Positions 1 through 64,000 of a stretch of 64,000 nucleotides of DNA are shown here, one piece after another. The notes beneath the pieces are model-generated. The model worked only from the letters and a program-made list of their open reading frames with translations. It made no database searches and had not been told where the DNA came from. Source of the stretch: Hyphomicrobium sp. (GTDB lineage Bacteria > Pseudomonadota > Alphaproteobacteria > Rhizobiales > Hyphomicrobiaceae); contig NZ_RXIZ01000007.1 in the NCBI RefSeq assembly GCF_003987855.1, positions 101,648 to 165,647 on the forward strand, in the 5' to 3' direction. The translations under genes were made by a program, and so were the position numbers. Position 1 is the first letter of the stretch. Each line of letters starts with the position of its first letter.

Positions 1-145
1 CGTTCACGGCGCCGGCGCTTGTCGCGCTGATCCAACCGAAATGCAGCGTTTCATCTTCGAGCAGACGATCGAGTACGCCCCAGGTGAAGGCGCCATGCGC
101 TCCGCCGCCCTGAAGGGCAAGATTGATCTCGACAGGTTTAGCCAA
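1..145 (-). CDS. Patatin-like phospholipase, N-terminal part (truncated by window edge)
   Basis: Minus-strand reading from a TTG at 145: (M)AKPVEINLALQGGGAHGAFTWGVLDRLLEDETLHFGWISATSAGAVN. This has the patatin GGGxxG oxyanion motif and a GxSxG-like SATSAG. No in-frame ATG before an upstream stop; GGGGAG lies upstream of the TTG. Absent from the ORF track. Confidence 0.82.
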   Translation of the reverse strand, partial: MAKPVEINLALQGGGAHGAFTWGVLDRLLEDETLHFGWISATSAGAVN

Positions 146-470
146 ATGAAGTGCTCCCCGCAGGCCCCTACGGACGAAAGCCAGCGCGATTCCATATCAT
201 TACCGCTCGCGGCGAGCTTGTGTCATTGACGCCGCGGCAGAACGACAGGCTTTCACCCAGGTTATTCACTAGCGTGCGAATGTTACACAGACTCGTCGGC
301 GTTGCGCGTCCATCATCTGGGCGATCTTCACAAACGCTGCTCATCGCATAAGCATACTGGCGGCGACGAAAGTCGAAGACGCGTCACGATGCGGCACGCG
401 CTTGAAGTCACTCGATTGCGTGGCATTTGGCCGCTAGTCATAGCGGATTATGACAAAGCCGATGTGCCGC

Positions 471-1379
471 TCATCGTTTCGGCGCTTCGAGAATTGTCTC
501 GCTGATTTTTCGCACGCAAGAGTCTTCGCCCTCGATGCCGCGCACGATGTGGCGGATTCGAACGCCATTCCCGCTCTTGAAGAACGTGAAAAGATTGTAG
601 CTCGCGGCAGGCTCGTCGCCATGGACGACACCTGCTGATGCCGAACCTATGCCCACAATCGGAATGGCACCCTCACGCGCCGGCAGCCAATCGACACGCG
701 TGCGATGATTATGTCCGTAAAGCACGAGTTCCGCCGTACCCCGCTCCAAGAGATGCACGAGATGAGCTGCATCCGTGAGCCCCCGGCGTGCCGACGCCAA
801 ATGCGGCAACGGCGGGTGATGGATCAGCACGACGCGGATCAATCCCTCTTCTCCGAGATCGCGGAGAAGCTCTCCGGCGATCTCCAGCTGATGCCGTCCC
901 AGCTTACCGCTCGCATAGAACGGCGGCGTCTCCACCGCCGAATTCAATCCGACAAGTGCCACCGGCCCGAGACGCCGCACGAACGGAAAGGCCAGCGTCT
1001 CGTTCTCGCCTCCCATGTACTCCGCCCACCGCGCAACGCCGGGTTCGCCGTGGAGGCTCGAATAGATATCATGATTGCCGGGGACGACGGTCACGTCCGC
1101 GGGCGCGCCGACGGACTTCAGCCAGGTGAGTGCCGATTGATATTCCATCGGCAGGCCAAGATTGATCAGATCCCCTGTGATCGCGATATGATCCGGCCGC
1201 AGGGCTTTAGCATCGGCTATCAATGTGTCGGCCACGGCGGCGCGATGCACCCGCTTGCGCTTTCGCAACCAGTTGGCCGAGCCAAGAACCCGCTTCGCAT
1301 TCCAATAGGACCAAGGTGCCCCGAGGACTGGCGGCAAGTGAACATCGGAAAAATGCGCCAGAGTGAATGCTTCGGTCAT
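471..1379 (-). CDS. Calcineurin-like metallophosphoesterase
   Basis: FSDVHLPP, GDLINLG, VVPGNHDIYS, YGHNHRTR metallophosphoesterase motifs; likely start MTEAFTLAHFSD. Confidence 0.88.
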   Translation of the reverse strand: MTEAFTLAHFSDVHLPPVLGAPWSYWNAKRVLGSANWLRKRKRVHRAAVADTLIADAKALRPDHIAITGDLINLGLPMEYQSALTWLKSVGAPADVTVVPGNHDIYSSLHGEPGVARWAEYMGGENETLAFPFVRRLGPVALVGLNSAVETPPFYASGKLGRHQLEIAGELLRDLGEEGLIRVVLIHHPPLPHLASARRGLTDAAHLVHLLERGTAELVLYGHNHRTRVDWLPAREGAIPIVGIGSASAGVVHGDEPAASYNLFTFFKSGNGVRIRHIVRGIEGEDSCVRKISETILEAPKR

Positions 1380-1475
1380 TGAGAGATGCTGGGTAATGTT
1401 GCAAACGGCGTAGTCAGAACAGCGCCATAAGGCGTCATTGTCCAGCACCGGACGCGCGAATGAAGAGGAAGCCGG

Positions 1476-1928
1476 TTGAAAGAAGACATACCGCTACTTG
1501 GCCGCTTGGTCGTGCGCGCCTTCCAGCGCTATTGGCGTCTCGTTCGCGGCCTGAGCTTATCAGTTGAAGGTTGTGTCGTGGACGAGGCCGGGTGTGTGCT
1601 TATGGTTCGGGAGGAAAATGGCGGCAACTGGGAATTGCCCCGGGGAAACGTGCGCGAAAACGAAAATCTCGAGAGCGCATTGCGCCGGGTCCTGCGAGAA
1701 GCCGCCGGCATCGAGGTTAACGGCCAGCCGCAGCTTTCATTTTTTCACGCCGCCGGAGCCAACGGACAAACCGGCTCCTACCTGGTGCGAAACTGGCGGC
1801 CGATCACGGGTTGGGAAGGCGAACCAAGGCGGTTCTTCCCGGAAAAGGCACTGCCCGGCGATACGGCAGGAGAGCAGGCCGAGCGGATTCGCCGCTTACT
1901 TCAGGATCGCACAATTTCGCAGGTGTGA
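1476..1928 (+). CDS. NUDIX hydrolase
   Basis: ELPRGNVRENENLESALRRVLREAAGIE resembles a Nudix box (GX5EX7REUXEEXGU), with deviations. Confidence 0.75.
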   Translation: MKEDIPLLGRLVVRAFQRYWRLVRGLSLSVEGCVVDEAGCVLMVREENGGNWELPRGNVRENENLESALRRVLREAAGIEVNGQPQLSFFHAAGANGQTGSYLVRNWRPITGWEGEPRRFFPEKALPGDTAGEQAERIRRLLQDRTISQV

Positions 1929-1980
1929 TAGAAGCCCCGGCCTGCTTTGTTCTCCATCCCTCGGTACGCGATCCGCCTTC

Positions 1981-2535
1981 ATGTCTCCGCCATTGGTCAT
2001 CCGCCCCGCGACGCCTGCCGATATCGTCGAGATATCTAAGCTGCACGCACGCGTCTTTGGACCCGGGCGCTTCGCACGGTCGGCTTACCGCGTGCGCGAA
2101 GGCAAAGGCCATCTCTCGAGGTTCTGCCTGGTCGCCTGCCTTGGAGAGACAATCATCGCGTCAATCCGGAACACCGAGATAAGCATCGGTGGAAAATCTG
2201 GCGCCGTTCTCCTGGGCCCCGTTGCTGTTGATGGCGCTCACCGCAGCCTAGGGCTGGGCAAGACGTTGATCCATGACGCGCTCGCGGCGGCGAAGACGGG
2301 AGGCGCCAAGCTCATGGTGCTGGTAGGCGATCAGCCATATTATGGGAGGTTCGGCTTCAAGCCCGTCCCTATGGGCCAGATCGTCTTTCCCGGCCCGGTC
2401 AATCCCCAGCGCATCCTCGCCTGCGAGCTGGTTGCCGATGCCCTCTCGAATTACCGCGGCATCATCGCTGCCGAACCCCAGGCCGAGGCTCGCGCACAAA
2501 TCGCTGCCAAGAGCGTCCGCGCCACACAATCGTAA
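1981..2535 (+). CDS. GNAT family N-acetyltransferase
   Basis: IRPATPADIVEISKLHARVF ... LLGPVAVDGAHRSLGLGKTLIHDAL ... GDQPYYGRFGFKPVP, typical of YhbS-like GNATs. Confidence 0.85.
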   Translation: MSPPLVIRPATPADIVEISKLHARVFGPGRFARSAYRVREGKGHLSRFCLVACLGETIIASIRNTEISIGGKSGAVLLGPVAVDGAHRSLGLGKTLIHDALAAAKTGGAKLMVLVGDQPYYGRFGFKPVPMGQIVFPGPVNPQRILACELVADALSNYRGIIAAEPQAEARAQIAAKSVRATQS

Positions 2536-2682
2536 CGCCGTCGTAACCGATTCATCCGACGATTCCGCGCGGCGGTAATGGCCCGGTGAGTTGTATCACG
2601 CACGCTTACTTATGCAGGCTCGCGCAAGCTGAGGGTCCGAGAGTTTAAGGATCTCCAAGGCACGCGCAGCGGAAGGCTGATT

Positions 2683-4878
2683 ATGACCTCGACGTATCTC
2701 CTCTACAGGACCTACGCTGCGAACCTGCCGCAAACCCTTTCTCGTATCGGCGTACAGACCGACGTCGCCAACGCGGCGACCTACTACCAGAACAACATCG
2801 GTAACGTGACGTCTGTCGATGACTTCCTGAACAACACACGCCTCTTCTCGTACGCCATGTCCGCTTATGGCTTGAGCGACATGGCCTACGCGAAAGCCTT
2901 CATGAAGAAGGTCCTGACAAGCGATCTCACGGACAAGCACTCGTTCGTCAACAAGCTCACTGACCCACGCTTTTTGGCCTTCGCAAAGGCTTTCCAGTTT
3001 TCCACCGACGGAACCGTGGCGCCGCAAGACGTTGTCCCCCAGACCCAAACTGAAGAGGACGACACGATCGGCCTTTACTCGCAGACCCAGGTCAACAAGG
3101 GCGCTGCAGCTTCGACTGAGGCCACCTATTATCAGTCGCAAATTGGGAACATCACGTCCGTCGACCAACTGATGTCGAATGCGCGGCTCTTGAAGTATGT
3201 GGTCACCGCTTATGGTCTCAATCCCGATCGCGTGTCGAACGCAACCATTAGAGCCGTTCTGACCAGTGATCTGTCCGATCCCAACAGCACGGCAAACACG
3301 CTCAATAATTCCGCCTACCAATCGCTTGCCGCGGCATTCAATTTCAATACGGACGGCACCGTGAACGGAACGGCGCAATCGTCGGCCAACATTTCGAAGA
3401 CCGTCTATCAATACTATAATGCCACCGGGACCAGCGCGACGCCGGCCGCCGCGGCATACAAGACGCAGTACTACAAGGCCGCGATCTCGAGCATCACGTC
3501 CGTCGACGATCTACTCAATAACAACGCCCTAAGGGACGTGGCCCTGACGGCATTCGGTCTCAATCCGCTGCTGCAATCGAACACTGCCCTCAGACAGATT
3601 TTGACAAGCGATCTTTCCGATCCCAACAGCGTCGCGAACCAGCAAACGAATGCCGCTTACGAGAAGCTCGCAGCGGCCTTCAACTTCAATGCCGATGGAA
3701 GCGTGAACGGATCGGCTCAGACGGCGGATCAAACGAATTCCGTGATCGGCCTTTATTCGAATACCTATGATGACGCTCTTCAAGCGGCCAACGACCGCGC
3801 GACGACATCCTACAAAAGCGCGCTAGCGGGCGTGAAGACGGTCGATGACCTTCTGAAGTCGACCGCTTACAACTTCATCATGAATGCGTACGGCTTCGAC
3901 TCTTCGACGATGACAAAGTACACGCTGAAGAAGATCCTCGAGAGCGATCCGAACGATCCAAGCAGCTTTGCGCGCCAATCGCACAACGCCGCCTACATTA
4001 AGCTCGCGTCCGATTTCAATTTCGACGCCGATGGCAACTCCAAGACCGCACCGACAGCGCAGACCCAGAACAACATCATCTCAACCGGCGCGCTCTATAC
4101 CACGCATAACGGCGGCGTGGTTGCCGATGGCGCAACAGCGACCCTGCAACAGACGGCTGCGCAGACCGAAACGACATATTACGCAACGAAGATGGCAAGC
4201 ATCACGAATGTCGATGACTTCCTGAAGGACAACAGGCTGGTCAAATATGCGCTTGATGCGTACGGGCTAAAGACGGCGAACCTTTCGACCTCGGACCTGC
4301 GCAAGATCCTCACCAGCGATCCGCTTGATCCCAAGAGCTTCATCAATCAACCCGAGAACGCTGCCTATCGGGATCTCGCGGTCGCCTATAATTTCGGAAC
4401 GGATGGCAAAACCCTATCAGTACCGAAGCAGCAGGTGCAGGACCGCAGCCAGAGGGTGGCAACCGCCGACGGTTACCTCGAGCAAACGATGGAAACCCAG
4501 GCCGGCGATCAAAGCGATGGCCTCCGCTTGGCGCTTTACTTCTTGAACAAGGCTCCGAACATCACCTCGCCGTACCAGCTTCTCGCCGACAAGGCCCTTC
4601 TCCAGTTCACCCAGACGGCGCTCGGTTTATCGACCGCGATGTCGCAAGCCGACATCGACACACAAGCAAAGATGATCACCAAGAAGTTAAACTTGGCCGA
4701 CCTTCAGGACCCGACCAAGCTCAACAAGCTCATTACTCAATTCTCAGCCATGTACGATATCAACAATTCCAATGTGGCCTCGACCTCCCCCGTGGTTCAG
4801 ATCCTTCAGGGAAGCTCCACGTCGTTCAATGGCATCATAGACATCGGGGCAATTACGACCCCGATTGCGTCCTTCTAA
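2683..4878 (+). CDS. DUF1217 multi-repeat protein
   Basis: At least five repeats of the form TYYQxxIGxITSVDDLLxNxxLxxYxLxAYGLxPxxxxxxxLRxILTSDLSDPxSxANxxxNxAYxxLAxAFNFxxDG, plus a divergent sixth at the C terminus. Confidence 0.8.
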   Translation: MTSTYLLYRTYAANLPQTLSRIGVQTDVANAATYYQNNIGNVTSVDDFLNNTRLFSYAMSAYGLSDMAYAKAFMKKVLTSDLTDKHSFVNKLTDPRFLAFAKAFQFSTDGTVAPQDVVPQTQTEEDDTIGLYSQTQVNKGAAASTEATYYQSQIGNITSVDQLMSNARLLKYVVTAYGLNPDRVSNATIRAVLTSDLSDPNSTANTLNNSAYQSLAAAFNFNTDGTVNGTAQSSANISKTVYQYYNATGTSATPAAAAYKTQYYKAAISSITSVDDLLNNNALRDVALTAFGLNPLLQSNTALRQILTSDLSDPNSVANQQTNAAYEKLAAAFNFNADGSVNGSAQTADQTNSVIGLYSNTYDDALQAANDRATTSYKSALAGVKTVDDLLKSTAYNFIMNAYGFDSSTMTKYTLKKILESDPNDPSSFARQSHNAAYIKLASDFNFDADGNSKTAPTAQTQNNIISTGALYTTHNGGVVADGATATLQQTAAQTETTYYATKMASITNVDDFLKDNRLVKYALDAYGLKTANLSTSDLRKILTSDPLDPKSFINQPENAAYRDLAVAYNFGTDGKTLSVPKQQVQDRSQRVATADGYLEQTMETQAGDQSDGLRLALYFLNKAPNITSPYQLLADKALLQFTQTALGLSTAMSQADIDTQAKMITKKLNLADLQDPTKLNKLITQFSAMYDINNSNVASTSPVVQILQGSSTSFNGIIDIGAITTPIASF

Positions 4879-5071
4879 GTCTTGCCGGACACCGCTTTAA
4901 CGGTTCCGACGCGATTTGGCGTTAGGCTGCGGCAGATCTATTGCATGTGCCATTAAAGCAGCAGCTCGGAGGATAAGGCCGGACGGCCTTTCCCACGGTG
5001 CCAGCTCGCATTAATGTTGCAGCGAAAAGCGATCCTGGATCCGGCGCCTTGGACACTAAAAGGACAGCACG

Positions 5072-5377
5072 ATGAAGCCTCTCGCCCTTGCAGGTGCGGC
5101 AGCCCTCCTGGTGGTGTCGCTCGTTCCAGCTGTAGCGCATCCCCGCTCCGGATCTGGTCCTCGCGCGGCGGCCGGTGACGTGCCGTTTGCCCCTGTCGAC
5201 CGTCGCGGCCCGACCCTGCCTCCCGATACGATGCTGGGACCTGATTCCGGCTGGAACGGCAGCGGCAGCGGCGGAGCGGCGGGCCCTAATTATAATCTCG
5301 TCCAACCGCTCTTCGGACCACCGTTGCCGACGCTTCCAAAACCAAGGCGCAAACCCCGCATTATTTTGGGCGAGTGA
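5072..5377 (+). CDS. Small exported proline/glycine-rich hypothetical protein
   Basis: MKPLALAGAAALLVVSLVPAVAHP signal-peptide-like N terminus; AGGACAG upstream. Confidence 0.55.
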   Translation: MKPLALAGAAALLVVSLVPAVAHPRSGSGPRAAAGDVPFAPVDRRGPTLPPDTMLGPDSGWNGSGSGGAAGPNYNLVQPLFGPPLPTLPKPRRKPRIILGE

Positions 5378-5392
5378 TCTCGTTTCCAGCGA

Positions 5393-6232
5393 TCACCATC
5401 CGGAAAATCTGAACCGAGAGGACGTGCTCTCGTCGCGGCTCTTGCCACCGCGGATGCCGCCGTACCATGCCGCACCAAGCCCGATGAGCAGACCGATGCC
5501 TGTGAGCAGCCCGGAAAGCTCCGTCGCCTTTTTCGCCTTATCGAGCGCTGCCATTGCGTCGGCATAGGCGGTATCGACTCGGGTTTCGGCATCTGAAACC
5601 GGAATGCCGGCCTTTGGTGCAATGATATTGGCGACGAACGTCCGGTCCTTCGGAGCCAAACCGCCGTCACGTCCGAACGATCTCATGAACACGGCTTCGA
5701 TCGTCCGGGTTTCGTCAGTGGTGAGGATCGGAGCAGCTGTCGCGGTCTTCCCTTCCGCAGGAGCAGCAAGCGTCGAGATCATCCCCGAAAGCGGGCTCGA
5801 AGAATTTCGATCGGCGAACTTGGCCACCGCAGACGAGCCCGCGTGGAGCGCAGCTCCGCCAGCGCTGGCCGCAATCATCCCGCCGATCAGTACGCACACC
5901 GCCCACGTGACCATGCCTTGGAGACCATCACGGAACTCGACTTCGTTAATCGGCACCTCAGCCACACGCGGACGTACCCGCGCCGCCACGAAACCGGCCA
6001 CGAGGAAGGATCCGATTGTCGCGATCAATCCCCAGAGCGCGGCAACACTGGCTGCAAGGCCCGAGTACGACTGCCCAGGCCACGGGGACAAAAGCGAAAG
6101 TCCGCTCGCCACTCCCAGCGAGATCAAAACGAGCGACACCGCCGATCCGGCGGCTGCCCCGGCGAGAATCCCGCGCCAACTCAAAAACGATTCCGACGGG
6201 GTGCCCGCCTCGATCTCAATTACGTCCGCCAT
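5393..6232 (-). CDS. Multi-TM membrane protein, hypothetical
   Basis: Several hydrophobic segments (WRGILAGAAAGSAVSLVLISLGVASGL, GLIATIGSFLVAGFVAARV, VCVLIGGMIAASAGGAA); start MADVIEIEAGTPSES. Confidence 0.7.
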   Translation of the reverse strand: MADVIEIEAGTPSESFLSWRGILAGAAAGSAVSLVLISLGVASGLSLLSPWPGQSYSGLAASVAALWGLIATIGSFLVAGFVAARVRPRVAEVPINEVEFRDGLQGMVTWAVCVLIGGMIAASAGGAALHAGSSAVAKFADRNSSSPLSGMISTLAAPAEGKTATAAPILTTDETRTIEAVFMRSFGRDGGLAPKDRTFVANIIAPKAGIPVSDAETRVDTAYADAMAALDKAKKATELSGLLTGIGLLIGLGAAWYGGIRGGKSRDESTSSRFRFSGW

Positions 6233-6245
6233 AACGTTCCTCCGA

Positions 6246-6320
6246 TCACCTGAAACCAACAAGGCTCAGAAGAAACGAAATGACCACGATTAACCCGATC
6301 AGATAGATGATCTCGTGCAC
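6246..6320 (-). CDS. 24-aa small membrane protein (candidate)
   Basis: GTG start; peptide (M)HEIIYLIGLIVVISFLLSLVGFR*; GAGGAG ribosome-binding site a few nt upstream; ends just before the start of the downstream membrane-protein gene. Too short for the ORF track. Confidence 0.6.
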   Translation of the reverse strand: MHEIIYLIGLIVVISFLLSLVGFR

Positions 6321-6444
6321 TGTACGTCTCCTCGCCACAACTCGCGGTTTCCAACAGAGCGGGGGCAAGGTTAGTTCCTTGCGCCGGCCAGAGAGGCGCT
6401 GTGGCGAGAGGATTGTCTGTCCGGCAGACTTGGCGGGACGGCGT

Positions 6445-7251
6445 CTAGCTCTTCTCTGACGCAGAGGGAAACAATGCCGAGCTTCGCCCGGTAACCCAGT
6501 ACGCTAGAAGACCCATCCACTCCTTCACCGCCAGATCCGTGCGCTGCAATCCAGCGGCGATGCTGTCAAAGGGCCGCCAAGCGTCCTGGCTACCCCTGGT
6601 TCTGAAGTCGACGGGAAAAGGTATCACGTCATAGCCTGCTTCCCGGAACACACCGACCGATCGCGGCATATGATAGGCCGAGGTGACGAGGATCCAGCGA
6701 GTCCCTGGCTCTGGGTGCAGCAGCCGTTTTGTCAGCACAGCGTTCTCGTAGGTATTGCGCGCGTCGCTTTCAATGAGAATGCGATTGGGCGCGATACCTG
6801 CATCGATGAAAAAATCCCGTACCGCATCGGCAACGCCGCCATGACCGAACAGCGAGCCGCTGCCCCCCGTAAAGATGACTCTTGCATCGGGAAGTTCGCG
6901 CGCAAGCCGTAGGGCTTCCGTCAGACGCTCGGCTGCCTCGTTTAACGCGAGCCCTCCACGGGCACGAGTGATCGAAATATCTTCAAAGCCGCCGAGCAGA
7001 ATGATGCCGCTGACGGTACCCTGCGGGACAGACGGGACGTGCGTTGCAAAGCGTTCTTCGAGCGGGAGCACCAGAATATTGCCGCCGGGAAGAAATCCGA
7101 AAAGCAGGATGATCCCAAAGCCCACCCCAAGAAATCGCCGCGCCCACCTCGGGCTGCGTCGCATGAAAAGGCCGCCGAGCAAGAGCGAAAGGAACGCAAT
7201 GCTCGACGGCTGAACACAGAAGAATATCACTTTGGACGCGACGAAAAACAT
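6445..7251 (-). CDS. YdcF/DUF218 (ElyC/SanA-type) membrane protein
   Basis: GIILLGG..., RVIFTGGSGSLFGHGGVADAVRDFFIDAGI, ARNTYENAVLTKRLL, WILVTSAYHMPRSVGVFREAG motifs with N-terminal TM segments. Confidence 0.85.
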   Translation of the reverse strand: MFFVASKVIFFCVQPSSIAFLSLLLGGLFMRRSPRWARRFLGVGFGIILLFGFLPGGNILVLPLEERFATHVPSVPQGTVSGIILLGGFEDISITRARGGLALNEAAERLTEALRLARELPDARVIFTGGSGSLFGHGGVADAVRDFFIDAGIAPNRILIESDARNTYENAVLTKRLLHPEPGTRWILVTSAYHMPRSVGVFREAGYDVIPFPVDFRTRGSQDAWRPFDSIAAGLQRTDLAVKEWMGLLAYWVTGRSSALFPSASEKS

Positions 7252-7309
7252 CGAGCTAGCCCCTCAGCGATATTCCCTCTCAAACGCAGTTGCGCGCAAA
7301 ACCTGATCG

Positions 7310-8605
7310 CTATTGCGCGACGAAAGGATCCTTCATCAAAATCGTATCCTCGCGCTCCGGGCTCGTCGACAGCAGCGTGATCGGGCATTCGATCAGCTCC
7401 TCGACCCGGCGAACATATTTGATGGCCTGCGCCGGGAGGTCTGCCCACCGTCGCGCGCCATAGGTCGATTGAGACCAGCCCTCGAATTCTTCATAGATCG
7501 GCACGATCTCTGCCTGCGCGGTCGCGCTCGCCGGCAGACGGTCGAGCGTTTCGCCGTCGAGTTTGTAGCCAACGCAAATGCGGATCGTGTCGAAGCCGTC
7601 CAACACGTCAAGCTTGGTCAGCGCAATGCCGTCAATGCCGGAGACCTTCGCCACCTGACGCACAAGCACAGCATCAAACCAGCCGCAACGACGCTTACGC
7701 CCAGTGACGGTGCCGAACTCGCGGCCGCGCTCGCCGATTTTCTCGCCGATTGCATCCGTCAGCTCGGAGGGAAATGGACCAGAGCCCACGCGTGTCGTGT
7801 AAGCCTTTGCGATGCCCAGCACGTAGCCCACCTGACGTGGCCCGACTCCCGATCCGGTCGCAGCCTGCGCGGCAACCGTGTTTGACGACGTGACAAATGG
7901 GTAGGTGCCGTGATCGACATCGAGCAGAGCGCCTTGAGCGCCTTCGAACAGAATGCGTTTGCCCTGCCGCCACGCCTGGTCGAGATATTCCCATGTTACC
8001 GCCCCGAAGGGCAGGACCTTCGGCGCGATCTCAACCAGTTCGGCGATGAGCGTATCCTTATCGACCTCCGGCTGGCCAAGTCCTCTGCGCAACGCGTTGT
8101 GATGCGCGAGAAGGCGATCGACCTTCGGACCAAGAGTCGCTGGAGACGCCAAGTCCTGAAAGCGGATCGCGCGCCGGCCGACTTTGTCTTCGTACGCAGG
8201 ACCGATGCCGCGGCCCGTTGTCCCGATCTTCTCGGTTCCAGCTGCCGCTTCCCGCACGACGTCGAGCTCACGATGCAAAGGCAGAATAAGCGCGGCGTTT
8301 TCGGCGATCCGCAGGTTGCCCGGCCCAATGGCAATACCTTGCTCCCTCAGTCGGCCGATTTCTGCAACGAGCGCCCAAGGATCGATGACGACTCCGTTGC
8401 CTATCACTGACATCTTGTCGGGTCTCACGACGCCCGACGGGAGCAGCGACAGCTTGAAAGTCTTGTCGCCGATGACGAGCGTGTGCCCGGCGTTGTGGCC
8501 GCCTTGGAAACGCACCACGACGTCGGCGCGCTCCGAAAGCCAGTCCACGATCTTGCCTTTGCCCTCGTCGCCCCATTGGGCGCCGACCACGACGACGTTC
8601 GCCAT
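7310..8605 (-). CDS. purA: Adenylosuccinate synthetase
   Basis: [45 protein letters not shown] ... [14 protein letters not shown] ... [24 protein letters not shown]. Confidence 0.97.
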
Positions 8606-8701
8606 TGTAGTTAAACCTTCTCAGCCTTCTCATGATTTGGCCCCGGCGAGAGCCAGGGCCGCGCGGGATACCCGCCATTGATCCAAATTCGGCGCGAGCC
8701 G

Positions 8702-10375
8702 TCAGGGTCCATAGACGACCGACTTCGCCGCCGGCCAAGACACCCGATACCCGTACTCGAGAATCTTCTCCTCATCCGGCTCGAGCCGTGCCTGGAACGC
8801 GAGGACGCCACGCTTGTCATCGACATTTTGCGTCGTCGGCGAAACCCGGCCGGTCATCTCAACCTTGATGTCGTCGTTCTGCGAGACGGGAACGCGATCG
8901 AGAATGGTGACGTCGATCGGCCGTTCATGCAGGTTTTTCACGTTGACCTGAAAGTTCCGGCTATCGACGTGCGAAGTCGAAATGAGGCCGCTCTCGCCTC
9001 GCTTGTCTTCCAGCACCGCATGCTTGACTTTGACCTGATCGTCAACGCCGAAACCAAGATCGTAGGTTTCGCCAGGTTGCAGCAGCGGCAATTCGCCCGT
9101 GCCGACAAAGGTTCCGTCGCGGAAAAGGTAGGCAGAGCCGGGCAGCAGCGGCGTGCCCTTGGCGACTTTGATTTTCGCGTACAGGTAGGCGTTCGTATCG
9201 AGCTTGGGGACCGAGCGGCAGCCGAGAGCCGGTTCGCTTGTCTCGGAAGAAAGAAGCACGCGCTTGGCTTCACCAGTGCTGGCGACAGTGACGCGACCCG
9301 GCACCTGGAACGTGGCGTCAAACGGCGCGACCTTGAGTTGAGCGACGGTTTCTTCCGCCTCCATCGCCCCGTCGGCGCTTTTCGCCCGGTCGAAGCCCAG
9401 TTCCATCTGCGGCTCTGCGCGCTTTGCCATCGCCATCGGCGCAGGTGGTGGCGCCGAGGCGGCCACCGGCCTTGCTTCGGGTTCGAAGTCGACGGTTTGC
9501 GTATCGATCTCAGGTGCCGACGAGCCATCGGACGGCCGCGAGGTCGACAGCGACATCGCTACGCCATCCCAGTTCTCACCTGTCCGCTGGGTAATGGCGC
9601 CGCGACGATCGAGAGCCAGCTTCGGCGGCTCGGTTTTCGATCCCGTTTGAAGCCGCGCGTCATAGAGCGGCGCCCAATGGGCCTCCGGTACTTGGTAGCG
9701 AACGCTGAGGTCCACATCCAACGGGCTCTGCGCAATGACGTGAATTCGAACTTCCGTCTGCTCCGTACGCGCGGGAGCCAGCGTGGAGAGCTGGTTGTCG
9801 GCGTCTGAGATCTGCCGGTCGATGTCGCGGATCTTCTGCGCCGCGTCGAGCGACAGCTTGCTGGCATCTGTCGTCGCCTGTGCGATCAGCGCCAACACCT
9901 TGGGCCAATCGTCAAGCGGCGTTGCAGGTCCCGATTGCGACGGCTGTCGCGTGGGTAGCTGCGCAAGATTGGCAATCAGCTTTTTCTGCGTCTTCGCGGC
10001 AAGGGCCTGCCCCTCGACCGTCGATCGCTGATCCTTGAGCGACTGTATGCGCTCTTCAAGCATTCGGCGCTGCGCGTCGGCGGCTTCGCTTTCCGCCCGC
10101 TGCAAGAGTTTTCGCGCCGTATCCACCGAGCCGATATCGAGCTTTCCACTTGCTCTGCCCTCGACACGGATCGACCCAGGCACCGCGCTCGCCGGCAAAT
10201 CGCCGATGACGATCGTGTGCTCACCCTTGTCGAGATGCACCTTCGCAAGTCGCGTCACCTCGGCGCCAGAAAGAAAGACCGTCACCGCATCGACGGTCGA
10301 CGTCGCGGGCACCTGTGCTGCAAAGGCGTCGGCGGATAACGCAGCCAAACAAACTGCCGCTAGAACTAGGCGCAT
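8702..10375 (-). CDS. Mucoidy inhibitor MuiA family / DUF4139 protein
   Basis: Signal peptide, then VDAVTVFLSGAEVTRLAKVHLDKGEHTIVIGDLPASAVPGSIRVEG; C-terminal DUF4139-like LEPDEEKILEYGYRVSWP. Confidence 0.85.
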   Translation of the reverse strand: MRLVLAAVCLAALSADAFAAQVPATSTVDAVTVFLSGAEVTRLAKVHLDKGEHTIVIGDLPASAVPGSIRVEGRASGKLDIGSVDTARKLLQRAESEAADAQRRMLEERIQSLKDQRSTVEGQALAAKTQKKLIANLAQLPTRQPSQSGPATPLDDWPKVLALIAQATTDASKLSLDAAQKIRDIDRQISDADNQLSTLAPARTEQTEVRIHVIAQSPLDVDLSVRYQVPEAHWAPLYDARLQTGSKTEPPKLALDRRGAITQRTGENWDGVAMSLSTSRPSDGSSAPEIDTQTVDFEPEARPVAASAPPPAPMAMAKRAEPQMELGFDRAKSADGAMEAEETVAQLKVAPFDATFQVPGRVTVASTGEAKRVLLSSETSEPALGCRSVPKLDTNAYLYAKIKVAKGTPLLPGSAYLFRDGTFVGTGELPLLQPGETYDLGFGVDDQVKVKHAVLEDKRGESGLISTSHVDSRNFQVNVKNLHERPIDVTILDRVPVSQNDDIKVEMTGRVSPTTQNVDDKRGVLAFQARLEPDEEKILEYGYRVSWPAAKSVVYGP

Positions 10376-10524
10376 TCGCTGAGATCTCCGTTGATTGCTT
10401 GTGGCACGTGGGGGTGAGTGCTCGGCCCAAGAGGGCGGACCGCATTATGGCCGATGCCCGGCGCAAGAAAAAGGCGTTGACACGCCGGCTTTTAACCAGG
10501 TTGCGCGAAGGATTTCATTCATAT

Positions 10525-11694
10525 TTAGCCCAAAACTGCGACACGGGCCTCCGAATACGCCCAATCCAGCCATGGAAGTAGCGCTTCGATATCCGCCCGA
10601 TCGATCGTCGTGCCGCACCAGATCCGCAAACCCGCCGGCATGCCGCGATAGGCTGCGATATCGAAAGCCGCCGCGTCTTCTTCGAGCAGCCGCACCATTG
10701 TCCGCATGAGTTCGACGCGAACGCCTTCCGGCGCCTGCACGAGCGCTGGCTCAGAGAACCGCATGGTCACCGAAGTGCGCGACCGGGCTTCCGGATCGAC
10801 TGCGAGCGGCGTAACCCACGTGCTTGCCTCGATCCATCCGTAAAGCAGAGAGGCGTTCGCCTGAGCGCGCGCGATCGTTGCATCGATACCGCCGATCTCG
10901 GAGGCCCACGCGAGCGCATCGATATAGTCTTCGACGCACAGCATCGACGGGGTGTTCAATGTCACGCCTTCGAACACGTCGCGAAGCACGCCGTCGCCGT
11001 TCGTGAGCCGAAAAAGTTTCGGCACCGGCCATGACGGCCGATAAGATTGGAGGCGATCGAGCGCCCGTGGGGACATCACGAGCATGCCGTGCGCGCCCTC
11101 CCCGCCCAGCGCCTTCTGCCACGAAAACGTCAGCACATCGATTTTGCGGAGATCGATATCTTCCGCGAACAATGCCGATGTGGCGTCGCAGAAAACGAGG
11201 CCTTCGCGATCGTCCGGGATCCAATCTCCGTTCGGCACGCGCACGCCGCATGCCGTGCCGTTCCAGGTGAAGATCACATCTCGCGCGAAATCGACTTTGC
11301 CAAGATCGGGCAGAAGACCAGGCTCTGCTTCGAAAGTGCGCAGATCGGCTAGTTTCAATTCCGCGGTGGCATCACGCAGCCAGCTCTTTCCGAACGTGTC
11401 CCACGCAAGCACGTCGGTGCCTCGCGCGCCCAGAAGATTCCACATCGCAAGTTCGATTGCGCCGGTGTCGGAGCCTGGAACGATCGCGACTTCGTATCCT
11501 TCCGGCAGCCGAAGCACGTCGCGCGTCCGCGTGATCGCAAGCTTCAAACGTTCGCGACCATCGGCTGAACGGTGCGAGCGCCCGACCAGCGCGGTTCCAA
11601 GCGCGTCCGGCCGCCACCCCGGCCGTTTGGCACAGGGACCGGAGGAGAAAAACGGCCGTTTCGGCTTCTGAGTAGGCTTCGGAGGTGTGAGCAT
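10525..11694 (-). CDS. serC: Phosphoserine aminotransferase
   Basis: FFSSGPCAKRPGW, RSHRSADGRERLKLAITRTRDVLRLPEGYEVAIVPGSDTGAIELAMWNLLG, LTFSWQKALGGEGAHGMLVMSPRA. Confidence 0.94.
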   Translation of the reverse strand: MLTPPKPTQKPKRPFFSSGPCAKRPGWRPDALGTALVGRSHRSADGRERLKLAITRTRDVLRLPEGYEVAIVPGSDTGAIELAMWNLLGARGTDVLAWDTFGKSWLRDATAELKLADLRTFEAEPGLLPDLGKVDFARDVIFTWNGTACGVRVPNGDWIPDDREGLVFCDATSALFAEDIDLRKIDVLTFSWQKALGGEGAHGMLVMSPRALDRLQSYRPSWPVPKLFRLTNGDGVLRDVFEGVTLNTPSMLCVEDYIDALAWASEIGGIDATIARAQANASLLYGWIEASTWVTPLAVDPEARSRTSVTMRFSEPALVQAPEGVRVELMRTMVRLLEEDAAAFDIAAYRGMPAGLRIWCGTTIDRADIEALLPWLDWAYSEARVAVLG

Positions 11695-11726
11695 CGGCGC
11701 TCCTTAGCACGGGGTCGTCACAAAGA

Positions 11727-11754
11727 AAAAGGCGGTCGCGAACGACCGCCTTTT
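11727..11754 (-). terminator. Rho-independent-type hairpin
   Basis: AAAGGCGGTCG-(cgaa)-CGACCGCCTTT with A/T flanks, downstream of the minus-strand gene ending at 11787. Confidence 0.75.
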
Positions 11755-11786
11755 CGGCACCGAAGCAACACTGGGGTGCACGCTTT

Positions 11787-12661
11787 CTAATCGAATTTCA
11801 GCCGGATGCCCGAGCGGAACTGCTGCAGGACAGAGTCTTTATAGGTCAGCTTGTTGCTGCCCGAAATCGAATCTCCGTCGATCGAAATGCTGCCGCTCTC
11901 CCACAGCATCTGCCAACCATTGTCCCAGACGATCTGGTCGGTAAGTTCGGTCGAGACGCCCGCCTGAACCGCCGCTGCGACGTTGATCTGGTTCTTGGAG
12001 TCCGAACCCGAATGCGTTGCCGAACTGATGGTCGTGCTTCCTCCGCAAGTGATCGTTGGGAAGTTTGTCGGATCGTTACATGTGGCTGATTCCGAATAAT
12101 TGCGCTGTAGACGCCGCCAAGAAATACCGACACCACCACCGAGATATGGTGTGAAGCGCGTTCCCGTAGGAATATCGTAGAGAAGATTGAACAGCGCCGT
12201 AGTTCGCGAGAGCTTGACCGTATCATCACGGAAGACGCCGTATTGCTGTGCGGCGTTCGCCGTTCCCGCCTCGCCGAACGTTATATATTTGGTTCCACCA
12301 TCAATCAGATTGAAGTTCGGCGTGTAATCGACAGCGACTTCCCACCGCAGCGATGGCGTAATGTAGCGGCCGAATGTCAGCCCGAATGTTTCCGACATCG
12401 GGAGATCACCGCTGCCTCTGACTGGCATGTTCGGATCGCTATCCTGGATCGTCGCGCTCGTTGAAAGATTGCCGCCGATCGCGAGGCCGACATACCAATC
12501 GCTGTCGGCATCATAGGTCGGCACCGGCGCGGGTGCCGGCACCGGGATCGGAACACCGCCGCCCATATCCTTGACGCCGCCCCAGTCGGCAGCCATCACA
12601 GGCGCCACACCGGATGCAATCACCCACACAGCAGCGATTGCCGCTTTCGCGAACTTCATAT
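11787..12661 (-). CDS. Outer-membrane beta-barrel protein
   Basis: Signal peptide MKFAKAAIAAVWVIASGVAPVMAADWGG, Pro-rich linker, alternating hydrophobic strands, C terminus ...FRSGIRLKFD*. Confidence 0.72.
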
Positions 12662-12777
12662 CCCCCACCCTTCGGTATCGGCGCGAATAAACGCGCGCCA
12701 CTTACAAGACCCTGCTCAACGCTACGCTGCGCAAACAAAGCCTAAGGGAGGGAAACACGGGTTTCGGCCGGTGTCCT

Positions 12778-12803
12778 GTGCGCTTCTCTCGCGAGAAGCG
12801 CAC
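12778..12803. repeat. Perfect 11-bp inverted repeat, 4-nt loop
   Basis: GTGCGCTTCTC-tcgc-GAGAAGCGCAC, between the two minus-strand beta-barrel genes. Confidence 0.7.
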
Positions 12804-12911
12804 GACGCACTACGTGGACACGCGAACGCGAAACACCGCAGTACAGACCGCACCTTTTGGCATTTCATACAGGAGCTGACACAATGCTCCTGCGTACTAA
12901 CAACTCGCGAC

Positions 12912-13700
12912 CTAGTTCAGGTCGTAACGCAAGCCGATACGAAACTGATGTGCCGTGATCTCTTTGAGCTTCTCGGCTGCGACTTGTCCGTTCGCATCGA
13001 AAGACGCCGTCTGGGCGTCGCCCAAATAGAGAAAGCGATATCCGAAATCGACATAGAGAGCGTGGCCGGTGTTGACCTCGACCGGCTCGTCATCCTTCGT
13101 GCCGCCAGAGACGTACATCGATCGGCCGCCCCACAGCCGCCATGAAACGCCCGCCATCGCGGCCGCCGCGAAATTGTCGGTCGATCGTCCGCTGAACGAC
13201 GATGCGCCCGTGCCATCGACGACCGTTCCCGAACTCGTCTCGTTGTGCGCGTAACCAATGCCCGCGCCGATGTAGGGCACGAAGCGGCCGCCGCGATTGA
13301 ATTCGTAATAGAGGTTCGCGAGCACGACGGTGCTGCTGAAATCGAGCCGCGTTGAACCGAAGTCGAAATCGGTCTGGCTCTTGGCGTCGAACATGTGGTC
13401 GACGGTGATGTCGCCGCGGAAGCCCCAGGCATAATATTGGCCGATGCCGCCGCCGACGGTCCAACCGCCGCCAGCTTTCGTTTCGTGGTTTTCGAAATTG
13501 CTGAAGGTCATGCCTGGCGCCGGATACCACGTGTACCCGCCGTCGGCGCGAACATACCATTTCCAGGTATATCCCGACGGCATCGCCGGCATCGTTGGCG
13601 CATCCTTGAGGCTCACGCCGCCGAGATCGGCGGCGGACGCGATCGCGCTCCCGAGAACGAGAGCGGCGCCAATGAGCGGTGCTTTGCGCACGAACAACAT
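12912..13700 (-). CDS. Outer-membrane beta-barrel protein
   Basis: Signal peptide ...AIASAADLGG; C terminus ...HQFRIGLRYDLN*; same layout as the neighbouring 11787-12661 gene. Confidence 0.8.
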   Translation of the reverse strand: MLFVRKAPLIGAALVLGSAIASAADLGGVSLKDAPTMPAMPSGYTWKWYVRADGGYTWYPAPGMTFSNFENHETKAGGGWTVGGGIGQYYAWGFRGDITVDHMFDAKSQTDFDFGSTRLDFSSTVVLANLYYEFNRGGRFVPYIGAGIGYAHNETSSGTVVDGTGASSFSGRSTDNFAAAAMAGVSWRLWGGRSMYVSGGTKDDEPVEVNTGHALYVDFGYRFLYLGDAQTASFDANGQVAAEKLKEITAHQFRIGLRYDLN

Positions 13701-13866
13701 GCAGGTTCCCTACGGAGACCGACTCGCGCGACGCGGATCAGCCCAAAATCAGAACCCGAATATTGCCGAGAGTGCTTAAGGCATACTTAATTGCCGTCGG
13801 AATGTGGAACGCAGCCCGGCCCCAAATCCTAACGAAGCGTAAATGCGCTCTGACGTTAGTCCGTCG

Positions 13867-15216
<1,350 letters not shown>

Positions 15217-15560
15217 GCTATCCTCCCGTCAAACCGGACCGTGCGCCGCGTTGCGCGGCACGCCATTCCGGAAATCGCGATTGGAGCGCTCCGCCCGAGT
15301 CGGATGCATCCCCCCATTCCCCTCGGCCATCATAGATGCCCGAGCGCGCGTCTGCATTCCATCCCATTGGTTGAATGAACCGGAATTTTGCACGGAATTC
15401 CACTAACGGTTGCAAACAGCGCTAATAAGGCCTCACCGTCCGAGCTTCCGGTGGCGGACTGGTAGACCGACATGGAATCGGCCCATAGCTCGGCTATGGA
15501 TGGAGCGCGCGGCGCCCCGAGGGCTCGAATTGGCGCGCGCAATCTGAGAGGTAACGCAAC

Positions 15561-16469
15561 ATGGCAGTTTTTCTCGCGGTCGCGAACCGGAAGGGTGGCG
15601 TCGGCAAATCCACCGTCGCCGTGATGCTCGCCCACGGGCTTGCCGTGTTCGGCGGAAAACGCGTGCTGCTGATCGACCTCGACTCGCAATGCAACGCCTC
15701 CCTGATTCTGATGGGCGGACAAGGCTGGAACGAAGCTCGCAAGGCCGGCAAGACAATCGCCGACTACTTCTACGATCTCTTCGATGGCATTCCGGCGAAC
15801 GCCCGAGACTATGTCGCCAAGAACGTCGGCGACGTCGCCGCTGCCAACGGCAAGCCCGCACCGATTTCACTCGTGCCAGGCTCGCTCCTTCTGGAGGATA
15901 TCCAGGGCGAGTTGTACCTGAAGCAGGCGAACCAGAGTAACGTGCCCGAGGTTGTCGCAAACCGCGTTCGCGGCCGCATGGAAAGCCTCATACGGCGCTT
16001 CGAGGGCGACTATGACGTCGTCATTCTCGATTGTGCGCCTGGCCTCTCGTTCGCGGCCCTCGCGGCACTGAAGACGGCCGACAAGGTCATCGTTCCTTTC
16101 CGTCCCGACTATGTCTCGCAGCTCGCTGTCGACCGGGTCGCGATGTTGATCGAGGACATGCGCAATCTCGACGATCTCGCCGAGATGCCACCGGAAGAGC
16201 GCCGCTATGTGTGCCTTGCCAACTACGTGCGCAACGACGATCGGGACTACATGATGATCGAGGAAATCAGCCTCGTGCATCCGGTGCTGGAGACGTTCCT
16301 GCCGCAGCGGAACGGCATCGCCAATGCTTTCGACTACCTCGGCCAACTCCGCCCGATCGACGCGAAGTATTCGGATGCCGCCGGAGACGTGAAAGAACTT
16401 CACCAGGAAATTTCCCGGTTGGTGGATGCCGTCGCCGCGGGTAAGAAAGCCAAAGTTGCAGTTTCTTAA
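15561..16469 (+). CDS. ParA-like (Walker-type) ATPase
   Basis: VANRKGGVGKSTVAVMLAHGLAVFG deviant Walker A; VLLIDLDSQCNASL; VVILDCAPGLSFAALAALKTADKVIVPFRPDY. Confidence 0.9.
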   Translation: MAVFLAVANRKGGVGKSTVAVMLAHGLAVFGGKRVLLIDLDSQCNASLILMGGQGWNEARKAGKTIADYFYDLFDGIPANARDYVAKNVGDVAAANGKPAPISLVPGSLLLEDIQGELYLKQANQSNVPEVVANRVRGRMESLIRRFEGDYDVVILDCAPGLSFAALAALKTADKVIVPFRPDYVSQLAVDRVAMLIEDMRNLDDLAEMPPEERRYVCLANYVRNDDRDYMMIEEISLVHPVLETFLPQRNGIANAFDYLGQLRPIDAKYSDAAGDVKELHQEISRLVDAVAAGKKAKVAVS

Positions 16470-16495
16470 CCGCGGAAGGCGAGAAGACGTCGATC

Positions 16496-16966
16496 ATGAG
16501 CAAAGGCAAACAGCTCTGGCCCGGCGATGAGATGCTCGCGTTCTTTCGCGCCCACATCCGGCGCGAAACGTCGCTCGATTCCGATACGACGGAGAAACTC
16601 GCAGCTGCGTTGACAAGAGCCACGAACCGCATGCTCGTTTGGGAGGTCCCAGTAGAGGTTGAAGAAGCTCCTCCAGCGGCAGTTCCGGCTCAACCTCAGA
16701 AATCCGACGAGATCCAGGAGCGCCACGACCGCGCGGAGAATTTCAACCCCTATCTCTTCTCTGCTTTGGTGGCGCTGGCGAAGCACGGCAGCGAAGGCTT
16801 GATGCTGCGGCTCAAGGACATCAAGACAGCGGAGAATCTGCGAGCATTCGCTGAAGCGCAGCATGTGCCGGTTGATCCGTCCTTGAAGCGTACCGATGAA
16901 ATCCGCAAAGCCATCGTCGCTGGTGTCGAGCGCCGGCTCGCCGATCGCAAAGCCGCCGCCAGCTGA
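16496..16966 (+). CDS. Hypothetical protein, apparent partner of the ParA-like ATPase
   Basis: Begins 27 bp after the ParA-like stop, same strand; charged, Pro-rich middle; no family recognised. Confidence 0.7.
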   Translation: MSKGKQLWPGDEMLAFFRAHIRRETSLDSDTTEKLAAALTRATNRMLVWEVPVEVEEAPPAAVPAQPQKSDEIQERHDRAENFNPYLFSALVALAKHGSEGLMLRLKDIKTAENLRAFAEAQHVPVDPSLKRTDEIRKAIVAGVERRLADRKAAAS

Positions 16967-17059
16967 CCGCGCGGCTTGGTACTCCAACATCCGGCAGCTT
17001 GAAACCGCGAAGCGCTGATGCCTTGATGGCATCACAGAAGTCGCATCGGGGACCCGACC

Positions 17060-18385
17060 GTGAACGATAAACCAAACGGCAATCCCCACCTTCGCCGCTC
17101 CATCGGAACGACGCAACTCGCGCTCTACGCCCTTGGAAGCATGATCGGGTCAGGCATATACGGGCTCATCGGCAAAGCGGCCGGGCAAGCCGGATCCGCA
17201 GTTTGGCTATCGTTCCTTGTCGCGCTCGTCGCGGCCCTGCTGACGTCGCTCTCGTATGCCTCGCTCGGCTCGCGCTATCCGCGCGCTGGCGGCGCCGCTT
17301 ACGTCACGGATCGCGCCTTCGGCATTCCCTTGCTGAGCTTCACGGTTGGCCTCGCGCTCGTTGCCTCCGGCCTGACTTCAATCGCGACGCAATCCAAGAT
17401 CTTCGCGGCGATCATCGCTGACTTTGCGGGCTGGGGAGCCGTTTCGCCAACCGCCATCGCCGTGGGCTTTCTGCTTATCCTGTCCGGCGTGGTTTTCCGC
17501 GGCATCCGCGAAAGCATGTGGGTCAACGTCGTCTGCACGATCATGGAGGTCTCGGGCCTGCTCCTGGTGATCGGCTCGGGGCTCTCGTATTGGGGCAGCG
17601 TCGACTATTTCGAAATCCCTCCAGACCGAATTGATTCCGGCCTGGCGGTTGTCGTCGTCCAGGCTTCTGTATTGGCCTTCTTCGCGTTCATCGGCTTCGA
17701 GGACGCCGTCAACGTCGCGGAGGAATGCCGCGAGCCCGAACGAACGATCCCTCGCGGTCTGATCATCGCGACCGTGTCTGCCGCAGTCCTCTATGTTGCG
17801 GTATCGATCACCGCTGTCTCGGTCGTTCCATGGCAGGAACTTGCATCCGCGCCGAGCCCGCTTACAGCTGTGATGGCGAAGAGTGCGCCGAGCCTGCCCG
17901 CAGGCCTCATGACTTTCATCGCGCTCTTTTCGGTCGCCAACACGGCCCTCGTGAATTACGTCACCGCCTCGCGCCTGATCTACGGCATGTCGGGCCAGGG
18001 ACTGCTTCCGAGCCTCCTTGGCCGCGTGCACAGGACACGCCAGACGCCACACATTGCCATCGCGACACTCCTAGGTGTGCTGGTGCTGCTCGCTGTCGCC
18101 GGCGAAATCGCCGACCTCGCTGCCGCGACGGTGCTGTTGCTGCTCGTCATCTTCGTCGCCGTGAACGCCTCGCTCGTCGTGTTGAAGCGTCGCGCGGGCG
18201 AGCCAGCAGGCCGTTTCGAAATTCCCGTCGCCCTGCCGATGATGGGCATCGCCGTGTGCTGCGGACTTCTGATCACGCGCTTGACGAGTTCCGATTGGCG
18301 CGCGCCGCTGCTGGCAGCTCTCCTCCTCGCCGGTATTCTCGGTCTCTACGCCATCTTGCGGATGACCAAAGTGAGCCAGCGCTGA
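17060..18385 (+). CDS. APC family amino-acid permease
   Basis: GTTQLALYALGSMIGSGIYGLIGKAAGQAG, about 12 hydrophobic segments, FFAFIGFEDAVNVAEECREPERTIPRGLI. Confidence 0.93.
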   Translation: MNDKPNGNPHLRRSIGTTQLALYALGSMIGSGIYGLIGKAAGQAGSAVWLSFLVALVAALLTSLSYASLGSRYPRAGGAAYVTDRAFGIPLLSFTVGLALVASGLTSIATQSKIFAAIIADFAGWGAVSPTAIAVGFLLILSGVVFRGIRESMWVNVVCTIMEVSGLLLVIGSGLSYWGSVDYFEIPPDRIDSGLAVVVVQASVLAFFAFIGFEDAVNVAEECREPERTIPRGLIIATVSAAVLYVAVSITAVSVVPWQELASAPSPLTAVMAKSAPSLPAGLMTFIALFSVANTALVNYVTASRLIYGMSGQGLLPSLLGRVHRTRQTPHIAIATLLGVLVLLAVAGEIADLAAATVLLLLVIFVAVNASLVVLKRRAGEPAGRFEIPVALPMMGIAVCCGLLITRLTSSDWRAPLLAALLLAGILGLYAILRMTKVSQR

Positions 18386-18402
18386 TACTGCAGAAGGGGA
18401 TT

Positions 18403-18699
18403 ATGATGTCAGACGGTCAAACGCTCGTTTCGGGCCTCGCCTACCTCGCGATCGTCGGACTGCTCGTATACCTGCCACTAACGGCCCGGACGTTCGTCTC
18501 GGCTTTGATACGCGCCGCCATTCTGGCCGTCCTCGTCATTCCGGTCTCGATTATGCTTTCGCCGGATACTTTGGCGCCGACACATGCGCTTGGCCGATTC
18601 CTTGCTTTCTTGCTCGCCGCGTCGTTGACGTACGCCGTCAAGCGCCTGCTCCTCTTCATCGTGCGGAAGCTTTCCGGCCCCCGCACGACGGCACCGTGA
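18403..18699 (+). CDS. Small membrane protein, hypothetical
   Basis: MMSDGQTLVSGLAYLAIVGLLVYLPLTARTFVSALIRAAILAVLVIPVSIML...; in the frame of ORF 17725..18699; follows the permease. Confidence 0.6.
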   Translation: MMSDGQTLVSGLAYLAIVGLLVYLPLTARTFVSALIRAAILAVLVIPVSIMLSPDTLAPTHALGRFLAFLLAASLTYAVKRLLLFIVRKLSGPRTTAP

Positions 18700-18800
18700 T
18701 CAATGCGCGTCGTTGACGTACGCCGTCAAGCGCCTGCTCCTCTTCATCGTGCGGAAGCTTTCCGGCCCCCGCACGACGGCACCGTGATCAATGCGCGTCG
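18618..18800. repeat. Perfect direct tandem duplication, 88-bp period
   Basis: 18618-18712 is identical to 18706-18800 (95 matching positions at offset 88), starting at CCGCGTCGTTGACGTACGCCGTCAAG. Confidence 0.97.
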
Positions 18801-19411
18801 GACTGGCTTGTTGATCTCAAGCGCCCGTTCTCGTCTTCCAACTCTGCGATCCGCGTCTGCAGTCGTCCGATAGCGTCCTTCACATCTTCGAACGGCAGCA
18901 TTCGCGGGATGTGCTGCGGACAATTGCGATCCCACGCTTCGAGCGTGAAAACGATGGCGCGTTCCGGCCGCGCGCGATAGCTCGGATCACTCAGCTTAGT
19001 CATGAGCTCGTCATCGCCTTCAACCACCTTCGCCGTACCCCACAGCTTCACGCGCCGCTGGTGCACGTAGTCCATGATGAAGATGTACGCCTTCGGGTTC
19101 TCGGCGAGATTACCGATCGTGATGTACTGCTTATTCCCGCCGTAGTCCGCGAACGCCAAAGTCTTCTCGTCGAGGATCTTAAGAAAGCCAGCGGGTCCAC
19201 CCCGATGCTGAATGTAAGGCTGTCCATCGGCGCTCGCTGTTGCCATGTAGAACGATCGCGTCTCGGCAATGCGTCCGGCAAGGTCATCATCGATGGTCGT
19301 TGGCCAACCGTGCAAGCGCTCCATGCGCTCGTACTGTTGCCGTGATCCACGCCGCGCCTGCTCAGCCTTCACCGCCGGAGTGAAAGCGATGTCTGAAGCT
19401 ATGCCGGACAT
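18788..19411 (-). CDS. Pyridoxamine 5'-phosphate oxidase family (FMN-binding) protein
   Basis: ETRSFYMATASADGQPYIQHRGGPAGFLKILDEKTLAFADYGGNKQYITIGNLAENPKAYIFIMDY; start MSGIASDIAFTPAV. Confidence 0.88.
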   Translation of the reverse strand: MSGIASDIAFTPAVKAEQARRGSRQQYERMERLHGWPTTIDDDLAGRIAETRSFYMATASADGQPYIQHRGGPAGFLKILDEKTLAFADYGGNKQYITIGNLAENPKAYIFIMDYVHQRRVKLWGTAKVVEGDDELMTKLSDPSYRARPERAIVFTLEAWDRNCPQHIPRMLPFEDVKDAIGRLQTRIAELEDENGRLRSTSQSDAH

Positions 19412-20022
19412 GGCACACTTCCCTCGCAGCCTGGCATGCCGATGAAGCGCGGCAGCTGCTTGATACGCTCGACCCAGGACGACACGCCCGGATAGGGTCC
19501 GAGCGGCACGCCGCCTTCCCATCCGAGAGCCACGTATGGCATGCACGCGATATCGGCGATCGTTGGCCGATCCAATGCGAGCCAGTCCCGATCTTGAAGG
19601 TGGCGCTCCATGAGCTCAAGGATAAGAGCAGCTTTCTCGCGCGCCGCCGCGATGTCGAGCTTCATCCCGAACTTGTCGTGCAGTCGCGCATCACCGGGGC
19701 CACGGGGGATCTCGTTTTCGGCCACCATCAGCCATTGCATGACCCGAGCCATCGGCTCAGGGTCAGTTGGCAGCCACGTCTCGCCGCCCCACTTGCGCGC
19801 GATATAAACGAGGATCGCCTGGCTATCTCTCAGGATCAGATTGCCGTCTTCGAGAACGGGCACCTGGCCGAAGGGATTGAGATCAATCAACGGGCTTTGC
19901 TTGTGCGCACCGCTCATAAAGTCAACGGGAACGAGTTCAACCGGCAGGTCGAGCAGGGCGCATAGAAGCCTGACCTTGTAACAATTACCCGAGACGTCGA
20001 GATCATAAAGCTTCATCGCCAT
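19399..20022 (-). CDS. Glutathione S-transferase family protein
   Basis: MAMKLYDLDVSGNCYKVRLLCALLDLPVELVPVDF ... DLNPFGQVPVLEDGNLILRDSQAILVYIARK; overlaps the next gene by 13 bp. Confidence 0.92.
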   Translation of the reverse strand: MAMKLYDLDVSGNCYKVRLLCALLDLPVELVPVDFMSGAHKQSPLIDLNPFGQVPVLEDGNLILRDSQAILVYIARKWGGETWLPTDPEPMARVMQWLMVAENEIPRGPGDARLHDKFGMKLDIAAAREKAALILELMERHLQDRDWLALDRPTIADIACMPYVALGWEGGVPLGPYPGVSSWVERIKQLPRFIGMPGCEGSVPCPA

Positions 20023-20142
20023 GGTCCGCTCCTCTTCGCTCATCAATGTCGATGGCGCCGAGATAATGCATTCCAATGGATGGAGGCAGACGGCTATTCC
20101 GACAAGCACCCTTCCGAAATTTGGAAGGCTGAAACCCGAGCC

Positions 20143-21246
20143 TTAGTTGAGCCCTTTCTCGGTCCCGGCGGCGCAGGCCCGCCAAACCTCGATCGCTTGC
20201 TTCGTCTCGGCAACATCGTGCACGCGCACCATTTGTATACCGGCCGCGGCACCCGAGATCGCGCAGGCCAGGGACCCCGGCATGCGATCCTTGGCGCTCT
20301 CCACGTTGCAGAGTTGCCCGATCATCTTCTTGCGGCTGGCGCCAAGCAAAAGCGGAACGCCAAGACCGTGATACAGCGGCAGGCCCGCCATCACTGCCAC
20401 GTTGTGGTGAAGGTGCTTGCCGAACCCGATACCGGGATCAGCGACGATTTTGGCTTTCGGGATGCCAGCGGCAATACAGGCTTGAACCCGGCCCTCGAGA
20501 TAATCGAAAACATCCAGCACCACATCGTCGTACTGCGGATTGTCGTTCATCGTCTTCGGGTCGCCTTGAGCGTGCATGATGATAATTGGCAATCCGGTTT
20601 CGGTCGCGACTTCGAGCGAGTCCGGCTCATGCGTAAACGCCGAGACATCATTGAGGATGTCCGCGCCGGACGCGGCGGCTCGCTTCATCACCTCCGCTTT
20701 GCGCGTGTCGATAGAGATCACGGCATCCGTTCTGGCGCGGAGCCCCTCGATCACTGGAATGACGCGACGGATTTCCTCTTCCGCCGAGACGTAATCAGCC
20801 TGCGGTCGCGTACTCTCTCCGCCGATGTCGAGGATGTCCGCCCCTTCCTCGATCAGCCGTAGCCCATGGTCGATTGCCTCGCGCGCGGACCCGAATTCGC
20901 CGCCGTCCGAAAAGCTGTCCGGCGTCACGTTGATGATGCCCATGATGCGCGGCCGGTCGAGCGAGAGGCCGGCAAGCCTTGCCCGAGGTTCCGAAAGCTC
21001 CTGCAGAATGTCGGCGGCGGCGAGCGCCTCTCGCCCCCAGTCGCCGCTGAAGGCATCACCGAGCACCACGGTTCGGCGCTTTGTTTCAGGCGCACCGCGC
21101 GTCAGCACGTCGAGCGCCGCGAACGACAATCGGCCACCGGCAAGAGGCAGCCCCTTCCATTGGGGAACGTCGGCCTCGTCGATGGCGCGCCGCTCGCCCC
21201 TATCCCAGAAGATGGCGGTAGGTTGCAGGTAGATGGAGCGTTTCAT
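20143..21246 (-). CDS. folP: Dihydropteroate synthase
   Basis: RIMGIINVTPDSFSDGGEF, DILDIGGESTRPQADYVS, VISIDTRKAEVM, KIVADPGIGFGKHLHHNVAVM; about 100-aa N-terminal extension. Confidence 0.95.
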   Translation of the reverse strand: MKRSIYLQPTAIFWDRGERRAIDEADVPQWKGLPLAGGRLSFAALDVLTRGAPETKRRTVVLGDAFSGDWGREALAAADILQELSEPRARLAGLSLDRPRIMGIINVTPDSFSDGGEFGSAREAIDHGLRLIEEGADILDIGGESTRPQADYVSAEEEIRRVIPVIEGLRARTDAVISIDTRKAEVMKRAAASGADILNDVSAFTHEPDSLEVATETGLPIIIMHAQGDPKTMNDNPQYDDVVLDVFDYLEGRVQACIAAGIPKAKIVADPGIGFGKHLHHNVAVMAGLPLYHGLGVPLLLGASRKKMIGQLCNVESAKDRMPGSLACAISGAAAGIQMVRVHDVAETKQAIEVWRACAAGTEKGLN

Positions 21247-21281
21247 GTGTGGTGAGTGCCCGAGCGATCAACGATGTCACG

Positions 21282-21312
21282 AAAAAGCGGCCGCGAAACT
21301 ATCGCGGCCGCT
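21282..21312 (-). terminator. Rho-independent terminator after ftsH
   Basis: Minus strand: AGCGGCCGCG-atagttt-CGCGGCCGCT followed by TTTT. Confidence 0.75.
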
Positions 21313-21345
21313 GGAAGATTGATAGCCGACCGTACCAGCCAGCCC

Positions 21346-23295
<1,950 letters not shown>

Positions 23296-23447
23296 CTCTA
23301 TCCTTGATGGCACCAAATGGCGCCAAACGGCACGTGCTCGGCGGCACTAGTGCCCCCAAGGTTGGAGACTAACATAGGGGGCTAGGTAGCGCCGCACAAG
23401 TTCATGCGTTTACCAACCTTTCGGCACATTGGAATAGCCAGCATTCC

Positions 23448-24797
23448 TTAATTTTCAGCCGCGTGAAGGGGCAGCGCCGTCATGCCCTCCGCGTCGAGCC
23501 GAGGTGCATCCAACCGGGCAAATGGGGCAAGAGCGGGGGCTGCAATGAATTCCTCGCCCGCCCAAAATGACGGCACGGCACGGGCCGCCCTCGCCGGCGG
23601 CCTGCGGCCGGGCACAAGGCGGGGTGCGATCATTGCATAACCACGTTCGCCGAGGGGCCGCACTGTCACAAAATCGATGCCTCCAGCCGAGACCGTATCT
23701 AGCGAAAAACGTAAGCGAAACCGCCCATCCCACACGCGCGCCTCACCGCGAAAGAGGCGTGTTTCAAGGCCAGTGAGCCGGCCAAGCTCGCGCCAGACGC
23801 GGATGAAGCGCGGCCCTGTCGAGATCATTGCCCCGCCCAGTGTTGCCGTTGATGACACATCGCGTTGCATACGCGCCACCAGATCTTCGATCTCGGACAG
23901 CTGCGCCGCGGGAGTATCGCCCCCGTATCGCCTGACCAGCCTCTCGATGACGCGCTGCCGCAAGAGCGCAGGACCGCTCTTGAATGCTTGGCGCTCCAAG
24001 CACGCGAAAACTTCATGGCCGAAACTCAACCCGAGCGACGAAACGAAGACGTCTTCGGCGTAGGACAGGGCGTCGCGAGCATCACCCAGACGGCGGGCGG
24101 AAGCAGCAATTGCTTTCGACGACAGTCCTGCTGCCTCGAGCTTGGCAAGATGCGATCGCAGACGCGCCCGCTCAAAGCGCAGATCGATGTTCGTCGGATC
24201 CTGGACGGCATCGACGCCGCGCGCCGCTAACGTCGCGATCAGGCGCGCTTTGGGAAAAGCAAGCAACGGACGTACGAGGGCGATTGGTGAGCCTTCGCTC
24301 AACGGGCGCTCAGAAGGCATTCCTGCCAACCCATCGACACCGGCTCCGCGAGCAAGACGCATCGCAAATGTCTCGACCTGATCGTCGCGATGATGCGCTG
24401 TGGCGACCGCGATGCGTTCTCCGCGCGAACCAAGCAGAGTTCGCGCGTGCTGTTCGAGGAGCCGATAGCGAGCCTCGCGCGCCGCCGCCGGCACGCCAAC
24501 CGAGGGCTTCAAGCCAGTCCAGGTCAGGATGACGTGCGGCAAACCAAGTTCGCCCGCCGCGGCAGCCACCATCTCTGCTTCGTGCCGCGAGGTGGGACGG
24601 AGCGCGTGGTCGACGCTCGCGACCGAAACGACAGGTCCTCCTGCTCGTCCGGCGCGCCACTGAGCAACAAGCAGCATCAGCGCCATGCTGTCCGGACCGC
24701 CCGAAACGGCAAGGATCAGATGATCGAAAGCAGCCAAGCGCTCGAACGCTGCCGCAGCTTCGATAGCGGTGATTTGCTCTGGCAAGTCCTGACGCAC
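23448..24797 (-). CDS. tilS: tRNA(Ile)-lysidine synthase
   Basis: LILAVSGGPDSMALMLL PP-loop motif; ATAHHRDDQVETFAMRLARGAGVDGLAGM. Confidence 0.94.
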   Translation of the reverse strand: MRQDLPEQITAIEAAAAFERLAAFDHLILAVSGGPDSMALMLLVAQWRAGRAGGPVVSVASVDHALRPTSRHEAEMVAAAAGELGLPHVILTWTGLKPSVGVPAAAREARYRLLEQHARTLLGSRGERIAVATAHHRDDQVETFAMRLARGAGVDGLAGMPSERPLSEGSPIALVRPLLAFPKARLIATLAARGVDAVQDPTNIDLRFERARLRSHLAKLEAAGLSSKAIAASARRLGDARDALSYAEDVFVSSLGLSFGHEVFACLERQAFKSGPALLRQRVIERLVRRYGGDTPAAQLSEIEDLVARMQRDVSSTATLGGAMISTGPRFIRVWRELGRLTGLETRLFRGEARVWDGRFRLRFSLDTVSAGGIDFVTVRPLGERGYAMIAPRLVPGRRPPARAARAVPSFWAGEEFIAAPALAPFARLDAPRLDAEGMTALPLHAAEN

Positions 24798-24836
24798 GCC
24801 ACGGTTGGCAAGCTCAAACAGAGCCCGCCGCTCCTG

Positions 24837-25883
24837 TTACTGACAACCAACCCGCTGGCGCTCATTTTGCGCGCGGGATCTCACGCTCTGCGGTGCCGTT
24901 GGGAATTTCGAGGCCAGCTCCGCAAATGACGAACAAGCTGCATCTTTTTGCCCAAGCCTGTCGAGTGACATTGCGAGCTTCAGCAGACTGTCAGCCGCTT
25001 TACCGCTCTGCCCGTAATTCTGATAGCCTTTGAGGAAGGCACCGGCTGCTGCCTTGTACTGACCGCGCACGAAATAGGTTTCGCCGAGCCAATACTGTGC
25101 ATTTCCCGATAGCGAGTCATTGGGGAATTTCTTCAGAAAATCGGTAAATGCCGTCTCGGCCGAGCCGTAGTCGCGCTGGAGGAGGTAACCGTACGCCGTC
25201 TCATAGGCTTGCTTGGGATCGCCGCCCGTTTCGGCGCCAGGAGGAAGCGCTGCAGTCGCAACAGGCGCTCCGGGCGCTGCCGCCCCGGCACTTCCGTCAT
25301 TTGCTGGCTGGCCCTGTTTTGGCTGCCCTTGGCTGTTCAAATAACCGCCGATGGCGTCATTCCCGTTGCTCGCTGAAGAAACGGTCGTCGATCCAAATCC
25401 TGGCGCCGACGATTGAGGCGCGCCGGCGCCGCCGTCGGCCGCTGCATCTGTCCCGCCGGAGATTTCGGATTTACGAGACAGGCCGGTGCTACGCAGTTGA
25501 TCCGATAGCTGCTGCACTTGCGCCGACAAGGCGCGCACCTGCGTCTCGAGACTGTCGATGCGCGCGCCATCCGCGCCCCCAGCAGATGGGAACGGAGCGG
25601 CGGCTGCGCCGCCACCACCACCGCCACTTTTCGTTAGAGACTCGAGCGTGCCCACAACGACCTGCATATCGACAAGCTGTTCTTCCAAGGCCTCGACGCG
25701 TGCCTTGAGCGCCGCATCTCCGCCACCCGCGGCGGCAGCGGCGGGGCTGGCCTTGCCCGGCCGCGCTTCATTGGACTGTGCAGCGACAGGAATAGGCGCT
25801 AGCTGCGTCAGGGCGCACGCTGCAGCCAGCACGAGCGTCGCCGACCACACGCCGTTTTGTTTTTTCTCAGCACGCTTGGCCAT
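24837..25883 (-). CDS. cpoB: Tol-Pal system protein CpoB (YbgF)
   Basis: Signal peptide, coiled-coil segment, C-terminal TPR: YETAYGYLLQRDYGSAETAFTDFLKKFPNDSLSGNAQYWLGETYFVRGQYKAAAGAF. Confidence 0.93.
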   Translation of the reverse strand: MAKRAEKKQNGVWSATLVLAAACALTQLAPIPVAAQSNEARPGKASPAAAAAGGGDAALKARVEALEEQLVDMQVVVGTLESLTKSGGGGGGAAAAPFPSAGGADGARIDSLETQVRALSAQVQQLSDQLRSTGLSRKSEISGGTDAAADGGAGAPQSSAPGFGSTTVSSASNGNDAIGGYLNSQGQPKQGQPANDGSAGAAAPGAPVATAALPPGAETGGDPKQAYETAYGYLLQRDYGSAETAFTDFLKKFPNDSLSGNAQYWLGETYFVRGQYKAAAGAFLKGYQNYGQSGKAADSLLKLAMSLDRLGQKDAACSSFAELASKFPTAPQSVRSRAQNERQRVGCQ

Positions 25884-26028
25884 GCCCGCCCTGCCCTTCG
25901 TATTGGAAACCGCTGAAACGCGAACCTTGGAGGCTTCCACCTCACCTCCGGCACAACCTACCCCAGCCGGCCGCGCGCCTCCACCTACGATGGGTCGCAG
26001 TCCCCGTTCAACATCTTGCGCTCTCGCG

Positions 26029-26820
26029 CTACTGCGAAATCTGGTTTTCTGACCCGATCAACCCGCCGGATCGGTCAGTCGTGGTCTGCTTCGTCAGACT
26101 GGGGATCTGCTGACTGGACCGCCATCGAGCATCCGAGTGCCAATAGTTGATCAGCACTTCGACATTGCGATTCTGTGCTTCGCAGAGCGGCCCGTCGCAG
26201 AGCGCCACCCGATCCTGGTTGCCCGCAGCCTTAATCTCTATGCGGCCCGGCTGGAGCCCGGCAGCTATCAGTCGATCCCGGACTGTTTGGGCGCGCTGTA
26301 ATGACAGGTTCCGGACCGCGGCTTCATCGCCCTCGCTGTCCGCTCGTCCGATAACCATGACCGACAGATCAGGGCGTGCATTCAACCAGCGCGCCTGCTG
26401 CTCGATCATGCTGCGCGCCCGCCCGCCCAGCGCAGCGCTGTTTTCGGCAAAGAAGACTCGGTCGCCGACATCGAAGAGAAACGCGCGCCTGTACTCAGCC
26501 GTACGCTCTGCCTCGTCGGCTTTCAGCCGTGCGCGGGAATCGGGGTCGAGTTCACCGCGATCCAGGGCTGCGAGCGCCCGTTTGGCTTTCAGCGCCTCCG
26601 GTGAACCTGGGTAGTCGGAGACGACGCGGTCGAGAAGCCGGCGGCCGGAATCGTCGACATGATCGGACAAAGCATCGAGCCCGTCCTCCAGAAGCTCGGC
26701 GGCCGTCTCATCTTCGGAATCACGCTCCTGTGCGCCAAGATGAGGCGCCAACGCTCCCATCACGGTGAGGACGCTACAAATAATGCCGACCGCTACAAAT
26801 GAAGTCCGCAATTTAAACAT
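26029..26820 (-). CDS. OmpA/Pal-like C-terminal domain protein with N-terminal TPR-like region
   Basis: RVFFAENSAALGGRARSMIEQQARWLNARPDLSVMVIGRADSEGDEAAVRNLSLQRAQTVRDRLIAAGLQPGRIEIKAAGNQ. Confidence 0.82.
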   Translation of the reverse strand: MFKLRTSFVAVGIICSVLTVMGALAPHLGAQERDSEDETAAELLEDGLDALSDHVDDSGRRLLDRVVSDYPGSPEALKAKRALAALDRGELDPDSRARLKADEAERTAEYRRAFLFDVGDRVFFAENSAALGGRARSMIEQQARWLNARPDLSVMVIGRADSEGDEAAVRNLSLQRAQTVRDRLIAAGLQPGRIEIKAAGNQDRVALCDGPLCEAQNRNVEVLINYWHSDARWRSSQQIPSLTKQTTTDRSGGLIGSENQISQ

Positions 26821-26923
26821 CGAGTACGGCGCCGCATGAATTACACAACGCCGTTATGCTCGGCCAATTAGGCCAAACTTTGCTGAATTGAGATTAGGTT
26901 AAGGCTTCGCGAACGTGTTGCAA

Positions 26924-26954
26924 ATTTGAGCCAACTTCGCGAGTTGGCTCAAAT
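26924..26954. repeat. 13-bp perfect inverted repeat just downstream of pal
   Basis: ATTTGAGCCAACT-tcgcg-AGTTGGCTCAAAT, 21 bp past the pal stop; no long T-tract. Confidence 0.8.
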
Positions 26955-26975
26955 CTGGCGAAACATTGCGCCCGC

Positions 26976-27488
26976 CTATCGCTGGCTGACGACGCCGCCG
27001 CTGTTGAGCACGGTCTGCGCGCGTCGATTCTGCGACCAGCACGAGATGTCGTTGCAGACAGCCACCGGGCGTTCCTTGCCGTACGAAATCGTCCGAATGC
27101 GCGCGCCGTTGATTCCGTGCTGAGACAAGAAATTCCGCACCGTCGTGGCGCGTCGGGCGCCAAGCGCAATGTTGTATTCCCGCGTGCCGCGTTCGTCCGC
27201 GTGACCCTCGATCGTAATCGTGTACTGCGGATACTGCTGCAGCCACTGCGATTGCTTCGTGAGCGTCTGTTGCGCTTCCGGCGTGAGGTCCACCGAGTCG
27301 GTCGAGAAGTAGACGATGTCGCCGACATTCTGAGTGAAGTCGCGCTGCGAACCCGGTGTCGCGTTGCCGTACTTGCTGCTGAGCGCATCCGGCTGCATGT
27401 CCTTGTTTGCGCATGCAGCGAGCGTCACCGCAAGAACCGAAACGGCGGCAAGGCGCAGACCTAAGCTCCGCGCGAACGTGGCCATCAT
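26976..27488 (-). CDS. pal: Peptidoglycan-associated lipoprotein
   Basis: Lipobox LAVTLAAC; VYFSTDSVDLTPEAQQTL ... TIEGHADERGTREYNIALGARRATTVRNFL ... SYGKERP. Confidence 0.96.
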   Translation of the reverse strand: MMATFARSLGLRLAAVSVLAVTLAACANKDMQPDALSSKYGNATPGSQRDFTQNVGDIVYFSTDSVDLTPEAQQTLTKQSQWLQQYPQYTITIEGHADERGTREYNIALGARRATTVRNFLSQHGINGARIRTISYGKERPVAVCNDISCWSQNRRAQTVLNSGGVVSQR

Positions 27489-27951
27489 TTCGCTAATCCC
27501 TTCGTATCGATCTCGTCTCTTGCACGAGTCGCATCGCGAATCTTCCGCCAAGAGAAACGGTTTGTCCCTTGTGCCGATAACCGAGCGTTCGGCCCAAAAT
27601 ATGGCCGATTCCACGGAGGGAGCCCCATCTCACTCGCGATACGTTCGTACGATCCGGGAACCCCGCAGCACGCCTCTGCCCGAAACTTCTATCATCGGGA
27701 TTCAAGGTGTGTGTGCGACTAATTTGAATTACGAGCACTTTTCTACGCGGTTTTCCCCGAGTTCCTCGGGCTCACTGAGGATCAACTTGACCCGAAACTC
27801 TTAATCATTCGGTAACGCACTCGAAAATCGAATCGATCGTGCGTGTGAGATGCCCCAAAAAAGCTCAAGACCGAGATGATGGCACGAAATGCCAACAACT
27901 CGGCCTTGAAGATTGGGATGAAAAACGCAGTACTAAGAAGTCAGGGTGCGC

Positions 27952-28077
27952 TTAGCGCGCAACCTGCTCCGAAGCGACGGGCCCGCCGAGTTTCAGCGGC
28001 GTATGTTCTGCTTCACGACGGCAAGCGCCGAGAGCAACAGCAGCCAAAACGGCAGCGAGTACGATTGCGTTCTTCAT
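27952..28077 (-). CDS. Tiny predicted lipoprotein A (41 aa)
   Basis: MKNAIVLAAVLAAVALGACRREAEHTPLKLGGPVASEQVAR*; lipobox-like ALGAC; AAGGAG ribosome-binding site upstream of ATG. Below the ORF-track cutoff. Confidence 0.78.
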   Translation of the reverse strand: MKNAIVLAAVLAAVALGACRREAEHTPLKLGGPVASEQVAR

Positions 28078-28113
28078 TGTAGTCTCCTTTGAGGTCTAGA
28101 TTACGCGCTAAAA

Positions 28114-28254
28114 TTAGCGAGCAACCGAGTCGCTAGCGGTCGGGCCGCCGAGCTTCAAAGGCGTATGCTCAGCTTCGCGACGGCAAGCGCCGAGAGCGAC
28201 AGCCGCAACAACTGCTGACAAAAGGATCAGCCCCTTCACACCCTGCATGGTCAT
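28114..28254 (-). CDS. Tiny predicted lipoprotein B (46 aa), tandem paralogue of A
   Basis: MTMQGVKGLILLSAVVAAVALGACRREAEHTPLKLGGPTASDSVAR*; AGGAG upstream of ATG; shares VALGACRREAEHTPLKLGGP with the neighbouring ORF, with synonymous differences. Confidence 0.78.
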   Translation of the reverse strand: MTMQGVKGLILLSAVVAAVALGACRREAEHTPLKLGGPTASDSVAR

Positions 28255-28401
28255 ATCTCCTGATACGATTCCGGCAAAAGCCGTACTCTGGGGTACCGGG
28301 AGGGCGCTCCCCGATCAAGAACGCAGGCGCTAAATCCCAAGTTTTCCAACCCTATAGATGCGAAAATGCAACGGGCGAGAGTGGGCAAAAGTCAACACTT
28401 T

Positions 28402-28425
28402 TTGGCGCTCCGTTAAGAGCGCCAA
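28402..28425. repeat. 9-bp inverted repeat downstream of tolB
   Basis: TTGGCGCTC-cgttaa-GAGCGCCAA, about 80 bp past the tolB stop, upstream of the tiny lipoprotein genes. Confidence 0.65.
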
Positions 28426-28504
28426 CGCACTGATTTCGCTCGCACTTACGTTTCGAGCCGAAGTCATCGTTAATATCTTGGGCAGCGCGTTCGTGAAGGA
28501 TTTC

Positions 28505-29845
28505 TTAATTGAGGAGGGGTGACCAAGCCGGGTCCGATGCGAAGGACGGGGTGTCGACCTTTCGCTCGTTGTAGCCGGTGATGTCGACTGAGAAGATTCG
28601 AGCCCCTCCCGCCTCGCCGTTGCTGAGATCACGGAAGAACATGAGCACTCGACCGTTGGGGGCCCAGGTCGGCCCTTCGTTATGGAAGCCCTCGGTCAGC
28701 GTCCGCTCGCCGGAGCCGTCCGGTTTCATCACGCCGATGATGAACTGGCCCCCGGCCTGACGGGTAAAGGCGATGTAGTCGCCGCGCGGCGACCAGACGG
28801 GGGTCGAATAGCTGCCGTCCCCCTGGGAGATCGGATGCGGGTTCGAGCCGTCCGCGTTCATCACCCATAGCTGCTGGCGGCCGCCGCGATCGCTTTCAAA
28901 GACTATCTGGCTTCCGTCCGGTGAATAGCTGGGGCTGGTGTCGATCCCGTTCGACTGGGTCAAGCGGCGGGGCTGCCTGGAACGAAGATCCATTTCGTAG
29001 ATGTCGGACCCGCCGTCCGGCCGGCCAAGGCTCATGATGATCCGCTGACCATCGGGGGAAAATCGTGGCGCGAACGTCATGTTCGGGAAATCACCGACGA
29101 TCTCGCGCTTGCCCGTCTCGAGGTTCATGATGAAGACCCTCGGCTGGTCGCTCGTGTACGACATGTAGGTGATTTCCTGGTTCGTCGGCGAGAACCGGGG
29201 CGTCAGCACGAGTTCGTTGCCCTGGGTGAGAAGGCGAACGTTGGCGCCGTCCTGGTCCATGATCGCCAAGCGCTTCACGCGCCGCTCCTTGGGACCTGTC
29301 TCGTCGACGAACACGATGCGGGTATCGAAGTAGCCCTTTTCGCCGGTTAGGCGCTCGTAGACGCTGTCGGCGATCATATGCCCGATCCGGCGCCAATTGC
29401 GCGAGGCCGTCGAGAACCGCTGACCGGTGAGCTGCTTTCCGCCCGCAACGTCCCAGACGCGAAATTCTGCGCCGACACGGCCGTCGCCGCTGTTCACGAC
29501 CCGGCCAACGACTAGAGCGTCGGCTTGTATCGATCTCCAGTCACCGAACCGGGGCAGAGCGTTGACGTCGCGCACCTGTTCCAGGAATGACGCGTGATCC
29601 AGCGGCCTGAAAAGGCCGGAGCGTTCTAAGTCCGCTTCCACTACGCCAGAAATCTGCTGCGCGAGTTGCTGATCGTCACCGAGAAAGGTTGGGATCGCAA
29701 TCGGGATTGGCGCGATGGTGCCTTCGGTCTGCGTGCCCTTTAGCTGGGCCATAGCCGGCGTTGAGAGCCCCGGAACGAACCAGATCCCCGCGGCGGCGAG
29801 GGCAGCAATGGACAACAGCCGTTTCAGGCGGACTTTCAAGGTCAT
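28505..29845 (-). CDS. tolB: Tol-Pal system translocation protein TolB
   Basis: Signal peptide and WD40-like PD40 repeats ([32 protein letters not shown]..., [28 protein letters not shown]). Confidence 0.97.
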
Positions 29846-29928
29846 GAAGGCTCTCTCATGCGTTCCGTCGGCGTCGGGGTAGAGGTTGTGACTTCGCTTC
29901 GCGGTCGATTGAAGCATCTTTTAGGCGA

Positions 29929-31107
29929 TTACAACATTTGTCGCGGATCGAAAGTCCAGTCGATGACCTTCCAGCCACCTTCATATTTGTCAGGCGGCAG
30001 ATGGAATGGGGAGCACATGCGCACGGCTCGCAGGGCGGCTTCCGCGTAAACCTGTCCGGCCGTCGTGTTTGGCGCAGACGTTACCCGCGGATCGGAGGCC
30101 AGCGACCCGTCCGGGTTGAGTTCCCAATGGAGTTCAACGACAGGGACTTCATCGCCGCCGCCCGTTCCAGGTGGGCGCCAGCAGCCGTTGAGTTGCGATT
30201 TGAGCATACCTTTGAGCAAGTCCTGCTCGCGCGCCGAAAGCACAGTGTCCGTGCCGGTCGCAACGCCCGCTTCCTTACCCGTATCGAACGCGTCCGACTT
30301 TGAGCCGGACGCCTGCTGACCCTTCTTCCGCTTATCCTTGTCGAGCAACGCCTTGGGCGTTGCATCATCCGGCGACTTTTCGAGCAAAGACGCGATCTTG
30401 CTAGGATCGAACTGCTTCTTTGCAGCCTCGGCTTTCTTCTTCGCCTCTTCCTGCTTTTTCTTCTTGAGTTCAGCCGCCTTCTTTTTCTTTTCTTCCTCGA
30501 GCTTCTTTTTCTTCGCTTCGGCTTCCGCCTTCTTCTTTGCCTCTTCTGCGGCCTTCTTCTTGGCTTCCACCTCCGCCTGCTTCTTGGCTTCCTCGTCGGC
30601 CTTCTTTTTTGCTTCTTCAGCCTTCTGACGTTCTTCCTCTGCCTTCTTTTCTTCCGGCGTCGGACCGGGCTGCGGCTCAGGCGGAGGCGGAGTGGGCGCG
30701 GGAGGCGGCGTTTCCTCGATCTTCTTCGCTATCGGATCGGATTTCGGAGTCTCGGCCGGCGGCGGCGATGGCGGAGGTTCGGTAGCCTCCGGCGGCTGCG
30801 GTTCGGGCGGGGGCTCAGCCTTGGCCACCTGCTCTTCGGCGGGCGGTGGCGGTGGCGGCGGCGCGTTGGCAGGCTTCGGGGTGTCGTTCTTGTTTTCGTC
30901 GAGCGTCGGCTTGTCGTTCGACTTGGTATCGAGGTGCTTGGCGTCTTCGCTTCCCTGCTTGAGCCGCAGAAACTCAGAAGGCGTGATGAGTTCAGCCGAA
31001 ATCGCGGGCGTATCCGGCGTCAGCGGAGGCGCTGAATGCATGGACAGCAGCGCCCACCCAAGAAGCGAGGCGTGAAGAAGAATGGACAGAAAAAGTCCGA
31101 AGGGCAC
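29929..31107 (-). CDS. tolA: TolA-like cell envelope protein
   Basis: N-terminal TM, long Pro-rich then Lys/Ala/Glu-rich helical region, C-terminal TonB/TolA-like domain; lies between tolR and tolB. Confidence 0.9.
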   Translation of the reverse strand: MPFGLFLSILLHASLLGWALLSMHSAPPLTPDTPAISAELITPSEFLRLKQGSEDAKHLDTKSNDKPTLDENKNDTPKPANAPPPPPPPAEEQVAKAEPPPEPQPPEATEPPPSPPPAETPKSDPIAKKIEETPPPAPTPPPPEPQPGPTPEEKKAEEERQKAEEAKKKADEEAKKQAEVEAKKKAAEEAKKKAEAEAKKKKLEEEKKKKAAELKKKKQEEAKKKAEAAKKQFDPSKIASLLEKSPDDATPKALLDKDKRKKGQQASGSKSDAFDTGKEAGVATGTDTVLSAREQDLLKGMLKSQLNGCWRPPGTGGGDEVPVVELHWELNPDGSLASDPRVTSAPNTTAGQVYAEAALRAVRMCSPFHLPPDKYEGGWKVIDWTFDPRQML

Positions 31108-31274
31108 GGCTCAGCACCCATGATCAACAGAAGGCGGCACGTCCGTCCGCCGAAACTTGCACCAGCTCGGAGAAAGCGCACCCGCACAAGCCAAGCCTCG
31201 CGACGAACCGGTCTTCGAAGAGCGCTGAAGCGCGTCCATGTTCGTCATTTGCGTGGTCCCTTAGCGTTCGAGCG

Positions 31275-31727
31275 CTAGGTGCCTCCCTTCTCTCCATTCA
31301 GAACGAAGGACAGCTTCTTGAATCCACCCTGGTTGATGCGGCTCATGACCTCCATCACCGTTCCGTAGTTCACACCCTTGTCGCCGCGCACGAAGATCGT
31401 CTCGTCGTAGCCGTTTCCGGCGATGGCTTTGAGTTTCGTCGCCAGTTCATCCAGTTGAACCTGCGTGTCTCCGATGTATACGTCGCCGTTGGCCTTGACC
31501 GTCACTGCAAGCGGATCCTTTTTCGGCGTCGGTATTTCCTGCCCTTTTGATTCCGGCAGGTTGACGTCGATGCCCGTCTGCAGAAGAGGCGCCGCCACCA
31601 TGAAGATGATGAGGAGCACGAGCATCACGTCGACCATCGGGGTGACGTTGATCTCGCTCATCGGCATATGCTTGCCGCGTCGCCGGCCTCGACCGCCGCC
31701 ACCGCCAGCCTTGACGCTCATACCCAT
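31275..31727 (-). CDS. tolR: TolR biopolymer transport protein
   Basis: MSEINVTPMVDVMLVLLIIFMVAAPLLQTGIDVNLPES. Confidence 0.97.
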   Translation of the reverse strand: MGMSVKAGGGGGRGRRRGKHMPMSEINVTPMVDVMLVLLIIFMVAAPLLQTGIDVNLPESKGQEIPTPKKDPLAVTVKANGDVYIGDTQVQLDELATKLKAIAGNGYDETIFVRGDKGVNYGTVMEVMSRINQGGFKKLSFVLNGEKGGT

Positions 31728-31731
31728 CGGC

Positions 31732-32460
<729 letters not shown>

Positions 32461-32802
32461 GTCGAAAAACTGCGATACCCGAGCACTGCTGCCCGGGCCG
32501 TGAAATTCCGGCTGCATTGGGACGCGCGGGATGCGAGCCCGATGAAGAAAGCGTCTGACGGCGTTATGTCGTCCACCCCGGCAACAAGCGCCCCCGCCAT
32601 CTGCACGTTGGGTTTAGAGCTTTTGCCGCCCAATATGACCAAACGAGGGCTTACTACATCCCTCGGCAACGACGCATCTTTGTGTTTATCCACGAAAAAC
32701 GCGGGCGTTGGCCTCTCCGGGAGCCATGACGGCAGGCCCCGCCCCTGTCAATCGGCGATCGGACGCAATCTTCAGCGCGAGGACAGATAAAGCCGCATCC
32801 CC

Positions 32803-33294
32803 TTAGCGGGTCAGATCTTTCGCACTTTCAGCGTGCGCCTGAAAGGCTTCGCGCACGGCGGTGCTGAGGCGAAGAGGCTTACCGGAAATCGATATCAGAA
32901 CGACAATGACGTCGGCGGTGACGAGCCGAACGCCGTCGCGACTGATTGTCTGCTCGAGCGTAACGCTTGCGCCGCCAAGTTCCTTGACGCGCGTCTCCAC
33001 CTCTAGAAGATCGTCCATCCGGCCTGGCCGGGCAAAATCGAAAGTCATACGGCGGACCACGAACGCCGCCGGTTCGCTGCTGTCGGTTCCGTCGATCAGA
33101 CGACGGGCATCTGTCCCGAGGAGCCGCAAGAAGTCCGTCCGGCCGCGCTCAGCGTACCGCACGAACGACGCATGATAGACGACCCCACCGGCGTCCGTGT
33201 CCTCGAAATAGACGCGCACGGGAAGGATGTGCCGCTGCCCATCGGCATCCCGAACGATGCGGCCTGCGAGATCCGGCCATTGCTGCGCGCTCAA
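32803..33294 (-). CDS. ybgC: Tol-Pal associated acyl-CoA thioesterase
   Basis: VRVYFEDTDAGGVVYHASFVRYAERGRTDFLRLLG hotdog thioesterase motif. Confidence 0.95.
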   Translation of the reverse strand: MSAQQWPDLAGRIVRDADGQRHILPVRVYFEDTDAGGVVYHASFVRYAERGRTDFLRLLGTDARRLIDGTDSSEPAAFVVRRMTFDFARPGRMDDLLEVETRVKELGGASVTLEQTISRDGVRLVTADVIVVLISISGKPLRLSTAVREAFQAHAESAKDLTR

Positions 33295-34274
33295 GCCTCG
33301 CCTCCTCGCTCACTGCCGAGATTGACAACGACGATCTCGGGCGGAGACCCGAACCTGACCGGAAGCGACGAACAGCCTAGGCCGCCAGACACGATAAGAT
33401 GCCGCCCGCCTTCGACCTTGTGACCGTAGGCATAACGCGATCCGTAGATAGAAGGAACGATGGGGGCATAGCCCATGATGCGCACTTGGCCGCCATGCGT
33501 ATGTCCAGCGAGTGTCAGCGACACGCGGCTTGACACTTCAGGGAAGATATCCGGTTCGTGAACCATCAGCACCACCGGCGCATCATCGGTGATCTGGCGC
33601 ATCGTTCCCGGCAGATCGTCGACACCTTCGTATTCCGCAAGGCGAGTCGGCGCCGTCTCGTCATGACCGCCGCCATCACGTCGAAAAGCCCACTGATCAC
33701 CGAGCCCTGCGATCCAGAACGGATGACCATCCTTCTGAAGTCGAACTGCGGTATTCTGATAGACAGGAATTCCGACGGCTTTCAGCGCCAGGGCAGCTGG
33801 AGGCGGACCGGCTCGCCGCATCTGAACTTCGGCCGACTGCCACCAGTCGTGATTGCCAAGAATCGCATGCACGCCATAGGGCGCCTTGAGCTTCGCCAGA
33901 ACAGCGGCCCAAGCCTCGTTGCTGATCGGGCCAGAGTAAGAGCCAAGACGCAGCCCGACGACGAAGTCGCCGAGCATCAGAATGGCATCGGCGTTCAAGG
34001 AATTCGTCTGCTCGACGATCCTTTCGAGCCGTTCGATCGACATCCACGGCTCGCACACGTGCAGATCGGCAAGAACAGCGACGCGCAACTTGAGGCCCGG
34101 CGTCCAATTGGGCGGTGTTAGCTCGTAGCTGGTGACGTGCTCGTTGAATGCTTCCGCGACCGCATATCCGCTCAGCGCCGTAGAACCGACGCCGACGATG
34201 CCGGTCATCTTGAGAAGTGCTCGACGGGTGATCAAAGCAAATTCCTCGTAAACGGACCGCGTTGTAGCGCACAC
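33291..34274 (-). CDS. Metallophosphoesterase with Tat-like leader
   Basis: TRRALLKMTGIVGVGSTALSG leader; VLADLHVCEP, MLGDFVVG, AILGNHDWW, LAGHTHGGQV motifs. Confidence 0.9.
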   Translation of the reverse strand: MCATTRSVYEEFALITRRALLKMTGIVGVGSTALSGYAVAEAFNEHVTSYELTPPNWTPGLKLRVAVLADLHVCEPWMSIERLERIVEQTNSLNADAILMLGDFVVGLRLGSYSGPISNEAWAAVLAKLKAPYGVHAILGNHDWWQSAEVQMRRAGPPPAALALKAVGIPVYQNTAVRLQKDGHPFWIAGLGDQWAFRRDGGGHDETAPTRLAEYEGVDDLPGTMRQITDDAPVVLMVHEPDIFPEVSSRVSLTLAGHTHGGQVRIMGYAPIVPSIYGSRYAYGHKVEGGRHLIVSGGLGCSSLPVRFGSPPEIVVVNLGSERGGEA

Positions 34275-34335
34275 ATACGCCGCGAAAAGCTGATCAAACC
34301 ATGAATATTTTAAGGTTTTGGGTAAAGGAGCGGCG

Positions 34336-35382
34336 TTAGGTCTCGTCTTCGTCCTGCTCGAAGATCGGAAGCTCCGGAGTACTCCCCCGAGCCGGACCGC
34401 TGGCCCCCAGATGTCGATACGCCTTAAGAGTGAGAACCCGGCCGCGCGGCGTCCGGCTCACGAAGCCCTGCTGCAGCAGATAAGGCTCAACGATCTCTTC
34501 GAGCGCATCGCGCGGCTCGGACAAAGCCGCCGCCAGCGTCTCGATCCCCACAGGACCGCCTTCGTAGTGTTTTAAGATACAACCGAGATAGCGGTGATCC
34601 AGAGCATCGAGGCCTTCGCCGTCGACCTCCAGCATCGTCAACGCCCGATCCGCAACTTCAGCATTGATGACCACGGCGCCTTCGACGGCAGCGAAGTCGC
34701 GAACGCGGCGAAGCAGGCGTCCGGCAATGCGCGGCGTCCCGCGCGAGCGCCGGGCGATCTCGCGCGCGCCATCGGTCGAGATCGCCGCGCCGAGCACACG
34801 CGCGCCGCGTCCGACGACCAGTTCAAGCTCCGCAATCGAGTAGAAATTGAGCCTGACGGGAATCCCGAACCGGTCGCGCAGCGGATTGGTCAGCAATCCC
34901 GCCCGCGTTGTGGCGCCGACAAGCGTAAACTTCGGCAGATCGATGCGAACTGATCGTGCCGCCGGTCCCTCGCCTATCATCAGGTCGAGCTGAAAGTCCT
35001 CCATCGCCGGATAGAGTATTTCTTCGACGGCCGGGTTGAGGCGATGAATTTCGTCGATGAAGAGCACATCGCGCTCTTCGAGATTGGTCAGCAGCGCGGC
35101 GAGATCGCCCGCTTTGGAAATCACCGGGCCCGACGTCGCCCGGAAGCCAACCCCGAGTTCTTTTGAGAGGATCTGCGCCAGCGTTGTTTTCCCGAGACCT
35201 GGAGGACCGGCAAACAGTACGTGGTCCAGAGCATCTCCGCGCCCGCGAGCCGCGGTGATGAAAACCCGAAGGTTGGCGCGTGCCTGTTCCTGCCCAACGA
35301 AATCGTCGAGCGACTGCGGGCGAATCGACGCCTCGAAGGCATCCGCCTCCTTTCGCACACTGCTGACGAGCCTCTCGGTCAT
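34336..35382 (-). CDS. ruvB: Holliday junction branch migration helicase RuvB
   Basis: [26 protein letters not shown] ... [60 protein letters not shown]. Confidence 0.98.
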
Positions 35383-35464
35383 GGTTTGTTCGTGAGGCTA
35401 TTCGGGGGCCCCGTCAAGTCGGCGCCGGTCGCGCGACCGCCAACGCAGTGGAAGTTCACGTTCC

Positions 35465-35893
35465 TCAGGCTTCCCGCAATATCCCACCGGCGATGAGAAG
35501 CGCCCGCATGCCGATCGCGATAAGGCCGGCTATGAAGGCAAGGAACGGCAAAGCTCCTCCGGCTGGGAACGGGAAGATGATCGCGCCTGCCATGAAAGCC
35601 AACACACCCGCGACAGCCGCATGCAGCCACCCATAGGTGCCCTGCTGGAGGACGAAGGGCGTCAGTCCCAGCGCCGCCACTGTTGCCGGAAGCGCGCTCC
35701 ACACGAACGCATCGACGGCGACTTCTCCGATCGATTCACCGGGATGCGGCGGGATGAACTTGTCGGCATACGGGCTCAAGAATTGGAGAAGAACGAAAAT
35801 GAGACCCGCAAAGAAAGGCGCCGCCAGCGAGGTGATCAACACCATCCAAAGCGTCCGCATGCCATTGTTGAGCTTGTCGTTAGATGACGGCAC
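35465..35893 (-). CDS. Membrane protein, hypothetical, within ruv cluster
   Basis: Four hydrophobic segments; minus strand between ruvA and ruvB. Confidence 0.75.
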   Translation of the reverse strand: MPSSNDKLNNGMRTLWMVLITSLAAPFFAGLIFVLLQFLSPYADKFIPPHPGESIGEVAVDAFVWSALPATVAALGLTPFVLQQGTYGWLHAAVAGVLAFMAGAIIFPFPAGGALPFLAFIAGLIAIGMRALLIAGGILREA

Positions 35894-35929
35894 GGCTGCT
35901 TTCCTATGCGATAACGGCCCAGTGGACGA

Positions 35930-36559
35930 TCAGCGCGCCAATTCTTTCAGGCTGCGCTTGATGAGCCCCGGAGTATCGGCGCTCTCGCCAAGCTCCTGCG
36001 CGGCAACCGCAACCGCTGCATTGGCCTGAGCCGGGTTATAGCCGAGATTTGTCAGCGCCGAGAGAGCTTCCGCGAACGCCAGGCTGGATGGCGGAAGGTT
36101 CGTGGCCGGAGTGGCCGCACCGGGGCTGGCTGCCGGAATGTTATGACCGCTCAAGGAAAGCCCCGGCGCTTTATCCTTAAGTTCGGCGACAATGCGTTGA
36201 GCCAGCTTTTTGCCGACACCTGGCGCCTCCTCGACCGCCGCCCAGTTGCCGAACGCGACAGCATTGGCGAGGTCCTGCGGCGCCATTACGCCGAGCACGC
36301 TGAGCGCGACCTTGGCACCGACGCCTTGGATCGTTTGCAGTGTGCGAAACCAGCTGCGCTCGAATTCACTCTGGAAACCGAACAGCCGGATAGCATCCTC
36401 ACGCACGTGGGTATCGATCGTCAGGGCGACATCATCTCCCGGCTTCAGATTGCGAAGCGTTCGCGACGAGGCCTGAACCTCATACCCGACGCCATGAACA
36501 TCGATGACGAGATGGCTTTCGCCCACTGCGTCGACCTTGCCTTTGAGCTTGCCGATCAT
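35930..36559 (-). CDS. ruvA: Holliday junction protein RuvA
   Basis: [31 protein letters not shown] ... [19 protein letters not shown]. Confidence 0.97.
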
Positions 36560-37083
36560 GTTTCCGCAACCTTGGCGGCAAATGCCGCCGCCCGCTGGCG
36601 GCTGACGCGATGATGCGCATGCGTGATCGCGATTGCCAGCGCGTCTGCCTCATCGGCAGATTCGAACACGGCCTTGGGCAACAAAAAGGAAATCATGGCC
36701 TGGATCTGCTGCTTTTCGGCGTGGCCCGTCCCGGTGACCGATTTCTTGATCAGGTTGGGCGTATATTCGGCGACACGCAGGCCAAGCCGCGCAGGTGCCA
36801 AGAGTGCCGCCCCGCGCGCTTGCCCGAGCTTCAGGGTCGAGCGCGGATTTTCGTTGACGAACGTCTCTTCGACGGCGGCTTCCGACGGGCTGAAGCTTTG
36901 AATGACGCCCGTCACCGCATCAAAGAGGGCCGAAAGGCGATAGGCGAGATCGTCGTCTTTGGGCGGAGAAATCACTCCGGACGCAACGTAAACGAGCCGC
37001 ACGCCATCGCTCTCGATGACGCCCCAGCCAGTGCGGCGCAGCCCCGGATCGATGCCGATAATGCGAATCGTTCGTCCATTCAT
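36556..37083 (-). CDS. ruvC: Crossover junction endodeoxyribonuclease RuvC
   Basis: [22 protein letters not shown] ... [20 protein letters not shown]. Confidence 0.97.
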
Positions 37084-39182
37084 ACCCTTCGCATAGCACG
37101 AACCGCATAGGGCGCCGAAGGCGTCATCGGCGGTGGCGGCAACGGCGGCGGCTTGGTGGCGTCGGCAACCTTGCCCGTCAGGATCGCATCGAGCGCTTCA
37201 GCGACATCGGGCTCGGTCCAGTATCCCGTATGCCCGCCCATACCCATCACATGATTGTCAACGCGCAGGCCCGGCGGGGCAGAGACCCGCCCACCGATGT
37301 AATCGTCGACGCGGTAGAGATTGATCCAGCACTTGAGGCGCGATGCAATCCCCATCGGAACGGGATTCGAAGCCGCGTATTCGCTGAAATATTTCTGGTA
37401 GATGCTCCCCAGCGGCGAACCGAACGTCAACAGCGCCGGCGCTGCATCGCCAAGCCGCGTGTATTGGGGACCGTTGTCCCTAAGGTAATCGTACACGATG
37501 ACCGATCCCTGGCTGTGCGCCAGAAAGATTATGCCGTCATATCCCTGGTTTTGCACGAAGTGCTCGAGCACCAGATTGAGCCGGCCCTGGATCCGCTCGC
37601 GCCGAAGACGGCGATGGCGCATCCGGAACACCGAAGGCACGAAGTAGGCGGCGGTCTCTTGCCGCGGCTGATAGTGATGATCGATGAGGTCGCGCGCGAA
37701 GTTAGCGACGTTGGCAACGCGTCGACCGAAGAAGAAGGGAAGAACCAAAGCGACGCCGGCAGCGACGGGCAGAATGTAGCCTCTAAGGTTCACGAACACG
37801 CGGTTGTTGTCGAGGTAAGGCTGGATGAAAACCAGCGCAAACACGATGAGGAAAGCCATGATCATCAGGCCGACCAACACCGGGTTGAAAAGCAGCCGGG
37901 GCATGTTTCGCGCCGTCTGTTCCAGGTCGTTGAGCCCTCGACGCGCCTTCATTTGCCGGATCTCGATCAGCATCATTCCTGCGATGATCAGCATCAGAAC
38001 AGTGACCGCCGTGGAGGCGTAGATGAACTTGAAGCGACCGATCCAGTCGAGTTCGATATCCGGGACCTGAACGAGTTTGGCGACGGGACTATCGGGTGCT
38101 ATTTGCTTCGCGGCGATCGCATTTTGAATGATGGGCCGCGCTTCCTTCATCGTCGTGATCGTCTCGGCGCGATTGAGCATCGGATAGATCGCGCTGACGA
38201 CCACCGTCGTCCAGAGCATGAATTGCATGATGAGAATGGCGATGCTCGTGGAGATCGTCGACAGCCGGGAACGGTCGCCCGTGAACCGAGCCCGCACCCA
38301 CGACAGAGCAAGGAGCACGGTGGCAAATACGATCAACCCGCCCCAGAAGCGCCAACCCCAAATGATGATCTTATACAGCCCATCGATGTAACAAGCGGGA
38401 TTTGCGGCACCCGCCGCGCATTCGAGTGTTTGTTGGCTCGCCGCCTTCTGCGGTCCGACCTTGAGCTCCGGGACATGCTTCAAAAGATCAAGAAGCGAGT
38501 TGTTGAACGTCAGCGCGAAAACAACCAACGCTGACACGGCGAGCCAAAACACCGTGTCGTACCAAGAATAGTCCTGCTGCCGGCTGATGCGGTAGAAGAC
38601 GTAAAGTGCGCCGACAAATATCACGCCGGTGACGATTAGGATCTGCTGGCGCGCATCCATCACGGTCGCCATCACACTCGGCGGCTCGAACAGGAATAGC
38701 GCACAAATCGCCGACGTTACGATCGTCAATGCCGCGCTCGGACCGCGGATCAGCCACCCGGCGATCCAAAGGATCTTACGCAGGGCCCAGGAGATTGCAT
38801 CGCGCGTCCGGTTCAGCATCGCATCCACGAGATGATGCGATTCAAAAATCACTCGGAAAAGTTGGAGGAGGGTGTTGACGCGCCCGGGTTGACCCTCGGT
38901 GAGGTCCGCCCAGTGCAGTTCAACAGCCTCAATCTCGATTCCGCTGTTGTGCGCCGCTCCCCGCCGGATCACCGGAAAGACCGGAGGCGGGTTGGCGACT
39001 TCCGGCTCCGAAACGCGGTTGTATTCGTTGGCGGGCGAAACGCTGTAGCCTGGCCGCGTCGCGGCGAGCGTATCGAGAACGGCGTTGACGCAATATCCGG
39101 GCTCGGTCTCGCCGACCCCATGGACGACGACCAGTCCGACGCGAACTCGACCTCTACCCCCCGATGGTCCGTCCGCCGCCAT
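37080..39182 (-). CDS. Large multi-TM protein with alpha/beta-hydrolase-like (lipase-type) motifs
   Basis: [16 protein letters not shown]-terminal HG motif, 6-7 hydrophobic stretches, [19 protein letters not shown] nucleophile-elbow-like motif; 4-bp overlap with ruvC start. Confidence 0.72.
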
Positions 39183-39347
39183 GCCTACTCCCGTACGCAG
39201 TGTACGCCCCAATCATAGTGCGTTTTGCCTGCAAAGCACGCTTCCCTCGCTTCGCAGCCGCAGCCCGTCTCGTAAAAACGCAAGATTTGGGCTTTAGTGT
39301 TGCGGGATGGATATCATATTGGCAATCCACCGCCAGCAACCGAGGAC

Positions 39348-39665
39348 ATGATGGATCCGACCTTTGCCCACCCGAAGTGGATTGTGGCCGGCGTGGCGCT
39401 AATCCTTGGCGGTTTATGGCTGTTTCGCTGGGCGAGACGCAACGACAACAGCGCAGCCATCGCCGCCGCCACGACCGGGGCCGCCATTAACAAACTTCGG
39501 AAAAATTCCGTGAAGTCGGCGGGCATGCCTAGCCCTGCGGCTCGCATCAGCACGGCTGCGCGCTTCCGCAACTCTATGGCTCAGCTTCTCGGTATCGTCG
39601 GCATTCTTATGCTGATCGCCGGGCTGCTGGCCGCAGTCTTCGGCGTGTTCTATCCCGCGACCTAG
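39348..39665 (+). CDS. Small membrane protein, hypothetical
   Basis: [31 protein letters not shown] ... [26 protein letters not shown]; stop overlaps the convergent yebC stop (CTAG). Confidence 0.6.
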
Positions 39666-40411
39666 GCCGCGGTCAGCTTCTTCATTACCTCGTCAGAGAT
39701 TTCGAAGTTCGCGAAAACGTTCTGGACGTCGTCGTCATCCTCAAGCGCGGCAAGCAGCTTCATGATGCTTTGCGCATTATCTTCGTCCACCGATGTCGAA
39801 AGGTTGGGCTTCCAGATCGCCTTAACGGTCTGCGGTTCGCCAAGCTTCTTCTCCAGCGCCGCTGCGACGGTTCCCAGTGACTCAAACGCAGTCGTGATCA
39901 GGTGGCCATTGTCATCAGACTGAACATCATCCGCCCCGGCATCGATCGCTGCTTCCAAAACGGATTCTGCCGATCCTGCATCAGGTTTATAGGTAATTTC
40001 GCCGATATGATTGAACATGTGTCCAACCGAGCCGGTCGCGCCGAGGTTGCCGTTGTACTTTGTGAAAACGCTTCTGACGACGCCTCCGGTGCGATTGCGA
40101 TTATCGGTCAGGGCCTCGACGATGACCGCGACCCCACCCGGCGCATAACCCTCGTAACGGACGGCCTCGTAGGTCGCGAGATCGCCGCCCTGCGCTTTCT
40201 TGATAGCGCGTTCGATATTGTCTTTGGGCATGTTTTCCGCGCGCGCTTCCTGAATCGCGAGGCGCAAACGGGGGTTCATATCCGGATCGGGCGTGCCGGA
40301 TTTCGCTGCAACCGTGATTTCCCGCGCGAGCTTTGCGAAGAGCTTGGAACGCATGGCGTCCTGCTTGCCCTTGCGGTGCATGATGTTCTTGAATTGCGAA
40401 TGCCCGGCCAT
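39662..40411 (-). CDS. yebC: YebC/PmpR family protein
   Basis: [73 protein letters not shown]. Confidence 0.97.
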
Positions 40412-40502
40412 GCTCGTGCTCGTCTGATGAGGAAATGCGGCTGAAGCACCGTCTTTTGCGCAACGGCTGCGCGCCGGTCAAGAGAGAGGCTTCCAGCCAT
40501 CT

Positions 40503-40982
40503 TCAGCGGCCGGAGAAGTAAGGCGTGGGGTCGACTGGCCGTCCGTCGCGATGTAGCTCGAAGTGAAGGTGCGGACCGCTCGAAATGCCGGTGGAGCCGA
40601 CGGTCCCGACTTTCTGGCCCGCGGCGACACAATCTCCGGCGGAAACAGCCACAAGGTCGAGATGTGCGTAAATCGTTTCCCAGCCCGCCCCGTGTTCAAC
40701 CACCACGTAGTTACCGTACTCGGCGTTAAACCGCGCCTCTCGGACGACACCCCCAGCGCTCGACACTACGGCTTCGCCCTTGACGCCGCTCAGGTCGATC
40801 CCGCTATGCATGCGCGTGATCATCAGCAGAGGGTGCATCGCCATTCCGAAGCTTTTCGAAATCTGGCCGGCGACAGGTTTCTGGAACACGGCAACAGAAG
40901 AGGGCCCCAGAACGGGGCAGCCGGCGCCAAAGCTTGGAGATGGCACCGCAAGCAACATCAACGCGAAAATCCGAGCCATCAT
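40503..40982 (-). CDS. M23 family metallopeptidase
   Basis: Signal peptide; MHSGIDLSGVKGEAVVSSAGGVVREARFNAEYGNYVVVEHGAGWETIYAHLD ... GPHLHFELHRDGRPVDPTPY. Confidence 0.94.
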   Translation of the reverse strand: MMARIFALMLLAVPSPSFGAGCPVLGPSSVAVFQKPVAGQISKSFGMAMHPLLMITRMHSGIDLSGVKGEAVVSSAGGVVREARFNAEYGNYVVVEHGAGWETIYAHLDLVAVSAGDCVAAGQKVGTVGSTGISSGPHLHFELHRDGRPVDPTPYFSGR

Positions 40983-41051
40983 CGCTGCACCCCAGAGGAT
41001 GTTACGATTAGATGCCGAGATGAAGGCCAATCATTGGCGTCGCTTGCCCAA

Positions 41052-41885
41052 TCAGGCCGGGGCTACGCGCCAGAATGCCGGCATGGCGTGCTCGAGATGC
41101 GGACCAAGCCTCAGGGGCGCCGCATTGACCGCCAGCCCCGTAGCATCGTCGATGTCCACCGCGAAACCTGAGATCGTCCCCGGCCCAACGGCCGGTTCGT
41201 AACGGCCACGCGGAATGCGTGTCAAAAAGCGGTTGATCGGTTCATCCGGATCCATGCCCAGAACCGAGTTGTAGTCACCGCACATCCCGGCGTCTGACAA
41301 GTACGCCGTACCGCTCGGAAGAACGCGACCATCCGCTGTCGGCGTATGGGTATGCGTGCCCACGACCATGCTCACGCGGCCATCGAGAAACAAACCGAGC
41401 GCCTGCTTTTCACTCGTTGCTTCGGCATGAAAGTCCACGAGAATGGCATCCGCTCCGCTCTTGAGCGCGCACGCTGTAAGCTCTGAATCGATTGCACGAA
41501 ATGGGCAGTCGATCTCGGTCATGAAGACCCGGCCCATCGCATTGATGACCAGCACATCGGCCCCGCCCCGGCTCCTCAAAAGCGTCGCGCCCCTGCCAGG
41601 AGTGCCTTTCGGAAAGTTCAGCGGCCGGATGAGGCGATCGTGCCGCTCGATGTAGACAAGAGTATCCTTCTGATCGAACGCATGGTTGCCGAGGGTCACG
41701 CAATCCGCGCCGGCATCGATCAAATCGTTGAGGATGGCTTCCGTGATCCCAAAGCCGCCGGCAGCGTTTTCACCATTGATGACGACGAAGTCGAGTGCGT
41801 GCGACTTGATGAGCCCGGGCAACGCATCGCAAACCACCGTTCGGCCTGCTTTGCCGACGATATCCCCGAGAAACAGAAGCCGCAT
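41052..41885 (-). CDS. YmdB-like (TIGR00282-type) metallophosphoesterase
   Basis: MRLLFLGDIVGKAGRTVV ... NGENAAGGFGITEAI ... CVTLGNHAFDQKD ... VVGTHTHTPTADGRVLPSGTAYLSDAGMCG. Confidence 0.95.
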   Translation of the reverse strand: MRLLFLGDIVGKAGRTVVCDALPGLIKSHALDFVVINGENAAGGFGITEAILNDLIDAGADCVTLGNHAFDQKDTLVYIERHDRLIRPLNFPKGTPGRGATLLRSRGGADVLVINAMGRVFMTEIDCPFRAIDSELTACALKSGADAILVDFHAEATSEKQALGLFLDGRVSMVVGTHTHTPTADGRVLPSGTAYLSDAGMCGDYNSVLGMDPDEPINRFLTRIPRGRYEPAVGPGTISGFAVDIDDATGLAVNAAPLRLGPHLEHAMPAFWRVAPA

Positions 41886-41897
41886 GAAGATCCTGGA

Positions 41898-42473
41898 CTA
41901 GATTTCTTTAAACTCTTGGGCGCCGGACGGCGTGAGGACCCAATCGAGTTTCTCGTCATAGCTTTCGACCGGCACGGCGTCGACCTTTTGTTCGTCGTAG
42001 GCAAGGCCGACGGCAATGATCGGCTTTATCTTTCTTAACCGCCGGAGCGTGCGGTCGTAAAACCCGCCGCCATACCCAAGGCGATACCCTCGCCCATCGA
42101 ACGCGAGGAGCGGCACGAGCACGACATCCGGATCGAGTTCCGGCTTGTCGTCGGTCGGTTCCGCGATACCCCAGGCAGCGGGTGCCATGACGTCGCCGGG
42201 CGACCACGCCCGCATCAGCAATGGTGCGCCCTTGCCTTGCATGACGGGCAGTGCCAGCCGGCAACCCTCCGCATGAAGCCAGGTCATGAGAGGGCCCGGA
42301 TTGATCTCATCCCGGATGGCGGCAAAGCCGGATACGATGATCTCCGGCTTCACGCGCAGAAAATCGAGCCCTTGCGCCGCAATCTTCAGGCTCGCCTCGG
42401 CGCCATGGCGCTCGAAAGCCTCTTTTCGGCGCCGCAGAGCCTCAGCGCGCAGTTCCTGTTTGGCGTCCGCCAT
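41898..42473 (-). CDS. 5-formyltetrahydrofolate cyclo-ligase
   Basis: DVVLVPLLAFDGRGYRLGYGGGFYDRTLRRLR signature; next to 6S RNA and zapA as in many proteobacteria. Confidence 0.94.
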   Translation of the reverse strand: MADAKQELRAEALRRRKEAFERHGAEASLKIAAQGLDFLRVKPEIIVSGFAAIRDEINPGPLMTWLHAEGCRLALPVMQGKGAPLLMRAWSPGDVMAPAAWGIAEPTDDKPELDPDVVLVPLLAFDGRGYRLGYGGGFYDRTLRRLRKIKPIIAVGLAYDEQKVDAVPVESYDEKLDWVLTPSGAQEFKEI

Positions 42474-42509
42474 GCTGAAGTTTTATCGCTTCCCATCGAA
42501 AGGAGAAAT

Positions 42510-42672
42510 GCCGCGAAGGCCGTTGGGATCATGAACCCGCGTGGTCCCTACGAGCGTAGGTGGGCACCATGTGTCCGGAGCCACGGCTCCGGTCAGGGAC
42601 AGCGCCCGTGCGGATCTTATAGGCCCCCGGGTCATATTGTCCCTGACGAGCCCCGCAGCGCCTTGAGACTTA
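42510..42672 (-). ncRNA. ssrS: 6S RNA (approximate boundaries)
   Basis: Located between zapA and the cyclo-ligase gene, the usual ssrS position. Stacked inverted repeats: GTCAGGGAC/GTCCCTGAC (42592-42600 with 42639-42647), CCGGAGCC/GGCTCCGG (42575-42582 with 42585-42592), CCTACG/CGTAGG (42547-42552 with 42555-42560). No credible ORF. Confidence 0.8.
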
Positions 42673-42723
42673 TGTGAGCCGGACGGAAAAATCCAGTGCC
42701 GCGGCTTAAGATCCAAAAACCTA

Positions 42724-43035
42724 TTACGCCTTGGCCCGCCGAAGGGTGGGTTCGGCGTCGTCCGCTTCCAAGCTGCGGATAGCCACGGTCCTAAGCTCCG
42801 CAGTGCTGCCTTCGAGCAGATCATCGACGTCGGCCCGGGCGTCGAACAGCTCGTCCGTGATCATCAGCGCAGCCATCAGGATCAGGCGTTCGTCTCCCAC
42901 TGAACCATGCTCCCGCAGGAGATCGTCCAGCTTGGACTTGAAGTAGGCGACGATCTCCTTCAGGCGGCGAGCATCGTGCTCATCGCACTGGAAGCGATAG
43001 GTGCGTTGATTGAAAGTAAACGGGACCTCGGCCAT
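42724..43035 (-). CDS. zapA: Cell division protein ZapA
   Basis: FTFNQRTYRFQCDEHDARRLKEIVAYFKSKLDDLLREHGSVGDERLILMAALMITDELFDA. Confidence 0.93.
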   Translation of the reverse strand: MAEVPFTFNQRTYRFQCDEHDARRLKEIVAYFKSKLDDLLREHGSVGDERLILMAALMITDELFDARADVDDLLEGSTAELRTVAIRSLEADDAEPTLRRAKA

Positions 43036-43079
43036 CCTGCCCGGCAGATTTGCCGGTCTCCCCTTGAACGATGCTCAAG

Positions 43080-43301
43080 TCACTCGCTTTCCTGGAGACT
43101 ATGTAGCGAATCGAGAGCCCAATCAATGCGATTGAGGGCGTCTGCCGTCCGCTGCTCAAGCTCCGCGATACGTTGTTGCGCCGTCGCCAGTTCGGCCCGG
43201 AGACGTGCGTTCTCCGACCTCAAATCGACGTCACTCGACGGCTTGCGGGGCGACTTTAAGTCGTCCGCGCGCTTGATCTTGGCGGTGTTGCGTTCAGTCA
43301 T
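43080..43301 (-). CDS. DUF4164-like coiled-coil protein
   Basis: Short heptad-rich protein directly upstream of zapA (SENARLRAELATAQQRIAELEQRTADALNRID). Confidence 0.65.
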   Translation of the reverse strand: MTERNTAKIKRADDLKSPRKPSSDVDLRSENARLRAELATAQQRIAELEQRTADALNRIDWALDSLHSLQESE

Positions 43302-43583
43302 GGCCTCTCATCGCCCTATCGGGCGACACGATTGACGCATCGATCACCTTCGCTTGGGACGACAGGTTACGTGGGTAGGGTAAACGTCGTCAATAAACGA
43401 GACCGTGTTTGCCCCCCGCAGAATGAAAAGAATTCCGCGAGCGTAACCTGAAGCGCCGGGCTTGCCTGATTGACAGGCTGCCACCAACTGACGTTAAAGA
43501 CCCGCAAAACCTAGAGACTATCGGCGACGAGGCGAGCCCTCTGCGCATTTGCCATACGTCTCGTTTCCGGAGGATCACCAAGA

Positions 43584-44594
43584 ATGACTGTGAAGGTCGC
43601 GATCAACGGTTTCGGCCGCATCGGCCGCAACGTGTTGCGCGCTATCGTTGAAAGCGGGCGTAACGACATCGAAGTCGTAGCCATCAACGATCTGGGCCCC
43701 GTCGAAACGAACGCTCACCTGCTGCGTTACGATAGCGTCCATGGCCGCTATCCCAAGGAAGTGAAGGTGTCGGGCGACACGATCGATGCCGGAAAGGGAC
43801 CGATCAAGGTCACAGCGATCAAAAATCCGGCGGAGTTGCCTCACAAGGAGTTCGGGGTCGACATCGCCCTCGAGTGCACGGGCATCTTCACCTCGAAGGA
43901 AAAGGCCAGGGCGCATCTCGACGCCGGTGCCAAGCGCGTCCTCGTTTCAGCACCCGCTGACAACGCCGATCTCACCGTGGTCTACGGCGTCAACGACGAC
44001 AAGCTCTCGAAGGAGCACCTTGTCGTCTCGAACGCCTCCTGCACCACGAACTGCCTCGCGCCCGTCGTGAGCGTCCTCCACAATGCCATTGGCGTCGCGC
44101 ACGGTTTCATGACGACGATCCACTCCTATACGGGCGACCAGCCGACGCTCGATACCCTCCACAAGGACCTGTATCGCGCCCGCGCGGCAGCGCTGAACAT
44201 CATTCCGACGACAACTGGCGCCGCCAAAGCCGTTGGCCTCGTTATCCCCGATCTCAACGGCAAGCTCGACGGCGCCTCCATGCGGGTGCCGACCCCGAAC
44301 GTCTCGCTGATCGACTTCAAATTTGTCGCCAAGCGCAACACGACTGCCGAGGAAGTCAACAACGCCATTCTGGAAGCTGCAAAGTCCAACCGCCTGGCGG
44401 GCATCCTGACGACCACGAAGGAAAAGCTCGTGTCGATGGACCTCAACCACGATCCGTCGTCCTCGACGGTCGCGCTTGATCAAACCAAGGTCATTGACGG
44501 CAACTTCGTCCGCGTCGTTTCCTGGTATGACAATGAATGGGGCTTCTCGAACCGAATGGCCGATACGGCCGTCGCGATGGCGAAGCTGATCTAA
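43584..44594 (+). CDS. gap: Glyceraldehyde-3-phosphate dehydrogenase
   Basis: [21 protein letters not shown] ... [13 protein letters not shown] ... [12 protein letters not shown]. Confidence 0.98.
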
Positions 44595-44671
44595 ACGAAT
44601 TTAATGACGGGCGTCCTCATCGGCGCCCGTTTCCATGACAATTGAAGATCAACGGCTTTACGGAGGCATTG

Positions 44672-45706
44672 ATGAGCGAAAAACTCGAAGATATTGCCCG
44701 CGCCCTTGTTGCGCCTGGAAAAGGCATTCTGGCCGCCGACGAAAGCACGAGCACCATCAAGAAGCGCTTCGACAAGATCAATCTTGCCTCGACTGAGGAC
44801 AGCCGCCGCGATTACCGCGAAATGCTGTTCCGCGCCACAGAGGGCATGAAGAACTACGTATCGGGCGTCATTCTGTACGACGAGACCATTCGGCAGAAGG
44901 CCAAGGACGGCACCACGCTCGTCGACATCATGAAGGCCGCTGGTTCGATCCCCGGCATCAAGGTCGACATGGGCGCCAAGCCGCTCGCAGGCCCCACGTC
45001 CAGAGTGGAAACGATCACCGAGGGTCTCGATGGGCTGCGCGAGCGCTTCGCCGAATACTATAAGCTCGGCGCTCGCTTCGCGAAGTGGCGCGCGGTCATC
45101 ACCATCGACGACGGCTTGCCGACCTGGAACTGCGTCAAGGCCAACGCCCACGCCCTCGCCCGATATGCGGCTCTTGCCCAGGAAGCCAACATCGTGCCGA
45201 TCGTCGAGCCCGAAGTTCTCATGGACGGCGACCACTCAGGCCATGACATCGACGAGTGCTATCGCGTGACGGAGTGGACGCTGCGCACCGTCTTCCGCGA
45301 ACTCTACGACGCGCGGGTGAAGCTCGAGGGCATGGTCCTCAAACCCAACATGATCATCGCCGGACAGAAGTGCTCAAAGCAGGCGAGTGCCGCGGAAGTC
45401 GCCGAAAAGACGGTGAAGTGCCTGAAGGCGACCGTGCCCGCGGCCGTACCCGGTATCGCGTTCCTCTCCGGCGGACAATCGGACGAAGCGGCGACGGAGC
45501 ACCTGTCGCTGATGAACGCGTCCGGCCCGTTGCCCTGGCCACTGACGTTCTCCTATGGCCGCGCTCTTCAAGCTGCCGCCATCCAGGCCTGGGGCGGTAA
45601 GCCCGAGAACGTCGCCGCTGGCCAGAGGGCTTTCACCCACCGCGCAAAAATGAACAGTCTCGCGGCACTCGGCAAATGGGATCAGAAGCTCGAAAAGGCT
45701 GCTTGA
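44672..45706 (+). CDS. Class I fructose-bisphosphate aldolase
   Basis: APGKGILAADESTSTIKKRFDKI ... EGMVLKPNMIIAGQK ... IAFLSGGQSDEAATEHLSLMN. Confidence 0.96.
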   Translation: MSEKLEDIARALVAPGKGILAADESTSTIKKRFDKINLASTEDSRRDYREMLFRATEGMKNYVSGVILYDETIRQKAKDGTTLVDIMKAAGSIPGIKVDMGAKPLAGPTSRVETITEGLDGLRERFAEYYKLGARFAKWRAVITIDDGLPTWNCVKANAHALARYAALAQEANIVPIVEPEVLMDGDHSGHDIDECYRVTEWTLRTVFRELYDARVKLEGMVLKPNMIIAGQKCSKQASAAEVAEKTVKCLKATVPAAVPGIAFLSGGQSDEAATEHLSLMNASGPLPWPLTFSYGRALQAAAIQAWGGKPENVAAGQRAFTHRAKMNSLAALGKWDQKLEKAA

Positions 45707-45728
45707 TCTTCTGCCATTGCACCAAAAC

Positions 45729-45761
45729 AAAAAGGGCGGATCGAAAGATCCGCCCTTTTTT
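45729..45761. terminator. Bidirectional Rho-independent terminator
   Basis: AAAAAGGGCGGATC-gaaa-GATCCGCCCTTTTT between convergent genes. Confidence 0.9.
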
Positions 45762-45782
45762 GTCGAGTTCTTTTGCGAACCC

Positions 45783-48161
45783 TTAGTTCAGGAAAATGTT
45801 CGAGAGCGCGTCCTGCAGCGTATCCTTCTTCTGCTGCTTCTTCGCCGTTGTCCTGTTGGTGCGAGGCGGCGGCGCGCTGTCGTTGAGATCGTCGCGGCCG
45901 GCGTCGTACGAGGTCCCTGAGCCGCCGGGCTCTGCCGCTTCCGTCGGATCGACGGCTTCTTGTGCGACGAACCGCACCGGCTTGCCCCGCAATGCGGACA
46001 TCACCCGAGAGTCGATGCCGTAGATGTCAGAGTAGTTGTCGATCTGACCATTATCCGCGGCACGAGCGGTGAAATAGACGAGATAGACAGGCACTTCCTT
46101 TGAAAGCGTCACGCTTGCGCCGCTGTCCCAAAGCTCGCCGACCTTCTCGACCGAATAACCCTTATCCTGCGCAAGGATAACCTCGGCCGTTCGGCGCGGC
46201 TCCTCTACGCGCATGCAGCCATGGCTCAATGCCCGGCTACTCTGACTGAAGAGATTACGCTCCGGCGTGTCGTGCATGTAGACGTCATGCCGGTTCGGGA
46301 ATCGAAACTTCACGAGCCCGAGCGGATTGTCGCCGCCCGGCGGCTGGATGAAGCTGTACTGCCGGATATCCGCAGTCCGCCAGTTGACAGAATTCGGATC
46401 GACCCGCTGCCCATTGTAGTAGACCTGCAGCTTGTAGGCGGCGATGACGTCGGCTCCGCTGCTGCCGCCGCCGCCAAAGAGCTGATCGAAGAACCCGAAA
46501 CCAGAATTACCCGACGCCTGGCGCAAACGCGGCGCCAGTTCCTTGGCCTTGATGCCGTCGGGCATGCCCCAGCTCGGATGGAAAATCACGAACTGCATCT
46601 TCGCGGCCAGAAGCGGCGTGGGCCACGCAGGCTGTCCGACGATGATCTTCTGCTTGAGTTCGATGCGGTCGTCCTTCCAGATCTCGCTCGTGTACTCAGG
46701 AATGTTGTTCATGACGTAGAACTTCCCGAGATCGGTCGGCAGCCAGCGCCAGCGCTCCATGTTGGCGATGAGACGATCGACATTCTCCGATGGACTCGAA
46801 CGAACCTTCTTCGGCTTACCCGCATCGTTCATGGCTTGACGGACGCGATTGGTGACGACGCCATTCGCCTTCAGCCCGTTGTCCTGCTGGAAATTGCGGA
46901 CTGCGTCGGCAACGCGGTCATCGAACGTCCGATCATCTGCAGGATTATCCGCCGGCACCTTCAGGCGTTGCCGCAATAAAGAGACCTGATCGTCCTTGGT
47001 ACCCTTCTTCAGCGTCTTGCCGCTCGGCAGCTTTACGAGAAGCGCCGGATCGACGGGCGTCTCGTCCTGAACCACTTCGCCGCCGCGCGCTTTGAGAAGC
47101 GCCTGACGAAGCCGCTCGAAGCCGACATGCTTTGGATTGAGCCCGCGCAGATACGCACCGGGTTCAGATGCACTCGCCAGCTCCCGCATGGCGACTTTGC
47201 CTTCCTTAACCGGAGGCTTCATGTCGAGGATGTTGCTGAGCGACACGGGATCGAGGCGTCCGCCACGCGCAAACCGCGCGTACTTCAAAGCCGACAGAGT
47301 CAACTGCGCTTCGGCAGCGCCTTCACCCGCAGCACCGCTGTCGATGCGAGGAATGACGAAATCGGACGAATCGAGGCCCCAGTCGTCCGCCGTCTTCAAC
47401 GTGTTGATGATTTCCTTCGCTTTGTGCGTGAACTCGCCATCCTTCACCCACAGCGCCTCAGTTCGCGAACCATAGAAATCCCGCGCCGCGTTAACGTCAT
47501 CGCTGGTGTTGCGTCCAGCGAAGGCCTTGTCGGCAAGTTTCGCCCGCGCTGCCTCGACGATTGGACTGACGGGTGGCGGTGGCGGCGGGCCCGCGGGAGC
47601 GGTGACGACCGGCGTCGGCGTCTCCGCAGGCTTTGACTGTGCGGCCGCATCAGCAGGAGGCGACGCCGGGGGTGTCGGAGCGGCAGACGGGGCAGCGGGA
47701 GCCTTTGCGTCGGGTTCCGACGCACCGGCCGATGGTTGGGCAGGAGCAGGCGACGCAGCGGGCTGCTCATTAGTTGCTGGCGGCGTCACGATGGCGGTGT
47801 TCGTGGTCGGCGTAGCCGGAACGGCCTCTGGCTTCGCTTCCGCTGGCGCAGTTGAAGGCGCGGTAGTCCCTGACGGCGCCGGCGACGCAGTCGCTGGCGG
47901 CTCGCTTGATGTGGGAGCTACTGCTGCCGTTGCCGCCGGCGCAGGGTCCTTCGGTGGGACGGACGCATCAGGATGCACATCCTTCGGCGGATCGGAGGAC
48001 GCCGGGATAGCCCCTGTCGTTGTGGGTTTCGATGGCGTAGCAGCAGCCGCTGCACCGCTATCCTGCGAACTCGGTTCGGCCTTCGCAACTGGAACGCTTC
48101 CAGCCCAGCAGACCCCCAACAAACCAACGCCGAGAAGGCGAAGCGCGTACTGTTTGATCAT
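45783..48161 (-). CDS. L,D-transpeptidase (YcbB/LdtD type) with long Pro/Ala/Thr-rich N-terminal region
   Basis: Peptidoglycan-binding-like DQVSLLRQRLKVPADNP...DRVADAVRNFQQDNGLKANGVV; catalytic-like VYMHDTPERNLFSQSSRALSHGCMRVEEP (HGCxR). Confidence 0.93.
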   Translation of the reverse strand: MIKQYALRLLGVGLLGVCWAGSVPVAKAEPSSQDSGAAAAATPSKPTTTGAIPASSDPPKDVHPDASVPPKDPAPAATAAVAPTSSEPPATASPAPSGTTAPSTAPAEAKPEAVPATPTTNTAIVTPPATNEQPAASPAPAQPSAGASEPDAKAPAAPSAAPTPPASPPADAAAQSKPAETPTPVVTAPAGPPPPPPVSPIVEAARAKLADKAFAGRNTSDDVNAARDFYGSRTEALWVKDGEFTHKAKEIINTLKTADDWGLDSSDFVIPRIDSGAAGEGAAEAQLTLSALKYARFARGGRLDPVSLSNILDMKPPVKEGKVAMRELASASEPGAYLRGLNPKHVGFERLRQALLKARGGEVVQDETPVDPALLVKLPSGKTLKKGTKDDQVSLLRQRLKVPADNPADDRTFDDRVADAVRNFQQDNGLKANGVVTNRVRQAMNDAGKPKKVRSSPSENVDRLIANMERWRWLPTDLGKFYVMNNIPEYTSEIWKDDRIELKQKIIVGQPAWPTPLLAAKMQFVIFHPSWGMPDGIKAKELAPRLRQASGNSGFGFFDQLFGGGGSSGADVIAAYKLQVYYNGQRVDPNSVNWRTADIRQYSFIQPPGGDNPLGLVKFRFPNRHDVYMHDTPERNLFSQSSRALSHGCMRVEEPRRTAEVILAQDKGYSVEKVGELWDSGASVTLSKEVPVYLVYFTARAADNGQIDNYSDIYGIDSRVMSALRGKPVRFVAQEAVDPTEAAEPGGSGTSYDAGRDDLNDSAPPPRTNRTTAKKQQKKDTLQDALSNIFLN

Positions 48162-48470
48162 TCCCCGTTTGGCTCCGATAGGCGAGAGGCGCGGCGATGC
48201 CAGCGTTGCCGACACTACGTGAGCCCTCAAGTTGGCGGAAAAACGCCTAAACTCAGAGATGGGCAAACCATGACCCGTTCCCGCAGTCTGGTAAACCGCG
48301 GCGCCACCCAAATCCGGCGAAAAAAAGCACCCTGTGGCCCTTAAATCCCGATTCGTCTTGAGTATAGACCCGTTTGCTGCAACCCAGGGGATGAAAGGGG
48401 ACCGTTGACGGCTCTTCTTGTTTCCGCCGCAATCCGCCACGATTGAGCGAACCAAATCGGAGCTTTCCGC

Positions 48471-49112
48471 GTGCCCACGACCAGTCTCTATCTGGACCTA
48501 GTGATCGACGACCGCGCGGGGGCAATGAGCGCGCTCGCAGCTGCAATCGGCGCCGCGGAGATCGCCAGCGTCCTCATTCGTACATCTGATGGTGGCTCGC
48601 TAGAGCCCAACTCCGCGCGCGATCTCATAGCGTTCGCGCAGGCAAAAGACATCGCTGTGCTTCTAACGCCTGAGACTGGAAACGCAGCGAAGCTCGGTGC
48701 GGACGGTGTTCACTTGCCCTGGGCCGAAAACATTGTTGTCGAATTCAAAGCCGCTCGACAGACCGCGAAGTCCGGAGCCATCGTCGCCGCTGATGCAGGA
48801 CGCAGCCGCCACGACGCCATGGAACTCGGAGAAGCGGGCGCGGACTACATCGCGTTTGGCATCCCGCCTCACGTCGACGACAGAGAAAAAGCAGCCGAGC
48901 GACAAATCGGACTGATCAAATGGTGGGCCGAACTGTTTGAACTCCCTTGCGTGGCGTTCGACGTTCCCGATGAGCGCGCGGCACACGAATTGGCCGTCGC
49001 CGGAGCTGATTTCATCGCGGTCAGCATTCGCGCGTCCGATAGCGAAAAGGATATCGCCGACCGGCTGCGCAGCTTTTCCGAATCGATACGCGTGCCAGAG
49101 CCGGCAAAATGA
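48471..49112 (+). CDS. Thiamine-phosphate synthase-like protein
   Basis: GTG start; TIM-barrel motifs AKLGADGVHLPW, AAGRSRHDAMELGEAGADYIAFG-like region, AVAGADFIAVS; some canonical residues differ. Confidence 0.78.
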   Translation: MPTTSLYLDLVIDDRAGAMSALAAAIGAAEIASVLIRTSDGGSLEPNSARDLIAFAQAKDIAVLLTPETGNAAKLGADGVHLPWAENIVVEFKAARQTAKSGAIVAADAGRSRHDAMELGEAGADYIAFGIPPHVDDREKAAERQIGLIKWWAELFELPCVAFDVPDERAAHELAVAGADFIAVSIRASDSEKDIADRLRSFSESIRVPEPAK

Positions 49113-50203
49113 TGGGCGATAACCGCAACATCCCAACGTTAACGCTGGCAACGGCGCTGATCCTTGCCTCCGCCCTTCCCGTCGCCGCCGACAGCAGCTC
49201 GTGGTTTTCGCGCGAAACCCCGGAAACACCAGTCCCCAAGCTCGCACCCTCGCCGAAAAAAAACGCGTCCCCGACAGCGACGACAACGGGAACGGGATCC
49301 TCGACCATTCAAAAGAGCATTCCGTCCAACATTCCCGCGACGGGCGACGACGCCGCCTACACCGCGTTTGATCAAGGCCAATACCTGACTGCTTTGAAGC
49401 TCGCCGAGGAAGCGGCCGCGCGTGGTGAACCTCAAGCCAATACCTTGATCGCACGCATCTATACCGAAGGCCTCGGCGTGCAGAAGGACGACAGGAAAGC
49501 TTTCGAATACTACAAACGCGCCGCCGATATGGGCGATGTGCCGGGCACTCTCGCTCTCGCCGTTTCCTATGCCGAAGGACGAGGCGTCAAAAAGGATCGC
49601 AAGATCGCCGGCGAACTTTTCGAGAAGGCCGCTCTGACCGGTAACGCCGAGGCCAATTACAATCTCGGCATGTTGTTCCTGAAGGGCGACGGCAAACCGC
49701 TCAGCCCGATACGGGCCTACCAGCACATTCGCTACGCCGCCGAAAAAGGCATCCCCCAGGCGCAGTACGACCTCGCCGAACTTTATCAGACCGGAACGGG
49801 GGTCGATGCCAACGCCCTCGAAGCCGCGAAATGGCTTTCACGCGCCGCCGATCAAGGCTTGGCGGTTGCGCAGTACGATTACGCGGTGCGGCTGCTTCAG
49901 GGCTACGGCCTGACCAAGGACGAGCCCCGCATTCCGGTGCTTCTGAAGGCCGCTGCCGAAAAAGGCATACCGGGCGCACAAAATCGGTTGGGCTACGTTT
50001 ACCTCGACGGCATCAAGGTGAAAAAGGACCCCGTCGAAGCTGCCAAGTGGCGCCTTATCGCCAAGAAGAACGGTTTCGCAGACGACAACTTCGACGGCAT
50101 CGTTGGGAAAATGTCAAAAGCGGACCGCGCCAAAGCGCAGTCTGAAGCCTCGGCCTGGATCGACCAGATCGCCGCTGATCCGGGATTGTCGGCGGCCCCC
50201 TAG
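49109..50203 (+). CDS. Exported Sel1/TPR repeat protein
   Basis: Signal peptide; repeats such as GLGVQKDDRKAFEYYKRAADMGDVPGTLALAVSYAEGRGVKKDRKIAGELFEKAA. Confidence 0.93.
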   Translation: MMGDNRNIPTLTLATALILASALPVAADSSSWFSRETPETPVPKLAPSPKKNASPTATTTGTGSSTIQKSIPSNIPATGDDAAYTAFDQGQYLTALKLAEEAAARGEPQANTLIARIYTEGLGVQKDDRKAFEYYKRAADMGDVPGTLALAVSYAEGRGVKKDRKIAGELFEKAALTGNAEANYNLGMLFLKGDGKPLSPIRAYQHIRYAAEKGIPQAQYDLAELYQTGTGVDANALEAAKWLSRAADQGLAVAQYDYAVRLLQGYGLTKDEPRIPVLLKAAAEKGIPGAQNRLGYVYLDGIKVKKDPVEAAKWRLIAKKNGFADDNFDGIVGKMSKADRAKAQSEASAWIDQIAADPGLSAAP

Positions 50204-50279
50204 GCTTTCGGTCACCCTTGTCACGCGCCGGAAGAGCCTTTAGAGCCCGCCTCTCGCCCAATCGCAGCCGGATCTCGAG

Positions 50280-51074
50280 ATGAACAATGTTTCCCCGACC
50301 CTGAACGTCATGATTTCGGCCGCGCGCAAAGCTGGTCGCAGCCTCAATCGTGATTTCGGCGAGGTGGAGCAGTTGCAGGTCTCAATCAAGGGACCAGCCA
50401 ACTTCGTTTCCGCCGCCGATCACAAGGCCGAGGACATTATCTTCAAGGAGTTGTCGAAGGCACGCGTCGGCTATGGCTTCTTGATGGAGGAGCGCGGCGA
50501 AATCGTCGGCGCCGACAAGACCCACCGCTGGATCGTTGATCCACTCGACGGCACCACGAACTTCCTGCACTCGAACCCGATGTTCTGCGTTTCGATCGGC
50601 CTCGAACGCGAAGGCCAGCTCGTCGCCGGTGTCATCTATAATCCAGCAAGCGACGAACTCTTCACCGCGGAGAAGGGCAAGGGCGCATATCTCAACGATC
50701 GGCGCCTTCGGGTTGCCGCGCGCAAGTCGCCGGCGGACGCCCTGGTCACGACGGGTATCCCTCACCGCGGCCGCGAAGGACACCCGCGCTTCCTTCGCGA
50801 GATGGAAATGCTGATGGGCGAAGTCGCCGGCATTCGCCGCACCGGCTCAGCAGCCCTCGACCTGGCTTTTGTGGCGGCCGGTCGCTTTGATGCCTATTGG
50901 GAGCACAATCTCCAGCCTTGGGATGTCGCCGCCGGCATCGTCATCGTCCGAGAGGCTGGCGGTTTCGTCAGCGACCTCTCGGGTGGCGACAAGATGCTTG
51001 CGACGGGCGATGTGTTGGCTGCAAACCTCACTCTCCATAAAGCTTTCGGCTCTGTTCTGTTCTCCAAGCGCTGA
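50280..51074 (+). CDS. Inositol monophosphatase family protein
   Basis: HRWIVDPLDGTTNFLHSNPMFCVSIGLE ... WEHNLQPWDVAAGIVIVREAGG. Confidence 0.95.
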   Translation: MNNVSPTLNVMISAARKAGRSLNRDFGEVEQLQVSIKGPANFVSAADHKAEDIIFKELSKARVGYGFLMEERGEIVGADKTHRWIVDPLDGTTNFLHSNPMFCVSIGLEREGQLVAGVIYNPASDELFTAEKGKGAYLNDRRLRVAARKSPADALVTTGIPHRGREGHPRFLREMEMLMGEVAGIRRTGSAALDLAFVAAGRFDAYWEHNLQPWDVAAGIVIVREAGGFVSDLSGGDKMLATGDVLAANLTLHKAFGSVLFSKR

Positions 51075-51191
51075 TCCGTCGCTCATCGCCCTCTGAATTC
51101 CGGGACTTCGGCATGATGTTGCCGGTTTTCCATGACACAGCGTTGCTGTAAGGTCGCGCAGTGGGACAGCGGGGACGCTCCGGAGACGACG

Positions 51192-52238
51192 ATGGCCAAG
51201 AACCGCACGGGCGATGCCTCAGCACTCGCGCCGGTATCACGGCGTTTGACGCCGCCCGGCGTCTTTCTGCTGCGCATGACGATATTTCTGACGCTGGTTG
51301 GTTTCCTTGCCGCGATCCTCTTTGATCAGCTGCAGCATTCGTTCCTGAACAATCCGGGCCTGAACGGCTTGATCGTCGGCACCTTGGCGCTCGGCATCAT
51401 TTACGCTTACCGGCAAGTCTTCCGGCTTTATCCCGAAATTCGCTGGGTCAACGCCTTCCGCATTTCCGATCCGGGACTGTCGATCAGCGCAAAGCCCGTC
51501 CTTCTTGCCCCGATGGCAACGATGCTGCGGGACCGGACAGGTACGATTTCGCTGTCAACGGCGGCGATGCGCTCCTTCATGGATTCGATCGGCTCCCGCC
51601 TTGACGAAGCGCGCGATACCGGCCGCTATCTCGTAGGCCTTCTCGTGTTCCTGGGCCTGCTCGGGACGTTCTGGGGCCTCCTTGAGACGATCCAGTCAGT
51701 TGGACACGCCATCGACTCGCTGGACAGCAAGGCCACGGACAACGTCCAACTCTTCAGCGATCTGAAGGCCAGCCTTGCTGCTCCGCTGCGTGGCATGGGT
51801 ACGGCGTTCTCGTCATCCCTGCTCGGCCTCTCCGGCTCGCTCATACTCGGATTTCTCGAACTGCAGGCAAGCCACGCCCACAACCGCTTCTATAACGAAC
51901 TTGAAGAATGGCTCTCGGGCATCACGGAGCTGACACCGGCTGGTGGCGGTTCTTCCAGCGACTACGTCAACCGGCAGCTGCTCTCTGCTGTCGTCGACAT
52001 GCAGCGCTCGCTGGAAGACTTCACGAACAGACTTACCGAGCAGCCGGCGGCGGCTCCCAAAGCGCTGCCCCAAGGCCAGGAGGACGTCCGCGATCTGGCC
52101 CGTGGCGTCAATCAACTCGTCACCCAGATGCGCACCGAGCAAAAGGTCGTCCGCGAATGGGTCGATGAACAGGCACAGCAGCAGGCGGAAGTCGCGAGCA
52201 TGCTCCGCAGCCTCGCTGATGCAATGAAGCGAGGTTAG
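51192..52238 (+). CDS. MotA/TolQ/ExbB-like proton channel protein
   Basis: GLLVFLGLLGTFWGLLETIQSVGHAI ... APLRGMGTAFSSSLLGLSGSLILGFLELQASHAHNRFYNELEEW. Confidence 0.85.
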   Translation: MAKNRTGDASALAPVSRRLTPPGVFLLRMTIFLTLVGFLAAILFDQLQHSFLNNPGLNGLIVGTLALGIIYAYRQVFRLYPEIRWVNAFRISDPGLSISAKPVLLAPMATMLRDRTGTISLSTAAMRSFMDSIGSRLDEARDTGRYLVGLLVFLGLLGTFWGLLETIQSVGHAIDSLDSKATDNVQLFSDLKASLAAPLRGMGTAFSSSLLGLSGSLILGFLELQASHAHNRFYNELEEWLSGITELTPAGGGSSSDYVNRQLLSAVVDMQRSLEDFTNRLTEQPAAAPKALPQGQEDVRDLARGVNQLVTQMRTEQKVVREWVDEQAQQQAEVASMLRSLADAMKRG

Positions 52239-52241
52239 CCG

Positions 52242-53270
52242 ATGGCGCGCGGACGGTCACGCCGCGGCGGCGAGTACGGCGAATTCTGGCCGGCCTACGT
52301 TGACGTCCTTTCGACGCTGCTTCTCGTCGTGACGCTGCTGATGTCGATCTTCATGATCGCGCAATACTTCTCGGCACAAGAGGCGACCGGCAAGGATTCA
52401 GCACTCCAGCGCCTTACCCAGCAGATCAGCGAACTGACATCGCTGCTGTCGCTTGAGAAGGGCAAATCCCAATCCGCTCAGGACGAGCTTGCAGCACTGC
52501 AGGCGTCGCTAGCTTCTGTGAAGGCCGAGAATGAAAAGCTTGCAGGCGCGGGGCTTGGCGCGGACGAACGCGCGAAGACAGCTGCAGGTCAGATCGCTGG
52601 CCTGACCACTGATCTGGATAAGCAGAAGAACATTTCGGCTGAAGCCCTCTCGAAAGTCGATCTCCTTAATCAGCAGCTGGTCGCCCTTCGCCGTCAAATT
52701 GCAGCTTTGAATGACGCTCTGGAAGCTTCCGAAAAGAAGGGCGCCGAAAGCGACAAGACGATCAAGGATCTCGGTGCCCGCCTCAACACCGCACTTGCCC
52801 AGCAGGTTCAGGAACTGAAGCGCTATCGCTCAGACTTCTTCGGCCGACTGCGAGAGCTTCTGAAGAACCGCAAGGACATCCGCGTCGTCGGCGACCGCTT
52901 CGTCTTCGAGTCTGAAGTCCTATTCGCATCCGGCTCAGCGACCCTGACGCCCGAAGGCATGGCTGCGATGGACCAAATCGCCGAAGCCATCGTTGAGCTG
53001 CAAAAGGAGATCCCGCCGGATATCGATTGGGCGCTCCAGATCAACGGCCACACCGACGCGCGTCCGATATCGAAGGCCGATTTTCCCTCGAATTGGGAAT
53101 TGTCGACCGCACGCGCTTCATCTGTCGTGAAGTATCTGATCTCGCGCGGCGTCCCTGCCGGGCGGCTCGTCGCCGCTGGCTATGCCGAATTCCAGCCGGT
53201 GGATAACGGCAATAGCGAAGAAGCCTATCAGAAGAACCGCCGCATCGAGCTCAAGCTGACGAGCAGATAG
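52242..53270 (+). CDS. MotB/OmpA-like peptidoglycan-binding protein
   Basis: TM with Asp (WPAYVDVLSTLLLVVTLLMSIFMIAQYF), coiled coil, OmpA domain (FVFESEVLFASGSATLTPEG ... QINGHTDARPI ... NWELSTARASSVVKYLISRGV). Confidence 0.92.
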   Translation: MARGRSRRGGEYGEFWPAYVDVLSTLLLVVTLLMSIFMIAQYFSAQEATGKDSALQRLTQQISELTSLLSLEKGKSQSAQDELAALQASLASVKAENEKLAGAGLGADERAKTAAGQIAGLTTDLDKQKNISAEALSKVDLLNQQLVALRRQIAALNDALEASEKKGAESDKTIKDLGARLNTALAQQVQELKRYRSDFFGRLRELLKNRKDIRVVGDRFVFESEVLFASGSATLTPEGMAAMDQIAEAIVELQKEIPPDIDWALQINGHTDARPISKADFPSNWELSTARASSVVKYLISRGVPAGRLVAAGYAEFQPVDNGNSEEAYQKNRRIELKLTSR

Positions 53271-53297
53271 CGCGCGCTGACGCACCGGTCGAACCGA

Positions 53298-53408
53298 TCA
53301 GTTGAATCCCAGGGCAGACGCGAGCCAATAAACGATCTCGCCGTTGTTGAAGGCGATATCGTAAGCAAAAACGCTGAAGCCGATGACGATCGCTGTGAGC
53401 ATCTTCAT
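53298..53408 (-). CDS. 36-aa small hydrophobic protein (candidate)
   Basis: MKMLTAIVIGFSVFAYDIAFNNGEIVYWLASALGFN*; ATG start in the gap between convergent genes; below the ORF-track cutoff. Confidence 0.55.
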   Translation of the reverse strand: MKMLTAIVIGFSVFAYDIAFNNGEIVYWLASALGFN

Positions 53409-53469
53409 GCCCCGGATAATCAGCAAACAGATGTTAGCAATCGCTTAATTTGAGGGCAGGCCAATTGGA

Positions 53470-55293
53470 CTACTCGGCCGCTTCACGGCCAAATTGAAGC
53501 TCGGCCAGATGGGCGTAGATCCCACCCCGCCGCACGAGTTCGACGTGTGTGCCTGATTCCGCGATCCGGCCGTTCTCCATGACGAGGATCCGGTCCGCTT
53601 TTTGAACAGTGGCCAGCCTATGGGCGATGACGATCGTCGTCCGGTCCTTCATCAGTCCCTCGAGCGCGCGCTGCACGGCTCCCTCGCTTTCCGCGTCGAG
53701 CGCGCTTGTCGCCTCGTCAAGGAGAAGCAACGGCGCGTTCTTCAGGATCGCGCGCGCAATCGCAATGCGCTGCCGCTGACCGCCCGACAGCGACATGCCG
53801 CGCTCGCCCAGCCGCGTGTTGTAGCCGTCCGGCAGGCGCCGAATGAAATCGTCGGCTTGCGCCGCCGTTGCCGCCCGTCGCACTTCGGAAAGCGTGGCAG
53901 CGGGCGTTCCGTACCGGATGTTCTCAGCTACCGTGTCGGCAAACAAGGCGACGTCCTGCGGAACGAGCGCGATACGACTGCGAAGAGCCGAAAGGTCGGC
54001 GTCTTTCACGTTCACGCCGTCAACTCGAACGATACCGGCATCAGGGTCGTAGAACCGCAGCAAAAGGTTGAAAATGGTGCTCTTGCCTGCGCCGGACGCG
54101 CCGACGAGAGCCAGCGTCTCTCCCGGCTCGGCAATGAATGAGACGCCATCGAGCGCTTTCTCGGACTTTCTTGCAGCGTAGGAAAACGACACGTTCTCGA
54201 AGGCGACGCTGCCGATCGCTGGCTCGGGCAGCGGTGTTGGATGTTCAGGCGAACGGATCTCCGGAATGGTCGCCATCATCTCCGACAGACGCTCGGCCGC
54301 GCCAACGGCTTGGCTCACCTCGCCCCAAACTTCGGAGAGTTCTGCGAGCGCTCCGGCCGCAAAGAGAGCGTAGAGGACGAACTGTCCGAGGTGGCCGCCA
54401 GACATGTCGCCGGCGATCACCGCCGACGCGCCGTACCATAGAACTCCGGTCACACTCGCCACTGTCAGAAAGATCGCGATGCCCGTCAGCGCCGCGCGTG
54501 CCCGCATCCGCCGGCGCGCAGCCGCGAACGTCCGCTCGACCGATCGCGCGTAGCGATCCGTGACGGTCTTCTCGTTGACGTAGGCCTGCATCGTCCGATA
54601 GGCCGCGAGGTTCTCGGCGGCGTAGGCGGAAGAGTCGCCCAACGTATCCTGCGCTTCGCGCGACAAGCGCCGCACCAAGCGCCCGAAGCCCACGAGCGGA
54701 AGCACGATGATCGGGATGGCGAGGAATACGAGTCCCGAAAGCTGCGGACTCGTGATGAACATCATCACCAGCGCGCCGATCAGCATAATGAAGTTGCGTG
54801 CCGCTTGACTAAGCGATGAGCCGGCGGCCGACTTGATCTGAGTGGTGTCTGCCGTCAGACGGCTCATGATCTCGCCGGAATGATTGATGTCGAAATAGGC
54901 GGGCCCAAGCTTGGCGAGTTGCGCAAACACTTTGGTGCGCAGATCGGCGACCACCCGCTCACCGATCCAATTGACGAAATAGAACCGCGCCGGGCTGGCG
55001 ATCGCGATAATCAACCCGATGCCGATGAGCGTCAGGAAGTAATTATTGATCAGCGCCGAGTCATTGCCCGCAAAACCCTTGTCGATCATGCGGCGAACGG
55101 CGAGCGGCACTGACAGCATCGCAAGCGCCGAGACGACCAGGGAAATGATGGCGCCCCAGAGTGCGCCCTTGTGCGCGAGAATGAGCGGCTTCAATGTCAG
55201 CAGGGGCTTCAGCGACATGCGCGCGCGTCGCTTGGGGTTTTCATCCGCGGGTTGAGCACCCACGGGGGCTGGATCGGCAACGTCGCTGCTCAT
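53470..55293 (-). CDS. ABC transporter, fused TM and ATP-binding domains (MsbA-like)
   Basis: TM domain, then LVGASGAGKSTIFNLLLRFYDP, LSGGQRQRIAIARAILKNAPLLLLDEATSALD. Confidence 0.95.
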   Translation of the reverse strand: MSSDVADPAPVGAQPADENPKRRARMSLKPLLTLKPLILAHKGALWGAIISLVVSALAMLSVPLAVRRMIDKGFAGNDSALINNYFLTLIGIGLIIAIASPARFYFVNWIGERVVADLRTKVFAQLAKLGPAYFDINHSGEIMSRLTADTTQIKSAAGSSLSQAARNFIMLIGALVMMFITSPQLSGLVFLAIPIIVLPLVGFGRLVRRLSREAQDTLGDSSAYAAENLAAYRTMQAYVNEKTVTDRYARSVERTFAAARRRMRARAALTGIAIFLTVASVTGVLWYGASAVIAGDMSGGHLGQFVLYALFAAGALAELSEVWGEVSQAVGAAERLSEMMATIPEIRSPEHPTPLPEPAIGSVAFENVSFSYAARKSEKALDGVSFIAEPGETLALVGASGAGKSTIFNLLLRFYDPDAGIVRVDGVNVKDADLSALRSRIALVPQDVALFADTVAENIRYGTPAATLSEVRRAATAAQADDFIRRLPDGYNTRLGERGMSLSGGQRQRIAIARAILKNAPLLLLDEATSALDAESEGAVQRALEGLMKDRTTIVIAHRLATVQKADRILVMENGRIAESGTHVELVRRGGIYAHLAELQFGREAAE

Positions 55294-55570
55294 CAGGTTT
55301 TTCTAGTCCAAGTCGCGGGGAAACAAGATGTTTCAACCCTAAAGCCGCGGGGACCATGCCCCACCGGCGGCACCGGCTCAAGAGGCAATGGGCCGCTGCG
55401 AACGGGCGGTAAAATTACGATTTGCTTAGGTTTGCGGTGCCCTGCGCCTTGTGCGTGGCGGCTAACTCGGCTAAACAACGCGCCAATTCAGTCCCCTTTT
55501 ACAAAAGACCGGGGCCGGGGCTCGTGAGGGCTTCGCCGAAAAAGACCTATTTTCAGACGGACTTAAGGCC

Positions 55571-55795
55571 ATGAAGAAAGACGCTGACCTCCACCCCGAT
55601 TATCATCAGATCAAGGTGGTGATGACGGACGGAACCGAGTTCACGACCTACTCGACCTACGGCAAAGAGGGCGACAAGCTCACCCTCGACATCGATCCCA
55701 ACACGCATCCGGCATGGACCGGCGGCGACGCTAAGCTGATGGACCGCGGCGGCCGCCTGTCGCGCTTCAAGAAGAAGTTCGAAGGCATGTTCTGA
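55571..55795 (+). CDS. rpmE: 50S ribosomal protein L31
   Basis: [52 protein letters not shown]; lacks the Zn-binding cysteines. Confidence 0.96.
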
Positions 55796-55838
55796 TCGCC
55801 TGCGGCGATCCCCTCGAATTCAAAGCTTATATCCAAAC

Positions 55839-55867
55839 AAAAAGGCCCGCTTTCGAGCGGGCCTTTT
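55839..55867. terminator. Bidirectional Rho-independent terminator
   Basis: AAAAGGCCCGCT-ttcga-AGCGGGCCTTTT-type hairpin between convergent rpmE and the DUF1465 gene. Confidence 0.88.
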
Positions 55868-55893
55868 CCATTTTCAGTTATCGCCCGCGGAGA

Positions 55894-56451
55894 TCAACTG
55901 ACCTTCGCCGCGAACGCCCGCTGCAGCAGACCAACCTGGTGCGCGACAGGATTCACCGCGGCTTCCGGAATATCCGCTGCCGACGGCGTCGTCAGGATGC
56001 GATCGAGCTGCGCGATACGATCATGCAAAGAGAAGCTCTCGGCGATGAGGTTCTGCAGTCCCTGCGGAAGCTCCGCATAACCCTTCACGTGCGAAGGACG
56101 GCCGAACGCCTGTAGCTTCACGCGACGACGCTTCTTCTGCGCCTCTTCCTCGGTGATCTCACCCTCGCGCAACGCGCGGCGGATCAAAAGCCATGATGCG
56201 AGATCCAGCAGACGTGTCGTCAGCCGCATGCTCTCGGTTGCATAAAGAACGCCCGCCCCACCTGCGAGATTCTTCGCTTCCTTGCGCCCCGGACCGTCGA
56301 GATAGCTCGCGGTACGCTCGACGAGCGCCATGCCTTCCTTAAAGATGTGGTCGAAGTGTTCGGAGGACTGGAACCGCTCTCCGAACGACACCGTTGTGGC
56401 GCCGCCGACAGGCGCGCCATCAGCGCGAAATACGTTACTCATGACCCTCAA
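55894..56451 (-). CDS. DUF1465 family protein
   Basis: TVSFGERFQSSEHFDHIFKEGMALVERTASYLDGPGRKEAKNL ... YATESMRLTTRLLDLASWLLIRRALREGEITEEEA. Confidence 0.85.
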   Translation of the reverse strand: MRVMSNVFRADGAPVGGATTVSFGERFQSSEHFDHIFKEGMALVERTASYLDGPGRKEAKNLAGGAGVLYATESMRLTTRLLDLASWLLIRRALREGEITEEEAQKKRRRVKLQAFGRPSHVKGYAELPQGLQNLIAESFSLHDRIAQLDRILTTPSAADIPEAAVNPVAHQVGLLQRAFAAKVS

Positions 56452-56561
56452 CGATACAAACGCTTACCCGTGCGCAACTGCTACCACGAACCGACACTAG
56501 AGCACCATAGTTAACAACTCCGCCCAAAACGGGGCGTTTCCGAACGTCCTGTGGACAATGC

Positions 56562-56591
56562 AAAAAAAGAGCCGCTCCGTTAGAGCGGCTC
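56562..56591 (-). terminator. Rho-independent terminator (minus strand)
   Basis: Minus strand: GAGCCGCTC-taacg-GAGCGGCTC followed by TTTTTTT. Confidence 0.85.
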
Positions 56592-56811
56592 GAAAGTCAA
56601 CAGGGAGGCGTCAAATGAAACGGCAGAGGGGCCGCTTCCATCCAGATGGCCTGGATCGACGTTGAAATTGCCGCAATATGCTTAAGCTTCAGTTAAGTCG
56701 AATCATCGCGAGATCAGCGGTCGATTAGGATTCTGCCGAACGCTTGCATTTGCGCCCGTCCCGAAATCGAACAGCATACAGCGTAATTCAAATTGATCCT
56801 TCGTAATCGCT

Positions 56812-57003
56812 TTACGACTTGAAAAGCGCGTGCGCGGCGGCCTCGTGACGCTTCTTGCGATCAGCCTCGGCGCGAACGCGAACGATCTCCATCTCAAGAT
56901 CCTTGATGCGCCGTTCCAGCTCCGCAACCGAGAGGGCTTCAAGGTTTTCCCCAATCGCCACGCTAGTCGGCTTTTTTTGCGGCAGAAGATCATCGAGATC
57001 CAT
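56812..57003 (-). CDS. DUF1192 family protein
   Basis: MDLDDLLPQKKPTSVAIGENLEALSVAELERRIKDLEMEIVRVRAEADRKKRHEAAAHALFKS. Confidence 0.9.
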   Translation of the reverse strand: MDLDDLLPQKKPTSVAIGENLEALSVAELERRIKDLEMEIVRVRAEADRKKRHEAAAHALFKS

Positions 57004-57156
57004 CGCGCGTTCTCCTCGCTTATCGTTAGTCCATTCTAAGGATCACGAACGCGTCGGTCGAGATCGGATGAGAGGTTCCGCCGCCCTAGGCCCGACTTGC
57101 CCTGCTAGCCCGCGCCGTGCATGTCTCTCTCAGTGACACTCAGGAAAGCACGATAG

Positions 57157-58152
57157 ATGAGCCTCCCCACGACGATGAAAGCGATCTCGATCAACGGCGC
57201 CGGGGGACCCGAAGTCCTGGCCTTGACTGAGGTCCCGACGCCAGAGGCAAAACCTGGCGAGGTGCTGATCAAAGTCGTCGCCGCGGGCGTTAATCGGCCC
57301 GATGTCCTGCAGCGGCAAGGTAACTATCCCGCTCCGAAGGGGCACTCCGAACTCCCGGGCTTGGAAGTGTCAGGCACCATCGTCGCGCTCGGAGAAAACG
57401 CTGAGCGCTTCGCGATCGGTGATGCCGTGATGGCGCTCGTCCCCGGCGGCGGTTACGCCCAATATGTCGCCGTGTCCGAACTCGCGTGCATCAAGAAGCC
57501 CGAAGAAATTTCTTACATCGAAGCCGCAGCCATTCCTGAAACTTTCTTCACGGTTTGGCACAACGTGTTCCAACGCGGTGATTTGAAGTCGGGTGAAAAA
57601 TTTCTCGTTCACGGCGGCTCGGGCGGGATCGGCGTGACAGCCATTCAACTGGCAAAAGCTTTCGGCGCGACGGTGTACACGACCGTCGGATCCGATGCGA
57701 AATGTGACGCCGCACGCACCCTCGGAGCCGACGTCGCGATCAACTATCGTACGGTTGACTTCGCTCAGGTCATCAAAAGCGAAACGGCCGGCAAAGGCGT
57801 GAACGTGATCCTTGATATGGTTGGCGGTGACTACATCGAGAAGAACATCCGCTCGCTCGCCGACGATGGCCGCCTCGTCAACATCGCCTTTCAGAAAGGG
57901 TCGACGGCCACGATCGATTTCATGCGAGTCATGCTGAAGCGGCTCACGCTCACAGGCTCAACGCTTCGCATTCGTTCCAATGAAGTGAAAGGTGAAATCG
58001 CCGCGGCGATTGCCAGCAAGGTCGTTCCCCTCATCGTCAATGGAAAGATCAAGGTGCCGATCGACAGCACATATCCACTCGCCAAAGCGGCCGACGCGCA
58101 CGCGCGCATGGAGAGCAGCGAGCACATCGGCAAAATCGTCCTGACGATCTAG
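57157..58152 (+). CDS. NAD(P)H:quinone oxidoreductase (zinc-free MDR family, PIG3-like)
   Basis: MKAISINGAGGPEVLALTEVPTPEAKPGEVLIKVVAAGVNRPDVLQRQGNYPAPKG ... LVHGGSGGIGVTAIQLAKAFGATVYTTVGSDAK. Confidence 0.95.
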   Translation: MSLPTTMKAISINGAGGPEVLALTEVPTPEAKPGEVLIKVVAAGVNRPDVLQRQGNYPAPKGHSELPGLEVSGTIVALGENAERFAIGDAVMALVPGGGYAQYVAVSELACIKKPEEISYIEAAAIPETFFTVWHNVFQRGDLKSGEKFLVHGGSGGIGVTAIQLAKAFGATVYTTVGSDAKCDAARTLGADVAINYRTVDFAQVIKSETAGKGVNVILDMVGGDYIEKNIRSLADDGRLVNIAFQKGSTATIDFMRVMLKRLTLTGSTLRIRSNEVKGEIAAAIASKVVPLIVNGKIKVPIDSTYPLAKAADAHARMESSEHIGKIVLTI

Positions 58153-58156
58153 ACCG

Positions 58157-59011
58157 TCACCAGACGAAGTTCTTCATGACGCCGACCGGTTTCGACGAAC
58201 TCTTCGCGAACAGCCGGCTCGCCGCCGCGCCGATCTCTTCGCCGGGTTGCACATAAACACCGCTCGCAATGTAAACCGAACGAATATCGAAACCCGCTGC
58301 GCCGCCGATGTCTGTCGCCACACCGTCGCCGATCGCGAGCACCCGGTGTTTGGCCACTTGCTCGCCGCGAAACTCGGAGCCCGTCTTTAGAGCAAGATCG
58401 TAAATCGGCCGATACGGCTTCCCCGCGTAGCTTACCTTGCCGCCGATCGCTGCATACGCCGACGCGATCGCGCCCGCACAATAGACGACGCGTCCACCTC
58501 TCTCGACCTTGAGATCCGGATTGGCGCAGATCATCGGAACGTCACGAGACTTCAGCTTCTCGAGCAGACCAGCATAGTCTTCGGGAGTTTCGTTCTCATC
58601 GTCGTAGAGGTTTGTACAGACGACGACTTCTGCATCGTCCACCGACGCGCCCGGTTGTGCAGAGAGACCTGCGAAGGTGGCCTTATCGCGCTCGAGACCG
58701 ATCAGCAGGACGCGGCGGCCAGCCCATTGCTCGATGAGGCTGCGCGAGACGTCACCGGAGCTGACGATCCCATCGTAAGACTCCCGTGACACGCCGATCC
58801 CGTCGAGCTGCTTTGCGACGCTCTCGCTAGGCCGCGGCGAGTTCGTGACGAGCAACGCGGTGCCCCCGCGCTCGCGAAAAGCCGCGCATGCGGCGACCGA
58901 TGACGCGAACGGTCGAACGCCGTTGTGCATCACGCCCCAAATATCGACGAACCAGAGATCTGAAGTCTCTGCCAGGGGCGCAATTGAAGAAAGTACAGGA
59001 ATGACACTCAT
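58157..59011 (-). CDS. HAD-superfamily class IIA hydrolase (TIGR01459-like)
   Basis: DLWFVDIWGVMHNGVRPF ... LLVTNSPRPSESVAKQLDGIGV ... AKHRVLAIGDGVATDIGGAAGFD. Confidence 0.92.
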   Translation of the reverse strand: MSVIPVLSSIAPLAETSDLWFVDIWGVMHNGVRPFASSVAACAAFRERGGTALLVTNSPRPSESVAKQLDGIGVSRESYDGIVSSGDVSRSLIEQWAGRRVLLIGLERDKATFAGLSAQPGASVDDAEVVVCTNLYDDENETPEDYAGLLEKLKSRDVPMICANPDLKVERGGRVVYCAGAIASAYAAIGGKVSYAGKPYRPIYDLALKTGSEFRGEQVAKHRVLAIGDGVATDIGGAAGFDIRSVYIASGVYVQPGEEIGAAASRLFAKSSSKPVGVMKNFVW

Positions 59012-59071
59012 CGGTGCGCAAGCCTTCGACTGAGCCCGCCACATGCGGTTGCGACCGGCCTATAAACGAAG

Positions 59072-59097
59072 CGGCGCCGGAATGTCATCCGGCGCCG
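59072..59097. repeat. 9-bp inverted repeat downstream of the EAL-like gene
   Basis: CGGCGCCGG-aatgtcat-CCGGCGCCG; no T-tract. Confidence 0.7.
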
Positions 59098-59125
59098 TCG
59101 TCACAGGATTGGCGTTGCGAAGTCG

Positions 59126-61120
59126 TCAGGCAGCGGCCGATTGATCGGGGCTGCCTGCAGGACCGCCCTCGACGTTGACCTGCCGTGGAGCCCCAAACAG
59201 AGGGCCCTGCCCGAGGAGAATGCCAGCATCCAGGAGCCGCTTCTGCGTCCCGGCGTCCTGAATGCCGCTAGCGATGATTGAGAGCCCAGCGAGCGTTGCA
59301 CGTTGCACAACCTCTTCGGCCGGTACGAAGCGCTCAGGCGTAGACATTCCGGTCAGCAACGCCTGTGCATCAATTCGAACGAAGCGGAACCCGGACCTCT
59401 GCAGCGTCGCAAAGTCCGTGCCCATGTGCAGCACCTTATCGAGCGCCATGCGGAAGCCGAACGAGTGCATATCGCGAACGGCCTGCCAAGCCGCCGGAGA
59501 AAATCCATCGACCGCCCGCTGTGAAAACGTAAGCACGAGCTGCGCCGATATCCGCTTGCGAGCCTCATACGCGTGCGCGAAGCTTTCAAGGAACGCTCTG
59601 CTGACCATGGACGTGCCGAGGAAATCAGCGAGCAACGAGCCCTCCCGCTCCCTCGCATCCATGCGTGTGGCCAACGCTGCTGCGCGATTAAGCCGTGCGA
59701 TGTCGAACTGCGTATCTAGGTCCCCGCCGATGACTGCGAAATCATCATCGTTCGCTTCAAGAGGCTCGCCATCCATGCCCCGTAGAACGGCCGACATTTC
59801 GTAATGGCTGACGGAATGCTCCGCGAGCGTCACGATAGGCCCGAGCAGCAGCTCGATGGCGTCGTCCTCAACAGCACGCACGATCGCCGCGGCGCGGGGA
59901 GGTAGCGCCGCCACGGCCGGCTCGAAGTTCGGCAGTGGGAGTTCCAAGCTAGGCGACGCCACATCCCGATCGCCGTTGATTGGCGCTTCCGCCACTGGAT
60001 CAGAACCCGCTATCCGCTCCGCCGATGCAGGGATGACGAGCTCACCAAATCCGTCCTTCGGCAGCGCGCTTGAAAGAGTAGGCTCCTGGGCAGGTTCCGG
60101 CGTCGGATTTGGCGCGAACGCCTGAGCTTCGAACTTCGGAACAAAGTCTCCCAGCGAGGGGCGCTGACGCATGCTCTTCGCAGCAGCACGTAGCGCGCCG
60201 ATGGAGTTTTCGAGCGCACTCGCTTCTGCTTTCGGCCGCTGAACCACTCGTGCTGGTTTGGATTTGAGCGCTTCGGCGGCATTCACCTCGTCGGCGAGCT
60301 CTTTGATTTTTCGCTGCACGAGTTCGAGATCGCCTTCAACGGTCGTGACAACCGAGGCTCCCGTCGGCGACGGGTTTATTCCAGCGGGTCCCGACGAAGG
60401 GTCTTGGACATTCACCTGAGCATCCGTGCGCGGCCGGAAGGACCAATGCTCGCGCACAATTTCCCCCTGCGGTGGCAGCTGCGGTCCGATGGGCTCTTCC
60501 AGCACAGGAGCCGCCGCGATCGGCGGAGCTGTGAGGCTTGGATCGACCGACGGCTTCGCGCCCTCCATTGGTGGCTGCATGGGTGACCGCATCGGACGTC
60601 GAACGCTGCGCTCAAGTTCGGACCCCGCCGTCGTGGGCTGCGCGTTCGGCCCTGGATCGGATCTTGGAACCATATTTCCGATGTCGCGGCTGAGTTCGCG
60701 AATCCGCGCCTCTGAAGACGACGGCGCAGGTACGGATGCGGCGCGCGGCGCCGTTCTTTGCCGTGGCGTTTGCCGACTCTGGGCAAGCTCGGCTTGCAGC
60801 TGTGCGATCTGCGCCGACTTTTGCATCTGCTTATGGATCAGCATAAGCAGCGCCAGCGTGACGGCGCCCATCGCGACGGATACCGAGAGCGACATTCCAA
60901 GCTGGGCCGAGCTCATGACCGTCACGGCGATCGACGCGATCACGATGGATCCAACCACCAGATTGTCTCGGGGCTTGGCGTCGACGGGCCCATCGCTTTC
61001 GCGTGGGCCGTTCGGAGCTGCAGGACCGCCTACAGGAGCAGGTCCAAGAGCCGGCGACGGGGCAGCGGTGTCGGCGGGCCCGCCACCGGCTTGCGGCTTT
61101 GAGTTTTCCTGTTTTGTCAT
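59126..61120 (-). CDS. Membrane-anchored protein with C-terminal degenerate EAL-like domain
   Basis: Two N-terminal TM segments, long Pro-rich linker, C-terminal EAL fold signatures (RISAQLVLTFSQRAV, FGFRMALDKV, FRFVRIDAQAL, GQGPLFGAPR). Confidence 0.82.
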   Translation of the reverse strand: MTKQENSKPQAGGGPADTAAPSPALGPAPVGGPAAPNGPRESDGPVDAKPRDNLVVGSIVIASIAVTVMSSAQLGMSLSVSVAMGAVTLALLMLIHKQMQKSAQIAQLQAELAQSRQTPRQRTAPRAASVPAPSSSEARIRELSRDIGNMVPRSDPGPNAQPTTAGSELERSVRRPMRSPMQPPMEGAKPSVDPSLTAPPIAAAPVLEEPIGPQLPPQGEIVREHWSFRPRTDAQVNVQDPSSGPAGINPSPTGASVVTTVEGDLELVQRKIKELADEVNAAEALKSKPARVVQRPKAEASALENSIGALRAAAKSMRQRPSLGDFVPKFEAQAFAPNPTPEPAQEPTLSSALPKDGFGELVIPASAERIAGSDPVAEAPINGDRDVASPSLELPLPNFEPAVAALPPRAAAIVRAVEDDAIELLLGPIVTLAEHSVSHYEMSAVLRGMDGEPLEANDDDFAVIGGDLDTQFDIARLNRAAALATRMDAREREGSLLADFLGTSMVSRAFLESFAHAYEARKRISAQLVLTFSQRAVDGFSPAAWQAVRDMHSFGFRMALDKVLHMGTDFATLQRSGFRFVRIDAQALLTGMSTPERFVPAEEVVQRATLAGLSIIASGIQDAGTQKRLLDAGILLGQGPLFGAPRQVNVEGGPAGSPDQSAAA

Positions 61121-61446
61121 CTCGTTCCAAGCAGCTAGTCGATTCGTGGACTTTAACTTTCGCAGACGCGGGAAAAGATTAGCAACGTTCGCCTATCGAC
61201 CTATCACCACCTTTTGCACCGTCGGACCGCCCACACACCACATCTATGCGCCGGAGGGGCAGCAGGGTCACAGCCCCATAACGCGCAGGCCCGTGCATAG
61301 TCGCAAAAGCGCCCTTGACCCGTCTCCCGCAAACCCGAATCGGCTGGCTGTTTAGGTCTCGTTAGGCGAATCGGCGTGCTATCATGCGACCGACGGCGCC
61401 TCTCGCGTTCGCCGGTTCAGCGTGTTGTCAGGAGGGGAAGAGCGCC

Positions 61447-62190
61447 ATGTACATGGATCGAGTTGGTACCAGTGTCGAAGAAGAAGTCTCCAGTGAGCTT
61501 TCGCAGGCGCGCATCCTCATCACAGGTTTGACCGGAAACTCGGGCGTCGACGTTGCCCGTTCCTTCGCGGATCTCAACGTACGTCTCGTTGTTCATACCG
61601 CCGATCTATCTCCCGAACTCGTTGAGCTGTTCGCCTTCCTTTCGCAGAGCGCCAGCGAGATTCGTCTCCATACCCTTGACATCTCTACGGCAAACGCCGC
61701 TGCACACTTTGCGCAAACCTCCGCCCAAGCTTTCGGCGGGCTTGATGCAGCTATCAACCTGACGTCCGTTTCGTCGGCAGAAATCGACGCGATCCATGAT
61801 GATGCCGATCTCGAAGCGTTGATTGAAGCCAAGCTCGCCCCTCTTGCACAGCTGACGCGCGTCATCGCCAATCGCATGTGCGTGGTGATGAGCGAAGGTC
61901 TTGTGCTCAACGTCGTCAACATGCCCGAACCCCGCGACGCGCGATCGTCGGCGGTGGCCGGCTTGGTACGGACGGCACTCGCCTCGATGATCGCTCAGGA
62001 ATCTCGGGAATGGGCGAACAAGGGCATTCGCATCAACGGCGTCGGTCCACGCGCCTTCTTCGACGGCAGCAGCTCCGGGGCCTATCTCGCGACGGAGCCG
62101 GACATTGCCTCGCTAGCGCTGCATCTCGCATCGCGCCGAGGCCGCTCCTTCTCGGGCCACGTCTTCGATTCCTGCGGTTCGGGCTTCTGA
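61447..62190 (+). CDS. SDR-family (Rossmann) protein, possibly catalytically degenerate
   Basis: RILITGLTGNSGVDVARSFADLNVRLVVHTADLS ... GGLDAAINLTS ... GIRINGVGPRAFFDG; no clear YxxxK. Confidence 0.75.
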   Translation: MYMDRVGTSVEEEVSSELSQARILITGLTGNSGVDVARSFADLNVRLVVHTADLSPELVELFAFLSQSASEIRLHTLDISTANAAAHFAQTSAQAFGGLDAAINLTSVSSAEIDAIHDDADLEALIEAKLAPLAQLTRVIANRMCVVMSEGLVLNVVNMPEPRDARSSAVAGLVRTALASMIAQESREWANKGIRINGVGPRAFFDGSSSGAYLATEPDIASLALHLASRRGRSFSGHVFDSCGSGF

Positions 62191-62287
62191 TAAGCCGCCC
62201 GAACCTCATCCTCAGCTCGAAGCGCTTTTGTTGCGTTTTCTCGGGAAGCACCGATAAGTGCGCTCTCTCAAGGCGAGAGAGTGTGAG

Positions 62288-63199
62288 ATGGACATCCGGC
62301 AGCTTCAGTATCTCGTCGCACTCGCTCGAGAAAAACACTTCACGCGCGCGGCACAGGCCTGCAACGTCACGCAGCCGACCCTGTCCGGTCGCATTCGCCA
62401 GCTCGAACTCGAACTCGGCGTCCCCATCGTCGAGCGCGGCCAGCGCTATCAGGGGCTGACGCAGGAGGGCGAACGCGTCTTGAAATGGGCGCAGCTCATC
62501 CTCAACAACTGGACGTCGATGCACCAGGAGTTGGCGCAACTCGCTATCAGCGACTTTGGACTGACAGGGCGCCTTGCGCTTGGCGCCATACCCTCCGCGC
62601 TGCCCATCATTCCATATCTGACTCGGGACGTGCAGCGGCTGCATCCCGAAATCAACTTCACGATCATGTCGATGAGTTCCGAGGAAATTCTGCGCGGCCT
62701 CGAAGATTTTTCGATCGACGCGGGGATCAGCTATCTCGACAACGAACCCATCAACGACCTTCTGGCTACGCCGCTATATGTCGAACGCTATTGTCTTTTC
62801 GTCCCCGCCGGGCATCGCTTCGCAAGCTTGGATCAGGTCACCTGGAAAGAAGCGGCCGAGCTACCGCTTGGGCTTTTGACCACGAACATGCAAAACCGCC
62901 GGATTATCGACCGGGCGTTCGAGGCGGCCGGCTGCCACCCTCAACCGGCCCTCGAAACCAACTCTGTAATCAATCTTTATTCAAACGTCCGGCTCATGGA
63001 CCTGGCCAGCGTGATGCCGCGCTACCTCGCCAACATGCTGGGCGACGATGCCGGCGTGAAAGCGATCCCACTCATTGAACCCGAGGTGGCCCATAGCGTG
63101 GGAGTGGTCACACAGGATCGTGATCCGGTTGCGCCGCTCGTTAGAGCGTTCAGACAAGCCGCCAGTCACTTCTCAACAAACGGAATTTCCCTGGAGTGA
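62288..63199 (+). CDS. LysR-family transcriptional regulator
   Basis: MDIRQLQYLVALAREKHFTRAAQACNVTQPTLSGRIRQLELELGVPIVERG HTH; upstream of the formate dehydrogenase genes. Confidence 0.95.
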   Translation: MDIRQLQYLVALAREKHFTRAAQACNVTQPTLSGRIRQLELELGVPIVERGQRYQGLTQEGERVLKWAQLILNNWTSMHQELAQLAISDFGLTGRLALGAIPSALPIIPYLTRDVQRLHPEINFTIMSMSSEEILRGLEDFSIDAGISYLDNEPINDLLATPLYVERYCLFVPAGHRFASLDQVTWKEAAELPLGLLTTNMQNRRIIDRAFEAAGCHPQPALETNSVINLYSNVRLMDLASVMPRYLANMLGDDAGVKAIPLIEPEVAHSVGVVTQDRDPVAPLVRAFRQAASHFSTNGISLE

Positions 63200-63252
63200 A
63201 AAGAGTTTATCCAAAATAACTACATAGATTGCCTCAGTTGGCGCGATGCATT

Positions 63253-63267
63253 ATAGACGGCATCTAT
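63253..63267. promoter_or_regulatory. Candidate LysR-type operator (T-N11-A dyad)
   Basis: ATAGA-CGGCA-TCTAT in the intergenic region between the LysR gene and fdsG. Confidence 0.4.
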
Positions 63268-63382
63268 GATTAAATCGGCGATATCAATTTGAACGTATGG
63301 TCGTAATGACCCACTAGAATTCATGCGGCAAAGTGCGCATCTGCGTCACGTGACCGCCAACACGACCGAGGAAACGCCAAGC

Positions 63383-63910
63383 ATGGCGAAAAAAGCCGAA
63401 AAATCAAAAGGCTCATCCGCGCTCCCGGCCCCTCCAACCTCCCCGGCGGAGGTTGCTGCGCTCGCCGTTTGCGCCCGTCACGGCAACAAGCCCGATGAGC
63501 TTCTCGAAATCTTTCACGAGTTGCAGCATCAGTTGGGTTACGTGCCCGATGCCACGCTGCCCGTCATCGCCAACGCGCTGAATCGCTCGCGCGCCGAGGT
63601 CTACGGCGTACTCACTTTCTATCATGAGTTTCGCCGGCACCCATCGGGCAAGCACGTGGTCAAGATTTGCCGCGCGGAAGCCTGCCAAGCGATGGGCACG
63701 AAGGCCCTTTGCGATCACGCCGAAAAATCGTTGCGTACCAAGCTGGGCGGCACGACCGCTGATGGAGCGATAACGATCGAACAGGTTTTCTGCTTGGGCA
63801 ATTGTGCCCTTTCACCCGCCATTATGGTCGGTGAAAAGCTGTATGGCAAAGTAGATCCGCAACGTTTCGATGAGATCATCGGCTCACTCGAGAAGGAAGC
63901 CGCCGAATGA
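63383..63910 (+). CDS. fdsG: NAD-dependent formate dehydrogenase gamma subunit (NuoE-like)
   Basis: LLEIFHELQHQLGYVPDATLPVIANALNRSRAEVYGVLTFYHEFR ... KICRAEACQAMG ... QVFCLGNCALSPAIMVGEKLYGKVDPQRFDEII 2Fe-2S Cys pattern. Confidence 0.92.
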   Translation: MAKKAEKSKGSSALPAPPTSPAEVAALAVCARHGNKPDELLEIFHELQHQLGYVPDATLPVIANALNRSRAEVYGVLTFYHEFRRHPSGKHVVKICRAEACQAMGTKALCDHAEKSLRTKLGGTTADGAITIEQVFCLGNCALSPAIMVGEKLYGKVDPQRFDEIIGSLEKEAAE

Positions 63911-64000
63911 TCAAAGTCTTCGTACCCAGAGACGCTGCTGCACTCTCAGTGGGCGCAGATGAAGTTGCTGCGGCCATCGCCAAAGAGGCGAAGACCCGCA
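63907..64000 (+). CDS. fdsB: Formate dehydrogenase beta subunit, N-terminal part (truncated by window edge)
   Basis: ATGA overlap with fdsG stop; MIKVFVPRDAAALSVGADEVAAAIAKEAKTR runs off the window. Confidence 0.7.
   Translation, partial: MIKVFVPRDAAALSVGADEVAAAIAKEAKTR

Follow-up and report, generated by a model that had tools for sequence, protein, structure and literature searches.

Two tiny lipoprotein genes lie in tandem between tolB and pal on the minus strand of the window, by which we mean the whole 64,000-nucleotide stretch of Hyphomicrobium DNA that was analysed, and they are accompanied by a conserved upstream module and a predicted terminator. Read from tolB toward pal, the features are:

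28505-29917, minus strand: tolB, the upstream neighbour (TIGR02800, 452 bits against a cut-off of 343)
28493-28508, minus strand: TTAAGAAATCCTTCAC, a CtrA-like site that shares bases with the stop codon of tolB; degenerate in this genome
28355-28372, minus strand: conserved box 1, GTTGCATTTTCGCATCTA (54 upstream regions aligned; 17 sequences across families)
28341-28349, minus strand: conserved box 2, TTGGAAAAC (54 upstream regions; 17 sequences across families)
28313-28318, minus strand: putative -35 element TTGATC within the invariant CTTGA(T)(C) (CTTGA in 17 of 17 sequences across families)
28290-28295, minus strand: putative -10 element TACCCC, 17 nt from the -35 element and with no T at -7
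28272-28283, minus strand: small hairpin CGGCTTTTGCCG, which should lie close to the 5' end of the mRNA (92.6% of cells paired)
28257-28261, minus strand: Shine-Dalgarno sequence AGGAG of copy B (from the sequence; kept in relatives)
28114-28248, minus strand: copy B, the tolB-proximal lipoprotein gene, 44 aa (signal part MQGVKGLILLSAVVAAVALGA, mature part CRREAEHTPLKLGGPTASDSVAR; start moved to the second ATG)
28083-28089, minus strand: Shine-Dalgarno sequence AAGGAGA of copy A
27952-28077, minus strand: copy A, the pal-proximal lipoprotein gene, 41 aa (signal part MKNAIVLAAVLAAVALGA, mature part CRREAEHTPLKLGGPVASEQVAR)
27857-27910, minus strand: predicted intrinsic terminator, a 12-bp stem with an inner helix followed by U6 (MFE -35.7 kcal/mol, z -8.0)
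26976-27506, minus strand: pal, the downstream neighbour (TIGR02802, 143.7 bits against a cut-off of 125)

A preliminary description of this DNA had reported tandem tiny ORFs on the minus strand, 36 bp apart and flanked by tolB and pal, both with ribosome-binding sites and a lipobox-like LGAC. The coordinates agree with ours, the flanking genes score above the cut-offs of their TIGR models, AAGGAGA and AGGAG precede copies A and B, and the lipobox reads LGA-C in both, at the end of a predicted signal helix. Of the reported lengths of 41 and 46 codons, the first stands for copy A, but copy B most likely starts at the second ATG, at 28248 (MQGVKG...), and not at 28254, which gives it 44 codons. 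We prefer the second ATG because AGGAG lies 8 nt from it and only 2 nt from the ATG at 28254, and because homologues in other families begin with MQG. Both copies are underlain by a direct repeat of 102 nt with 78% identity, and both precursors have a basic n-region, a predicted hydrophobic helix and a lipobox ending in the Cys that would become +1, a residue kept across the family. AlphaFold2 predicts a single helix for the signal part (residues 3-27, with pLDDT of about 90 in the core) and an unstructured mature part. Farther along the cluster, between pal and cpoB, the window also holds a second OmpA-domain periplasmic protein, which has no lipobox (26029-26820, minus strand); genes similar to it occur at several Hyphomicrobiaceae loci.

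Copies A and B are real protein-coding genes for lipoprotein precursors, and both the gene family to which they belong and its lipoprotein nature are well supported. Their 23-residue mature chains are nearly identical, as expected of the paralogous pair that had been described, with 20 of the 23 residues shared. The chains differ at 17 of 69 nucleotides and in 3 residues, against 10.6 residue changes expected at random, and none of 20,000 simulations gave so low a number. Within the genus, copy B has an uncorrected pN/pS of 0.28 and copy A one of 0.31. The protein-level selection originally read from the synonymous bias of the differences is borne out as purifying selection, and frame, lipobox and motif persist in homologues that are 36-66% identical to copy B. 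Frame-conserved homologues in relatives, on which the preliminary description had made its case depend, are clearly present: the gene was found in 34 of the 35 genomes of the same family in a search of relatives, the one exception being a genome that is 71% complete.

The reading frame, the lipobox and the core motif CRREVxHxPMKLG also recur in homologues from roughly a dozen further families of the order. Profile searches, which scored the best 24-30 candidates per genome with rare misses possible, gave 49 matches in 298 genomes of the order, 7 of which (at 3e-4 to 9e-4) are probably chance, and none at E 1e-5 in 240 sampled alphaproteobacterial genomes, at least 3 of them from Hyphomicrobiales and the rest from other orders. 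The named matches are Hyphomicrobium, Filomicrobium and related Hyphomicrobiaceae; some MAGs among the matches are labelled otherwise, and one Phycisphaeraceae contig matched weakly. We collected 137 distinct mature chains of 20-30 residues, most of them 22-24 long. Position +2 is R in 129, +3 is R or K in 128 and +4 is E in 125; PMKLG or PLKLG occurs in 126 and a final R in 109, the count of Lys being biased by a search pattern that demanded Lys after L, M or Y. The general build is a signal peptide of the type MQGxKG or MKxA, a lipobox, and a mature chain CRREVxHxPMKLGADVPAxxxVAR of about 21-27 residues. No model in Pfam or NCBIfam covers the mature chain, a PDB search gave no believable relative, and our literature search found no paper on the gene family. 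PG1828 (NF050142), TrbK and DUF4995 were rejected as its identity, their weak matches lying far below cut-offs; the PG1828 match consists essentially of signal peptide and lipobox (residues 1-25 of 41), and the match to the TrbK/Eex entry-exclusion lipoproteins is likewise weak. Judged by these sequence searches, copies A and B belong to a micro-lipoprotein family that had not been described before and that is restricted to one branch of Hyphomicrobiales.

Members of the family carry one, two or three tandem copies, and the paired layout is not essential, since many genomes keep a single copy and some have three. Among Hyphomicrobium relatives, copy A has lost its lipobox at two loci (L005, L007) and was not found at two others (L006, L016). 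A further locus (L028) has an intact copy A and a remnant of copy B. One copy or the other is kept, which suggests redundancy or dosage. Two copies are also present in other families (L066-L072, L061), at a spacing much wider than the 36-60 nt seen here, suggestive of independent duplications. A third, diverged paralogue (CRRETPEYTPMKLGG, on G000:C13) lies outside tol-pal beside a gene with a TonB_C domain, in a neighbourhood found in five Hyphomicrobium genomes and more loosely in two more; some distant paralogues have neither tonB nor tol genes nearby. The third paralogue on G000:C13 (L034:4907-5071) is convergent with the TonB_C-domain gene (L034:5440-6501) and a DUF72 gene, and this neighbourhood is kept in the genus.

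The main copies sit between tolB and pal wherever both genes lie on the stretch fetched, and by location the family is encoded at the tol-pal locus, as had been proposed for the pair; all homologues at a tol locus have tolB on one side and pal on the other. To our knowledge, textbook Tol-Pal clusters have no lipoprotein gene between tolB and pal. Hyphomicrobiales that lack the gene usually have a tolB-pal gap of 130-335 nt without a lipoprotein ORF, and in a few of them larger gaps are filled by other sequence. No lipoprotein gene was found in the gap of more than 20 tol-pal clusters of other Hyphomicrobiales, and the tolB-pal gaps of 28 other alphaproteobacterial lineages, sampled from other orders, contain neither the gene nor the upstream module. 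In a quick TolB tree, made without bootstraps and with the very divergent carrier L186 excluded, rooting with those 28 lineages places the carriers in one group (SH-aLRT 95). With more genomes added, the trait is explained by two changes, a single gain and a later loss in G064. A close relative of G064, G161, retains a diverged copy. Within this genus the gene is strongly diverged in G205 and G161 (L188, L189; CEKQIDEPPLKFGAGDV...) and lost in G064 (L236), and constraint seems to be relaxed there. On the evidence of the tree, the gene originated once, early in a single group of relatives, and since then has nearly always held its place between tolB and pal. Gene-less lineages have an ordinary tol-pal cluster and G064 has lost the gene, so it is not a universal requirement.

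The module upstream of copy B comprises GTGGCATTTTCGCAtC, GAAAAc, CTTGATC-N17-GGTA, a small GGC...GCC hairpin, AGGAG and ATGCAG at nearly fixed spacing, with 17 unconserved bases between CTTGATC and GGTA. It is kept from Hyphomicrobium to other families, its conservation exceeds that of the gene itself, and it is missing from the tolB-pal gaps of lineages without the gene. Boxes 1 and 2 occur together at one place in the genome, and CTTGATC-N(15-17)-GTACCC occurs once. A sigma-70 promoter is plausible at TTGATC-N17-TA; in alphaproteobacteria most promoters of that class lack a T at -7 (PMC8407463). A generic sigma-70 scan detected no promoter here, as is expected for a -10 element without the final T. 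The leader hairpin is conserved in sequence but was rejected as a structured RNA, its covariation not exceeding that of shuffles, and an Rfam search of the leader gave chance-level matches. By-eye comparison of the conserved boxes with the CenR motif TGA-N8-TGA (PMC9275681) and with the ChvI motif TTGC-N3-GCAA or GCC-N8-GCC (PMC9731502) showed no fit to either.

Farther upstream, about 260 nt before the lipoprotein start and about 190 nt from the putative promoter, lies a CtrA-type site whose first half-site is in part the tolB stop codon itself. TTAA-N7-TTAA, the CtrA-type consensus, is present in 49 of the 54 upstream regions when up to one mismatch is allowed (23 of them exact), compared with 2.8 (0.1) in shuffles. 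This site may be an older element of the tolB-pal intergenic region. TTAACC half-sites at other spacing were also seen in the tolB-pal gaps of families without the lipoprotein, and in the window a TTAA-N7-TTAAC-like site with one mismatch lies at 27801-27816, upstream of pal and past the terminator.

A comparable hairpin with a T-run follows the final lipoprotein gene in 41 of the 42 relatives by a permissive scan that 33% of shuffles also pass, and in 21 of 43 by a stricter one (7% of shuffles). The lipoprotein unit falls at the border of tolQRAB and pal-cpoB, which are two transcription units in other alphaproteobacteria (PMC9275681). The putative promoter and predicted terminator argue that the lipoprotein genes form a separate transcription unit, a conclusion that we consider well supported; read-through from tolB may occur. 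With a promoter-like module and terminator of its own, the pair is probably more than a segment of the tolB operon or of the pal operon.

Several known systems of tiny lipoproteins bear comparison with the pair. LptM (formerly YifL; PF13627, NF047847), which resides in the outer membrane, is likewise a tiny lipoprotein with no folded domain and with conservation right after the lipidated Cys, but its motif is CG-KGPL-xPP instead of CRREVxHxPMKLG and its locus is different. The members of the new family lack the CGxKGPLxxP motif and fall below the LptM models, and the same genome has a true LptM elsewhere, at argH (G000:C19; PF13627 above cut-off, CGVKGPLEPPP). The preliminary description had likened the pair to the entericidins ecnA/ecnB while remarking on the lack of an entericidin motif. 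The likeness holds for the layout, small lipoproteins in tandem, but not as a family relation: PF08085 finds nothing in either protein or in the whole genome (E up to 1) or in 22 family members (E up to 0.1), which agrees with the remark on the motif, and the mature chains, identical at 20 of 23 residues, are unlike a toxin and its antidote. In Agrobacterium, of the same order, the PF08085 protein Atu8019 (53 aa, of which 32 are mature) is a surface lipoprotein involved in OMV docking and is not lytic (PMC7296081). Its mature sequence differs from those of copies A and B. The Braun lipoprotein Lpp (PF04728) is also small and has a short transcript of its own that ends in a strong terminator, an arrangement that copies A and B appear to share. 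Their mature chains, however, are under half as long, lack a coiled coil or heptad-repeat helix and end in Arg in place of Lys; with no PF04728 match, a 23-residue unstructured chain ending in Arg was rejected as a member of that family.

An envelope role for the pair is plausible, and we infer that it probably represents an extra outer-membrane part lacking in the textbook Tol-Pal system. In the mechanism that we propose, the pair's own promoter would transcribe a short unit between tolB and pal, closed by the strong terminator. The chain would be lipidated at its Cys and, with Arg at +2, would follow the default sorting to the outer membrane, a rule that is based on E. coli. The mature chain would stay unfolded. 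Its basic pair, beside the lipid, would lie at the headgroups, and its P-M/L-K-L-G segment, which is near-invariant, would dock into a fixed partner. This partner would most likely be a Tol-Pal component, and the peptide would tune the mobilisation or anchoring of Pal at the constricting or budding envelope. For the micro-lipoprotein as a Tol-Pal component, loose forms of the idea included, we estimate a probability of about 0.38. The strongest point in favour is that the locus has been kept since the single origin; the paralogue beside a TonB-type transducer, the other trans-envelope energy transducer, counts on the same side. The strongest contrary point is the separate promoter and terminator, since with separate transcription the locus may be a long-kept address and not a functional link. 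Taken in its most specific form, as a dedicated extra Tol-Pal subunit born once in the Hyphomicrobiales branch, with the lipidated 23-residue peptide controlling Pal or TolB at the outer membrane, expressed from a conserved promoter that may be linked to CtrA, and with a paralogue serving a TonB-type system, the proposal is tentative and, as a whole, unlikely.

If the locus is only a stable address, the peptide could be a client chaperone on the pattern of LptM, docking by its lipidated chain on an outer-membrane beta-barrel or its assembly machine (LptD, BAM or another barrel) instead of Tol-Pal. The separate transcription unit and the one paralogue away from tol-pal would fit such a role, as would the precedent of LptM, a very short lipoprotein whose first residues after the Cys are conserved (PMC10567701). 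Such a chaperone would leave the fixed tolB-pal position unexplained, the motifs differ, and the genome already has its true LptM at argH; we consider this reading possible but unlikely. The promoter-like module and terminator could serve an abundant bulk lipoprotein of the outer membrane, which would coat the inner leaflet structurally or electrostatically and whose copy number would be raised by tandem duplication, and the occurrence of two or three tandem copies, either of which may decay while the other stays, is consistent with this; a bulk role would not demand strongly conserved CRRE and PMKLG, however, and we think it rather improbable.

Another reading is a peptidoglycan-linked tether, with LD-transpeptidases joining the conserved internal Lys to peptidoglycan. 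These enzymes are unusually important in Hyphomicrobiales, and the Lys is near invariant, though in chains gathered by a search pattern that demanded it. In Agrobacterium, of the same order, LD-transpeptidation is reported to be crucial (PMC11527210). The C-terminal residue is usually Arg (109 of 137) and not the Lys of Lpp, and the distance of about ten residues from lipid to Lys is very short, so that we give the tether only a small chance. A toxic pair resembling entericidins or lysis proteins, one toxin with its antidote, is suggested by the small size and tandem arrangement, but it is largely refuted and very improbable: PF08085 gives no match, both copies share the same mature chain, and the gene is often single-copy and vertically inherited from one origin. 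The least probable reading, to which we give almost no weight, is that there is no protein gene here, and that the ORF arose by chance within a conserved element acting as RNA or DNA. The upstream region is more conserved than the gene, as such an element might lead one to expect, but divergence between copies and between species is biased toward synonymous changes and the frame is kept across families despite nucleotide divergence, on which grounds a chance or RNA-only origin fails.

What is new here is an ordinary class of protein, the tiny lipoproteins, in an unexpected and strongly conserved setting. Protein genes of about 40 codons can be overlooked even when they are conserved across an order, and the conserved upstream module offers a handle for finding the regulator. 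Few trans-envelope machines of Gram-negative bacteria have been studied as well as Tol-Pal, which in alphaproteobacteria is linked to polar growth and division. An additional conserved unit in the middle of the tol-pal locus, absent from the family libraries searched, is a testable lead to a clade-specific component of the envelope.
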